Assembly: GCA_964017185.1 (NCBI GenBank)
Contig: OZ024875.1
Location: 26,793,456-26,857,455, forward strand
Direction of reading: 5' to 3'
DNA from: Rugalucina vietnamica
Lineage: Eukaryota; Mollusca; Bivalvia; Lucinida; Lucinidae
Length of the DNA stretch: 64,000 nucleotides
The notes below the pieces were generated by a model. The model did no database searches, had not been told where the DNA came from, and saw only the letters and a list, made by a program, of their open reading frames with translations. Of the stretch, positions 1 through 64,000 are shown piece after piece; position 1 is the stretch's first letter, and the number at the start of each line of letters is the position of its first letter. The translations under genes and the position numbers were made by a program.

Positions 1-1085
1 AAAAGGTTTTTAACTTTGAACACATTTCTGCAGTCCTTAGACAGATTTAAGCAGCATGTTTAGTTACTGTGTGTTAAACTCAGGTTAACCTCCAAAACTA
101 TGACGCAACAGGAAGTTATTATTCAGCACTTTTTTTTCTCTGTTTTATGGCAATATTTTCAGCGGTAGTTTTTCTCCCAATTTCTGGCTAAACTTTTATT
201 CAAATTATTACAATATTTTTACTCTTATTATTGCAATATATTAGTGTTGTTGTAATATTGCTATAAAATCAAATTTTAGCAAGAATCTTGTTGAAGTATA
301 GCAATAGTATAGCTATAGTATTGTAGTATTTTTCGTACGGGTTAACAGAATTCTGTCTAATTTGCATATTTGGGCCCAGTTTTATGCCCAGATTCCGCAC
401 AGAATTTTTTTTGATCCCGCCCAGAAGTTTTTCTGATTTCCGCCCAGAAAAGTTTGCAAAATTCTGTCTAATTTGCATATTTTGCCCCACTTTTATGCGT
501 GAATTCCGTCCGGAAACTAATGAATCGTCTTAAGTCCTAGGGGCATAAAATTTACAAATTTAATAGCAGGCAAAATTTAAAAAGAAAAATTCTGTCTCTT
601 TTACGGGCGAAATGTTTCGTACAGGTTAGGTAATCTGCAGCAGCAGCAGAATAAACACAGCTACATGTTTAAACAAAAAGACAGTTTCGTCTAACCGTCT
701 TTTCTTTGCATGTTATATAATAGTTGCTTAATGTCCCAGTCAACAGCAAAGCTCATCTCAGAATGCATACATGTGACATCTTCCTACGTGTATTTTTTAT
801 GTATACATTTGTTCAGCATGTGGTGGAAAAAGCCAAAGATACTTCGAAGAGAGAATGGGAAAACAAACTGCTGTTCATACGCCAGCTTTCAGAAAGAGTT
901 TTTCAAAATCTCACTTTTCTGAAACACCTCAAGAAAAATATTGATCACCATAACATCCTTTTGTAACCGGAAAGTCTTGAAAAGTGCCCAAAAAATAAAA
1001 CACAAAAAAAAAAAAATGAAAATCGGTCAACTTATGAGAAAACTATGCCACAAATTTATTTTACTCTTTGACATGGTCATAGTGA
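1..1085. other. AT-rich stretch with one short direct duplication, no gene recognised
   Basis: No exon-like reading frame with splice sites was found. Bases 345-408 and 456-515 are diverged direct copies sharing the core TCTGTCTAATTTGCATATTT followed by a TTTTATG segment. Around 790-900 the sequence GTTCAGCATGTGGTGGAAAA resembles the segment at 4590-4620 and can be read as a decayed C2H2 zinc-finger-like peptide with a CSACGG core, but stops follow and the histidine spacing is wrong. I treat it as repeat-derived. Confidence 0.4.
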
Positions 1086-1086
1086 G

Positions 1087-2400
1087 ATTTTGAAAAACAT
1101 AATTTCTGGAGGATGGTGTATAGACTGTAAAGACACCATCCAGCCTGTGGCTAGTCTTGCAAGAAAACCGATGGGTGATTAGTGATTACTCTGTATGATA
1201 GACATTGAATACAGCAGAGCCCTCAGGTATCCCGGTCTAGCAGATGGTGTATTTAGAAAAGACACAAAACATAGTTTCTGGAAGATGGTGTATGGACAGT
1301 AAAGACACCATCCAGCCTGTGGCTGATTGAGCTGCCTGCAGCAGCTAGTGTATTTATAAAAAAAACAACACAAAATATAATTTCTGGAGGATGGTGTATG
1401 GACAGTGAAGACTCCGACCGACCAGCCACCCTACGGCAGCTGAGTGTATTTAGAAAAAAACACAAAACATTATTAGTTCTGGAGAAAGGTGTTTGGACAG
1501 TGAAACGACGGACCAGCCTGTGGCTGCTCAAAATGTATGCGGCAGCTAGTGTATTTAGAAATTTTCAAAAGAAAAAGAAACAAAACATAGTTTCTGGAGT
1601 AAGGTGTATGTACACTGAAACCACTGACCAGCCTGTGGCTGGTCAAAATGTATGCTGCAGCTAGTGTTTTTAGAAATTTTCAAAAGACACAAAAATTAGT
1701 TTCTGGAGGATGGTGTTTGGGCAGTAAAGAGACCGACCAGCCTGTGGCTGGTCGAGCTGCTTGCATGATAAAACTTGTGATTCACTGACTGGTGTCAGGG
1801 ATTTTTTCTGCAGTTTTGGGAAGGGGCCCTAGGGCCTTTCTGATTGGGAAAATTAGCGACATAACCCAGAATTTGGGAATTTTTCAAAACATTCAAAGAG
1901 TATGATATTTTCCAATTTGACATAGTTAATTAAGTTAAAATCATCTTAAATCATTAAATAACATCTTAAAATCAAAGTTTAACATCATTTCAAACAGCAG
2001 AGTTTGATTTTCACAATGTTTAGGAACTGTTGAAAATTATTTTCAGCTGTGATTGGGAATTTTTTCCTTCAAATTGGGAAAAAAGTCACCTAATTTGCAT
2101 TGGGAATGGGGCCTTATTTCGGCCCCTGAGACACTCGAAAAAAATCCCTGGGTGTATTTAGAAGAGCTGGTGTAATTAGAAGAGACACAAAACATAGTTT
2201 CTGGAGGATGGTGTATGGACAGTAAAGACACCAACCAGCCTGTGGCTGGCCGAGCTGCCGCAAGCTAGTGTTTAAAAAGTTCAGAAATTTTCAAAAGACA
2301 CAAAACATAATTTCTGGAAGATGGTGTATGGACAGTAAAGACACAGACCACCCACAGGCTGGTGCTGCCGGCTGGTCGAGCTGCCCTGCTTGATAAAACT
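1087..2400. repeat. Diverged tandem repeat, units of roughly 100-165 bp
   Basis: The phrase TTTCTGGAGGATGGTGTATG followed by a GACAGTAAAGACACC segment and a GCCTGTGGCTGGTCGAGCTG hairpin recurs at about 1106, 1272, 1377, 1475, 1588, 1697, 2195 and 2308. Units differ in length and have many substitutions, so the array is old. A lone relative sits near 8136-8190 and a hairpin-rich relative at 4610-4720. Short open frames across this region follow the repeat and are not genes. Confidence 0.8.
1795..2152. mobile_element. Short inverted-repeat element nested in the 1.1-2.4 kb array
   Basis: The tandem array is interrupted by unrelated sequence that begins CAGGGATTTTTTC and ends GAAAAAAATCCCTGG, an imperfect terminal inverted repeat. 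Inside are GGGGCCCTAGGGCC and GGGGCCTTATTTCGGCCCC, both near-palindromic. There is no coding capacity, so it is a non-autonomous DNA element. The target duplication is not clear. Confidence 0.6.
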
Positions 2401-2666
2401 TGTGATTCACTGACTTACAGTCTTATTGTTTGTGCATTTACTTTCTTTTGAGCTTCTGCACAATGATTCACTTTCCCAATATCTTTCATTGATATTTCTG
2501 TCAGGCTAAGTCACTTTCTGTTTGACTAAAATCCAGACTTCAATGCATTTCCTCGGACAACTATCAAATTAAAAGCTTCCAAACTTCGATTTTATAGCTG
2601 CTCTATACAGAAAGCTTTGCAAAAAGATTCTTGATTTGTGGGTTCCTGCTGCCGCATGTCAGGCTT

Positions 2667-2762
2667 GTAATTTTAGAACTTTGTCGTTGCTATTAGGAGA
2701 ACCGGAAACGCTCTGGTACTCAATTTTCGCAAATCTTGAGAATCGATTAACTGGCAAAAGAA
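2667..2762. repeat. First copy of a segment duplicated at 4303-4395
   Basis: TTAGAACTTTGTCGTTGCTA, then CCGGAAACGCT and GAGAATCGATTAACTGG, recurs with changes at 4303-4395 (TTAGAACCTTGTCGTTGCTA, CCGGAAACGCT, GAGATTCGATAAGCTGG). Each copy follows a tandem array, which suggests that a larger block of array plus flank was duplicated. Confidence 0.65.
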
Positions 2763-2824
2763 ACAACAACTGACTTCTGGCAGTTAACACACTTCCATAG
2801 ACAGTGTCAGACCATCATTCTCAG

Positions 2825-3990
2825 CAACCGAAAGACACTTTGATAGACAGTGAGGACATCCGTCCGAGGAACTGAAAACTGCCTTCCTGCAGTTTAAGAC
2901 ACTTTAATAGAAAGTAAGCCATGCATCTAAAGGAACCGAAAACTGCCTACCGGCAGTTAAGACACTTTGACAGACAGTGAGGCCATCCATCTCGGGAACA
3001 GAAAACTGCCAGTATTTAACTGGCAGTTAAGAAACTTGGATAGACTGAAAAGTACCTACTGGCAGTTAAGACACTTTGATAGACAGTCAGGCTATCTGTC
3101 TCAGCAACCGAAAACTGCCGTAAGGCAGTTAAGACACTACTTTGATAGACAGTGAGGCCATCTGTCTCAGCAACTGAAAACTGCCTTACGGCAGTTAAGA
3201 CACTACTTTGATAGACAGTGAGGCCATCTGTCTCAGCAACCGAAAACTGCCTTACGGCAGTAAAGACACTACTTTGATAGACAGTGAGGCCATCTGTCTC
3301 AGCAACCGAAAACTGCCTTACGGCAGTTAAGACACTACTTTGACAGACAGTGAGGCCATCTGTCTCAGAAACCAGAAACTGCCTACACTACAGGCAGTTA
3401 AGAAACTTTGATGACAGTGCGGCCAACCATCTCAGGAACCGAAAACTGCCTACGGCAGTAAGACACTTTGATAGACAGTGACGCCAACCGTCTCAGGAAC
3501 CAAAAACTGCTTACCGGCAGTTAAGATACTTTGACAGACAGTGACGCCAACGGGCTCAGGAACCAGAAACTACCTACCGGCAGTTAAGACACTTTGATAG
3601 ACAGTGAGGCCAACCATCTCAGGAACCGAAAACTGCCTACGGCAGTTAAGACACTTTGATAGGCAGTGACGCCGTCTCAGAACCAAAAACTGCCTACCGG
3701 CAGTTAAGACACTTTGATAGACAGTGACGCCAACCATCTTAGGAACCCAAAACTGCCTTACGGCAGTTAAGACACTTTGAAAGACAGTGACACCAACCGT
3801 CTCAGCAAAAAAGCGAATAGGGCAGTTAAGACACTTTGTCTTTGATGGACAGTGACACAAACTGTTAAGAACTTTGATAGACACTGATTCCCTAATTTTA
3901 GAATGGAATCACAAAACATTGACACCTTGACCGAGTGACTGAGTGAGGCCATCCACCTCACTCAGGAACCGAAAACTACTTAACGGCTGT
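2825..3990. repeat. Tandem repeat of about 62 bp with an internal hairpin, about 18 copies
   Basis: Each unit carries AACTGCCTACCGGCAGTT, a short self-complementary hairpin, followed by AAGACACTTTGATAGACAGT, a GAGGCCATC segment and a CTCAGGAACCG segment. Copies in the middle (3100-3360) are the most alike and those at the edges more diverged. Compensating changes such as CTTACGG against CTACCGG keep the hairpin arms paired in most units. It is not a CRISPR array because there are no unique spacers and the host is eukaryotic. Confidence 0.9.
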
Positions 3991-4302
3991 TAACCGAAAA
4001 CTGCTTACGTCTGGTCGAGCTGCCTGTGGCAGCTGAAACAGGCAGCTGAATATGTACAAAATATGTGAAATAAATTGTGTTAAACACTTACACCTGTCTA
4101 CTTTCACTTTCAAAGAACGACTTCCTCCTGAATTTATTCCACGTTAGAAGGTAAATTCCTGATTTAACAACTTGTTTCTACGTCACTTATCACTTTAAAG
4201 ACTCAGGCATCTGTAATTACAACTGTCCATAACAGCTAGCGACTCGAAATAGCTCTTGAAATCGCGAGAAATGTTCATTGCTGCAGTGCGTTAGACTTTG
4301 AA

Positions 4303-4395
4303 TAATTTTAGAACCTTGTCGTTGCTACGGAGACCCGGAAACGCTGTGGTACCCGCGTTTCGCGCACTGTGAGATTCGATAAGCTGGTGAAAAAA
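4303..4395. repeat. Second copy of the 2667-2762 segment
   Basis: Diverged direct copy of the earlier segment, again just after a tandem array. The sequence 3991-4302 between array and copy holds nothing I recognise. Confidence 0.6.
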
Positions 4396-4534
4396 AAATA
4401 TGATGGATCCATTCTCAAACAATATGGCCACCCAGTTCGGTCGATTCCGTATTTTATTTATAAAATCATTTATTGAAAATGTATACATAATTATTTTGAA
4501 AAACATAGTTTTCTGCAATTCATTTTATTTGATC

Positions 4535-4722
4535 ATTTTTTTTAAAACACCTTCGGTGTTTTTTCACGAACGCCTACGGCGTTCGTATTTGTTCGGCATG
4601 TGGCGGAAACAGCCGAAGACACTTCGGAAGGACAATGCGTTTACATACTAAAGACACCTCGACCGGCCAGCCCAGGGCTGGCCGGTCGAAGCTGCCTTCG
4701 GCAGCTGGTGTCTTTAGAAAAA
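4535..4722. repeat. Cluster of consecutive perfect hairpins
   Basis: Several hairpins follow one another: AAAACACCTTCGGTGTTTT, ACGAACGCCTACGGCGTTCG, then CGACCGGCCAGCC / GGCTGGCCGGTCG around a 3-base loop, then AGCTGCCTTCGGCAGCT, the last two enclosed by GACACC / GGTGTC. It is much more GC-rich than its surroundings and is followed by an A-run (4719-4739). It appears to be a better preserved relative of the units at 1.1-2.4 kb, which keep the same order of segments without full base pairing. Confidence 0.75.
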
Positions 4723-4739
4723 AAAAAAAAAAAAAAAAA

Positions 4740-5944
4740 TATCCATCTTGTTTCTGAAGAAGAATTCTATGGAGAAATGACAAATGTGTGACCCTCAAGC
4801 TATCACCACCTTCACTTTTATATTCACCTCCTCTAACTTTGTCTACTAGTGTTGCCTACTGCAGTTAGTTTAGACCAAGATTAGGCCATGTAGCTCACCA
4901 TGCCTGATCAGAATCCAAACTGTATGACACTCTGATGGTATTCCCTGAAAGAACTTTTTGAAAAAGATCATTTGATTTAAAAAATAATAATAATAATCAG
5001 CAGACGGCAAAATAATGCCAAGTACCGAGTAAAATAAAGAGTTAAGTTGTTCAGAATGACAAGCAGAATAACATTGAGGCAAAGGATATTCTGACTGAAG
5101 CAGGACTAACTAGCCTATGTTACCAGAATAAAATTTGTCAGTTGTCCACTAGCCTAATGCAAACATCATACAGTACTAAAGGCAGTCAGTGGTAGCTTAC
5201 TGCTTACACTTGCAACATTCATTCATTGAGATTTGGTCATAGATAATTCCAGTTTAGTTCATACAGTGATTTATCCATCTCACTTAAAAATTTAGATGTT
5301 TCTATCTATTAACAGTCACAGTTTCTTAATTGGCATAGTAGTACATATACTAATTTTAACTGGAAGCACAAATTAGTTTGTTATTTTTTTCACATGTTGT
5401 GGCACAATATCTTTGCTAGGAATTTCTAACTCTGTGGAAAAGAATTATACAGTAAGAGAACCAACAATCCCCTCCTCCCAATCATACTGACTTCTCTGAA
5501 ACTTCTTATGGTGGTTACTATTTTTATTATAGTTGTAGCAAATTAAAAAACAAACTACACAGTAACTGTCAGGGCTGGGCATGTGTCTATTGTTCTTTCT
5601 GTAGGTTTGGCTGAACAGATAGTCTGAACATTTGTGTGTATTGTTTGGGCATGCAAATTGGACTTTTTTTGAATTTCACTCATACCTTTCTTTACTTCTC
5701 TCATCTTCTCTTTCTTGGGAAGCAGTTTTACAATTGTTAATGGGTCCAACTCATTGCATGGTTTCTAAGTGTGATAAGGATTTGTTTCATGATTTAATAG
5801 GTAAAAAACAGAGCTAAATCATTCTAGAAGAGTGATATGTTAATGTGCTTTATGAAGGAAATACTTACATCCATTACAAGTTTGAGCACTGTATTCTGAA
5901 TTGACAAACAAGAGCCTGCATATTCATGGGAAAATGTGAGAAAT
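4740..5944. other. No recognisable feature
   Basis: AT-rich sequence without a convincing exon, structural RNA or repeat family shared with the rest of the window. Short open frames here lack splice signals and plausible composition. Confidence 0.4.
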
Positions 5945-6148
5945 GAGCCACCGCATGAGAAAATCAACAATCTGCATGTGCAAAACTAAAAACACAGATC
6001 AGCTGTGCAGTTACTGTACTGAGAGTAAAATCCCTCTCCTTCTTACCTCCAAAATTTTGAGCGTTTATCCTGCCTTTGTGCTTGTACAGGCCGGTTTGTG
6101 TCGGACCTGGTCAGAAACCAAAATTTTGGTTTTCTCATGCGAAGGCTC
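5945..6148. mobile_element. GAGCC-family hairpin MITE, copy 1 (hairpin arm partly lost)
   Basis: The copy starts GAGCCACCGCATGAGAAAAT and ends with the inverted GCGAAGGCTC, flanked on both sides by AAAT as a 4-bp target duplication. The internal hairpin (CAGATCAGCTGTGCAGTTAC) has lost most of its second arm. The rest of the body, with TGTACAGGCCGGTTTGTGTC and TTTTGGTTTTCTCATGC, matches the other copies in the window. Confidence 0.85.
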
Positions 6149-6256
6149 AAATTTACTATGATAATACTTTTTCTATTTGATCAAGTTATGGTCTACTTTC
6201 TTTCAAAATACTTCATGTATTAGGGAAATCATTTTATTTTCTGTTCACTGTTTCAG

Positions 6257-6343
6257 CCTGACATCGGGGAGAACAATAGAGAAGCCAGTAGGAGAGAAGC
6301 CACTACTGTCAGGGAATGGAGAGATCGTCTAGAAGCATGCTGA
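6257..6343 (+). CDS. Candidate terminal exon of an unknown gene (28 codons plus stop)
   Basis: A pyrimidine-rich tract ending TTCACTGTTTCAG is followed by an open frame of 28 codons and TGA. The peptide is very hydrophilic: PDIGENNREASRREATTV, then an REWRDRLEAC tail. The sequence is unrelated to the repeats on either side. It could be the last exon of a + strand gene whose earlier exons lie outside the window or were missed. I found no upstream partner in 1-6240, so it may equally be a chance frame. I do not recognise the peptide. Confidence 0.3.
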   Translation, partial: PDIGENNREASRREATTVREWRDRLEAC

Positions 6344-6597
6344 GGGATAAAGGTCAAGGACATTACACGAACGTCAGCGATGTCACAGGAACACACTGAC
6401 TACAGGTGTCTTTATGGCTTTGAAAATGGCATCGTTTAGCTGAAAAGAGTAATTTGTTGAGCTTGAAAATTTTTCTTCTTTTTAATTTTTGTCTCAAAAT
6501 ATAAATTGTGTGTAGTACCAATAATCTGAGTTTTGGTACAGAAACGAGGTCCTATATGAGATGTTTCCAGGATGTTCAAAATGTTTGCGGCTTTTTT

Positions 6598-8061
6598 AGC
6601 TCACCTGAGCCGTTAGGCTCACAAGGTGAGCTTATAGGATGGCCATGATCCGGCGTCCGTCCGTCGTCGTCCACCATTTTCAAAGATCTTCTTCTCTGAA
6701 ACCGCTTGGCCAATCAAAGCCAAATTTTATATGAAGCATCTATAGGAAGGGGGAACCAATGTGTTTATAAATAATCCAGGTCACATGACCAAGATGGCCG
6801 CCATGCCCATATATGGTAAAAACCCTTCAAAATTCTTCTTCTCCGGAAACACTGGACCGATTTCAACGAAATTTGGCATGAAGCATCGAGGACTAGAGTA
6901 CTACAATGTGTTTATAAATTATGACCTTTGGATGACCTTGACCTATTTTACGGCAAGGTCAACATAGGTCGCCCATGCATTTGAATGGGGAAAATTGTTA
7001 AAATGTCATTTGAAAGGCAAATCTTGCAGGAAATGGGCAAATGGACTGAAGGTAAGTAATTCTGAAAAAAATTTGGACCCCAGGGGTTGGTCTGCCCCCA
7101 CCCCGGGGCAATATACATGTATATTACAAAAATATTCAAAGATCTTCTTCTCTGAAACCACTTGGCCAATCAAAGCCAAATTTTATAGGAAGCATCTATG
7201 GGAAGGGGGAATCAATGTGTTTATAAATGATCCAGGTCACATGACCAAGATCGCCACCATGCCCATATATGGTAAAAACCCTTTAAAATTCTTCTTCTCC
7301 TGAACCAATGGACCGATTTCAACAAAACTTGGCATGAAGCATTGGGGACTGAAATACTACAATGTGTTTATAAATTATGACCTTTGGATGATCTTGACCT
7401 ATTTTACAGCAAGGTCAACATAGGTCGCCAATGCATTTGAATGGGTAAAACTTTTAAAATGTCATTTAAAGTGAATGTCTTGCAGGAAATGGGCAGTAGG
7501 ACTGAATATTAATGATTCTGAAAAAAATTGGACCCCAGGGGCTCATTTGCCCCAGCCCCGGGGCATTATACATGTATATTACCATAATATTCAAACATCA
7601 TCTGCTCTGAAACCTCTTGGCCAATCAAAGCCAAATTTCATGTGAAGCATCTATAGAATGGGAGAATCAATGTGTATATAAATAATCAAGGTCACATGAC
7701 CAAGATGGCCACCATGCCCATATATGGTATAAACCCTTGAAAAATCTTCTTCTCCGGAACCGGTGGACCGATTTCAAAGAAACTTGGCATGAAGCATCGA
7801 TGACTCAAGTACTACAATGTATGTATAAATCATGACCCTGTGATGACCTTGACCTATTTTACGGCAAGGTCAACATGGGTTGCCTATGTATTTGAATGGG
7901 TAAACTATTAAAATGTCATTTGAAGGGAAAAACTTGTATGGTCAGTATATTGATTATTCTGAAGAAAAAAATGGCCCAAGGGCTTCATGGGACTATTTTC
8001 TATAACATTCGTATATACAGCAGATCTCAGGTGAGCGTTTACAGGACCATTGGTCCTCTGG
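6598..8061 (+). mobile_element. AGCTCACCT-family repeat element, copy 1 (about 1.46 kb)
   Basis: It starts with the hairpin AGCTCACCTGAGCC / GGCTCACAAGGTGAGCT and ends CTCAGGTGAGCGTTTACAGG then ACCATTGGTCCTCTGG, so both ends carry GCTCACCTGAG in opposite orientation. The body is about three diverged tandem monomers of about 440 bp, each with CTTGGCCAATCAAAGCCAAA, GGTCACATGACCAAGATGGC, CCCATATATGGTAAAAACCC and TGACCTTGACCTATTTTACG. Short open frames run through the monomers, but they do not resemble transposase or any known protein. I know the family from bivalve genomes; its transposition class cannot be told from sequence alone. Confidence 0.85.
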
Positions 8062-8560
8062 TTTTTTCTTGACTTTTGGAATGCAAATATATGGCATAAT
8101 CATATTTGTCTTGAATTGTTACCAAATAGTGTGATTTTGAAAAAAGGCAGTTTCTGAAAGAAGGTGTAAGGACAGTAAATCTTTTATTCTTGATTTTTGT
8201 ATCAAATTCATTCTTGACATCATTCATTATGTCTTTTTTTTTATGATTACACATTCCAAATAAAAAGTTTCATATGTATGTGGATTGAATACAGTCTGAA
8301 AAAGGTTTTCCTCTCATCAGTGTTTATAACACAATGAGATATTCATTTTGGCATTTTGGGAGTATGACTGTCCATAGTGCATGACATATGTTTGCATCTT
8401 AAGTATAGTTAAGTACCATTATGAGTATATGTTTGGTACAATGTAATAAGTTATTTTTCAAGTCAGATATAGAAATTTAGTAGCACAGATATGGTAGTAC
8501 ATGTAGTTAGGTATATGATTCACTTTGATTTGTTTTGTCACAGCCATATTGTGATTTTTT
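8062..8560. other. No recognisable feature apart from a fragment of the 1.1-kb repeat
   Basis: Bases 8136-8190 resemble one unit of the array at 1087-2400 (TTTCTGAAAGAAGGTGTAAG, GACAGTAAAT). The remainder is AT-rich and shows no exon. Confidence 0.4.
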
Positions 8561-9598
8561 ATGCCCCCAACTTCCGAAGAAGTTAAGGGGGCATATTGGT
8601 TTGGGTCTGTCCGTCCAGTGCGGTGCAGTGCAGTCAGTCTGTGAGTCTGTGAGGTGTGTGAGTAACGCTTAGCACTCGGTCAGGAACCGTTAGAGCTAGG
8701 ATCTTCAAATTTGGTATGTAGTTTGTATATGAAAATTAAGAGGACCCATAGTTTTTCTTTCAGGTAAATTCAAGGGGCTAGGGTCCCATTCTGTGAGAGT
8801 TATTTCCCTTTTTAATTCTTGATAAAGTGAATAGATAGTGGGTACCTTGTGTGCGCAACGCCTCCTACAGTTTAATACCTATTCTTTTGAAACTGTACAG
8901 ACATTGTGACCATACATTGAAGATATGCATGTGGTTTGGATATAATCCTCAGATTAATTTTTGTCACTTTTTTTGCAATTCAAGCTTAGGCATTTTTCGG
9001 GCATTTTGACAATGAAAGTGAATGGACAGTGGGTACCTTGTGTGCACAACTCCTCCTACAGTTTCATGCCAATTGCTTTTAAACTTTACATGTGTTATGG
9101 GCATGGTATGAAGATATGCTTGTGGTTTGGATATAATCCTCTGATTATTTTTTTTTTTTTGTCTTTTTTCACAATTTGAAAGGTAACAAGTCAACTCGTA
9201 CCTAAGTCAACTCGTACCTTAGTCAACTCGTACCTACTTTTGGTCAACTCGTACCTTAGTTAAGTCGTACCTTAGTCAACTTGTACCTATGTAATTTTCA
9301 TACCAATTTTTTAGATTTATTTTATCAATATTATTATTTTATTATATTACAAACTAATATTTACAGTGTTTATATCTTTAACCAACTTTTATTTCATCGC
9401 CAGGACCGCATACTCCACTGAGCAAATAGTAAGCTCACCTGATGCCAATATGTCATTAGTTCTTTAAGGACTCGCGGTACTTTAATCATCAAACTAATAT
9501 TTACGTGCATGAGTTAATTTAATTATCAGGGAAACATGATGGGATTACAAGGGTGATATATATCAAAAATATTTATAGTTTGTTAATTACGGCTGACG

Positions 9599-9652
9599 GA
9601 TAAATAAATAAATAAATACATAAATAAATAAATAATGAAATAAATAATGAAA

Positions 9653-9691
<39 letters not shown>

Positions 9692-9695
9692 ATAG
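9599..9695. repeat. AAAT microsatellite
   Basis: Tandem AAAT (TAAA) units with a few TGAA interruptions inside the nested element. A second, short AAAT run follows the matching sequence at 9858-9872. Isoleucine- and tyrosine-rich frames on the other strand are artefacts of this run. Confidence 0.9.
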
Positions 9696-10235
9696 GTATA
9701 TGTACACCGGGACTGAAACAGATAATTATCATCAAACTAATATTACGTTTGGCACGCGTATGCGTTAATTTAATTATCGGCGAAACTGAATGGATTACCA
9801 GGGTGATATATATCAAAATTATTAATAGTCTGTTAAATACGGACAGACGGATGGACGGATAAATAAATAAATGGGTAGGTGGACGCCAGGACTGACGGAC
9901 AGACAGGCAGGCAGACAGATAAGTATCACCAACCTTACCACACGCAATATAAATATCCGACATTTGCACTATCAGAATATTCAAAGATGAATGAGACTTA
10001 GCAAATTTGGACAACTTATACATGCTAAAAGAAAACTTATGCACAAAAGATAATTACCATTAAAATTACCCTTAAAATTCCATTGTGTCATTAACTCCTG
10101 TAACCCCTGAAATCGCCGAATGCCGAAAAAGAGCCAAACAAATTAATTGGGTCTTTGATTAATTTCACACCAAATCTAATCACGCAAACATTAAAGACGT
10201 TGATTGACTCGGCGAAAATGAAAGATTCTAATTAA

Positions 10236-10440
<205 letters not shown>

Positions 10441-11093
10441 TCCTTCCTAACTCGTACCTATCTACATAGGTACGAGTTGACTATGGTACGACTTAACTAA
10501 GGTACGAGTTAACCAAAAATAGGTACGAGTTAACCAAAATAGGTACGAGTTGACCAAAACAGGCACGAGTTGACCAAAGATCAGGTACGAGTTGACCAAA
10601 AGTAGGTACGAGCTGACTAAGGTACGAGTTAACTTAGGTACGAGTTGACTAGAAAGCGACTTAGTAATTTTTTTCAGGCATTTTAGTGAATGGATAGAGG
10701 GTACCTTGTGTGTGCAACACCTATTAAACACAGTTTAATACTGATACTTTTGAAACTTTACAGACATGACCATGCTTTCAAGATATGCATATGGTTGGGA
10801 TATAATCCTCGGATTAATTTTTGTTACTTTTTTTGGCAATTTTAACTTAGCCATTTTTCGGGCATTTTGACAATGAAAATGAATGGACAGTGGGTACCTT
10901 GTGTGCGCAACTCCTCCTACAGTTTAATACAGATACTTTTGAAACTTTACAGACATTGTGACTATGCTTTGAAGATATACATGTGGTTGGGATATACTCC
11001 TCAGATTAATTTTTGTCACTTTTTGAGCAATTTGAACTTAGTCATATATCGGACATTTTCACATCCTGAAAGTGAGTTACCAGGTGGGGGCAT

Positions 11094-11396
11094 AGTGTTT
11101 TATAAACACATTTTCTAGTTCCTTCAGTTTGTAATGTACATTTTTAAATGGTGCTTCTTAACTTCAAAATGACATAAGTAATAAATTTGAATGCAAAACC
11201 ATTAAGTGCTATTTTGCCATACTAAAAATTTTATCAAAGCAAGTATCTTAAATATTTTGATCCTGTAAGAACAAATCTATTAATGCTTTGATAATGTGCC
11301 ATATTTATATTGTTGTGACTGTGTTTCTAAGTCAGTTTTGATGATGTTTCATACTTGGGTAGATTAATAATTAAAGCAGTGTTTTTAGCTCACCTG
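11094..11396. other. No recognisable feature
   Basis: AT-rich spacer between two repeat elements. No exon or structured element seen. Confidence 0.4.
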
Positions 11397-12907
11397 AGCC
11401 GGAGGCTCACAAGGTGAGCTTATAGGATGGCCATGCTCCGTCGTCCGTCCATCCACAATTTCAAAGATCTTCTCCTGAAACCGCTTGGCCAATCAAAGCC
11501 AAACTTCACGTGGAGCATCCTTAGGTAGGGGGAACAAAAGTTTATATAAATGGTCCAGGTCACATGACCAAGATGGCCACCATGGCTATAAATAGCAAAA
11601 ACCTTTTAAATTCTTCTTCTCCAGAACCAGTGGGCCGATTTCCACGAAACTTGGTATGTAGCATCGGGGACGCGGGCCCATCATAGTTTATATAAATCAT
11701 GACCCTAGGATGACCTTGACCTATTTTACGGCAAGGTCAACTTAGGTCGCCAATGCATTTGAATGGGAAAAAATGGTAAAATGCTATTGAATGGGTAAAA
11801 CTTACTGGGAATAGGCAAATGGACAGAAGATTAATGTTAATAGAAAATTTTAGCCCCTGTGGGGTTGTCTGCCCCTGCCCCGGGGCTATATACATGTATA
11901 TGACCATAATATTCAAACATCATCTTCTCTGAAACCGCTAGGCTAATCGAAGCCAAACTTCATTTGGAGCATCCTTGGGAAGGGGGAATGAAAGTTTATA
12001 AAAATGGTCAAGGTCACATGACCAAGATGGCCGCCATGGCTATAAATAGCAAAAACGTTTAAATCTTGTTCTTCAGAACCAGAAGGCCTATGATTTTGAA
12101 ACTTGGTGTGAAGCATCTGGGAATGGAGCATTACAAAATTTATATAAATCATGACCCTGGGATGACCTTGACCTATTTTACGGCAAGGTCAACTTAGGTC
12201 GCCCATGCATTTGAATGGGAAAAAACAGGAAAATGTCATGTAATGGCAGAAAACTTGCTAGGAATGAGCAAATGGACAGAAGATTTATGCTTATGAAAAT
12301 ATTTTAGGCCCGGGGGTTGTCTGCCCCTTCCCCGGAGCTATATACATGTAGATGACAATATTATTCAAACAGCTTTTTTCTCTAGAAACTGCTTAGCCAA
12401 TCAAAGCCAAACTTTATGTGGAGCATCCTTAGGAAGAGGAAATGAAAGTATATATAAATGGTCAAGGTCACATAACCAAGATGGCCGCCATGGCTATAAA
12501 TAGCAAAAAATTTTAAAAATCTTCTTCTTCAGAACCAAAAGGATTAACCCTATGATTTTGAAACTTTGCATGAAGCATTAAGGAACGGAGGTCTACAAAA
12601 TTTGTATAAATCATGACACTGGGATGACCTTGACCTATTTCATGGCAAGGTCAACTTAGATTGCACATGCATTTGAATGGAGAAAATTGTTAAAATGTCA
12701 TTTGAAGGACAAAATTTGCAGTTAATTGGCAAATGAACTGAATTTTTATGATTTGAAAAAGACATTGACTCCAGGAGTTATTCTGACCCTGCCCGAGGGT
12801 TATATACATGCATTGTACCATTGTAGTCTAACAAGTTTATTGGTACATGTATATATCTCAGGTCTCAGGACTCAGGTGAGCATTTACAGGACCATTGGTC
12901 CTCTGGT
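11397..12907 (+). mobile_element. AGCTCACCT-family repeat element, copy 2 (about 1.5 kb)
   Basis: It has the same ends as copy 1: AGCTCACCTGAGCC hairpin at left, GGTGAGCATTTACAGG and ACCATTGGTCCTCTGG at right. Three monomers are present, but of a different subfamily (GGCTATAAATAGCAAAAACC replaces CCCATATATGGTAAAAACCC). This points to an older or separate amplification. Confidence 0.85.
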
Positions 12908-14674
12908 TTTATTATTTATAATGAAAGCATAGTGGCATGCATGTTTAAACAAGTCTGCTGAGCTCATACATTATATGGTTTCTTACTATTTGGTCTTGAG
13001 TATTTTGTGAGTTTCTGTTATGAATACACTTTTGTTATTTGATAATAATGAATACTCATTCATATCAGTTTTGAAACTTAATATATAGAAGTATTTTTAT
13101 TCACTTTTGGTATTTATTTTTGTCGCTTTTGTGGTGCTGTGTTTTCTTTCATATCATGTTTTTTGTTTAATATTTTTACAGTCACATTTTGAACCTCCAT
13201 CTGAACGCACAAAATCACACTGTTTTAGGTCGGTCACAGTGTGAGTGATTCTTTATGATATCTGCTACTGATTCTTGATGATATCAGGTAACGGATTCTT
13301 GACAAATGCTACGGATTCTTGACAAGGATTGATACACCCAATTGCAAACAGCAAAAAATGGTAATTTTAGATAGTTGTAGATCTAAATTTTGTCAGGAGA
13401 CATATTAGTAGCATGGTTTATATTAATATATGTATATATTCTACATGTTAGGGTTTCAAAATAAAACCATTTAGATAAATTGAGCAATTATGAAAAACAT
13501 GGCAATTCGGTATAATTATGTGAATTCCTAAGCAAACATGTTTGGAAACATTGAAACAGTTAATAAAAGTGATATGAGGACCTACAAATTCTACATTACC
13601 CTGCGTAATAACCCTTTTTCATTTTTTTGCATGCTACGGATTCTTGATGATACGTTACAGATTCTGTATGATATCAAAATGTGGGTAACGGATTCTTTAT
13701 GATATATGTTACTGATTCTTTATGATAACTGTTACAGATTCTTTATGATTTAAAGCAAGTTTATGATGTTCTACAACTTGAAATGCAGATTTGGACCCAT
13801 GGTTTACCAATGAACTGTGTTTTTGTCAACTCAACACTGCAAGAAATATGATGTGCAGTGTAAAATTCGATCAGATTTATCACAAACCAATTAATAATTG
13901 TGATTAATGTAGAACCTTGTTGTATATTTGTGTATATCACAAAACACTATTATTTATTTATTTATTTTTTAACTTTCTGGTAAAATCAATTAAATTTTTT
14001 CAATCAGTGAGACCGACAATTTTATAAGTAGTATACATGTGTGTACAATTTTACATTTTTTTCTGTTTTGGGTCTCACAAGGATAGGCATTGATCCCATT
14101 TCTAACCACCTTACCGCTTCGCCTTGTGTATGTTTTCATGTTTGGGTAACTAAGTGACTGACTAGTGGGAAAAAGCTACTCACTCAGATTACAAAATGTT
14201 CCCTAAGTATACCAAGTACCTTATTGTCAGTGTAGTTTTTTTCACATTGGTTTTCGGAGTGGGAATTTCTGATTGAACCATTTGCTCTAATCATCATCAT
14301 TGCATACATTTTTCCTTTTCGGTGCCACTTCAGAGAAGTTACATTTACTGCCAGACTGGAATTCAGGAAATACAAATATTCAAGGCCACTAACGAGTATT
14401 GATTATTTGAAGCAGATCCACATTCCTTTCACTGCTGTTTCAGGATCTCATTTCTATGGCAAGCCAATTTACTGTTTATTCAAGAAAGCAGATAAGGGTG
14501 GTTTTCAAAAAACAAATGAAGTATTTTTCAATATTAAAGCTGAACGGATAAGCTTTATACATATAAGGTCTCATTAATACCTTAAATGTGTGTTATGAAG
14601 GTGTCAAATTCCATGCAAAATTTCATAAAAAAAGATGGATCCATACCAGATTTATACAACAATATATACATACA

Positions 14675-14966
14675 AATGTCACAAGTGCAACGTTTTACTG
14701 ATCAAGTCTGATGTATCTGGATTGATTATCAGAGGTTCTTCATTAAAAACCCTTTATTATATTTTGAAAAGTAGCTGATCTAATCAGTTCACCATTTTTG
14801 TCACAAGTGCAACGTTTTTGTATTTCTTGACTGACCATATGAGCTTATCATGTATGACTTGTTGTTTTGCTTTATATTTTAGTCAACAGGTCAGAAAGAA
14901 ACCTTTGCATATAGTTATGCATATTGGTTTCTAATATTAATAAAAGTGATGTCACAAGTGCAACGC
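14675..14966. repeat. Three spaced copies of GTCACAAGTGCAACG
   Basis: The 15-mer GTCACAAGTGCAACG occurs near 14677, 14799 and 14949, followed by T-rich sequence, inside the 4.7-kb inverted-repeat element. The sequence between copies shows no clear similarity, so this looks like conserved iterated motifs and not a simple satellite. Confidence 0.6.
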
Positions 14967-15509
14967 ATATTTTCTAGTCTAAAAAATTGAACGCTAATTC
15001 CTAACGACTTATACTCTTATAAACTTATATCGCAATCACAGGAAGCATTGTACACTTGTAAGATACTGTTCATCATTAAATACATTGATCATTTGAGTAG
15101 TTATGGAAACATTTATAAGTTCAGAAAGCAATTTTAGGGTCAAATTTATCACATAAATATGTGAAAAATTGTTTTCATGAGAATTTTATCAAATTAATGG
15201 CATAGAGTCTAGTCCCAGTATAGGGTCTATCAAACTAAGAACAAATTTGAAACATAAAGTGTATGTTACAATTGTAGCACTACTTATAAAGTATGTCACC
15301 AGTTTTGAAAATTAACAACAAAAGGCAAAGAAACAAGAAAATCACAAAAATGGCTGTTGTCAAAGATATTTTAATGTTGATTTCTTTTATTTTGATAACC
15401 ATAGAAAAACCAGGAACAAAAATTAAAAAGACAAATGCATATCTCAGTTTCGACCTAAAATGGGTCAATGTCACACTTTTACTTCTTTTTTTTTGAAAAT
15501 CACCCATAT

Positions 15510-16535
15510 CTGTTATGCAATATTAGATATCTTGTTTAATAGATATGATATTTATTTCAATTTATTAGATATCTATTATAAAGAAGATATCTTATATAGC
15601 AAATACTTTATCCATTTAATTATATTAGGTATACAAAATGTTAATATTAGATATCCGCAATGTTTATTTAGATGTCTTATATAGTATATTTAGATATCAT
15701 TCAGGCTTAATAAAATAGATATCTAAATTGACAAATAAGATATCTTAAAATTATATTAGATATCTTATTTGTAAAAAGTATATAACATATCTTAATTCAT
15801 AATTTGTCATAAAGATATCTGATATAGCAATTATGATATTAGATATTAGATTTTTTTCTTAATATGACATCAGCATTTGAGAATATGACACTTAATCAGC
15901 ATTTGAGATATCTAAAATAGTTGTATAGATATCTATGTTAACATGTAAGCTTTTTATATTTGTCAAATAAGATATCTTCTTGAGTATATAAGATATCTTT
16001 ATTAAATAAGATATCTAATATGCTAAAGTAGATATGGTTTTAGACAAATAAGATATCCTATTTACCAAAAAATTTATCTTATATCCTTAATTAGCTATCT
16101 TATTGAGCTAAACAAATAAGACACCTTTAGTTTATATCTTATTTATTTTGCCCAATCACAACCTATTTCTTTTACTTAAATAAGATATCTACTATGTCAG
16201 TACAGAAATCTAATTTATAGCCTTAATTAAGATATATTGTATTAATTCATATATCTGAATTATAAATTAAGATATCGTTTTTCTAATTAAGATATCTAAT
16301 TTACCGTAAAAGATATCTTATTGACCACTGTATATAAGATATTTGTTTTACCAATTTAGATATCTTATTTGCTAATTAAGATACCTAGTTTAGCAATAAA
16401 GATGTCTTATTAACCAAAGTAGATATCTTGATTTATCTTGTTAGGAAGATATCTTGATTTATCTTGTGAAGAAGATATCTTATTTAGGTATAGCAGATCT
16501 CTCATTTAGTATATAAGATATCTAAATTATATTAG
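15510..16535. repeat. Degenerate array rich in the palindrome AGATATCT
   Basis: Over about 1 kb the palindrome AGATATCT or a one-base variant recurs every 20-50 bases, usually as AAGATATCTTATTT or TTAGATATCT. Spacing is irregular and the sequence between motifs is AT-rich. No open frame is seen. It lies inside the large inverted-repeat element. Confidence 0.75.
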
Positions 16536-16611
16536 TTTCTTAATCACTCAATCATCTCAGCGCTGTGTTTGGTGTGGGTTCAAGTCCCGCACTGGGTAAT
16601 TGTGAAACAAG

Positions 16612-16805
16612 CGCGGTGGCGTAGTGGTAGAGTGTCGGACACCAAATAGAGAGGTCCTGGGTTCGATCCCCACAGGCGTCACCGTGTTGTGTCCTTGACC
16701 AAAACACATTAACTCCTTACAGTACTGGTTAAACCCAAGAAGAATTGGCTCTGTACTGACATGACTGAAACATTGTTGACTGGGACATTAAGCCTCAATA
16801 CAATT
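16612..16805 (+). mobile_element. tRNA-derived SINE
   Basis: The head resembles a tRNA gene: GTGGCGTAGTGGTAGAGTG fits an RNA polymerase III A box and GGTTCGATCCC a B box. It runs on into a tail not found in tRNAs: TGTTGTGTCCTTGACC, then GACATGACTGAAACATTG and TTGACTGGGACATTAAGCC. That tail also ends other short elements in the window. A B-box fragment of another copy (GGTTCAAGTCCCGCACTGGG) lies just upstream at 16580-16602. Confidence 0.8.
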
Positions 16806-16827
16806 TGAGTTCATTTCATTTAAAAAA

Positions 16828-17030
16828 GGAAGTGCAGTGCGGTAGGGGTAGACTACAGGTCTCCGATGCGGGAGGCCCTGGGTTCTAGACATAACTCTAC
16901 CATGCAAGTTGTGTTCATGAGTCTATAGTATTGTTAAAAACACAAGAAGTGGTGGCCCTTTGCCCCAACATGACTCAAAACTTGTTTACTGGGACGTCTA
17001 GTCATCACTTAACCAAACCATATCATAATA
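16828..17030 (+). mobile_element. Second, more decayed tRNA-derived SINE
   Basis: The head GCAGTGCGGTAGGGGTAG and GAGGCCCTGGGTTCTAGA is a degraded A-box/B-box pair. The tail AACATGACTCAAAACTTG then TTTACTGGGACGTCTAG matches the preceding SINE. It is in direct orientation directly downstream of the first copy. Confidence 0.65.
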
Positions 17031-17139
17031 TTTGAAAATAAATGCTCAAATCTCAGTTTGCCTGATAAAATAATGACTTGTTTACCAAATGGCATAGTAC
17101 AAACCTGCTTTGTAGATCAGAGACATTAATAATTGCCCC

Positions 17140-17365
17140 CCAGTGGGGGGGGGGGGGGGGGGGGGGGTGTTTGCTCCCTGCTCCATGAAAGAAAAATGAC
17201 CTTTCTCCCCAGCTCATAAAATGTTTTCCTCAGCCCCCTGCTCCCTAAAACTCCAACAATTTATGCTTTCTCCCCAAATCCCTTAAAATAAATGACCCTT
17301 CTCCCCAAATCTCTGAAAATAGATAGCCCTTCTCCCTGAATCCCCCAAAACCCTGGGAGGGCCTC
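17140..17365. repeat. G-run followed by pyrimidine-rich tandem units of about 40 bp
   Basis: A run of about 25 G precedes units built on CCCTTCTCCCCAAATC and CCTGCTCC(C/A)T, about five in number, ending CCTGGGAGGGCCTCATAATT. The region resembles a short element whose ends are CCCCCCAGTGGGGGG-like. The length of the G-run may be an assembly estimate. Confidence 0.6.
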
Positions 17366-18182
17366 ATAATTGGTAGTTTATCTCGATAAAAGAGTGTCAT
17401 AAAGAATCTGTAACATATCATAAAGAATCCGTTACCCATCATTTTGTATCATACGGAATCCGTGACAAAATTTTGTCACAGATTCTTTATGATACTTTTG
17501 ATGCTTAAAACACAAAAGTCTGCAAAACAATTCCTTTGAAGATTTACATGCATTGAAAAGTGTTAGTTCATAGATAATTAGTTAAATTTCTAAACTGATG
17601 ATAAAATGTTTTGATGTGTTATGTATTTTAATATTCATTTTCGATTTTCCTTGCTTTATTAAACATTTTAAGGATTGAATCACCCATTGACTTTCAACCT
17701 GTATACCAACATTGCTAAAATTGATGGAGAACAATTTCCAGCTCATATATACTATGTATGTGTGCCAAAAAGGTCATTTCATGCATCAAAAACCTTAGAA
17801 ACAACGGTTTCTCATCACCTACCAATAGATGAGCTAAGAGAATCATAAAGAATCTGTGACGCTATCATAAAGAATCAGTAGCAGATATCATAAAGAATCA
17901 TCTCGCACTGTGACGGACCTAAACCCCTGTGAAAATGTCCATAATTATTCTTGTCTATCATTATATGTGATAATTTTTGTGTACTCTATTAAGAATTTAT
18001 CAATATTGACATGAGTGGGTGGGATATGTTAAACAGACATCTACTGTTTTTTTAATCTGTCAATCAAATGATGATGTGCATTTATTGCTAATAGACGTCA
18101 CAGATACAAGGAATGACTCAATATAGTTGTTCTTTTAAAATTTTAAAAAGCTTGGTTTAGAATTGGAAATGTAACTAGTTTT

Positions 18183-18497
18183 CGTGGGACCCATTTCCTG
18201 GAAAATGGAATGCATTTGAATAAAAATTACACAAAGCCTACATGTCTAGGATACATAATCTGAAAAAATCAGGATTATTTTGGGGTCATGGGAATGTATT
18301 ACTCTGGGAAAAGTTAGTGTTAACATGTTTTTCTGGAAAATTCTCAAAGTGGGTAACTTGGGGCGGCTCGTGTGCGCTTATTGTTTGCTGAAAGATGACA
18401 TGCCTTTTGTTTCAGGTTTTTATATGATTGACGTCAATGACTACATTGAAAAATCTGGCTTATTTTGTTCAAAAAGCTAAGAAAAATGGGTCCCACG
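18183..18497. mobile_element. Short inverted-repeat element (about 315 bp)
   Basis: It begins CGTGGGACCCATTT and ends AAATGGGTCCCACG, a perfect 14-bp inverted repeat with weaker similarity extending outward. The interior open frame (18280-18480) has no recognisable domain. I interpret it as a MITE. Confidence 0.6.
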
Positions 18498-18871
18498 ATT
18501 TCAACCCAGAAGTAACTGAAAAATGACTCACTTGCTCTGAGCTGACCACTCATTTCACAATCATGTATCTACAAATCCATGTATTTGCAACATATTCAAC
18601 AGCCCCATGATAAAGCATGCTAAAGAATGTAACATTGTTGACAAAAATAAACAATGTTTTTTATACAGGTAAATCTTCAAACATGTATATACAGTGACCG
18701 CACATAAGTCCTTAAATACTGAACATAATTTGATCCTATGGCAAGCTCTGAAGGTTTTTCATTTTATGCTCATTGAATATTTTTCAACCAAACCTGGTAT
18801 ATATCCGCCATATATGTAAATGTGTACCCTAGTGAATTATCACTTGAATATACATTTTCAGAATGGAGGTA

Positions 18872-21793
18872 TAACACGGCTAACAAACCTTTAAATGCGT
18901 AACCGCCTGTTAAGAAAGAAAATCCGATTCATGCCCTTCCGGTTCCGCATATGAAGACCAAAAAAGGTAAACAAAACATACACTACTACGATCGATTGAT
19001 GATTATATTTCAGTACAGAAATATATCGATTATCTATGAATGCTATTTTGTCACTTATTTACTATTGTAAGTCAGCACCAAAGTAGCTCGCAAAATAATT
19101 TGATGGTCCTTGAGTTATTTATTCCCTTCTTCGAACCTGGTGTTACAACACGACCAAAGTCGGCGAAATACAATTAAAAATTGGACAAGTTGCTGGTAAA
19201 TATCAAATTTTAGTGATTGTTCCACGACAAATTTACAGATATATATTAACTAAATTGCAACTGATGTTTGTGCCAGTATTTCGTTGTGTTAGTGACCGGC
19301 ATTACTGATTTGAAGGGAAGGAAAAGATGGTTACCCATTTAATCATTAAAATATGAAGGATATATTTCAAGATACGTTTGAAAACCTCTATCGGTTCAAG
19401 TAATGGTATTTATTTTCCCTGTAAAGCGTTTTGAATGACATAAAACCAGGAAAAAATAAATTAAAGTATAAAGAATGCTGTAAAATCCTTTTCATGAACA
19501 GGAATATCATGCATGTGAACTATTGTATTACATGTATTGCATAGACAGTTTGTATTATACTCATCAAAAGAAGTTTTGCACCATTTAGATTTTTTCATAC
19601 TTTTAAGTGACATTTTAACTAATAAATTTTATGGCGTTTTACGAATGCGCGAATCGATATATCAAATGCACAAATTTTTTTTAACGAATGCGCGAAAAAA
19701 AGACTATCAAATGCGCGTTTAAATTGCGCGGAAATCAATTGCTTTTACAGGTATTTTAAGGTATACCGATTGTATCTCGCTATCAAGACCGAAGTTATGA
19801 TAGCGAGATTCATCCACAGTTCTTCCGTTAGCCAGCGTTGAATTCAATGTCTGTTGCCCCCTTCTCACTAAAGGGGGGTGGAAGTCGAGAGTACAACATC
19901 AATTCTATAACTATAACCATTGCGTAACAAGCTTTTCTTTCCACTATTAATGTCTGAAATTTTAAAATCCATGAGGTTAAAACAATATTCTTGGATAAAA
20001 ACACTTTAAGAACGTCTAAAACCTATAAAAGCATGTTAAAATATGACTGACATAATGGTCGTATCTGTCTAAAGCCAGTGTGAACATAGGTATCGGCTAA
20101 TTACCCTAAAGGCCATTCGCGCAATTGATACCTCGATTTCACGCGCAATTCAAACAATGTCACGGTATGATTTTCGCGCAAATGATATACGGCCAAATTT
20201 TAAACCTAGCTTTTTGAATTTGCACAGTCTGAAAGAGTTTTATAATGTGTATGATAAGACCAAAAATCGTTGCGGAACCGATTTTAGGAAAAATTAAAAT
20301 TACCATTTTCTGTAAATGCTGAAAATTGGAAAATTGAAAAAATTCCACAAAAAATGCCACAGCATTAAGAATACATTTTTGTTTCCAAATTTACACACAA
20401 GAGCTCCAAAGCTAATGATTAAGCCTAAAAACAATTTTAAAAATCTCAAAATTTTAGTAAAAAATCATTTTTTGACAAAATTGCAATTATTGAGAAAAAA
20501 TGATAAATATTGGAGAAAATGAGAAAAATCGAAATTCATTTCAATTTTGGATCGCTATGAGATGTTTTGACACCAAGACCTGCCGCCTGTTTTCTTTCTG
20601 TTAAAGGTAATCTCATGTCGAAGATGTTGCATGTGTACTTTTTTGATATGCAGCTTTTTAAAAATTCTGAATTTGGATGGGTTGAAAACCAGTTCCTCCA
20701 GTTGAACATTTATGGGTGCTGCCTGCTGTGTTTGAAAGAAAAACAACCCATTTTATTGGAAAGATGAGTTACTAAGCTATATCTTAGAATTGAAACAAAA
20801 TCTCAAAAATGGTTATTTTTGTAAAAAAAATTCAATTTTTAGTTTTTTGCTTTATATGATTGCTTTCAGTATCTCGAATAATGATGTGAAACAAATTCGG
20901 GTTTGGATGCCAAGAAATAAAGATGTGGGCTTTTTGCTGCATCCCAAATTTTGGTGTTTTCAAAAACATGCATTTTTGCACATTTTTATTCAATCTTTTT
21001 AAGAAAAAATATTGATTTGTTATTGAGGAAGTCCAGCCCTTTAAGATGGTATTAAGTTTTAAAAGTTTATTTGAAAAATACCTATACTAGACATTATTTT
21101 AAAATGAGAAAAATATTAACTGGTGCAAAACTTCTTTTGATGAGTATATTTTATATCAAACATTTTCACTGCAAATATCACAAACACACCAATTTGAGTT
21201 AGCACCTATTAAGAGAGGACGAGAGAATGTGACAATTAAAACTTCAGCGTAAAATTATTAACAAAAACAAAAACTTTAATACATGATTATATTGCTATAA
21301 TTCTAATGATTAAATTCGTAACCGAAATGTTGACACAGCTTTTAACAACATATGCATAGAATGCAGTGGCCAGAGGCAACAAAACTGTCAACAAACCTCA
21401 CACAATGTTAAAATCATCTGCACGCTGTATTGCTTTCCATTAATATGGATGTAATGAGTGGAAATCTAAAAATATCCCTGCGACTGACCCACATTTTCAT
21501 CGTGTACAATGCAATCCCAACATGTGTTTTGGGGTAGGGAATAAAAATCATGATTATAAAGAAAAGTTTCTGGAAATCCTTTGGGGTCCAAATATAGCAA
21601 TGTCTAACTAATAAAATAGCATTGAGAGAACTATAATATCTGTCTTGGAATCGAAATATTTTACTCGGAAACACGAGCTGCAAAAGTTTGTTTACCTTTT
21701 GTTGGTCATCTGATGCGAAACCGGAAAGACGTGAATCGGATTTCTTTTCTTAACCGCGGTTACGCATTTAAAGGTTTGTTAGCCGTGTATAAG
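18872..21793. mobile_element. Inverted-repeat transposon of about 2.9 kb containing a nested element
   Basis: The left end ACACGGCTAACAAACCTTTA continues AAATGCGTAACCGC and ATCCGATTCATG. The right end is the reverse complement (GGTTTGTTAGCCGTGT at 21774-21790). Similarity continues inward for at least 200 bp, including ATTATCTATGAATGCTATTT against its partner at 21600-21660. No transposase is recognisable, and the middle is taken up by a second inverted-repeat element. Confidence 0.75.
19556..21150. mobile_element. Nested 1.6-kb inverted-repeat element
   Basis: It begins TATACTCATCAAAAGAAGTT followed by TTGCACCA and ends with the exact reverse complement, a perfect repeat of about 28 bp flanked by TA. 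The interior is AT-rich, with clustered GCGCGAA motifs (19640-19730, 20110-20180) and short frames that encode nothing recognisable. A TA target and compact size would fit a Tc1/mariner-like or similar non-autonomous element, but the class is not proven. Confidence 0.7.
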
Positions 21794-21971
21794 GCGAGTT
21801 CTGTCACTTTTTGATTTACCCTCATATATAAAACTGTCATTTGCATAAAAGAAGCAAAAAATTAAGTCTATGATTTCACAATTTGGTAATTCACAAGGGC
21901 AACTTTTGAACATAAAATTAAAGGTAGAAGTCACAGAATAAACTAGCACAAGTGGATCACATTTGACATTT

Positions 21972-22205
21972 GAGCCGCCTCGTAAGAAAACCAACAATGT
22001 GGTTTTTGAACAGGTCTGACACAAATCAGGCTGCACAGTCACAGAAGCAGGCTAGAAGCTTGAAATTTCGGATTTAAGTAGAAGAGGAATTGTACAGTCC
22101 GAGTAGCGAAAACAAAGGTGCTGATCAGCTTCGCGGTTACCGCGAAGCTGATCTGCGTCTTTGTTTTCACCTATGCAGATTGTTGGTTTTCCCATGAGGC
22201 GGCTC
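21972..22205 (-). mobile_element. GAGCC-family hairpin MITE, copy 2
   Basis: Complete copy of about 234 bp with ends GAGCCGCCTCGTAAGAAAAC and its inverse ATGAGGCGGCTC, flanked by ATTT on both sides. It contains the family's hairpin: CTGATCAGCTTCGCGGTTAC, then CGCGAAGCTGATCTGCG, inside AAAACAAAGG / CTTTGTTTTC arms. Confidence 0.9.
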
Positions 22206-22394
22206 ATTTATTGGTCAACCGATTTTGGTCTCACGACCTTCATCAGGACAAAGTTCTCCCTGAAGTAGTCCTGTGATCCTTATTGTTATCTAAAAATAGA
22301 TTAGATGACGTTGACATCACTAAAGCCCTTTTGAACATTTATGATTTCAGAATATATTCAAACATCTCATGCACAAATCAATATGCAAAAGCTA

Positions 22395-22978
22395 GACTTA
22401 CTATACAAGGAATGTTAAATGTAGAAATTGAAGTTATTGCGCTAAACTTATATACAAGGAATGTTAAATGTAGAAATTGAAGTTATTGCGCTAAACTTAT
22501 ATACAAGGAATGTTAAATGTAGAAATTGAAGTTATTGCGCTAAACTTATATACAAGGAATGTTAAATGTAGAAATTGAAGTTATTGCACTAAACTTATAT
22601 ACAAGGAATGTTAAATGTAGAAATTGAAGTTATTGCGCTAAACTTATATACAAGGAAAGTTAAATGTAGAAATTGAAGTTATTGCGCTAAACTTATATAC
22701 AAGGAATGTTAAATGTAGAAATTGAAGTTATTGCGCTAAACTTATATACAAGGAATGTTAAATGTAGAAATTGAAGTTATTGCACTAAACTTATATACAA
22801 GGAATGTTAAATGTAGAAATTGAAGTTATTGCGCTAAACTTATATACAAGGAATGTTAAATGTAGAAATTGAAGTTATTGCGCTAAACTTATATACAAGG
22901 AATGTTAAATGTAGAAATTGAAGTTATTGCACTAAACTTATATACAAGGAATGTTAAATGTAGAAATTGAAGTTATTG
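22395..22978. repeat. Satellite array, 49-bp unit, 12 near-identical copies
   Basis: The unit begins ATACAAGGAATGTTAAATGT and ends ATTGCGCTAAACTTAT. Copies differ at only one or two sites (GCGC against GCAC; one AAAGTT variant), so the array is young or recently homogenised. It begins about 190 bp after a MITE and has no obvious link to an exon. Confidence 0.95.
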
Positions 22979-23219
22979 TCCTGTCTTGACAGAGAATATG
23001 ATCAGACTGCACTGATCCACAGGTTGATCTAAGCTTTTGTAGTTTGCATATAGTTTGCTCATTATATATACATGTAACATGTAAATCTGTACCATAAAAT
23101 CATTGGGGAAAAACTCCGCCATTTAAATAACACTGAATCTACATGTGTGGCAATAATTCATAAACTAGATGACAAACAGTGCAGATTAACTCATTTAAGC
23201 CTGGCGTCCCTGGACATAG

Positions 23220-23285
23220 GCAAACAGAATAGCCCCAGATGTGACGCCGCATTCTGCGGCGTCCCATCTGGGGCTATTCTGTTTG
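23220..23285. repeat. Near-perfect 66-bp palindrome
   Basis: GCAAACAGAATAGCCCCAGA on the left pairs with TCTGGGGCTATTCTGTTTGC on the right. An inner GACGCCGCA / TGCGGCGTC stem closes on a TTC loop. The only irregularity is one or two bases between the stems. It lies in otherwise unremarkable AT-rich DNA (22979-23708) with no gene. Confidence 0.9.
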
Positions 23286-23708
23286 CTTAGGAAATTTTTA
23301 TCGAAAAATTGAATAAAATTTAAAAATCATGCTTGACGCCCCTACAAATGACAGTGGACTCTCCCAAATGATAATGATGGGATAATTCATTCGTCAAATA
23401 TGGGTTAATAAAAGATGGTTGATTATGATCTTCAGTGTTTGCCACTTTAATGAGTTTATGTATATATCATATAATCCAGACTTAATTGAGAAAGGCTGAA
23501 GTAGACTAGAAACTGAATCTCAAAGCTGCTTCATAGATTTTTGTATCATATTCACTTTGTCATTAATTTGTTAGCTAGTGATACACCTTTTTAATTGTAA
23601 TGAATGAAGAAATCATGTTTGGCAATCTATGATAGAAAACATATGGCTTTCATGTCTTAAGACCTATTTAAAATTTTAGTAACCTCTGCTTACTTCGGGA
23701 GAGAATTT

Positions 23709-23913
23709 GAGCCGCATCATGAGAAAACCAACAATCTGCATATGCAAAAACAAAGACGTAGATCTACAAAGCTGATCAGCGTCTTTGTTTTCGCTGCACG
23801 AATAGTGCAAATCCTCTTCTACTTATATACAAAATTTCGTCTTTTGTTGTACAGCTCGGTTTGTTTCGGACCTGTTCAGAAACCACATTTTTGGTTTTCT
23901 TATGATGCAACTC
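23709..23913 (+). mobile_element. GAGCC-family hairpin MITE, copy 3
   Basis: The ends are GAGCCGCATCATGAGAAAAC and TATGATGCAACTC, flanked by ATTT on both sides. The hairpin is shortened to GATCTACAAAGCTGATCAGC, with the downstream arm CGTCTTTGTTTTCGC. It carries TGTACAGCTCGGTTTGTTTC near the right end. Confidence 0.85.
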
Positions 23914-23964
23914 ATTTGTTTTTAGATGATTCTCAAAATTTGGTATCCATTGTACATATCATAT

Positions 23965-24185
23965 GAGTCATGACGCGAGAAAACCGGTCTTCGGTCTAAT
24001 ATAAACCGACTTGTACAGTCTCAGAAGCAGGCTAGAAGCTTGAAATTTATTATTTAAGAAGAAGAGAAATTGTACTATCCCTGTAGTGAAAACGAAGGCG
24101 CTGATCAGCTGTGCAGTCACTGCACAGCTGATCTGCGCCTTTGTTTTCGCCTAGGCGAATATCCAGTTTTCTCATGACGTGGCTC
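23965..24185 (-). mobile_element. GAGCC-family hairpin MITE, copy 4
   Basis: It begins GAGTCATGACGCGAGAAAAC and ends CATGACGTGGCTC, flanked by ATAT on both sides. The hairpin arms are CTGATCAGCTGTGCAGTCAC and TGCACAGCTGATCTGCGCC. It is only 50 bp from copy 3 and in opposite orientation. Confidence 0.85.
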
Positions 24186-24372
24186 ATATTAAATATCAAA
24201 ATAAGACCTTGATTCTGGAATCTGAAGTATGACAAAAGAGTGTTTGCACGAATGATTGCTTCTTTTGTCATTTACACAGTTTTTAGTTGGAAGCATGTTT
24301 GTTTGCTGCCTGAGACTTTGAAATGCCTACAAACAATTATTGTTGGCATACTGCAAATATAATGATAGATGC

Positions 24373-24681
24373 ACCAGTTATTTGTAACCAATGCCCCCCC
24401 CCCTCCTCCCCCTGGGGATAGCTGGGCTAAAGTGCGGGGCAATTACTTTTCAAGTGGGGAAATGACAGGGTTTTGACATTACTTTTCAAGGGGAAATGAC
24501 AGGGTTTTGACATTAGGACCCTTACCCCAGGGAGATTTTCTATTGCGAAGGGTGGGGCAAAGAGCAAAGTTTTGACCTCCAGTTTGCCCCCTGGGGTAGG
24601 GTCTCATAGCAGGGCACTGAAACTGAAAAGTCATAATCACCTTCCCCGTAGGTGTGGGAGCAGTGGTTACAAATGACTGTG
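24373..24681. mobile_element. CCAGT-family inverted-repeat element, copy 1
   Basis: The left end ACCAGTTATTTGTAACCAAT pairs with the right end GTGGTTACAAATGACTG, and TGCA flanks both ends. The interior is G/C-skewed (CCCCCTGGGGATAG, TTACCCCAGGGAGATTTTC, TTGCCCCCTGGGGTAGGG) and includes a direct duplication of GGGAAATGACAGGGTTTTGA. Further copies lie at 46443-46734 and 55238-55312. Confidence 0.75.
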
Positions 24682-25149
24682 CATAAAGTACATGTAATTT
24701 TGCTACTTTATGCTAGTACATGTATGTCAATGCTTTGTTCATTCCATATATTCATATCATATCATATTAATTTATTATTTTTATTAGCCACGTCATATAG
24801 CAATACATGACCAAACATGTACATTTCTGTTATTCAACAAGCAATGAAATGAAAACCGATTTGTAGACATGTACTGTGTTGATTAAATCAAGAAGAATGA
24901 GAAATAAAAATGTTCTCACTGTTCTTTGTCTTATGTATCCCATAATCATTTCTTTCTAAAATTTTTTTAAGAAAGTGAAAGGTAACCATGTTACTGGTAA
25001 ACATGTGAAATGCTCATGGCATTACGTAAACATGTCCATGCACTATACAGTGATATTTTTTTTTCAATAGGAAAAATTGAAAATTTCATAGGAAACATTT
25101 TGAAGTTTCTAATATTTTTACTCGAAACATTGATTGTGGATACATGTTA
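24682..25149. other. No recognisable feature
   Basis: AT-rich, no exon or repeat family identified. Confidence 0.4.
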
Positions 25150-25572
25150 GAACCGCCTCACCTTTACAAACGTCTTCAGAAACCAAAGTCCTAGTATCTT
25201 AAAACTTGACATGTACCAAGGACTCCAGCTCAACAAAGTGTATATGAATTATGACCCTGGGATGACCTAGACCTATTTATTGCAAGGTCATTTTTGTCGC
25301 CATGCCCATGTATCGTAGACTTTTAATTATTCTTCTCCACAACCAAAAGTCTTAAAGGATTTTGAAACTTGACATGAAGCTTCTTTAAAGTGTATATAGA
25401 TGATAATCCTTGGATGACAATGGCCTATTTTATGACAAGGTCACCAATGATTTTGAATGGCAAAAAATCATCTAAACTTGCAAACTCATTAAAACAAGAA
25501 CATGTATGGAAATATTGGATTAGTATGTACAAGGTCTCAGGTGAGTGTTTATAGGACTATTGGTCCTCTATA
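25150..25572 (+). mobile_element. AGCTCACCT-family fragment, right end only
   Basis: A 3' terminal piece with two degraded monomer segments (TTATGACCCTGGGATGACC, CGCCATGCCCATGTATCG) that ends GTCTCAGGTGAGTGTTTATA then GGACTATTGGTCCTCT. The left end is missing. Confidence 0.7.
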
Positions 25573-25729
25573 ATCCGATTTTACAAAGTTGTCTAGGGTC
25601 ACTTTTGGTTCTGTGTTCCGCTAACTAAACCGGTAAGCGGGACAATTCAGGTCACAGGGAGACGACAGTAATCAATGCAGTGATTATGGTTTCTTAATTT
25701 GTATAGTAAGTGCTATAAACCAGAGGGCC

Positions 25730-26690
25730 ATGGGTGCTGAAAGGCTAACATGACAACTGATCAGTGGACTTCACTGTAAAATATGCCAAGGTCATCTCAA
25801 CCTGAGATTACACTTATATAATCTTTGTAGAGCTTGTATCCCTCGTGCGACAGAACATATGACTTCTAGGCATGGTGGTCATCTTGGTCATGTGACCATT
25901 ACCACTGATATAACTTTTTTTCCTTCTTCACAAGGAAACTTCACATGAAATTTGGCTTTGATTGCCCGAGTTGCCTCAGAGATGCTTGCATATTATGGGC
26001 ATTAATATGTATTTATCCCCAAGGCAAGGGTAGAAAATTCCCCTGGGGTCATTTTTCCAGAAACATAAATCATCAGTGAATTTGCTTAATTCCTTCAAGT
26101 TTGCCCCAATTAAAAGGCTTTGTAACATTATTTCTCATTTCAATGCATGTGCAACCAAAATTTACTTTGCCATAAAAAAGGTCAAGATCACCGTCATGAT
26201 TTGTATTAACTTTGTTACTTTGTCCCTGATGCTTTATGCCAAGTTTCAATATCAAAGGAATTTGAGATTTTTACAGGGTTTTACCATATATGGCCATGGC
26301 GACCATCTTTCTTATAAATGTGACCATAACCTTTTACATTGATCCCCCTTCACATAGAAGCTAATTTGACTAGTGTTTTTTGATTGGCTTGACATTTGAA
26401 TTTCATGGCTATTTACAAATATTTAGCCCGCAAACAGGGGCTGATAATAATCCCATGAGGACTTTTTTTTTATTCAGAAACACCAATTTGTTGTCTGTTT
26501 GCAAATTGCCTGCAAATTTTCACCACTAAATGACTTAGTAACATAGATCTATGACCAGAATTGACCTCTCCATAATTAGGTCAAGGTCATCTCAAGGTCA
26601 TGATTTATATAAATTTGATAGAATCCCTAAAGTGCAAGTCCCTGATGCTACATACTAAGTTCAAAATCACGGATAAGAACTTTGGGGTCT
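25730..26690 (-). mobile_element. AGCTCACCT-family fragment in reverse orientation
   Basis: Monomer landmarks appear as reverse complements: GCATGGTGGTCATCTTGGTC then ATGTGACC, and TTTGGCTTTGATTGCC. The segment is diverged and lacks clear ends. It lies immediately before the forward copy that begins at 26716. Confidence 0.65.
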
Positions 26691-26715
26691 ATAGAAGAAG
26701 ATTTTAAAGGTTTTA

Positions 26716-28943
26716 GCTCACCTGAGCCATTAGGCACGGCTCACAAGGTGAGCTTACAGGATGGCCATGATCAGGCGTCCGTCCGTCGTCCGTCCGTCCG
26801 TCGTCGTCCACAATTTTCAAAGATCTTCTCTGAAAGCGCTTGGCCAATCAAAGCCAAATTTTATATGAAGCATCTATGGGAAGGGGGAACCAATGTGTTT
26901 ATAAATAATCCAGGTCACATAACCAAGATGGCCGCCATGCCCATATATGGTAAAATCCTTCAAAATTCTTCTTCTCCGGAACCACCGGACCGATTTCAAC
27001 GAAACTTGGCATGAATCATCTGAGACTGGAGTACTACAATGTGTTTATAAATTATGACCTTTGGATGACCTTGACCTATTTTACGGCAAGGTCAACATAG
27101 GTCGCCCATGCATTTGAATGGGGAAAATTGTTAAAATGTCATTTGAAAGGTAAATCTTGCTGGAAATGGGCAAATGGACTGAAGGTAGGTAATTCTGAAA
27201 AAAAATTGGACCCCAGGGGTTGGTCTGCCCCCACCCTGGGGCAATATACATGTATATTACAAAAATATTCAAAGATCTTCTTCTCTGAAACCACTTGGCC
27301 AATCAAAGCCAAATTTTATAGGAAGCATCTATGGGAAGGGGGAATCAATGTGTTTATAAATAATCTACGTCACATGACCAAGATGGCCGCCATGCCCATA
27401 TATGGTAAAAACCCTTCAAAATTCTTCTCCGGAACCACTGGACCGATTTCAACGAAACTTGGCATGAAGCATCGGGGACTAGAGTACTACAATGTGTTTA
27501 TAAATTATGACCTTTGGATGACCTTGACCTATTTTACGGCAAGGTCAACATAGGTCGCCCATGCATTTGAATGGGGAAAATTGTTAAAATGTCATTTGAA
27601 AGGCAAATCTTGCAGGAAATGGGCAAATGGACTGATGGTAGGTAATTCTGAAAAAAATTTAGACCCCAGGGGTTGGTCTGTCCCCATCCCGGGGCAATAT
27701 ACATGTATATTAGCCTTACAAAAATATTCAAAGATCTTCTTCTCTGAAACAACTTGGCCAATCAAAGCCAAATTTTATAGGAAGCATCAATGGGAAGGGG
27801 GAATCAATGTGTTTATAAATAATCCAGGTCACATGACCAAGATGGCCACCATGCCCATATATGGTAAAAACCGTTCAAAATTCATCTTCTCCTGAACCAA
27901 TGGACCAATTTCAACAAAACTTTGCATGAACCATCGGGGACTGAAGTACTACAATGTGTTTATAAATTATGACCTTTGGATGACCTTGACCTATTTTACA
28001 GCAAGGTCAACATAGGTCGACAATGCACTTGAATGGGGAAAACTTTTAAAATGTCATTTAAAGTGAATGTCTTGCAGGAAATGGGCAGTAAGACTGAATA
28101 TTAATGATTCTGAAAAAAACTATATACATGTATATTACATGTTCTCCTCTGAAACCGCTTGGCCAATCAAAGCCAAATTTCATGTGAAGCATCTATAGAA
28201 TAAGGGAATCGATGTATATATAAATAATCAAGGTAACATGACCAAGATGGCCGCCATGCCCATATATGGTATAAACCCTTCAAAAATCTTCTTCTCCGGA
28301 ACCGGTGGATCGATTTCGAAGAAACTTGGCATGAAGCATCGATGACTCAAGTACTACAATGTATATATAAATCATGACCCTGTGATGACCTTGACCTATT
28401 TTAAGGCAAGGTCAACATGGGTTGCCTATGTATTGGAATGGGTAAACTGTTAAAATGTCATTTGAAGGGAAAATCTTGTATGGACAGTATATTGATTATT
28501 CTGAAAAAATAATGGCCCAAGGGCTAAACCTGCCCCTATACTGGGACTATTTTCTATGTCGGGATGACGTCATACAGGTAAGATTGTTCATTCGGTGGAG
28601 GTACATTACTCGGTGTTTATCGTTATGCCTTACCAAATTTGGAGCGCAAAATATGGAATAAAAATGTAATTTTTTCATCAAAACATTGCATATTCTATTA
28701 GATTTCCGGTTATAATTTATTCCAAGGTAAGGAATGCGTAATATTTTGGTCATATTATGATTTTATTAGCCTCTGAAAGTAGTAAATGCATAGCGATAAT
28801 GACCGAGATTACCACCTCCACCGAATGAAGAAAATAGAGAGAAAGGTGTCCGATATTGATTTCTTTTCACGGAAGAGTACCTTGCCGACCTGCCCTATAC
28901 AGCAGATCTCAGGTGAGCGTTTACAGGACCATTGGTCCTCTGG
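26716..28943 (+). mobile_element. AGCTCACCT-family repeat element, copy 3 (about 2.2 kb, expanded)
   Basis: It starts AGCTCACCTGAGCC and ends CTCAGGTGAGCGTTTACAGG, ACCATTGGTCCTCTGG. It belongs to the same subfamily as 6598-8061 but has one more monomer, so unequal exchange has changed the monomer number. Near the right end it is interrupted by a small element at 28587-28832. Frames such as 27128-27553 simply read through monomers and recur at 6995 and 27581. Confidence 0.85.
28587..28832. mobile_element. Small inverted-repeat element nested in copy 3
   Basis: The left end TTCATTCGGTGGAGGT pairs with the right end ACCTCCACCGAATGAA, and pairing continues weakly inward (TCGGTGTTTATCGTTATG against CATAGCGATAATGACCGA). 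Comparison with the uninterrupted element at 7970-8030 shows that extra sequence has been inserted here. Confidence 0.75.
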
Positions 28944-29133
28944 TTACCTTATATGGGCATAGCGGCCATATTGGTCATGTGACATGGATCGTTCCCCCTT
29001 CCAAATGAGGTTCCATTTTGATATGAGAAGATCTTTGAAAACGGTTGACGACGACTCGACGAACGGACACCGGACCATTGGTACATTGTATCCTATAAGC
29101 TCACCTTGTGAACCCTCGGCTCAGGTGAGCTGA
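28944..29133 (-). mobile_element. Left end of an AGCTCACCT element in reverse orientation
   Basis: It ends TATAAGCTCACCTTGTGAAC then CTCGGCTCAGGTGAGCT, the reverse complement of the family's left-terminal hairpin. Together with copy 3 it forms a tail-to-tail composite. Confidence 0.75.
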
Positions 29134-29858
29134 AAAGTCTGGTTCAGATAGGCCCTGGCGCAAAAGACACTGAATTTAGAATCCGATATGATGATGTACA
29201 CTGCTGTGCTTGTGGTTTTATCAGGTTAGACGGCTCGTCTGCATCTAGTCAAGGACTACATGTATCTAAATCAACTTGAAAGAGTAACCTTGATCGTGTT
29301 GAGAACGTCCTTTTCGTACTGAAGGTACTCATTATCATCGCTAACCGACATTGGCTTGGGCCAGATTAAACCGGTAGATGTCTTGGTCTGGCCGATACTT
29401 GGGCTTTCCCCACAAATCGACAGGATGACCAGGAACATCATGTCAGTAAAAGAGAAATTCTGTACAAATTCTGCTGGATGGCCGACCTATATCCACGGTA
29501 TGCCCTTAGCTAAAGATGTTGGACAAAGACTGTGTGGGTACGCAGACCTCTGGATTTCAAAGTCTTGTCATATTCTACTGAAATCGGGCTTTAATGGTAC
29601 ATGGCGTTAAAATTTCAGTTAATGATGTGCATGTATGCATTAAATGATCCTTCCATGCATCGTGATTTAGCATAAGGCTTATGTTAATGCGTAAACAGGT
29701 TCAATTCCTACATAATAATAATCGTCAACGCAATTTGCCCTTTCCAAATTATTATCATAAAAGGCTATTGAATTTCCCGACGTTCGCCCTCTTTATCACT
29801 GCTCCTCAACATAGGATCTACATCTATAATTTTATTTCCACCAGCATATATCTCAATT
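29134..29858. other. Upstream region of PRODH2, no element recognised
   Basis: About 725 bp between the last repeat and the PRODH2 start codon, less repetitive than the rest of the window. It probably holds the 5' untranslated region and promoter, but I see no clear TATA box or initiator. The frame at 29356-29610 has no recognisable domain. Confidence 0.4.
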
Positions 29859-30182
29859 ATGTCATTTCGTCTTGTAACAAAACCAACGCTTCGGATCTGT
29901 AGAAATCTACTCCCAGATTCTGTGTTACCGAACAGTGCAAACAGCGTCTCTGTTGTGTACCCCCATTATATCCACACTGCCAGGCCTTATAATCGGATCT
30001 CTTACGTTGACGCCGATTTCGCCGTCACAGACGTTACAGAGAGGAAGCGTATCCAGCAGACTGTCGTTGATTTCAGGGATTTCAAAAGAGCGTATGGATC
30101 TGTATCGTTATGGAATATAACACAATCGTTGCTCATATTTCGAATGTGTTCATTCAGTTGGCTTTTGGACAATGGCTCACAG
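29859..30182 (+). CDS. PRODH2: PRODH2 exon 1 (codons 1-108)
   Basis: It opens MSFRLVTKPTLRICRNLL, a basic amphipathic leader, and ends SLLIFRMCSFSWLLDNGSQ, which aligns with the family's LLVxRLC segment. The donor is CAG/GTAGGC, phase 0. This ATG was chosen because it gives a plausible targeting sequence; an ATG further on (30,092) would remove the leader. Confidence 0.85.
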
Positions 30183-33100
30183 GTAGGCATTCTTGGTAAC
30201 GTTTATCAAAAGATAAGTGACGTATATCAAAAGACAATTGTTTCATTTTTTTTTTAAAGTGGAATTATCTAACGACCGTTACGCTCGATTTTTGCATACA
30301 AAACTTTGTATATGTGACGTCCAGCCGCTTCATTAAATTGTCAGCCCGTTCGTATTTGTTCCGGATTTCATATCAAGTGATGTTCAATGTCAAAATTTAA
30401 ATTTTCCGTTGATATTGCATTACAGTCTCTTTCCTTGTAGATTTGATAATGAGAACGGTGCGCACAAGCGTGGTCGTACACTTCGGCTGCGCTCTGCGTA
30501 TGGTTTCTACGCCTGTTTCCCGCTGCGAAATCGCACGCTGCTAGAAATGACGGTCTAACGGTCATTATTGCATAAATACCCGTGTCACACGATATTAACA
30601 GCCGTTTATTAATGAAGAGAAAGCCATGCATTAATATTGCAATTCACGCGCGCACGTGCTGTTAATACATGGCTTTTACTTATGCTCGTTACCGGGCGCC
30701 ACGCAAAGCACGTGCTAGTAATGAGAAACTGAAGTCCGCCCGGAACGAGCATAAAAACGAAAGTTCTTACGCGTATGAAAATGTGATGAGGCTGTAAAAT
30801 ATAGTGCACCATAATTCTTTCGTTTCTGCACCTTATTTCTTTCGTTTCTGCAGAATTTATGCAATAATAGCGATCAAAAATGATTTTGTCATTCATTAAC
30901 ATTCGCTAGGTCCCTCGGGGAGTGTTGAAAACCTCGGGCTACGCCCTCGGTTTTCAACACTCCCCTCGGGACCTAGCGAATGTTAATGAATGGAAAATCA
31001 TGTTTGATCCCTATATTGGCATATATGGAAATACCATTGACGGTGCACGGAGAACCAAAGCTAACGACATTGTGTGCCAAAACTGAATCTTACTTTTGCA
31101 GCTCATAAAATGGAGCAGACGACTCGCAGGGCCACGTCTATTCAACGCCGCCATGAAATCAACGTTTTATCGCCAGTTTGTTGGCGGAGAGACGCTGAAC
31201 GATATACAGACTGTCATCGCCCGACTCCGGTCTGTGGGGGTGGGGCCAATGTTGTGTGTGCCTATTGAGGAGGACGTCGGGGAAGCCAGGTAATGCTCAT
31301 CACAGGTTTTATAATTTTAAGTGATGCGCACTTCACGGTATAAATTGAACTGAATGACAAGACTGCTAAATGGCGCACATCATTAGGTAACCGTCGTGGG
31401 CGAGAATTGTTGTAGGTAGTCAAAAGTGAATAATAATTATACGCCAAAAGGGTCTGGCATTAGTTAAACTGTATTGCTTAGCGGTAGCGTCATAAGCGTT
31501 GCTCACGCAACTGACTAAATGGGCCGCTCCGCCCACTGGGACCTAGAAGAAATAGATGGGCTGCTTGTGCCTCCAGGCAAAGCTTCCTACATGTATCTAC
31601 TGACCGACCATCTGATTACTGGTTAACCGCTCATGTCTGAGCCTGCCCAGGAAAAGTGGTTTAGTCAAACCATCCATACATGATGGTTATATTTATGAAG
31701 CTTATTTTGAGTGTCATGACACCCTAATGTTGGGTAAAAGTCCCATAAAATGGAGGCAACGTCCCGACATGACCATTGCTGTTGACTGGGACGTAAAGAA
31801 TCAATTCAAACAAACAAACAAAAGCAATTGACTAAATGGCTTCGGTCCAGTGTTCGGACTCCTTACGACAGAATATCGGCATTGTTTGTCAGCCGACACA
31901 TTCCATTTATAATCACCTTTTAGAAATTGGAAAGATATGTTAGTGTCACGAGTACGTGTGGATCTAGTGCAACGACGTTGTCAAAATTGCGACGATATTC
32001 TACAGTATACAGTATACCATATTCAGATACATGTACATTTATTCATTGGTTTCAATTTATGGCTGAATATGTGAAAGTCACACTGCTTATGCCACATTGC
32101 CCCGATCATCGTACGATTTTTCGGTCTGCGATTTTCCCTACGATTTTTAGACATCGAAGGTAATCGTGGACTATGACGTACGTGTTTAAAATTCATACGG
32201 GCATCGTACGATTTTTTTTCTCTCGCTTTCGTCGACGTACTGAGTCAGAACCGTACGGAGATGGTAGGGTATCCGCATACATAAAGTGGAAATCGTACGG
32301 AGCCCGTGCGATGTCCGTGAGGAGTCACTTCGATTTTCGACTGAGCCCTTGCTGTTTCCATACGACCGCGGTACGATTTTTTGTCCCCAAATTATCATAA
32401 AAAATCGTGCGGTGATCACGATCATCGCAGGGACTCCATACGGCGCTCGAACGACGTGTCTACGGGCTACGGTCTTAACGATTTTTAAAACTTTGTAAAA
32501 GTGCAGACTATTAAAAAAGCGTAGATGCTACGGAGATCGCAGGAAGCCGTAGAATCATAGGGTCACCCTGCGGAGACCGTATGAAAATGCAAAAATTGGC
32601 ATCGTACGATCATCGCAAGCTAATCGTAGACCAAATGTAACCTAGGCATTATTGTCACGGTGTAGACACTCTGAAAATCAATCAGTAGACATCATGAGCA
32701 GTTGACAATTCCACAATACTGAATAAAGTACAGTTAGGGTTGTAAATCTGTGAGCGCTGTCGACCGAGTCAGTACTTGCAAAAACCTGCTGTCATCTGAG
32801 AATATCGACAAACTTTAAATAAAGCTAGCGATTTGGTAGTCGACAGACACAAGACAGGACTGCCAATAATAATTTGTGCTCAGGATGTCTTCTATCAACT
32901 TTTTTTTCTGAAGTTCATTCTGTGAAAAAATTTATCACTGTGTATAACCGTACAGTGAGCCAAAACGGAAGTGACACCAACTGTATGATTTTCAGGGTAT
33001 CTACTGTGGTTTTTAGGATGTCTGTTGTTTGATTTTCATGGCGTCTACGTTCAGTCAGTTTGCTGTTTGATCTTCTGAGTGTCTATTGAGTGATTTTCAT

Positions 33101-36100
33101 GATGTCCACTGAGCCATTTTCATGATGTCTATTGATTAAATTTACGGATGTCTGTTTTCATGATGTCTATGATTGATTCTTATGGTGTCCACCGCTAATT
33201 TTCAGAATGTATGCTGTTTTATTCTATCATGCCTGCTCCATTTTATTCAGGCTGTCTACTGAGAAATTTCAGGATGCCTACTTAGCGATTTTCATGCTGT
33301 CTACTGAATGGTTTTCAGGCTGTCTACTGAATGATTTTCAGGCTGACTACTGAATGATTTTCAGACTGTCTGTTGAGTGATTTTCAGGATGTCTACTGAA
33401 TGATTATCAGGCTGTCTGCTGAATGATTTTCAGGCTGACTACTGAATGGTTTTCAGACTGTCTGTTGAGTGATTTTCAAAATGTCTACTGAATGATTTTC
33501 AGGCTGCCTACTGAATGATTTTCAGGCTGACTACTGAATGATTTTCAGACTGTCTGTTGAGTGATTTTCAAGATGTCTACTGAATGATTTTCAGGCACTC
33601 TATTGAATGATTTTCAGGCTGTCTGTTGAGTGATTTTCAGGATGTCTACTAAATGATTTTCAGGCATGCTACTGAACGATTTTCAGGATGTCTACCATAT
33701 GATTTTTAGGCTGTCTACTGAATGATTTTCAGGCTGGCTACTTAATGATTTTCAGAAATTTTCAGGATGTCTACTGAGCGATTTTCATGCTGTGTACTGA
33801 ATAATTTTCAGGCTGTCTACTGCATGATTTTAAGGCTGTCTACTGTATGATTTTCAGGCTGTCTACTGAATGATTTTCAGGATATCTGTTAAGTGATTTT
33901 CAAGATGTCTACGGAATGATTTTCAGGCTGTCTGTTGAGTGATTTTTAGAATGTCTACTTAGTGATTTTAGGCCGTCTACTGAATGATTTTCAGACTGTC
34001 TACTGTGTGATTTTCAGGATGTCTGCTGAGTAATTTTCAGGATTAATTTTCAAGACTTTTAGGACTGAGTGAGACTGAGTCAGGATTTTTAGTACTGACT
34101 GACGGACTGATTTCATGACTGAGTGATTTTCTACCATATGATTATCAGGCTGTCTACTGAATGATTTTCAGGCTGGCTACTGAGTGATTTTCAGGATGTC
34201 TACTGAGCGATTTTCATGCTGTCTACTGAATGATTTCCAGGCTGTCTACTGAATGATTTCCAGGCTGTCTACTGAATGATTTTCAGGCTGTCTTCTGCAT
34301 GATTTTCAGGCTGTCTACTGAATGATTTTCAGGCTGTCTACTGAATGATTTTCAGGCTGTCTACTGAATGATTTTCAGGCTACATGTATCTGTTAAGTGA
34401 TTTTCAAGATGTCTACGGAATGATTTTCAGGCTGTCTATTGAGTGATTTTTAGAATGTCTACTTAGTGATTTTTATGCCGTCTAGTGAATGATTTTCAGA
34501 CTGTCTACTGTGTGATTTTCAGGATGTCTGCTGAGTAATTTTCAGGATTGATTTTCAAGAATTTTAGGACTGAGTGAGACTGAGTCAGGATTTTTAGGAC
34601 TGACTGATTTCAGGACGGAGTGATTTTCAAGATGTTTACTAATTGATTTCAGGGTATCTACTGAATGATTTTCAGGCTGTCTGCTGAATGGTTTTCAGGC
34701 TGTCTACTTAATGATCTTCATGCTGTCTGCTGAATAGTTTTCAGGCTGTCTACTGAATGATTTTCAGGCTGTCTGTTGAGTGATTTTCAGGATGTCTACA
34801 TAGTAATTTTAGGCCATCTACTGAATGATTTTCAGACTGTCCACTATGTGATTTTCAGGATGTCTGCTGAGTAATTTTCAGGATGTCTTCTGAGTGATTT
34901 TCAGGATGTTTACTTATTAATCAGGCTATCTACTGAATGATTTTCAAGCTGTCTACTACTGAGTGATTTCCAGGATGTCTACTGAGTGATTTTCAGGATG
35001 TCTACTGAGTGATTTTCAGGATGTCTACTGAGTGATTTCCAGTATATTTACTGAGTGATTTCAGGATATCTAGTAAATGATTTTCAGGTTGTCTACTGAG
35101 TGATTTTCAGAATGTCTACTGAGTGATTTTCAAGATGTCTACTGATTGATTTACATGATGTCTACTGACTGATTGTCAGGATGTCTAATGAGTGATTTTC
35201 AGGCTGTCTAATGACTGATTTCCAGGATGTCTACTAGTTGATTTTAGGATGTCTCCTGAGTGATTTTCAGTCTTCTGAATGATTTTCAGGATGTCTACTG
35301 ATTGATTTTTGGATGTCAAATGAGATATTTTCAGGATGTTAACAGTGATTTTCAGGATGTCTACTGATTGATTTTCATGCTGTCTACTGACAGATTTTCA
35401 GGATGTCTACTGAGTGATTTTCAGGCTGTCTTCTGATTAATTTTCAGACTGTCTAGATTTTCAAGCTGTCTGCTGAGTGATTTTCAAGATGTCTACTGAA
35501 TGATTTTCAGACTGTCTTCTGTATGGTTTTCCTGATTTCTAATGATTAATTTTCAGGATGTCTACTGATTGTTTTTCCGGATATCAGACTGTCTGCTGAG
35601 TGATTTTCATGATGTCTACTGACAGATTTTCAAACTGTCAACTGACTGATTTTCAGGCTGTCTACTGATTGATTGTCAGGCTGTCTACTCAGTGATTTTC
35701 AGGATGTCTACTGAGTGATTTTCAGGCTGTCCACTGAATGATTTTAGGACGTCTACTGAATGATTTTCAGGCTGTCTACTGAATGATTTTAAGGCTTTCT
35801 ACTGATTTATTTACTGGATGTCTGTTGATTGATTTTCAGGTTGTCTACTGATTGATTTTCAGACTCTCTACTGAGTGATTTTCAGGATTCTACTGAGTGA
35901 TTTTCAGGATTCTGCTGAGTGATTTTCAGGATTCTACTGAGTGATTTTCAGGATGTCTTCTGAATTATTTTCAGGCTGTCTACTGACTGATTTTTAGATC
36001 CAATGTTCGATTTTCAGGATGTCTTTTGCATGATTTTCAGGATGTCTACTGACTGATTTTAAGAATGTATACTTTTTAATTTTCAAGATGTCTACTGTTT

Positions 36101-39100
36101 TATTTTCTCGATGTATACTGTTTAATATTCAGAATATATACCCTTTAATTTTCATGGTGTCTAGTGTTTAATTTCCTTGATGTCTAGTGTTCAATTTTCA
36201 TGATGTCTACTGTTTGATTTTCAGAATGTCTTCTATTTGATTTTCATGATATCTACTGTTTAATTTTCAGAATGTCTATTGTTTGATTTTCATGGTCTAC
36301 TGTTTAATTTTCTTGGTGTCTTCTGTTCAATTTTCAGAATGTCTACTGTTTGATTTTCAAGATGTCTACTGTTTAAGTTTAATTTTCTTGATGTATACTG
36401 TTTAATGTTCAATTTGTCTATAGTTTAACTTTCATGGCGTCTACTATTTAATTCTATTGATGTCTACTGTTTACTTATCATGATGTCTATTGTAAAATTC
36501 TCTTGATGTCTGCTGTTTAATTTTTATGATGTATACTGTTTAATTTTTTGGTGTATACTGTTAATTTTCAGAATGTCGACTGTAACTCAGACTTTTGCTG
36601 TTTGATTTTCAGAATGTCTACTATACAATTTTCAGAATGTCTACTATACAATTTTCAGAATGTCTACTATACAATTTTCAGAATGTCTACTATACAATTT
36701 TCAGAATGTCTACTATACAATTTTCAGAATGTCTACTGTACAATTTTCAGAATGTCTACTATACAATTTTCAGAATGTCTACTGTACAATTTTCAGAATG
36801 TCTACTATACAATTTTCAGAATGTCTACTATACAATTTTCAGAATGTCTACTGTACAATTTTCAGAATGTCTACTATACAATTTTCAGAATGTCTACTAT
36901 ACAATTTTCAGAATGTCTACTGTACAATTTTCAGAATGTCTACTACACAATTTTCAGAATGTCTACTGTACAATTTTCAGAATGTCTACTATACAATTTT
37001 CAGAATGTCTACTATACAATTTTCAGAATGTCTACTATACAATTTTCAGAATGTCTACTGTACAATTTTCAGAATGTCTACTATACAATTTTCAGAATGT
37101 CTACTATACAATTTTCAGGATGTCTACTATACAATTTTCAGAATGTCTACTATACAATTTTCAGAATGTCTACTATACAATTTTCAGAATGTCTACTGTA
37201 CAATTTTCAGAATGTCTACTATACAATTTTCAGAATGTCTACTATACAATTTTCAGGATGTCTACTATACAATTTTCAGGATGTCTACTATACAATTTTC
37301 AGAATGTCTACTATACAATTTTCAGAATGTCTACTATACAATTTTCAGAATGTCTACTATACAATTTTCAGAATGTCTACTATACAATTTTCAGAATGTC
37401 TACTATACAATTTTCAGGATGTCTACTATACAATTTTCAGGATGTCTACTATACAATTTTCAGGATGTCTACTATACAATTTTCAGGAATGCAGAAGTGA
37501 AGTACGACAATAACCTATCTGTTATAACAGAGTGCATAGAAACCTCAGGGAAAGTAGACCAAGTGTACCCAATGTCACAGATAAAATTGACAGCACTAAT
37601 ACCGGCCAGCTTTTGTGTAAGTTTGCCTACAGTTTGTCAACTTCACAGTGCTAATAAAACACCAGAAGAATAGAGATGTCCATAGATGTTTAAAGATAAA
37701 TTTGTTTCTTTGGTTTCATGCTTTTAAAGTTACATGTATTTGTCATTTGTCATCACTGTGTCACATTTCCACAATTGTTTTCATTATTTCATGATATACT
37801 CATGTTGTTCGTATTTGCTTTTTTTTTCTTGGCAAAAACTGTATCTTTTTCATCTTTTGCATTTCACTGTTTGTAAATTTTGATTTGTTTGTCTTTCTTA
37901 TATGAGCCATGACATGAGAAAACCAACAATGTGGTTTCTGAACAGGTCCGACACAAACCGAGCTGTATAAGCACAGAAGATGGCTAGAGGCTGTAAATTT
38001 TGGATTTCGAAAGTAGAGGAATTGTACTATCTGTGTAGCGAAAACAAAGGCGGTGATCAGCTTCGCAGTTACTGCGAAGCTGATCTGCGCCTTTGTTTTC
38101 GCATATGCAGATTGTTGGTTTTCTAGTGCGGCGGCTCATATTTCTTTCCATTTGTGTTTCAGTCAATGTTGAGTGTGATCATGCCTGACCCACATCAACA
38201 TACAGACAAACTGGACAAAGTTGTACAGTATCTAAAATATGGCGAGGGGAACTTTGACTATCTCACAAATGTTGATAGAGAAATAATGAAAAAATCTTTG
38301 AACAGACTGAAAACTATTGCGGAGGTATAATGAAGTAATATTTCATTGAACAAATTAAAGCGCATTCCCCCCACCCCCCACCCCCCCCCCCCACCCCCCA
38401 AGATACTGTGTACATGTATAATATTTATAATTTAACTTGATGACTGCCATGGCTAACATTTAATACAATTATAAAAAAAATTACAAAAAAAAAAACCCAA
38501 AAAACAAAACCAAAAAAAAAAAACAACAACAAACAACTCATATTTGGATATCATAAATAGAAGATCTTACACGAGTGGTTATTTCATATGAAATTTATTA
38601 AACAAGCCTCTAGCGAGTTTAATAAATTCCATATGAAATGACCATGAGCGTAAGATTCCTTTTGTCATATGACTTTTAAAATAGGATTTTATTGTCTTCA
38701 AAGTGGATATATTTTCAATGAGGATTAACATTGTTGTCACGGACATCGTCAATTTAATACACGTGTGGTCATAACACTATTTATTACATGACGTTATCCA
38801 CTGGAAAACAGCGACGTCATATGTTAAATGCATTTTTGAGGATACTGTGACCTTTCAGCAAAGGGCCGAGCTTTCCATTCCTGTATACTACATGTACTTA
38901 TTCAAGGTATTTAAGATTATAAGAAGACATTTTGTTACAGCTGGGAGCATCAAGAGGTGTGCGTCTAGTCATTGATGCAGAGTATACCTATCTGAACCCT
39001 GCTCTGAGGTTCTTTGCCTTAGCTATGATGCTGGCTTACAATACATCCTCACCACTAGTAGCTTACACATACCAAAACTATCTCAAGGTAGCTGGTTTTG

Positions 39101-42100
39101 CTTTTATGAAAATGATACGTAACAATTTTTTTTTTTTTTTTCTGTTTTGTAGTTACGGTACTTTGAGACTTTCCTCAATGTTTTTGTGACACTTAAGGAT
39201 ATTCCTGTTTCGAAGGACTGAAACTATGCACACCTTATTCATGGCATGGTTTTAATAATAATAATAATACATGTATTAATAACTTTATTTAAAGAGGATA
39301 ACATATTTGGCAAAAATAGCAGACTAACATATGGTCCTCAATTAACAAATGTTGAAATAAAAGTCAGCTTGTCTTAAATTTGACTTTAATCATGTTGACA
39401 CCTTATGTTGAAAAGATCCATTGTTTGATGATGTTTTACAGGTAACTTATAGTGAGTTAAAGGCAGATGAAACACTAGTCATGTCACGAGGTGCATGTTT
39501 TGGCCTCAAACTTGTTCGAGGAGCATACATGGAAAAAGAAAGATCTATGGCAGCCAAGCAAGGCTACACTGACCCTGTACATGCAACATTTGAGGACACA
39601 TCGAAGATGTATGAGGCGTCAGTGGATTATCTGTTGGAGAGAGTATCTGAGAATCCAGAGAAATATTTTGTTATGGTCGCAACACACAATGAGCAAAGTG
39701 TCAAACATGCCTTACAGAGGTAAAAATTGTACTTTCGTCAAATTATGAAAATTCTGTTAACAAGATATGAAAACATTGAAACGCAAAGAACTCTTGTGAG
39801 TGAATATTAGTATAAACATAGGGGAGCATGGCAGACTGGTGGTTAGAGCATCAGATTCCAGATCAAGAGGACTGGTCACTGAGCAAAACCCATTAACTAG
39901 TTAACACCCAGGAGGTGCCAGCTGTGTCCCAACAGGACTGAAAAGTTGTTTACTGGGATGAAAAACTACAAATTAAGTAAAACAGTTTGTCCTAATCAAA
40001 TTTGACTGACTGCCGCTGAAAGAGGTAAAGTAATGAATGTGGCTGCAAATCTTTGCAAAATGCATCTTTGTATCAATCTTAAATTGCATATAAAGATTGG
40101 TACGTGGCAGTAACTGAATTTAAGGACTAAATTTCAGGATGGAGGACTTGAATATTTATCCAAGTAGTGGGTCTGTATTCTTTGGACAAATATATGGAAT
40201 GTGTGACTATATCTCTAACACACTTGGTAAGATAATCACATCTACATATTCTGCAACCACAGGCCTCGCCACAACCCCAGAGAAACTACTAGTCCGGCAC
40301 GAATACGGCATATTTTCGATGGACCTGGAAGTCGGGTATAAAGTTTTTTTCTTGATGGAATCTTGTAGGTAAGACATTGCCATTCAAGATTCTGGATGAT
40401 GACAGCCTGTCATCATTGAGCATTTTGAGAAATTCAAGATGGCGTCCAAGATGTCTAAAATGATGAAAATGCACATGGTCTACTATACAGTTTGTCCATG
40501 AAATGGATAAAAATGCTATGTTGCTTCACAATTTTATCAGGTGTTAACTCAAATGTCTTCTGTTAGTGTTTTCTGGTCTAAAAACAAGGATGGCATCCAA
40601 GATGGCTGCCAAAATAAGATTTTGAAGACACTTAATGTTTTACCATATAATTATACGATAAACATTTCAGCTTCTTCTGGATTAGACACTGACTTATAGA
40701 ATCAAAATAATGAACTAATGACATCATTGAGCCTTGTCATAATTTCAAGATGGCATCAAAATGTCTACCAAATGCAGATTTTCAGCTATATAGTTCATTA
40801 TACTGATCTGAAAGTGAAGTTTATTTCAATGTTGTTTTTTTCATTTTAATCAAATGATGAAGGGAAATTAAAGAACTGGTGAAACTTATATATTTGACAG
40901 ATTATAAAATTTACATATATAAGATGGCATCCAAAATGGCCCCCAGAAAACAACAACAACATAATGTCTTCTCTTTTTGTATATCATTGGTGTACAATAG
41001 ACACAAAATACCACACGGTTCATCTAAGCAATTGCTTTGTATATATTTTAAGGAATTCATGCTTTGAATTATTTTTGAAACTATAGACTGTGCAGATTTA
41101 TCCCAGTGCAGCTCTGTTTTCTATTAATGTAATTTCAGTTTATTTTTAGTTTTTACACATATTATGAATAGGATCAATAATTTTCAGTTTATTTTTAGTT
41201 TTTACACATATTATGAATAGGATCAATAATAAATGGTTACAGTGTAAAAGAAGATAAAATAGCACTGTCATTCATTCATAGATTCATCAGCAGCATGGTA
41301 AAATCATCAAATTGGCATTGATAAAAATAGTGCATGTATAAATGAAGATATTTTCGCTGGAATTGAATATCAATATAATCGGATGCATTTCCTCCACACA
41401 AATAAAGCCTAGTCACTAGCTTATATATTAAGTACACATAAGATTTTTTGCACAGTTTCTTTTTCTTATTTATAAGTCGTGTCGGGTATGACTTGTTCTG
41501 TAGTCCAGCTAAGCCTTTTTACTGAAAGTATATTTATCTATATAGCTCAGAACACATGGTCAGGGCTCAGATCTAGAAGTTATATCCTGTCAATATCAAC
41601 AACATTGATGACAAGAACGCAGCTTTTGATTTTGCAACTGGATTAAATAATTAAAACACCCAGTGTATATCATGTGTACCAGGGGTAATGGTGCTTCACC
41701 AGAAGGATGTGCAAAGGACCACTCATATCTAAGAATCTATATCTGCAGATATCAATGTTACGGGAAACACACACAATGCAAAAAGCCATGTAAATGTTGT
41801 CGATTTATAAGGAGCACACGATATAGATAAATGTCCCATGGAAACTACTATTCACGGATTCATACCAAGCTATCTAAAAAAGGTGCGGAAATGCACACCT
41901 TAGGGCAGGTCATAACATAGATATGGAACTTAAAATCAACAGAGCATGAAAATCAGATCAAGGGTAGTTAGGGTACTAGGTCAAGGTACATGCTTAAAAA
42001 GTATATCAGTGACAATTAATGTGTATGGTTACACAATCCAAAGTCAATGACATGGCATGAAATAATGCATCAATGCCTTAAAGTCTAAGAGCGTGCTTAA

Positions 42101-44554
42101 GAGAATTTCAAAGGCAGTGACACTTTCACCCAGCTAAGTAATTTAACTTTTTTTTTGGTCAGAGAGCATGAAATATGTGTCAAGGGCACCGACCTAAAAA
42201 TACATGTACAGCTGTATATGAAGGACAAATACTAATAAATATTAGCAAGGTTTCACAATTACAGCTAAGTTACTGAAAAACACATTTTAATGATAGACAA
42301 CTAAACATAGTTTGCCAAAACATCGTTGAAGTAACTGGAAGATCTATACAAAATAGATCAAGGATACCTGGTCAATACGCATACTTGAAATTATATCTAG
42401 CTTAGGAAAATTGTTGCGTCCAAAATGCTCTTATATCACCCCACTATAAGCAGATGCAATACAACACAAGTATGCAGCTAAGGATACAGTCAAAAAAAAC
42501 CACATTTTTGTGTGATTTATTTCCTAAAATCCTTAGCTTGTGCTGTTGTAACCACAGCGCTATGCGGTGTTATGACTCTCACTTTCATTTTGAAAATGCA
42601 AGCAAATCGATTTAAGAGGTGATCAGCATGGAGTACAGTAAAACATAGAGGGGTAAAATTTTGTAACCACCAAAATGACTCCGGCAACATAATTGGCAGA
42701 TCTGCTTTTAAAATATGCTTGGCAAATGGGTCCGTTTGGCATTTTCAATTATTTAAAGTATGGAAGCGTGCAATAGTACAGTAACCCATCCTTATACAGC
42801 ATGGGCGTTAATGAAATCAGGTACCAGTTCAGCATTAAATATAATCCATACTTTGTCCCTTTGAATGTTTTTACTGCTTCCAAAGGATCAAGCCTTTTTA
42901 TTTTATTTGTTTATACTTAGTGGTTTGGCTTTATGTTTATGACAGTTCTTGCTTTCACACGATACCATAAATTGTGAGATATTGAGCTTTAAAAGTACCA
43001 AAACATACATCAGTGTCATCCGCAACAATTGAAACTCCTTTTTGATTTTCATGAAGTACAAAAGTGATCTGGTACACAATGATAGTATATGTCTTTTGAA
43101 TTATTATAAGTGTGTTTATGTCATTCCGTACAATTGAAACATACTTTAACACTTATTATACATTCTATTTGCTTTTTTGCCTGTATCAACCAGTTTGTGG
43201 ATATCATTGCTTCTTTTATGAAATTCAGCATCCTGTGTAAGCTCACAACCTATCAACTTAATAAGCTGATGCTTCTTCTCAGTAACAGCCAACCACAGTT
43301 CAATGAATATTGACAAGACACACTATGTGAGCCATATCTATACAGTGAAGTTTTTTTTCCATTAGTATTCCTAAGAATCAAACATGTTTAATGGTGCATT
43401 AAAATCAGAAATGCAAAAAAGGTTCAAAAGTGTATGTATTAGGAAAATACATATAATATTTAAATGTTATGACAGCTATCTTGGATTCCATATTAGACTC
43501 AAGCCTGGAAAAGGTAAAGGTAACTTATGTTAAATATATACTAAATAGTAGGATAAACTAGCACTTTTCATTCTGTTAGAGACAAACTATGAAACAGTGC
43601 ATAAGATTATTTTCTGGTGTCATCTTGATTTTCTCAAAATGTTCAATGCTGACAGGGTGTCAGAAGTTGGATTCGCTATTGACAAGGTCTTACATGCATA
43701 ACTTTATAAAGACTAAAAGGCTTATAGGTCATTTTCAGGTCTAACTTATCAAAATATGTTGGCATAAGAAGCTCAGATATGTATATATTGTACAAAAAAT
43801 AAATTCGTCAAGAAATCTCATTTTGGCGGCCATCTTGGATGTCATCTTTGATGCATAAATCAAGAAACAATAACTTCTTTCGGATATAATAGTACCTGCT
43901 AAAGTTGTGAGGAATTATAGTATTTTTATTCCTTTTAAGGGGCTCATTGCATAACAGTACATGTATTTTCATTATTTTCCGACATCTTGGACGCCATCTT
44001 GAATTTCTCAAAACGCTCAATGATGACAGGCTGTCATCATCCAGAATCTTTAATGGCAATGTCTAACATACAGGAATCTGTAAAGAAAAAAACTTTATAC
44101 CACAATTCCAGGTCAAATTGATTTTGTGCCGGACTATACCAATAACTATAGAAAAGTTGGCTCCTGTACTTATGATCAAGCCTACTTCTTCAGTAGTGAT
44201 GAGGCAACCACAACTTTGTTTTGAATGAGAATTGATGACATCCATTTGAATCATAAAATTTTCTTTAGCCTCATTGAACAAGCACAAGATTCTGGTATTA
44301 CATGCTTCTATTTGTATTTTTTCATATGAATTTCCATCCTGATGACAAAAATCCTGTCTATTATATATCTTACAGGACTTCTTGGACACAATGTTTATAA
44401 ATCTATTCCCTATGGTTCAGTCGATGACACACTGCCGTACCTTCACCGCCGAGCTCTAGAGAACAAGTCAGTTCTGGGCGGCACACGTGTTGAGAGGGAA
44501 CTACTCTGGAAGACTCTGGTCAACAGAACATCATTTGGACTTATTTATAAATGA
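29859..44554 (+). CDS. PRODH2: Hydroxyproline/proline dehydrogenase, mitochondrial (PRODH2-like), eight exons, complete
   Basis: FAD-dependent (hydroxy)proline dehydrogenase, which oxidises the imino acid ring to a pyrroline carboxylate in mitochondria. The exons join in frame to 498 residues: 29859-30182, 31102-31289, 37487-37616, 38163-38324, 38941-39087, 39442-39719, 40138-40226, 44376-44554. Residues 1-45 are Ser/Arg-rich and acid-free until residue 20, as in a mitochondrial presequence. Family landmarks are IDAEYT (279-284), KLVRGAY (340-346), VATHNE (396-401), FGQIYGMCD (425-433) and YLHRR (461-465, the two arginines that bind the substrate carboxylate in PutA/PRODH). Position 449 is Ser in KSIPYG, as in human PRODH2, where PRODH has Tyr. 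VPIEEDVGEA and SIKLTAL-like text also favour PRODH2. Exon 3 uses the last unit of a satellite as acceptor, and a repeat element starts about 30 bp after the stop codon. Confidence 0.95.
30570..30770. repeat. Partially palindromic segment in PRODH2 intron 1
   Basis: ATGCTCGTTACCGGGCG (30682) faces CGCCCGGAACGAGCAT (30738). GCACGTGCT occurs twice, and CATGGCTTT / AAAGCCATG pair more widely. It is probably a small foldback element. The rest of the intron has no exon signals. Confidence 0.5.
30872..31018. repeat. 147-bp near-perfect palindrome in PRODH2 intron 1
   Basis: The arms run from GATCAAAAATGATTTT through CATTCATTAACATTCGCTAG and GTCCCTCGGGGAGTGTTGAA to a few-base loop near 30942, and back. 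Mismatches are limited to a handful of positions. A relative whose right arm has decayed lies at 55628-55722, so this is a dispersed element. Confidence 0.9.
31102..31289 (+). CDS. PRODH2: PRODH2 exon 2 (codons 109-170)
   Basis: The acceptor is CTTTTGCAG and the donor CCAG/GTAATG, ending in phase 2. It encodes WSRRLAGPRLFNAAMKSTFY, then RQFVGGET and LCVPIEEDVGEA, matching the PRODH2 segment that ends in a VPTEEE-like motif. Confidence 0.95.
31481..31821 (+). mobile_element. SINE-like element in PRODH2 intron 2
   Basis: The tail carries CCCGACATGACCATTGCTG, TTGACTGGGACGTAAAG and a short CAAA repeat, matching the tails of the SINEs at 16612-17030. The head is weakly tRNA-like (GCGGTAGCGTCATAAGCG). 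Confidence 0.65.
32100..32645. repeat. Region dense in the motif ATCGTACGAT and relatives
   Basis: Over about 540 bp the motifs ATCGTACGAT, CGTACGGAG, CGTACGATTTTT and ATCGCAGG recur in both orientations, with unusually many CpGs for this window. There is no stable open frame. A similar style of sequence occurs at 61690-62680. I do not recognise the family. Confidence 0.6.
32988..37486 (+). repeat. 4.5-kb array of 23-bp units carrying a 3' splice-site motif, ending at PRODH2 exon 3
   Basis: The consensus unit is TTTTCAGRMTGTCTACTRWA plus three or four AT-rich bases, 23 bp in all, about 190 copies. Units are strongly diverged at the distal end (33.0-36.5 kb) and nearly identical in the final 38 copies (36609-37486), where only A/G and G/A alternatives remain. 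The last unit's CAATTTTCAG is the acceptor of exon 3. Because 23 is not a multiple of three and the unit has no stop, the homogeneous block is open in all three forward frames, which explains its long frames of about 300 codons. These are not proteins. Confidence 0.95.
37487..37616 (+). CDS. PRODH2: PRODH2 exon 3 (end of codon 171 to 214)
   Basis: It encodes NAEVKYDNNLSVITECIE, then SQIKLTALIPASFC, matching the family's KVTAL segment. The acceptor AATTTTCAG is the last unit of the 23-bp satellite. The first exon base completes the split codon from exon 2 (AG + G, Arg). The donor is TGT/GTAAGT. Confidence 0.95.
37904..38137 (-). mobile_element. GAGCC-family hairpin MITE, copy 5, 25 bp from an exon
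   Basis: The ends are GAGCCATGACATGAGAAAAC and CGGCGGCTC, flanked by ATAT on both sides. The full hairpin is CTGATCAGCTTCGCAGTTAC with CTGCGAAGCTGATCTGCG. The right end lies 25 bp before PRODH2 exon 4, so the element supplies or displaces the branch-point region. Confidence 0.92.
38163..38324 (+). CDS. PRODH2: PRODH2 exon 4 (codons 215-268)
   Basis: 54 codons in phase 0 at both ends, ending LNRLKTIAE before GTATAA. This is the more variable insertion that differs between PRODH and PRODH2. A hairpin MITE ends only 25 bp before this exon. Confidence 0.93.
38365..38535. repeat. C-run and A-run low-complexity tracts
   Basis: CCCCACCCCCCACCCCC at 38368-38398 and an A-rich tract with CAAA/CAAC units at 38475-38535, in PRODH2 intron 4. 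Lengths may be imprecise in the assembly. Confidence 0.8.
38564..38656. repeat. Hairpin element in PRODH2 intron 4
   Basis: ATCTTACACGAGTGGTTATT then TCATATGAAATTTATTAAAC faces GTTTAATAAATTCCATATGA and CATGAGCGTAAGAT around a short loop. A half copy (CTTACACTCGTGGTCGTTTC, ATATGAAAGG) is at 60693-60745. Confidence 0.8.
38941..39087 (+). CDS. PRODH2: PRODH2 exon 5 (codons 269-317)
   Basis: It encodes GVRLVIDAEYTYLNPALRFF, the strand with the conserved Asp-Ala-Glu, and ends YTYQNYLK as in the family's NTYQxYLK. The acceptor is TTGTTACAG and the donor AAG/GTAGCT. Confidence 0.96.
39442..39719 (+). CDS. PRODH2: PRODH2 exon 6 (codons 318-409)
   Basis: It carries FGLKLVRGAYMEKERSMA, the FAD/substrate-site Lys and Arg, and YFVMVATHNEQSVKHAL. 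It ends in phase 2 at GAG/GTAAAA. A SINE follows in the next intron. Confidence 0.96.
39821..39985 (+). mobile_element. SINE in PRODH2 intron 6
   Basis: The head GCAGACTGGTGGTTAGAGCA resembles an A box. The tail CCCAACAGGACTGAAAAG and TGTTTACTGGGATGAAAA matches the other SINE tails of the window. Confidence 0.65.
40138..40226 (+). CDS. PRODH2: PRODH2 exon 7 (codons 410-439)
   Basis: It encodes GSVFFGQIYGMCDYISNTL, the conserved FGQLLGMCD segment. The acceptor is AATTTCAG and the donor TTG/GTAAGA, ending in phase 1. Confidence 0.95.
40240..44160. mobile_element. Large foldback element filling PRODH2 intron 7
   Basis: The left arm (about 40270-41000) and right arm (about 43400-44140) are inverted copies. 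For example, GGATGATGACAGCCTGTCAT then CATTGAGC and AATTCAAGATGGCGTCCAAG occur at 40395-40450 and reversed at 43990-44055. The outermost shared bases are AGTCCGGCAC. Within each arm an AAGATGGC(A/G)TCCAAGATG phrase recurs about every 160 bp, so the arms are themselves tandem. The interior (41.0-43.4 kb) has no recognisable coding sequence. Confidence 0.8.
41137..41232. repeat. Tandem duplication of about 47 bp
   Basis: TTCAGTTTATTTTTAGTTTT then TACACATATTATGAATAG and GATCAATAAT occur twice in a row with no differences, so this duplication is recent. Confidence 0.9.
44376..44554 (+). CDS. PRODH2: PRODH2 exon 8 (codons 440-497/498) and stop
   Basis: It encodes GHNVYKSIPYGSVDDTLPYL then HRRALENKSVLGG and a short C-terminal helix, ending TGA. 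It contains the Ser-for-Tyr position (KSIPYG) and the Arg-Arg pair. A glycine codon is completed across the 4.1-kb intron. Confidence 0.96.
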
Positions 44555-44584
44555 ACTACGTTGCACAAACTGCTCCATATTGTT

Positions 44585-46400
44585 AGCTCACCTGAGCCGA
44601 AGGCTCACAGGTGAGCTTATAGGATAGGCAGGCATCCGTCGTCCGTCGTCGTCGTCCGTCCACAATTTCAAAGAAGAATATTTCTGAAGCTAGTAGGCCG
44701 ATCTTGATCAAATTTAATGTGAACCATAATTGGGTTGGGGGATTGATGGCATTAGGTTTTGGAGCAGATTGTATCAAAATTGTGGTTTCCATGGCAACAG
44801 ATAGGTCCCATAGACTTACAATGGGAAAAACTAAAAAAATCTTCTTCTCTGAAACCACTAGGCCCACAGCTTTGATATTTGGTATGTAGCAATGGCTAAT
44901 GGTCCTCTACATAAATTGTGCCATTCATGCCCCTGGGGTCAAATTTGGCCACGCCCCGGTGGGTCGATAGTCTCCATAGACTTACTACGGGAAAAAAATT
45001 AAAAAATCTTCTTCTCTGAAACCACAGGGCACACAGCTTTGATATTTTGTATGTGGCAATGGCTAATGGTCCTCTACATAAATTGTGTCAGCCATGCCCC
45101 TGGGGTCAAATTTGGCCACGCCCCGGGGGTGGATAGTCTCCATAGACTTACAATTGGAAAAACTAAAAAAATCTTCTTCTCTGAAACCACTAGGCCCACA
45201 GCTTTGATATTTGGTATGTAGCAATGGCTAATGGTTCTCTACATAAATTGTGCCATTCATGCCCCTGGGGTCAAATTTGGCCACGCCCCGGGGGTTGATA
45301 GTCTCCATAGACTTACTATGGGAAAAAATTAAAAAATCTTCTTCTCTGAAACCACAGGGCCCACAGCTTTGATATTTTGTATGTGGCAATGGCTAATGGT
45401 CCTCTACATAAATTGTGCCAATCATGCCCCTGGGGTCAAATTTGGCCATGCCCCGGGGGTCGATAGTCTCCATAGACCTACAATAGGAAAAAAACTAAAA
45501 AAATCTTCTTCTCTGAAACCACTAGGCCAACAGCTTTGATATTTGGTATGTAGCAATGGCTAATGGTCCTCTACATAAATTGTGCCATTCATGCCCCTGG
45601 GATCAAATTTGGCCACGCCCCGGGGGTTGATAGTCTCCATAGACTTACTATGGGAAAAAAATTCAAAAATCTTCTTCTCTGAAACCACAGGGCCCACAGC
45701 TTTGATATTTTGTATGTGTCAATGGCTAATGGTCCTCTACATAAATTGTGCCAATCATGTCCCCGGGGTCAAATTTGGCCACGCCCCGGGGATCGATAGT
45801 CTCCATAGACCTACAATAGGAAAAACTAAAAAAATCTTCTTCTCTGAAACCACTAGGCCCACAGCTTTGATATTTGGTATGTAGCAATGGCTAATGGTCC
45901 TCTACATAAATTGTGCCATTCATGCCCCTGGGGTCAAATTTGGCTAGGTCCCGGAGGTTGATAGTCTCAATAAACTTGCTATGGGGAAAAAATTCAAAAA
46001 TCTTCTTCTCTGAAACCACAGGGCACACAGCTTTGATATTTTGTATGTGGCAATGGCTAATGGTCCTCTACATAAATTGTGCCAGCCATGCCCCTGGGGT
46101 CAAATTTGGCCACGCCCCGGGGGTAGATAGTCTCCATAAACTTAGAATGGGAAAAACTAAAAAAAAACTTCTTCTCTGAAACCAAAAGGCCCAGAGCTTC
46201 TATATTTTGTATGTAGCAATGTTTGGTAGTCCCCATTATAAATTGTGCCAGTCATGCCCCTGGGTCAAATTTGGCCATGCCCCGGGGGTCAATAGTGTCC
46301 ATGCATAGACTTTCATTGGTCGATTCTCAATTAATTTAAATCTCATGAGCATACAATGTGATAATCTCTCAGGTGAGCTACAGGACCAATGGTCCTCTAG
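44585..46400 (+). mobile_element. AGCTCACCT-family element with dimeric 165-bp monomers, directly downstream of PRODH2
   Basis: The ends are as in the family: AGCTCACCTGAGCC hairpin, then TCTCAGGTGAGCTACAGGAC and CAATGGTCCTCTAG. The body differs: about nine monomers of about 165 bp with CATAGACTTACAATGGGAAA, CACAGCTTTGATATTT and GGGGTCAAATTTGGCCACGC. Two monomer types alternate: GGTATGTAGCAATGG with CACTAGGCC, and TGTATGTGGCAATGG with CACAGGGC. The element starts about 30 bp after the PRODH2 stop codon, so the gene's 3' untranslated region must run into it unless it is extremely short. Confidence 0.88.
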
Positions 46401-46442
46401 TATTATATGTATATTTGTCATTTTTTAGAAGCTGAACTTTTG

Positions 46443-46734
46443 GACCAGTCATTTATAACCATGCCCTCCCCATCCCCCACTTACAAGGCAGGGTGAGGAT
46501 TTACATGTATAACGTTTGTTTTCAGTGCACTGCTATAAGCCCCATCAAGAGGGCAAACTGAAGGTCAAAACTATGCACTTTGCCCCGCCCTTTTCAATTG
46601 AAAATCTCCCTGGGGGTAAGAATCCTAATGTCTAAACCCTGTCATTCCCCTGCACTACCAGGACAAAAATTTGGGAGAGGGGAGGGGGCGGGGGGAGGAG
46701 GGGCAATGGTTACAAATGGCTGGTACATTATGCT
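46443..46734. mobile_element. CCAGT-family inverted-repeat element, copy 2
   Basis: ACCAGTCATTTATAACCATG at left and CAATGGTTACAAATGGCTGG at right. The interior is inverted relative to copy 1 (GAGGGCAAACTGAAGGTCAA, TCTCCCTGGGGGTAAGAATC). It includes a purine-rich GGGAGAGGGGAGGGGGCGGG tract. Confidence 0.75.
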
Positions 46735-47198
46735 TTCATTCAATTTTTCTTTTCTTGATACTGTATATTATGTAATTATGTACATATGTTATGAATTGAA
46801 AAGAAATATCTTTAAACCAGTTGCTGCTTTTACTCCCAAGAGCTGTTTTTATGCTCAAGTCAGCTGCTGAGCATAAAACTTTAACTGCTCAAATTTATCA
46901 AACAGCCAGAATAATGGAATTCCAGGTGTGCATTGTCAAATCTTTTCATTTAACTCTGATAAATGTTAAAATGCTGTCAACTATATTTCATGACTAACCA
47001 GAACAGTCTAATTCACTATATTTGGTGTATAAAAATTTTAGTTTCACACAAAAGATGCTCTAAAATTTATTTCATTGAGACAGAAAAATTGTAAAGTCAA
47101 AGGAAGAATTCACATAAAGATTTCATAAACATTGCCTATCATAAGCTATCACATGACAAACTAACACCATCTTTGTGCTTCTGCATCATGAGTAATCT
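46735..47198. other. No recognisable feature
   Basis: Spacer between the two convergent genes; AT-rich, no exon seen. Confidence 0.4.
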
Positions 47199-47432
47199 GA
47201 GCTGTCTCATGGGAAAAACAACAATGTGGTTTCCTAGCTGGTCCGACACAAATCAGGCTGTACAGTCACAGAAGCAAGCTAGAAGCTTGAAATTCCATAT
47301 TTAAGAAGCAGAGGAAGTGTAGTATCCGTGTAGCGAAATCAAAGGCGCTGATCAGCTTTGCGGTTACCGCGAAGCTGATCTGCGTCTTTTTTTTCGCATA
47401 TGCAGATTGTTGGTTTTCTCATGAGGCGGCTC
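47199..47432 (-). mobile_element. GAGCC-family hairpin MITE, copy 6
   Basis: Ends GAGCTGTCTCATGGGAAAAA and TCATGAGGCGGCTC, flanked by ATCT on both sides. The hairpin is CTGATCAGCTTTGCGGTTAC with CGCGAAGCTGATCTGCG. Confidence 0.9.
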
Positions 47433-48062
47433 ATCTGTCTTCCAATTTATCGCCATGTGCTTAAAGAGTTGCAGAGCAGTACAGTCACAGAAGATATTGT
47501 ACAACAATGGATCATCAGATTTTTATAATTGTGCTATCTATGAAGTAAAAACAGCCGTTGATCACCCCACCTGAGGGGTAAGAGTTATGTCATATCAAAA
47601 TACATGTACAAAGCTGCGAAAGAACAGTTTTATAGTCCTCATCGTTTATGTGCAGAGAACTATCTATCCTCGCTCGATGCTCACTTGAAGTAGATCAGTT
47701 TGCCAAAACTCAGCGTACTGATGGAATTGGGTAAATGGAAGACGAAAGGTATCATTCTTAGGAACAGGGTGCCAAATTGAGTTTAATAGTCATATACAAT
47801 ATACATCGAGACCCTCAAGAAATTGCTATGGGTAACTATTTTCACGCATTATGTTCAGTTTCTGAGCAGCCCCATTTTGATCCTTTATTTAAATCAATAA
47901 TTGGCACATGGCTTGAAATTATAATGAAAGAATTATCCAATACCCATGAGACGACTATGTAACTTCTACAGCTGATAATATTGAGTTGGTTTGTTTGTCA
48001 TGCCATAGCTCAAATACAGTAAGATGTACATTAGTAGAAGCAAGACATTGCATGCATAAAAT
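47433..48062. other. Unassigned intergenic stretch
   Basis: It contains an open frame at 47777-47962 (61 codons, no recognisable domain and no splice context). I do not call it a gene. Confidence 0.35.
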
Positions 48063-48296
48063 GAGCTGCCCCATGGGAAAACCAACAATGTGGTTTCTGA
48101 ACAGGTCCGACACAAACCGGGCTGTACAAGCACAGAAGAATGCTAGAGACTGGAAATTTTGGATTTAAAAAGATGAGGAATTGTACTATCTGAGTGGCGG
48201 AAACAAAGGCGCTGATCAGCTTCTCGGTTACCGCCAAGCTGATTCGCGTCTTTATTTTCGCCTATGCAAATTGTTGGTTTTCTCTTGGGGCGGCTC
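48063..48296 (-). mobile_element. GAGCC-family hairpin MITE, copy 7
   Basis: Ends GAGCTGCCCCATGGGAAAAC and TGGGGCGGCTC, flanked by AAAT on both sides. The hairpin arms have several mismatches (CTTCTCGGTTACCGCCAAGC). Confidence 0.9.
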
Positions 48297-48536
48297 AAAT
48301 GTAAAATAGACATGCATATAAAGAAAAAGTCTTTAAAATGAAACCTACATGTATGACATTTAACTAACGGTATGCATAATAGATGAGGAGGAGGATTGTG
48401 TAAAGATTTACCATAAAATTCCAAAAAACCTTCAGACATCGAAATGATGTGTTTCAATAATATTCAAATAAATATCTGCACGAAAAAGCAAAATTTACAT
48501 TTCCAAATATGATGTTGATTTTCTCATACCATATGT

Positions 48537-48656
48537 TCGTTTGCGTTGAGGTTTAACGTCCCACTCAACATGTCTGGACAAAGCCAGTGCATTAACAGTA
48601 CTCAGAAGAGTTAATGTGTCTTGCTCAAGGACACAATTTGGTGACCCTATCCTAAT
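48537..48656 (-). mobile_element. SINE tail in reverse orientation
   Basis: TTGCGTTGAGGTTTAACGTC then CCACTCAACATGTC is the reverse complement of the SINE tail (TTGACTGGGACGTTAAGCC-like), followed by CTTGCTCAAGGACACAA. Confidence 0.6.
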
Positions 48657-48864
48657 GATCTGCATAGACAAAAACAAAGACACAGATCAGTTTCGCGGAA
48701 ACACGAAGCTGATCAACGCCTTTGTTTTCTCTACTCGGAAAGTACAATCCCTCTTTTTCTTAAATGCGAAATTTCAAGCTTCTAGCTGTCTTCTGTGGCT
48801 GTACAGCCCAGTTTGTGTCTGACCTGTTTAAAAACCACATTGTTGGTTTCTCATGAAGTGGCCC
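48657..48864 (+). mobile_element. GAGCC-family hairpin MITE, copy 8, left end missing
   Basis: It begins inside the element at GATCTGCATAGACAAAAAC and ends TCTCATGAAGTGGCCC, followed by AAAT. The hairpin is CAGATCAGTTTCGCGGAAAC with ACGAAGCTGATCAACG. It adjoins the reverse SINE tail. Confidence 0.8.
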
Positions 48865-49104
48865 AAATATTGATGAACTACAAAAATGATATTACACAGT
48901 AACAACAATAATAGGACGGTTTGTAAGGCATAAATAAAATATAAGAAAACTTTCAAAAAAGCATTAACTAAACATGAAAACAAAATCCAAATCATTTTTT
49001 CTCTATGATTTATATATAATAAAATGTTTATTGTCACTTTCCACTCAACTGGTACACATACCCAACTCACAATGGCATACAAAACATGAATTATAAGACT
49101 TAGT

Positions 49105-49265
49105 ATGGTCAAAACTTACATGCACAAACATTTTCATAACAAAACTAACATACACAAACATTTTCATAACAAAACTAACATACACAAACATTTTCAAAAC
49201 AAAACTAACATACACAAACATTTTCATAACAAAGCTAATATATCTATGTATGTATAAACATAAAT
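49105..49265. repeat. Tandem repeat of about 36 bp, four copies
   Basis: ACAAAACTAACATACACAAA then CATTTTCATAAC is repeated with one or two changes per unit. The minus-strand frame reading KMFVYVSFVM repeats arises from it. Confidence 0.9.
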
Positions 49266-49678
49266 CTATGAAATATGAAGACATATTGAGATTCTAAACT
49301 TTGGATTACATCATAAAATCTTAATTTAATTAAATATTTTTATAACATCTTTATTTATTATTTTGAAAGAAATATTTTCATAAAACTTTGTCTTTTTTGA
49401 TAAGATATTTTAAAATCTGTCAACATATTCTGGCAGCTGACAGTCAGAAATAGGCAAGAAAGGTTTTTTATTGATATCCATTCCATATAAAAATATTTTG
49501 TCATAAATATACAGTTTTGTTTCAGCCATGTGAATACTAAATACTATATTTCAATAGTCATTTCTATTTTTATCTCTGACAATAAATGGTCTTAAATAGG
49601 GTGTGGTTGCATATATAATTATACCAATGCGATTTCAATATTATTGTAAATCATTTAAAAATTAATCTTGACCAAATA
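49266..49678. other. No recognisable feature
   Basis: Very AT-rich spacer. Confidence 0.4.
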
Positions 49679-49900
49679 CGAGAAAACCGGTCCAGGAGTT
49701 CCAACTAGGTAAGACACAAACTGGCCTGTACAGTCCAAGAAGCAGGCTAGATGCTTGAAATTTTGGCTATAAGTAGAAGAGGAATTGTACTATCCGAGCA
49801 GTGAAAACAAAGGCGCTGATCAGCTTCGCAGTTACTGCGAAGCTGATCTGCGCCTTTGTTTTCGCACAGGCAATAATCCTGTTTTCTCACGATGCGGCTC
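49679..49900 (-). mobile_element. GAGCC-family hairpin MITE, copy 9
   Basis: The left end has lost its GAGCC (starts CGAGAAAACCGG); the right end is GATGCGGCTC followed by ATAT. It has one of the best hairpins: CTGATCAGCTTCGCAGTTAC with TGCGAAGCTGATCTGCGCC inside AAAACAAAGG / CCTTTGTTTT. Confidence 0.88.
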
Positions 49901-50242
49901 ATATATACTGTAACAATTTACCAAACAATAACAACACAAACGACAACATGTGTTTTGTAAAAATATGAAATATTGGCATGACAAAAACATGCGATAAAAA
50001 ATCAATGATTTTCATGATTTGGTTTGAATATGAGTTTCCACTGAGAAATGGTATGAATATTGAAAAATATTACATATTATAAACAATAACTTCAGAGTTT
50101 GATAAAAATTACATCCAAATTTATAAAGGTGTAAAATTGACAATTTTTTACATAATTTAGCTGCATAACATAAAACATATTGCTTTCTTCTCAGTAAATA
50201 ATATTTATTTGAATGCATAATAATTCTGACAGGTTGGTAGTT

Positions 50243-50474
50243 GAGCTGCGTCATGGACCCCCCCCCCCCCCCCCTCCCCAGATCCCAGATTTTTGCCTAT
50301 GTGAAAAGAAAGGCGCAGATCAGCTGTGCAGTTTGTGCAGCTGATAAACACCTTTGTTTTCGCTGCATGGAAGTACAATCCTTCTATTTCTTAAATCTGA
50401 AATTTCAAGCTTCTAGCCTGCTTGTGTCAGACCTGGTCGGAACTCAAATTGTTGGTTTTCTCACACACAGGCTC
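50243..50474 (+). mobile_element. GAGCC-family hairpin MITE, copy 10, with a C-run
   Basis: It starts GAGCTGCGTCATGG and ends CACAGGCTC followed by ATAT. The left arm is disrupted by a run of about 18 C (50257-50275). The hairpin is reduced to CAGATCAGCTGTGCAG with TGTGCAGCTGAT. Confidence 0.75.
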
Positions 50475-51393
50475 ATATTATTTCAATGACAACACAAATA
50501 ATCTTATACATGTACAAATTCACTGGATCATATGAGACATTAATATTTCAAACATCAACTAAATACATTAACATGCAATTTAATGTTTGAGCAGAAAGTC
50601 ATGGTATGGCTCATTCAATTACTTTAAACAAGAAAATTCATGATTTAAAATTGTGGTTTGGAAAAGCAAAATTCTGTTTTGGTTTTAGCTCATTCAGCAG
50701 TTTTGATTTTTTTTTCAGTTTAAAATCACTTGACATGTGGTTAATTTAAATATTTCTAAAATCTTAGTTTCAAAACATTTTAAAATTCAGTGTAAACCAC
50801 GACTGCAGAGTGCTGCCTAAAGTTTCAAAGATTTAGCATCTTTGAAGCTGTTTGGTTCTATAACCCATATACCCACTGCCTAAAACGTCAGTGGTTTTAC
50901 TATATTTTGAGTGGTTTAATTCCTGTCCTAGAATTTCTTTCCTGTCTTCGAAGCTGTTCAAATCTTTTATCAGTTTTGCCATAATTGATAAGCTTTGGTT
51001 CCACTGATTATAACAATGGTTTAAAACTTAATAAATGGTTTCAATGGCCATCTTTGAAACAGCTCGTTTCTGTTGATGACAACTGCAGTCAAAAATATCC
51101 TTGTCTAAAATTAGCAGTTTTGTTGCTTCTTGGTGCTACTACATGTCCATATCCACAATTGCTATCTACAGCTTCAACTGTATGTTAAAAACTCCCGTGG
51201 CTTTGCCAACTCTGGCCGTATTTGAATTCTGCCCTATTACACTATCTATAACTGCAGTCTAAAATTTGAATCATTTAGTCTAAAACTTGAGAGGCTTTGT
51301 CATGTTTGAGGCTGCCGGTAGCTTGTTTAATGTAGAAGGTATTGTGAAGTGTCTCTCTTACACTGTATTTGCTTTACGACTAGGATTTCCTGC
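50475..51393 (-). other. Probable 3' region of the minus-strand gene, with decayed copies of its last coding segment
   Basis: Phrases such as CTAAAACTTGAGAGG, CATCTTTGAAGCTG and GTTTTGCCAT recur in diverged form (about 50830-50860, 50940-50990, 51020-51065, 51190-51215, 51280-51315). These match the reverse complement of the final codons at 51490-51540. The nearer copies at 51394-51489 are intact. No further exon was seen. Confidence 0.5.
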
Positions 51394-51537
51394 CTAGAAC
51401 TTGAGAGGTTTTGCCATCTTAGAAGCTATTCAGTTATCACCCTAAAACTTGAGAGGTTTTGCCATCTTAGAAGCTATTCAGTTATCACCCTAAAACTTGA
51501 GAGGTTTTGCCATCTTTGAAGCTGCCTGTACCTTGTT
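51394..51537 (-). repeat. 48-bp tandem triplication that includes the stop codon of the minus-strand gene
   Basis: Copies begin at 51394, 51442 and 51490 (plus-strand CTAAAACTTGAGAGGTTTTG then CCATCTT). The 51490 copy is the functional end of the gene (codons for MAKPLKF and TAG on the minus strand). The other two lie beyond the stop codon and carry the same codons and stop, one with CTAGAAC in place of CTAAAAC. Confidence 0.88.
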
Positions 51538-51628
51538 CATCACATCTTCTATGAGTTGTTTGGTTATAATGTAGAGTGGGTAGGTCTGGGGGAGCTTCTT
51601 TAATATTGCTGGGCCCTGCACAAAGTAT
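51490..51628 (-). CDS. Minus-strand gene, last exon
   Basis: YFVQGPAILKKLPQTYPLYI then ITKQLIEDVMNKVQAASK and MAKPLKF, stop TAG. The acceptor is ATATTTCAG. The last segment is repeated downstream. Confidence 0.88.
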
Positions 51629-54600
51629 CTGAAATATACAGTAAATTATTAATTAACTTATTAGTATATAGTACTTATACAGAGAATTTGGTCTGTGTCA
51701 TACTGGTGATGTTTCTTTTTTCGTATAGTCTATACTGGATTTCACCTCGACCTAATACAGCTGACCTCGCACTAATACGGTTGACCTCGTATCTGTATGG
51801 ATTGACCTGCTATCTATATGGAAATCCCTACACCTGATTGGTCAAAATTCACGTGCAGGGTCATGCGCCGCGTTGATTATGTTGAAACAAAAACAATGGC
51901 GGCGATTCAGCCGATCGAGTGAAATAGTGAACAAACAAGCAAAAATCATGTCAGCATCTTTGAAAAGAATGTCAGACATGGGCGCTAAGAATGGCGAAGG
52001 TATGCTTGAGGTGCTAGCGGATGATATGGGTCGATATGGACTTTTGACAGTTAATTAATGAAAATCTCATTAATCAAGTTATTTCGTATTGGACCAGTTA
52101 CAGGTCCTCGGTCAGCTGTATTGGACCTCGGCCTTCGGCCTCGGTCCAATACAGCTCACCTCGGACCTGTAACTGGTCCAATACGAAATAACTTGATTAA
52201 TAACATTATAATAATGTGACAGAAAATTGCGTATGGAGTATTAATCCATACAAGATAAGTGGACTATCCCATCAGTATCAGTGGAGACTGGGATTAGAGG
52301 TGCACAAATAGGAAGAAGCAACTAAATTTCCCTGTTAAAGCATTGGTTTGTGTCAGCTGAAATCATTTCTGTTAATTTAGAAGTGGCTTTAGGCAGCCCT
52401 TGATTTGAATTCTCAAAAATATCATTTTACCCACAGCCAAAAAACACACATGTGATGAGTTTCAAATAGGAATCAGGGAGATTTTTCTTCCATTTCAGTG
52501 AGGTTTTTGAAAAATGTATAGAATATATAGGAAAATTCCTACCTAATTCATTTCAGGGAGATTTTGAATTTTTGTCAAAAAGTGGTACATTTTTAAAGAA
52601 TTTTTACCAATTTTATGGCTCATTTCCTGGAGTCTCCCTGATGATGGGGGAGGTATCACATGCATGAAAAAATATTTTTATTTATGGTAAGATATTGGGT
52701 AGAATTTGAGCCATTCCATATGAAAACCAGCAAAAACAGGCGAAAAGAAAGGCACCCTGCACAGCTGATCAGCACCTTTGTTTTCGCTACACAGATAGTA
52801 TGATTCCTCTTTTTTCTTCGATCCGAAATTTCAAGCGTCTAGCATTTTTCTAAAGCTGTACAGGCTGGTTTGTGTCAGACCTGGTCGGAAACCCAGAAGA
52901 TAGGTTTCCTTCGTTGACACTCATTTCTTACTTAAATTCCTCCAAGTATGTTGAGCAGATGAATGTCTTGATCCTGGGACTATATTGCAGAAACGTCTCC
53001 AATATGAAAAACACCCTGTATAGTAGTACCGCCTCCTCCGGTGTCAGTCGCTCCTGGTTGCTAGGGGAGATCTGCTTCATCATCATTGTGATCAGTCGAG
53101 ACACAAACTTCTCCTGTAATATACAGGGCAAACCTGTTTCTTTGATTTCAGTTTAATATACAAGTCAACAATACTTCAGTCATGTCAAGACAAAAGTCAC
53201 TGGTTTTGGGTATTTTAATGGTAAATGTGTTGTGATCAAATATACAAACTGGCAGAGATATGTCTGGAACACATGGTCTCTTGTTGCTCTGTCTGACAAT
53301 ACTGGTGCCACCATTATCCCCAAGGAGATAAATAGGAATAATCTCATTATGTACACTACACCTTTAAAATTTAGATTTCTGTGACCTTGAACAATTTTTG
53401 TTTATTAAAAGTGTAAAGCTTGCCAACAATGAAGTTTGTAGAGAAATTTTGTCTGTTTTCTTGGTGGTACCTGGATCTACACAACCTTGTCCTAATCCTT
53501 ATCCTAAGGTTGTCCTAATACAACCTTCCACAATACGTCAACTAATAACTTTATTACTTGATGTCAATATGATATTATGATGACCAAAATGACTAGTACT
53601 TACAGTATTCTTAATCTCCTCCAGTGTTCTCACCATCCAACTGATATTGAGGAAACTATCCTCACTGTAACCCCAGTAGGCCTGAAAAACAAAGGAGGAA
53701 AACTGACACATTTTGGTGGGATTTTCCTCCTTAGCTTTCAATGTTCAGAAGAACTTGACTATTTATTCAAAAGATTGACCCAACAGTCAAAAGAATTAGC
53801 CTAAACATTTGCTGCAAGAATCGTTTGTATCTTAACTACCGTTTCAACTTGCAAAATAACACACAACATCTTGAAGAATACTGATGTCAAATTGACTTCA
53901 TGGTGACACAACAATGAGTTACACTTAGTGGCAGAAAAATCTGTACCTCATGTCACAATTAAGCTTCACTCAACATTTTTCTGTACTTTCATTGCAAGAT
54001 TCTTATATTATTATTAGAGGGCAGTTCAAGTAAACCCACTGCAATCCCTCTAAATGCACCACTTGGTCATGGCTAATGGTAGTAAAATGTTGCAATATTA
54101 ATTAGTAGGTTATGTAAGATCTTCCTACCTGTTTTGCCATCAAGAAGAGTTCAAACACTGTTGCTACTGACGTCTTTGTGAAGTCTACGATCAATTTCTG
54201 AAAGGAAAAAAGACGAAAATGATGACAAGGAAAGGGCAGCACTAGAATACATGATTTCTGGCAATTCCAAAACAAAATTGCAGATCAGCGGCACAGCAAA
54301 TGAGCACCTGATCAGATAAAAATAAAACTGAGATCCTTTAAGAGCAGTGAACATATTAATGAGAGAGGGGACGGGCCATACCGTGGTTTCAGCTACTTCA
54401 GTGTCAGACCCTGTACATGTACTATGTTTGCATTACATAGATAGTACAGCCTTTTACATTGCAAACTTCTCCCAATTTTCTGTCACTGTAAAGCCTAATT
54501 TGCAGCAGGCCTAGCTAGAAACTGAGGTCATTTTGTCATAACATGCCATCCGATTTTGTTCCATTGCTTTATGTTCACTATCAATGATGTGGCCATGTTG

Positions 54601-57600
54601 AAAAGCTTTTGGAGGCAAATTATCCCCAAAAGACAGGTGTTTTGCTTCTTGTTTTATCAGTATACATGCCTGTGAATGTGTTGGTTTCACAAGACACAGT
54701 TTATTCCATAGCCACGTTTGTTGAACTGCTAATTGTCAATATACTTGCAGAGTATTAGTGTTTTTATCAGTCAGAATTACAAGGTGTTTAATTAATCTTG
54801 ACACAAAGAGGATTTTTCCCCATTTAATCACCAAGCATGTAATTAGAAAATATCAAACCATGAGAAAGATCAAATCATCATCATATCATATTCTGAAGAT
54901 TAAATATGGATCAAGGCATAATCAATAAAACGTGCTTTCAGCTAATATTGAAACATCTGTACATTTAGATTCATGAGGTTGCTGTGGGAAAATTGGGAAT
55001 CAAAAAGACCCTTATGCCTTTGCATAGTGATATGAATGCGAAGTTTCAGAACATTCTTCCTACCATATAGGATTTCCAAGCTGAGTGCCGTCTTTGATCA
55101 CAGCACATTGATGTTTAATGTCTATATGCAAGTCAATGATCAAAAATACACTGGGACCTACTTTACTGAGTGGCTAAGCAACAAAGAAACAGGGATTTTA
55201 TGACATTTGCAGCGATTTATTTTGCATCTACATGCTAATGCACCAGTCATTTGTATTCATGGCCCCTATTGGACCAGGGAATGACAGGGCTTTTGACTTT
55301 TCAATTTTTAAAGCCCTGTATTTCCATTACCTCAGTATCCTCTGATTTCTTTTTCTCTGGTACCTCAGGTGTACAGGTAACTACCATCAACAGACCAACC
55401 ACTGATCGTCCCCTAGAATACAGGAAATATGCTATATACAGATGAATAAAATTGTATCATCAGTTTTGATCATCAGCAAAAACGTCTAGTTTCATCTGGT
55501 CAAGGATACCAGCATTGATATCTCAAGTAGTAAAATGTCTGAATTGAAAGAAGGATTTGACTGTTGGTTCCTGGCTTTATACAAATGGAAACAGACTATG
55601 CCATGTTAGAATAGATCGATCAAACACAATTTTCCATTCATTAACATTCGCTAGGTCCTCAGAGTAGTGTTGAAAACTGAGGGCGTAGCCCGAGGTTTTC
55701 TACACTACCCGAGGAACAGAATTGAATCTGCTCACTCATGGATTAATTGCACAAAACTGAACAGGCCATTGGCAAGTTAATGATTCATTTTTAATCCACA
55801 CCACTCAAAGTCTTTGTAAATTTGTTTGTTGGTTTCGGTTTTGTGGTTTAACATCTCAGTCAACAATTTTTTGTTCAAGTTGGGATGGAACCACCCCTTT
55901 CTGTGTATTGACCAGTACTATGTGGATTAATGTGCCTTGCTGAAGTCTCTTGGTCTCTTTTTTGAATCAGCAGAAGCGGGAGATAATTTTAAGTATAATT
56001 AGACAGGCTAACTAACAAGCCAACATGCCCTGCTGCAGTTAACAAGCTAGCAATCCTATCATACTTTCCCTACTTTCATGGTATTTGTGATTGCCAAATA
56101 CTGTTTTGTAATTTAGCGGGCTCACCTCTCCGCCTTGAGAGCAGTAGTTCTGTCTGGTATAATCTCTGACTCTTGAAACATCATACATAGCAACTCCATC
56201 AATAATGTCACAAACCTGAAATCATAGAACAAAATCATACATAACAACTCAATCAATAATGTTACAAACAAGGAATCATATGACATATAACATCATATAT
56301 GAACCTCAACGCGACAAAATGTACCTTCGGACATTCTGACATTCTTCTAGTACAAAGCAGCAAAAAGCGAAAAAAATATGTAAGATGCGTTACAGAAATA
56401 ACACTGTATTTGTTATCTTTGAACACTGGGCTACCAAACGAATGAGTTCTAAAACATATTTATTATCAATATTTTGAGTTATCTGCCCTTGTTTTAGCCC
56501 ATAATACACTTAATTTTCCTATATGTATCATTAAACGGTAACCATAGCAACCGCATCATCATAAAAATAGACAAAATAATTACGACAGATTGCCTGTAAG
56601 GTTGTTATGCTTCTGTCTTAGCAATAGGTTCTGACCAGTGCTTAAACAGTTTTAAGCAAATGCATCTAGTTTTGTAAGCTCTGCTAACATGCAGAAATGC
56701 ATTACGCATTTTTGACGTTATTTTTCAGGACAATGACGACTGTAGGATTCATACAGTAAATTGGCCATAACTCACAAAATAAATGAAATAATCTGGTCAA
56801 ATAAAGAGTAACGGACTCTAGAAACATAAAACATTCAGCGTAACTTTGTTTGTCTAATACTCAAATAATTGTCCGAAGGCACATTTTCTCACGTTGTGGC
56901 CCATATAACAACTCCATCAATAATGTCACAAACCTGGAATCATATGACATATAACATCATACATAACAACTCCATCAATAATGTCACAAACCTGAAATCA
57001 TATGGCATAAAACATCAATATAACAACTTCATTAATAATGTCACAAACCTGAAATCATATGACATATAACATCATACACATAACTCCATCAATAATGTCA
57101 CAAACCTGAAATCATATGGCATATAACATCATACATAACAACTCCATAAATAATGTCGCAAACCTGGAATCATATGACATATAACATCATACATAACAAC
57201 TCCATCAATAATGTCACAAACCTGAAATCATATGACTTATAACATCATACATAACAACTCCATCAATAATGTCACAAACCTGGAATCATATGACATATAA
57301 CATCATACATAACAACTCCATCAATAATGTCACAAACCTGGAATTATATGATATATAACATCATACATAACAAGTCCATCAATAATGTCACAAACCTGGA
57401 ATCATATGACATATAACATCATACATAACAACTCCATCAATAATGTCACAAACCTGGAATCATATGACATATAACATCATACATAACAACTCCATCAATA
57501 ATGTCACAAACCTGAAATCATATGACATATAACATCATACATAACAACTCCATCAATAATGTCACAAACCTGGAATTATATGACATATAACATCATACAC

Positions 57601-60600
57601 AACAACTCCATCAATAATGTCACAAACCTGGAATCATATGACATATAACATCATACATAACAACTCCATAAATAATGTCGCAAACCTGGAATCATATGAC
57701 ATATAACATCATACATAACAACTCCATCAATAATGTCACAAACCTGGAATCATATGACATATAACATCATACATAACAACTCCATCAATAATGTCGCAAA
57801 CCTGGAATCATATGACATATAACATCATACATAACAACTCCATAAATAATGTCGCAAACCTGGAATCATATGACATATAACATCATACATAACAACTCCA
57901 TCAATAATGTCACAAACCTGGAATTATATGATATATAACATCATACATAACAACTCCATCAATAATGTCACAAACCTGAAATCATATGGCATATAACATC
58001 ATACATAACAACTCCATAAATAATGTCGCAAACCTGGAATCATATGACATATAACATCATACATAACAACTCCATCAATAATGTCACAAACCTGAAATCA
58101 TATGACTTATAACATCATACATAACAACTCCATCAATAATGTCACAAACCTGGAATCATATGACATATAACATCATACATAACAACTCCATCAATAATGT
58201 CACAAACCTGGAATTATATGATATATAACATCATACATAACAAGTCCATCAATAATGTCACAAACCTGGAATCATATGACATATAACATCATACATAACA
58301 ACTCCATCAATAATGTCACAAACCTGGAATCATATGACATATAACATCATACATAACAACTCCATCAATAATGTCACAAACCTGAAATCATATGACATAT
58401 AACATCATACATAACAACTCCATCAATAATGTCACAAACCTGGAATTATATGACATATAACATCATACACAACAACTCCATCAATAATGTCACAAACCTG
58501 GAATCATATGACATATAACATCATACATAACAACTCCATAAATAATGTCGCAAACCTGGAATCATATGACATATAACATCATACATAACAACTCCATCAA
58601 TAATGTCACAAACCTGGAATCATATGACATATAACATCATACATAACAACTCCATCAATAATGTCGCAAACCTGGAATCATATGACATATAACATCATAC
58701 ATAACAACTCCATAAATAATGTCGCAAACCTGGAATCATATGACATATAACATCATACATAACAACTCCATAAATAATGTCGCAAACCTGGAATCATATG
58801 ACATATAACATCATACATAACAACTCCATCAATAATGTCACAAACCTGAAATCATATGACATATAACATCATACATAACAACTCCATCAATAATGTCACA
58901 AACCTGAAATCATATGACATATAACATCATACATAACAACTCCATCAATAATGTCACAAACCTGAAATCACATGAAATATGAGCCTTCGCGTGAGAAAAT
59001 AAACTATCTGGGTTTCCGACCAGGCCCGACACAGACCAACCTGTACAGTCACAGAAGAAGGCTAGAGGCTTGAAATTTTGGATTTAAGAAGAGGGATTAT
59101 ACTATCTGCGTAGCAAAAACAAAGGCACTGATCAGCTGTGCAATTACTGCACACTTGATCTAGGCCTTGGGTTTCGCACATGCAGATTGTTGGTTTTCTG
59201 ATGTGGCGGCTCTATTATATAAAATCATTGTTTGTTAGTTCATATGACTTGCTGTGTTATATCTGAACTGGGTTAACATAACAATCCAGTTCCTCTGCCA
59301 GTTTAACAGTTAACATTCTTCTACCCTTGAATGACAACTGCTCTTCTTCAATCAGCAGAAGAGAATACAATCAAAGTGACCATGTGACGTCACTGTACTT
59401 AGTGGTAAAGTTAATAGCTGGGATAAAATCAAAATCGACACAACATTTCTTTACTACATATTACGTTTCATGATTGCTCCTTTCTTCAGATAGAAAATAA
59501 ACAGCTAAGTCATACAGAGTTACGCCATATACTCGCAAACCAAATTTTCACTACATAAGTCTTTCACAACATTAAACATAAAAGCTTTTGAAAGTTACAG
59601 TCAAAGACACATCACTGTGACTTTATCAAACTTGCATGAGCCTTTGTGGTTGTCCAAAATCTTTGTGACCATAAGGTCATTTAATTATCATAACCTTAAA
59701 ATTGTAAGGTTAAAAACACCAAATTGTGTATACTAAACTTACTCAAATTCATCAGCCCTTTTACTGGCATCTGTAGGTCTGGAAATATCTGTAGACTTAG
59801 GTAGATAATGTTGTAGCTGCTTCACAAAGAACTGGAACATATCCGAATTCTGAAACACAAAATACACATATACATATTGTTTCTTACATGGCCATCGATT
59901 TGTATATTTCATTCAATTTCTTCATGCTTAATTTTCTAATTAAGTTAATCCAACCACATTTAACTTGGTTTTGTTTAAACTATATTATTTGTTGTTCATC
60001 TAAGATATATGCATAATAACAGACAATACAAAGGATATGAATATGAGCCAAAGGCTTGCCCCGTGTCATTTTCTTGTTAAGTTTGTTAGTTAACCAGTAT
60101 CTAGTACCCATCTTTTCACCAATAACTGACATTAAAAACAAGAATGAGCTGGCCACAAGAGCTCTAATAGAGAAAGTGGAATGACAGGTGCATTAGAAGC
60201 AAAGCTGCTTATAGAAAATGATATTTTAAAACTAAATGTATCAATTCTTGAGATTACCTGTATTTTGGTAGATATGAATCGAAAATATGGTCAGTCCCAG
60301 TAATTTACAAGAATGTAAAATTGTTGACTGCGGCCCCAAAGAATTGAACACAAAACAATATTACAAAGACTACCATTGACATACCTTCCAAAACAATCTT
60401 TTGAGCACAAAGTTTTTCTCCGTTGCCACCTTGAGTTCATCCAGGAGTTCATAGATCTGTTCCATACTGTTGTCAGGGTTCAATAACTCCTGCTTCAGTT
60501 GGTGAAATAACAGAGCTGTTTTCTCCCTAAAAATTGGGAACAATACTAGCTTTTTACATTTTTAACAAGTTTTACTGTATAAACTTATCACATTGCAAGA

Positions 60601-63600
60601 CTCAATGGAGGAACTCAGCTAACAGGCCCTAGGTCTCAAATTATGCCTTTCCTTGAATCAGCTTTCACACTGACTTTATTTGTATAAATGGAGGACCTTA
60701 CACTCGTGGTCGTTTCATATGAAAGGTTATTAAACGAGCCTTTGGATCAAATATTGTAAATTATAGAAACAACACTCAAACAGCAAAATTATCACCAAAT
60801 GATTGGCAATCAACAAGTTGTTTTACACTTTATTTAATCTATACAATGTCAACACCTTTATTGCTATATTCTAAGTCAGTTCTGGGGAAGAGTTATGTAC
60901 CTTTGAGTCTGTGAAGGTCTCATCACACTACCCTTGGGTGTTTGTATCATATCAGGACTCAACATCAGTGTTGATGTCTACAAAATAGAATTTGACACAG
61001 ATAATAATATTCACTTTTACGTGAAAAAAAAAAAAAAAACGATAGGGACTTACAAGTTTAAATCGAAACGAAGACAAAAATCAGTCACACCAAAGCATCT
61101 ACCCATCAAGTCTATTGCACTATCCGTGTAGCAAAAACAAAGGCGCTGATCAGCTGTGAAGTTACTGCACAGCTGATCCTGCACAGCTGATCTATGCCTT
61201 TGTTTTTGCCCAGGCAAAAATCGGGTTTTCTCATGCTGCTGCTCAAATAGCAGGGAATCATCTTAGAACAGCTCTTATCAGGGTATTATCCCTCTTGAAC
61301 AACTGCATTATGCTTGAAGCTCTTTAAAGCGACATTTTAGGTAACATTTTCAACATGAAAAAACACTAAACTACAGTTAAGGTTCTCAAGTACCTTTAAA
61401 GCCGTAGTAACAGAGGAATAATTTAGAATAATCAGTTGTAATTTGCATGTAATTTATGACATAATGGCATAAATGGTGTCACTTAAACCCAAACAAATCA
61501 TATGAACAAAACTGATATTGTTTATTTACATGCAGTCAAGTAATTTATTATTATATACCATAGATCTGGTGATTTTTATACAGTAACTAGTTCATTCAAC
61601 TATCAAATATATAAAATAATAATTCAGTCTGAACAAAACAAAATGAACAGAACTAATCATGAAGGAAAAAATACTAAATCTAGTATCTCACTAGCATGCA
61701 AATTCCTCGTGACTGTTCTGGGAATTTGGTCGTGGAACTTTCGCATGACACTTGTGCGAGAATTTTCATGTGTTGCGAACTAGTCGCGAAGTTTTTAAAC
61801 ACAAAATTCTATGTGAATATCTTCACTAAAAATATTCGCATACCTGTCGCAAGACTGTCCCATGGCTGTCATACGACAATTGTATGACGTTCGTGCGACT
61901 GTCACAATCTTGTAGCTGCGAAATTTTGGCTAATTTACAATGTGACAATTTCATGACACTTGTGCGAATGTCGTACGACAGTCTTGATAAAACATGCGAA
62001 CAACTCGTGACTATCTGGATAGAAAATAAAACTAAGCAACATTTGTACTAGTCTCAAGTGAAAAAAATGAAACTAAGCTATATTCGTTTAAGAAATAGAT
62101 CAGCTCTGGCGCTCATGATTTGATCTTCTTTACAACTGACCTCCAAACAGTGAATTATTACTCAACAATTCACGCACCTGAGCTGATCTATTTCGATTCT
62201 AACACACAATAAACGGAATAAATGTTGCTGAAACCGTCGATATCGTTCAGCTTTCCGCCATTGCATTGCAGATATCCCGCCAAATATTTGACTGTAATGC
62301 TGGTATTTACACACACTTATTACGTTTGTTGTGCGCTAAAACGACGTTTCACCGTCTAACGCTGCTTTTGTGGGATAGCTGACGTCACAAATGCCGCAAA
62401 GTAACGTCACGATCATTCGCCCAGTGAAATTGTTGCGCAATATAACACGTTTTTTACCATTGGCTATATAGGCTAGGTGTGTTAGAATAGAACGTCATGA
62501 GACACTCTTACGAATGTCTTGCAACTGTCATACAAGTGCCCAACGATGTTCGTGTAACATTCGCGGGATATATTTGCAAAATTAGGCCGAAATTTGCAAA
62601 CTTGTGGCATAAATGTCCTTTCAATGAGACTGCAACGTGAAAATGGTGTTTATATTGTTAATCTCTGTCACAAAATAGTCGCAAACTAGACTCCAGTGGT
62701 TGCATTCCAGTGAGTTAGGGGTTTTAATGATTTTTGCCTGTTAAATTGAGCCTTGTAATCATTGGGTGGTTGGTTGATTTCATGTTTTACATCATACTCA
62801 ACAGCTTATGTTAGATAGAGACAGGACTGCAGTTTCAAGTCTCATTGAAAAGACTTGTGACTTAAACCACTGATAAGTGCCTTTATTTTCTCTAAACAGA
62901 ACATGGTATGTGTACAATTATTGTCAACTTAAAAGTCCACATTTATTTTCATTATCCTATGCTCTGGCTGATTTGAGCAATAAATGATTTATCTCATACA
63001 GCAATAAATTTAATAGTGTCTATGTAAAAGTTTATAGTTTTAATTGTATTGGCTGATATGTCATATTTACAGAGATTTATTCTGCCAAAATTGGACAATA
63101 GAAACTGATAAATCAAAATTTCACAAGTCAATTTGGTTCCAAGTAATAGGAAGTACTTTATCAACATATGAAGTGATTTGGTGTTTGTTTGTTTGATTTC
63201 TTGCCTAACAACTAGGGTAATCAAGAGAGGATGGGCAGTAATTGTATTCAAAGTGTTACTGGGCAAGCCTCCAAGAGGCAGACTACCAGTACTTTGTGCA
63301 CATCTCTTTTGCCATTAACTAGATCTAATAATTTTTTCTGGCAAAGGAAGAATGGCCACAGAAAAAATTACTTATCAAATTTTCATGATAGAAAATTCCA
63401 CATAATTATGTTTAAATGTTTTCTACATGTATTTGTTTACAGTGCACATTGACAGTACTTATCATGATTAAAGTGCACATTCATTCACCACTAACTGACA
63501 ATTGAGCCGCCACATGGGCAACAATCTGCATGGGTGAAAACAAAGGTGCAGATCAACTTCGCAGTAACTGCGAAGCTGATCAGCACCTTTGTTTTCGCTA

Positions 63601-63924
63601 CACTGATAGTACTTTTCCTCTACTATCTGAATCCAAAATTTCCAGCCTCTAACCATCTTCTGTGACTGTACAGCCCGGTTTGTGTCGGACCTGGTCGTGG
63701 TCGGAACCCAAATTGTTGGTTTTCTAACGCACAGGCTCAATTAAGTCATTACCAGTAGATAATTGCTCCAGGCACTGCGTATCAACATCAACATTGGTGA
63801 GACGTTACTGAGCAGGTACAGGTTCAATACAGCACGACGTTTCTCTAGCGGCCCATCCACGCCCAGCATAGACAGACCGTTAACTGAACCACCATAGTCA
63901 GACATAGAAGCTATACCCAGGTTA
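51490..63924 (-). CDS. C-terminal 378 residues of an unrecognised conserved-looking helical protein, ten exons, 5' incomplete
   Basis: Ten exons join in frame. In order of transcription they are 63924-63753, 60977-60901, 60526-60385, 59849-59743, 56215-56126, 55412-55331, 54197-54129, 53681-53604, 53113-52932 and 51628-51490. Every junction is GT-AG and every phase agrees, which strongly supports a real gene. The product is rich in Leu, Met and Lys in helix-like blocks, e.g. LLFHQLKQELLNP, FVTLLMELLCMMFQ and LYRVFFILETFLQYSPRIKT. A polar linker (SPDMIQTPKGSVMRPSQTQ) and a Lys/Glu stretch (PEVPEKKKSEDTEK) break them up. This fits an alpha-solenoid (HEAT/ARM-like) scaffold, but I see no catalytic motif, signal peptide or membrane segment and cannot name the family. 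The stop is TAG at 51492-51490. The gene converges on PRODH2. Unclear: how much lies upstream, and its function. Confidence 0.85.
51735..52068. mobile_element. Flank of a palindromic element in the last intron of the minus-strand gene
   Basis: ACCTCGACCTAATACAGCTG, ACCTCGCACTAATACGGTTG and ACCTCGTATCTGTATGG repeat the themes found in the neighbouring 133-bp palindrome. A + strand frame at 51873-52058 (KRMSDMGAKNGEGMLEVLAD) lies between the two. I take it as part of a dispersed element and not as a host gene. Confidence 0.5.
52069..52201. repeat. 133-bp near-perfect palindrome
   Basis: ATTAATCAAGTTATTTCGTA then TTGGACCAGTTACAGGTCC on the left is matched on the right by GGACCTGTAACTGGTCCAAT and ACGAAATAACTTGATTAAT. 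The loop is TTC between CCTCGGCC and GGCCTCGG. Only a few mismatches occur, near CGGTCAGCTG / CAGCTCACCT. Confidence 0.92.
52708..52922 (+). mobile_element. GAGCC-family hairpin MITE, copy 11, touching a 5' splice site
   Basis: It begins GAGCCATTCCATATGAAAAC and ends TCGTTGACACTC, flanked by ATTT on both sides. The hairpin is mostly lost (CACAGCTGATCAGCACC remains). In the minus-strand gene it starts 8 bp after the exon ending at 52932. Confidence 0.85.
52932..53113 (-). CDS. Minus-strand gene, penultimate exon
   Basis: 60 codons plus two bases, including RLITMMMKQISPSNQERLTP and YRVFFILETFLQYSPRIKTF. The acceptor is ATATTACAG and the donor TTAA/GTAAGA. A MITE ends 8 bp beyond the donor. Confidence 0.9.
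53114..53603. other. Intron without recognised element
   Basis: No repeat shared with the rest of the window; frames present are short. Confidence 0.4.
53604..53681 (-). CDS. Minus-strand gene, 78-base exon
   Basis: 26 codons in phase 0: AYWGYSEDSFLNISWMVRTL then EEIKNT. The acceptor is TTTTTCAG and the donor ACT/GTAAGT. Confidence 0.87.
54129..54197 (-). CDS. Minus-strand gene, 69-base exon
   Basis: 23 codons in phase 0: KLIVDFTKTSVATVFELFLM then AKQ. The acceptor is CTTTCAG and the donor CAG/GTAGGA. Confidence 0.85.
54198..55237. other. Intron without recognised element
   Basis: AT-rich; nothing supported. Confidence 0.4.
55238..55312. mobile_element. CCAGT-family fragment, copy 3
   Basis: CACCAGTCATTTGTATTCAT then GGGAATGACAGGGCTTTTGA matches the left part of the copy at 24373. 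It ends just before the exon at 55331-55412. Confidence 0.65.
55331..55412 (-). CDS. Minus-strand gene, exon with a charged linker
   Basis: GRSVVGLLMVVTCTPEVPEK then KKSEDTE. The acceptor is GTATTCTAG and the donor GAG/GTAATG. A Lys/Glu-rich end follows a hydrophobic helix. Confidence 0.82.
55628..55722. repeat. Decayed relative of the 30.9-kb palindrome
   Basis: CCATTCATTAACATTCGCTA then GGTCCTCAGAGTAGTGTTGA on the left, and CGAGGTTTTCTACACTACCC on the right. The outer right arm is missing. Confidence 0.8.
55817..55965 (-). mobile_element. SINE-like fragment, reverse orientation
   Basis: TTTTGTGGTTTAACATCTCA then GTCAACAA is the reverse complement of the SINE tail. GATGGAACCACCCCTTTC and GTGCCTTGCTGAAG follow as in other reversed copies. 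Confidence 0.55.
56126..56215 (-). CDS. Minus-strand gene, exon whose 5' edge seeds the satellite
   Basis: FVTLLMELLCMMFQESEIIP then DRTTALKAE. The acceptor is TGATTTCAG and the donor AGAG/GTGAGC. Its first ~35 bases and the acceptor are the template of the upstream tandem array. Confidence 0.88.
56216..58975 (-). repeat. 58-bp tandem array replicating a 3' splice site and exon start
   Basis: In plus-strand terms the unit is ATCATACATAACAACTCCAT, CAATAATGTCACAAAC, then CTGAAATCAT or CTGGAATCAT and ATGACATATAAC, 58 bp. The block up to AAAC copies the first ~35 coding bases of the exon at 56126-56215, and the following bases copy its acceptor (ATTTCAG or ATTCCAG on the minus strand). One diverged unit adjoins the exon (56221-56300). 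After about 580 bp of unrelated sequence, about 36 units run from 56894 to 58970. Within them, rare variants recur exactly 870 bp apart (15 units). Confidence 0.95.
58981..59212 (-). mobile_element. GAGCC-family hairpin MITE, copy 12, bounding the 58-bp array
   Basis: It starts GAGCCTTCGCGTGAGAAAAT directly after the last satellite unit and ends ATGTGGCGGCTC. The hairpin is CTGATCAGCTGTGCAATTAC. At the other end of the array (56870-56893) is GGCACATTTTCTCACGTTGT then GGCCC, resembling the same terminal sequence inverted. Confidence 0.85.
59213..59742. other. Intron remainder, no element recognised
   Basis: AT-rich, nothing supported. Confidence 0.4.
59743..59849 (-). CDS. Minus-strand gene, exon upstream of the 58-bp array
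   Basis: NSDMFQFFVKQLQHYLPKST then DISRPTDASKRADEF. The acceptor is GTGTTTCAG and the donor TTGA/GTAAGT. The following intron (about 3.5 kb) holds the satellite array. Confidence 0.87.
60385..60526 (-). CDS. Minus-strand gene, exon with two predicted helices
   Basis: EKTALLFHQLKQELLNPDNS, then MEQIYELLDELKVATEKNFV and LKRLFWK. Starred by regular leucine spacing. The acceptor is AATTTTTAG and the donor AAG/GTATGT. Confidence 0.88.
60693..60745. repeat. Half copy of the 38.6-kb hairpin element
   Basis: CTTACACTCGTGGTCGTTTC, ATATGAAAGG, TTATTAAACGAGCC matches one arm of the element at 38564-38656. Confidence 0.65.
60901..60977 (-). CDS. Minus-strand gene, linker exon
   Basis: 25 codons plus two bases, TSTLMLSPDMIQTPKGSVMR then PSQTQ. 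Ser/Thr/Pro-rich and probably disordered. It is needed to restore phase between the neighbouring exons, which supports it. The acceptor is TATTTTGTAG and the donor AAAG/GTACAT. Confidence 0.75.
61115..61244 (+). mobile_element. GAGCC-family MITE fragment, copy 13a
   Basis: It keeps the hairpin half (CTGATCAGCTGTGAAGTTAC, with CACAGCTGAT duplicated) and the right end TTTTCTCATGCTGCTGCTC followed by AAAT. The left half is missing. Confidence 0.75.
61690..62680. repeat. Region dense in CpG-containing motifs (TCGTGCGAC, GTACGACTGTC)
   Basis: The phrases TGTCATACGACAATTGTATG, TTCGTGCGACTGTC and GACACTTGTGCGA recur in both orientations at 61700-61990 and 62490-62600. The middle (62030-62240) contains ATAGATCAGCTC / GAGCTGATCTAT and two AAACTAAGC(A/T) phrases. 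It may be one element with inverted, internally repetitive ends. The style resembles 32100-32645. Confidence 0.5.
62767..62880 (-). mobile_element. Possible decayed SINE tail, reverse orientation
   Basis: TTGGTTGATTTCATGTTTTA then CATCATACTCAACAGC resembles the reversed SINE tails. Low similarity. Confidence 0.35.
63504..63738 (+). mobile_element. GAGCC-family hairpin MITE, copy 14, touching a 5' splice site
   Basis: It begins GAGCCGCCACATGGGCAACA and ends TAACGCACAGGCTC, flanked by AATT on both sides. The hairpin is CAGATCAACTTCGCAGTAAC with TGCGAAGCTGATCAGC. In the minus-strand gene it begins 14 bp after the exon edge at 63753. Confidence 0.9.
63753..63924 (-). CDS. Minus-strand gene, first exon in the window
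   Basis: The acceptor is CATTTCAG and the donor CTG/GTAATG. 57 codons: SMSDYGGSVNGLSMLGVDG, then LEKRRAVLNLYLLSNVSPML and RSAWSNYLL. It begins with the last base of a split codon, so at least one more exon lies upstream outside the window. A MITE lies 9 bp past the donor. Confidence 0.85.
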
Positions 63925-64000
63925 CTGAAATGAAAACATTCAGTATTAGTCTGCCTAGTTTTTAACTTTGTTAAAATAATGTCCCAGTGTCATAAAGATT

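Follow-up and report, generated by a model that had tools for sequence, protein, structure and literature searches.

The name "mirages" was given to tandem repeats lying across an exon-intron boundary in the amphioxus Adh3 gene, and such repeats were also found in the amphioxus globin genes BflGb6 and BflGb9 (PMC3087553). According to that report, their units measure 10-160 bp, the cores of the arrays are homogenised and their edges diverged, BflGb6 occurs in haplotypes of 6 and 3 units, and RT-PCR suggests regular splicing. TnC and PGBD5, the latter a triplication of 3 x 108 bp, were added to the amphioxus mirages in a further paper (PMC3902484). Elsewhere, the human IFI6 (6-16) gene is described as having a minisatellite with multiple splice donors (Turri 1995, as cited in PMC4526556), and in potato RdRp an intron was gained by tandem duplication of an intron-exon boundary (PMC4974935). 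Among the open-licence papers listed we found no report of mirages, by that name, outside the lancelets; of those given by a mollusc-directed search, the two that contain the word are the lancelet papers cited above.

The locus described here lies in a 64-kb stretch of DNA, the whole of which is called the window, on contig C7 of a 1.09-Gb genome. Like the amphioxus mirages, it is a minisatellite-like tandem duplication over an intron-exon boundary (of acceptor or donor type) beside an intact exon, with many copies that keep the AG or GT, a homogenised core, and diverged edge units. It differs from them in its host, a DUF4551 gene of what we infer to be another animal group, and in being split by a dispersed repeat element; it has 36 units against the 6 and 3 of the BflGb6 haplotypes, and its splicing is judged by homology, whereas that of the amphioxus genes was followed by RT-PCR. 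With IFI6, in the cited account, it shares minisatellite units that carry splice sites; there, however, these are on the donor side and are reported as used donors, whereas the acceptor decoys in the DUF4551 gene are putative. As in potato RdRp, the duplicated segment spans the intron end and the exon start, but the potato case involves two copies and created a new intron, whereas the DUF4551 protein gains nothing. Exon-boundary arrays are a kind already known as mirages, so the idea of a decoy array, advanced in the initial annotation of this DNA, is not new in kind. The DUF4551 array is a large further mirage, a kind known from lancelets, in an apparently new host group. We think it quite probable that it arose by tandem duplication over the acceptor junction, was amplified, and is normally spliced out.

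The host gene and its native exon

The minus-strand host gene is a member of Pfam DUF4551 and, we presume, of the C12orf56 family. In the exons read from the window, the profile pieces 251-285, 285-421, 517-578, and 577-609 are ordered along the strand. No second DUF4551 copy was found in the genome, where 4 of 4 family matches lie in the window neighbourhood (11 of 11 candidates scored), and a search of solved structures gave no significant match (2 hits, E = 0.96 and 1.5). The two exons on either side of the array are as follows:

59744..59849, minus strand: upstream exon of the DUF4551 gene, ending in ..GAATTTGA before GTAAGT
56126..56215, minus strand: the 90-nt native DUF4551 exon, which begins in phase 2 and whose first 39 nt form the last "unit" of the array

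The protein joined from these exons aligns with the DUF4551 profile (285-421) without gaps across the junction (126.6 bits, E = 2.1e-36). The native exon contributes 23.8 bits of this score (102.8 without it), and masking only its first 12 residues, FVTLLMELLCMM, lowers it by 15.8 bits to 110.8, which supports the copied frame as the true reading frame. The frame beginning with FVTLLMELLCMM and the preceding phase-2 intron are thereby supported, and, as far as homology tells, so is the splicing of the exon on its 56215 side, on which the initial annotation had relied. The other open frame of this exon (VCDIIDGVAMYD...) was rejected, as it reaches 107.4 bits against 126.6, little gain over the score without the exon. 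Because the FVTLLMELLCMM residues score in a family-wide profile, the exon should be older than the array, and the difference in score between the two frames marks the exon start as family sequence rather than satellite. As to intron gain by tandem duplication, no new intron was seen: the joined protein is free of gaps and insertions relative to the DUF4551 family at the junction.

When eight DUF4551 exons of the window were tested for copies of their own, matches were obtained for exon 56126-56215 and for the last exon. The latter carries a second minisatellite (51393..51523, minus strand; 48 bp x 2.7) in which the end of the coding sequence is repeated together with its stop codon; as 48 is divisible by 3, translation ends at the first of these stops.

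Structure of the array

The intron side of the native exon contains the following features:

56241..56298, minus strand: exon-proximal degenerate unit, 53/58 (91%) identical to the consensus; its AG has become TT, and it lies 54 nt, not 58, from the native junction
56300..56903, no strand assigned: inserted repeat element of about 604 bp, bordered by TA on each side, whose inverted terminal arms (56296-56333 and 56870-56907) are 84% complementary
56905..58980, minus strand: 58-bp tandem array, 36 copies (Tandem Repeats Finder: period 58, 35.8 copies, 95% matches)
58977..59216, no strand assigned: second dispersed element, about 240 bp, abutting the outer edge of the array; limits from BLAST matches

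Read in the sense of the gene, the array unit consists of the final 19 nt of the intron, up to and including its AG, and then 39 nt of exon start, rather than the roughly 35 coding bases first estimated. The initial annotation had taken the satellite, in about 36 units, to be made from this intron-exon boundary, and in both respects it was right: there are 36 units in 56905-58980, all 36 of which read AG/GTTTG, with the AG directly before the copied coding bases, and the consensus unit and the native exon are the same at 38 of 39 positions, the sole difference (TTG CTA / TTG TTA) being synonymous. An exact comparison had been called for in case the similarity was limited to a few bases; this alignment shows that it is not. 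The invariant AG is in itself little informative, because 12 of the 19 intron-derived columns are invariant. When the 90-nt exon was compared with the window by BLASTN, 37 full or partial copies of its first 39 nt were obtained, of which 36 belong to the array and one lies at 56231-56269; identity is 97.4% over 39 nt in 20 of these (E = 5.6e-14 each) and 87.5-96.6% in the other 17. The extent originally given, 56126..58975, does hold an exon-copy array, but the array itself occupies 56905-58980, and 56216-56904 consists of the degenerate copy, through which the reading frame is open, and the inserted element. The unit of direct tandem repeat accordingly runs across the splice junction, the copies lie in the intron beside an exon that is intact by homology, and a concerted core (31 in-register units at about 96-97%) is accompanied by the diverged exon-side unit, all of which are features of a mirage.

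Searching the 1.09-Gb genome with two units, which gives a lower bound, did not find the 58-bp unit elsewhere (19 of 19 matches at the array locus; 2 of 2 first-look candidates scored), and in the same lower-bound search the repeat was not found at other loci, as it would be in a dispersed satellite DNA. Exact-pattern scans returned 0 matches for a motif from the unit in viral contigs and 0 for a window repeat motif in prokaryote genomes and viral contigs.

Predicted splicing consequences

That the intron has dozens of decoy 3' splice sites holds in the sense of potential sites, an AG/G being present in 36/36 units, but these are weaker than the native site and distant from it, and their use is possible rather than proven. 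On a 3' splice-site matrix made for vertebrates, the score is 7.62 for the native acceptor and 4.35-5.14 for the 36 decoys. Of the 16 bases that precede the CAG, 12 are pyrimidines in the native site and 8-10 in the decoys; 25/36 decoys have C at -4 against T in the native site, and the remaining 11/36 share its TTTCAG/G. The decoys lie 718-2746 nt upstream of the native acceptor, and under exon definition an acceptor at such a distance is too far away to share the donor as part of a normal-sized exon. Use of a decoy is predicted to truncate the protein, as the initial annotation had proposed, with a stop in 36/36 cases after 11-24 codons (17 codons on in 31, 14 in 2, 11 in 2, and 24 in 1). 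The GTATGA said to follow about 22 coding bases in each unit is present in 34/36, though it comes 29 nt into the copied coding part in 33 and 28 nt in 1, and is absent in 2. It stands at the same place in the native exon, and as a donor it reaches a score of 3.2, compared with 5.87-9.76 in six candidate donors from the gene, again on a vertebrate-made matrix.

Because the decoys are weaker and distant, the near copy is without an AG, and the putative micro-exon donor is weak, we think that the array copies are normally removed with the intron. The native acceptor would be favoured by a strong donor 90 nt downstream, through exon definition, and by the best polypyrimidine tract of the 37 sites, and the loss of the AG from the sole nearby copy would leave it no close competitor. 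Any leak to a decoy would end in a premature stop and presumably in nonsense-mediated decay.

There is a slim chance that the array is instead a working splice-decoy device, whose units sequester U2AF or U2 and so reduce exon inclusion or set its timing, or else channel transcripts into decay, with array length tuning the output. Such a device would have at its disposal 36 acceptor-like sites in native exonic context, each leading to a stop, and the IFI6 minisatellite, whose units serve as splice donors in the account cited in PMC4526556, lends it a parallel. It is at odds with the weakness of the decoys on the vertebrate-made matrix and their distance of at least 718 nt from the native acceptor, and with the diversity of the units, which is 0.063 in the exon-derived and 0.065 in the intron-derived part; the two parts being equally diverse, there is no visible constraint on the copies. 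The recent gain of 15 units documented below suggests tolerance rather than tuning, and the published mirages, by RT-PCR, seem to leave splicing undisturbed (PMC3087553).

Growth of the array and its repeat neighbourhood

One block stands out within the array:

57082..57901, minus strand: 820-bp block that matches, base for base, the sequence at an offset of 870 bp (15 units)

Among the 31 in-register units, mean identity is 96-97% at lags other than 15 units and 99.1% at lag 15, where 13/16 unit pairs are identical. Together with the 820-bp identity, this pattern points to a recent block expansion of about 15 units, and 820 identical bases at an offset of 870 hint at length instability of the array between haplotypes or cells. 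The same identity might be expected if the length of the array were, wholly or partly, an artefact of assembly; this is very unlikely, as the units outside the repeated block differ among themselves and the array has flanks of its own.

As to the direction and order of events, we infer that a 58-bp segment straddling the acceptor of the DUF4551 exon (19 nt of intron and 39 nt of exon) was duplicated in tandem, and that unequal exchange or slippage would have multiplied it until there were 36 copies, including a recent gain of about 15 units. The TA-flanked element, which sits between the exon-side copies and the main array, splits the array and probably cut off two exon-side units from homogenisation. 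Besides the window copy, 39 near-full-length copies of this element, at 91-96% identity and on many contigs, are among the matches listed (40 scored of 2496 first-look candidates). In the ten copies whose edges were compared, that of the window included, the two flanking bases agree, being TA in nine and AA in one. BLASTN of the exon found no 58-bp unit inside the element. Stretches similar to the second element, 58977-59216, occur elsewhere in the window.

Inclusion of the units as 29-nt micro-exons, which the AG and GTATGA spaced 29 nt apart in 33/36 units had brought to mind, is poorly supported and hardly credible in view of the weak donor, the frameshift that 29 nt would cause, and the same GTATGA in the native exon. 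Capture of the exon start from a pre-existing satellite or mobile element, to which the dispersed elements flanking and splitting the array might seem to point, is just as remote and was rejected, given that the exon start scores in the family-wide DUF4551 profile, that the unit was found at one locus only in the lower-bound genome search, and that the splitting element is free of any unit.

Other tandem repeats were observed in the window and the genome. A 23-bp array of more than 4 kb (33246-37488) has units that also contain TTTTCAGG, and three frames are open for 301-337 codons in its last kilobase. A tandemly repeated element of about 455 bp per unit, present in 2.7-2.9 copies with a similar consensus at 6679-7936, 11467-12686, and 26824-28087 and at L077 592-1894, carries the motif GGTCACATGACCAAGATGGC in its shown consensus units. 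The mitochondrial contig C47 (L020-L022), at 30,680 bp about twice the usual size of animal mtDNA, contains tandem arrays that repeat at intervals of about 181 and 214 bp; its COX1 match, of 447 codons, has AGG 8 times and AAA at a conserved Lys site. Compared with amphioxus, the size of the genome (1.09 Gb), the length of this contig, and the use of AGG as a codon suggest that the host is no cephalochordate.

Boundary copies at other exons of the genome

A survey of further exons took in 53 exon loci, namely, 4/4 DUF4551 matches, the best 30 of 133 kinesin matches, and the 19/19 listed ABC matches; the sample, made up of top-scoring matches from two large families together with DUF4551, is non-random. 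Direct copies of part of the exon were found within 1.5 kb at 9/53 loci at E <= 1e-5 (kinesin 6/30, ABC 3/19, DUF4551 0/4) and at 11/53 at 1e-3. One locus (L054), whose match is an additional copy belonging to the L043 gene, was dropped, for an independent count of 8/52; two loci that pass only at 1e-3 (L034, L055) are not counted. With dinucleotide-shuffled flanks, a copy was found in the flank in 0/265 cases at E <= 1e-5, a filtered control that is fair only for copies outside the exon and its 60-nt margins. The same rule would remove the copy of L060, which falls within the domain match, and reduce the count to 7/52. A cruder control at 1e-3, which kept matches in the unshuffled exon and its 60-nt margins, gave 15/159. 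Random flank windows of the same size had a copy in 61/212 cases at E <= 1e-5 and, in another draw, in 113/318 at 1e-3. Exon windows thus carry copies no more often than flanking sequence generally.

All 8 of the counted copies span a splice junction, the boundaries having been read by eye from the ends of the domain matches and GT/AG; four are of acceptor type (L028, L039, L043, L060) and four of donor type (L030, L053, L061, L066). The AG or GT is kept by the copies in 7/8 genes and lost in L060. Seven of the loci, in kinesin and ABC-transporter genes (L028, L030, L039, L053, L060, L061, L066), have single direct junction copies in the adjacent intron, upstream for acceptors and downstream for donors, and five of these copies (L030, L053, L060, L061, L066) are degenerate, with 72-78% identity. 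The kinesin gene of L043 (L076 3997-4938; C10:32699497-32700438) has six tandem copies of ...cttacag plus the exon start, 120-170 bp apart, of which the last is the real exon. The TTACAG end is retained throughout the six; the five extra copies end in TTCTTACAG like the native one, and three of the five share the native TTTGTTCTTACAG. Since the kinesin decoys end like the native copy, weak decoys are no general rule.

In this light the 58-bp array looks like the extreme of a seemingly ordinary process. Whether exon-boundary duplication is pervasive in this apparently non-cephalochordate genome, with approximately one exon in seven having a recognisable junction copy in the neighbouring intron, we regard as evenly balanced. 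If that reading is true, part of the growth of introns would come from exon edges, and array length, changing fast, would commonly supply decoy splice sites and material from which new exons could arise.

Implications

With the DUF4551 array, an oddity of lancelets is seen in many copies in the genome of an apparently different animal, and the survey gives a preliminary rate of 8/52 exons. How the spliceosome passes over dozens of near-perfect acceptor copies could be tested naturally here, since a single genome holds both an array with weaker decoys, in the DUF4551 gene, and one with native-like decoy ends, in the kinesin gene. More generally, boundary arrays of this kind bear on the origin of new introns and exons.
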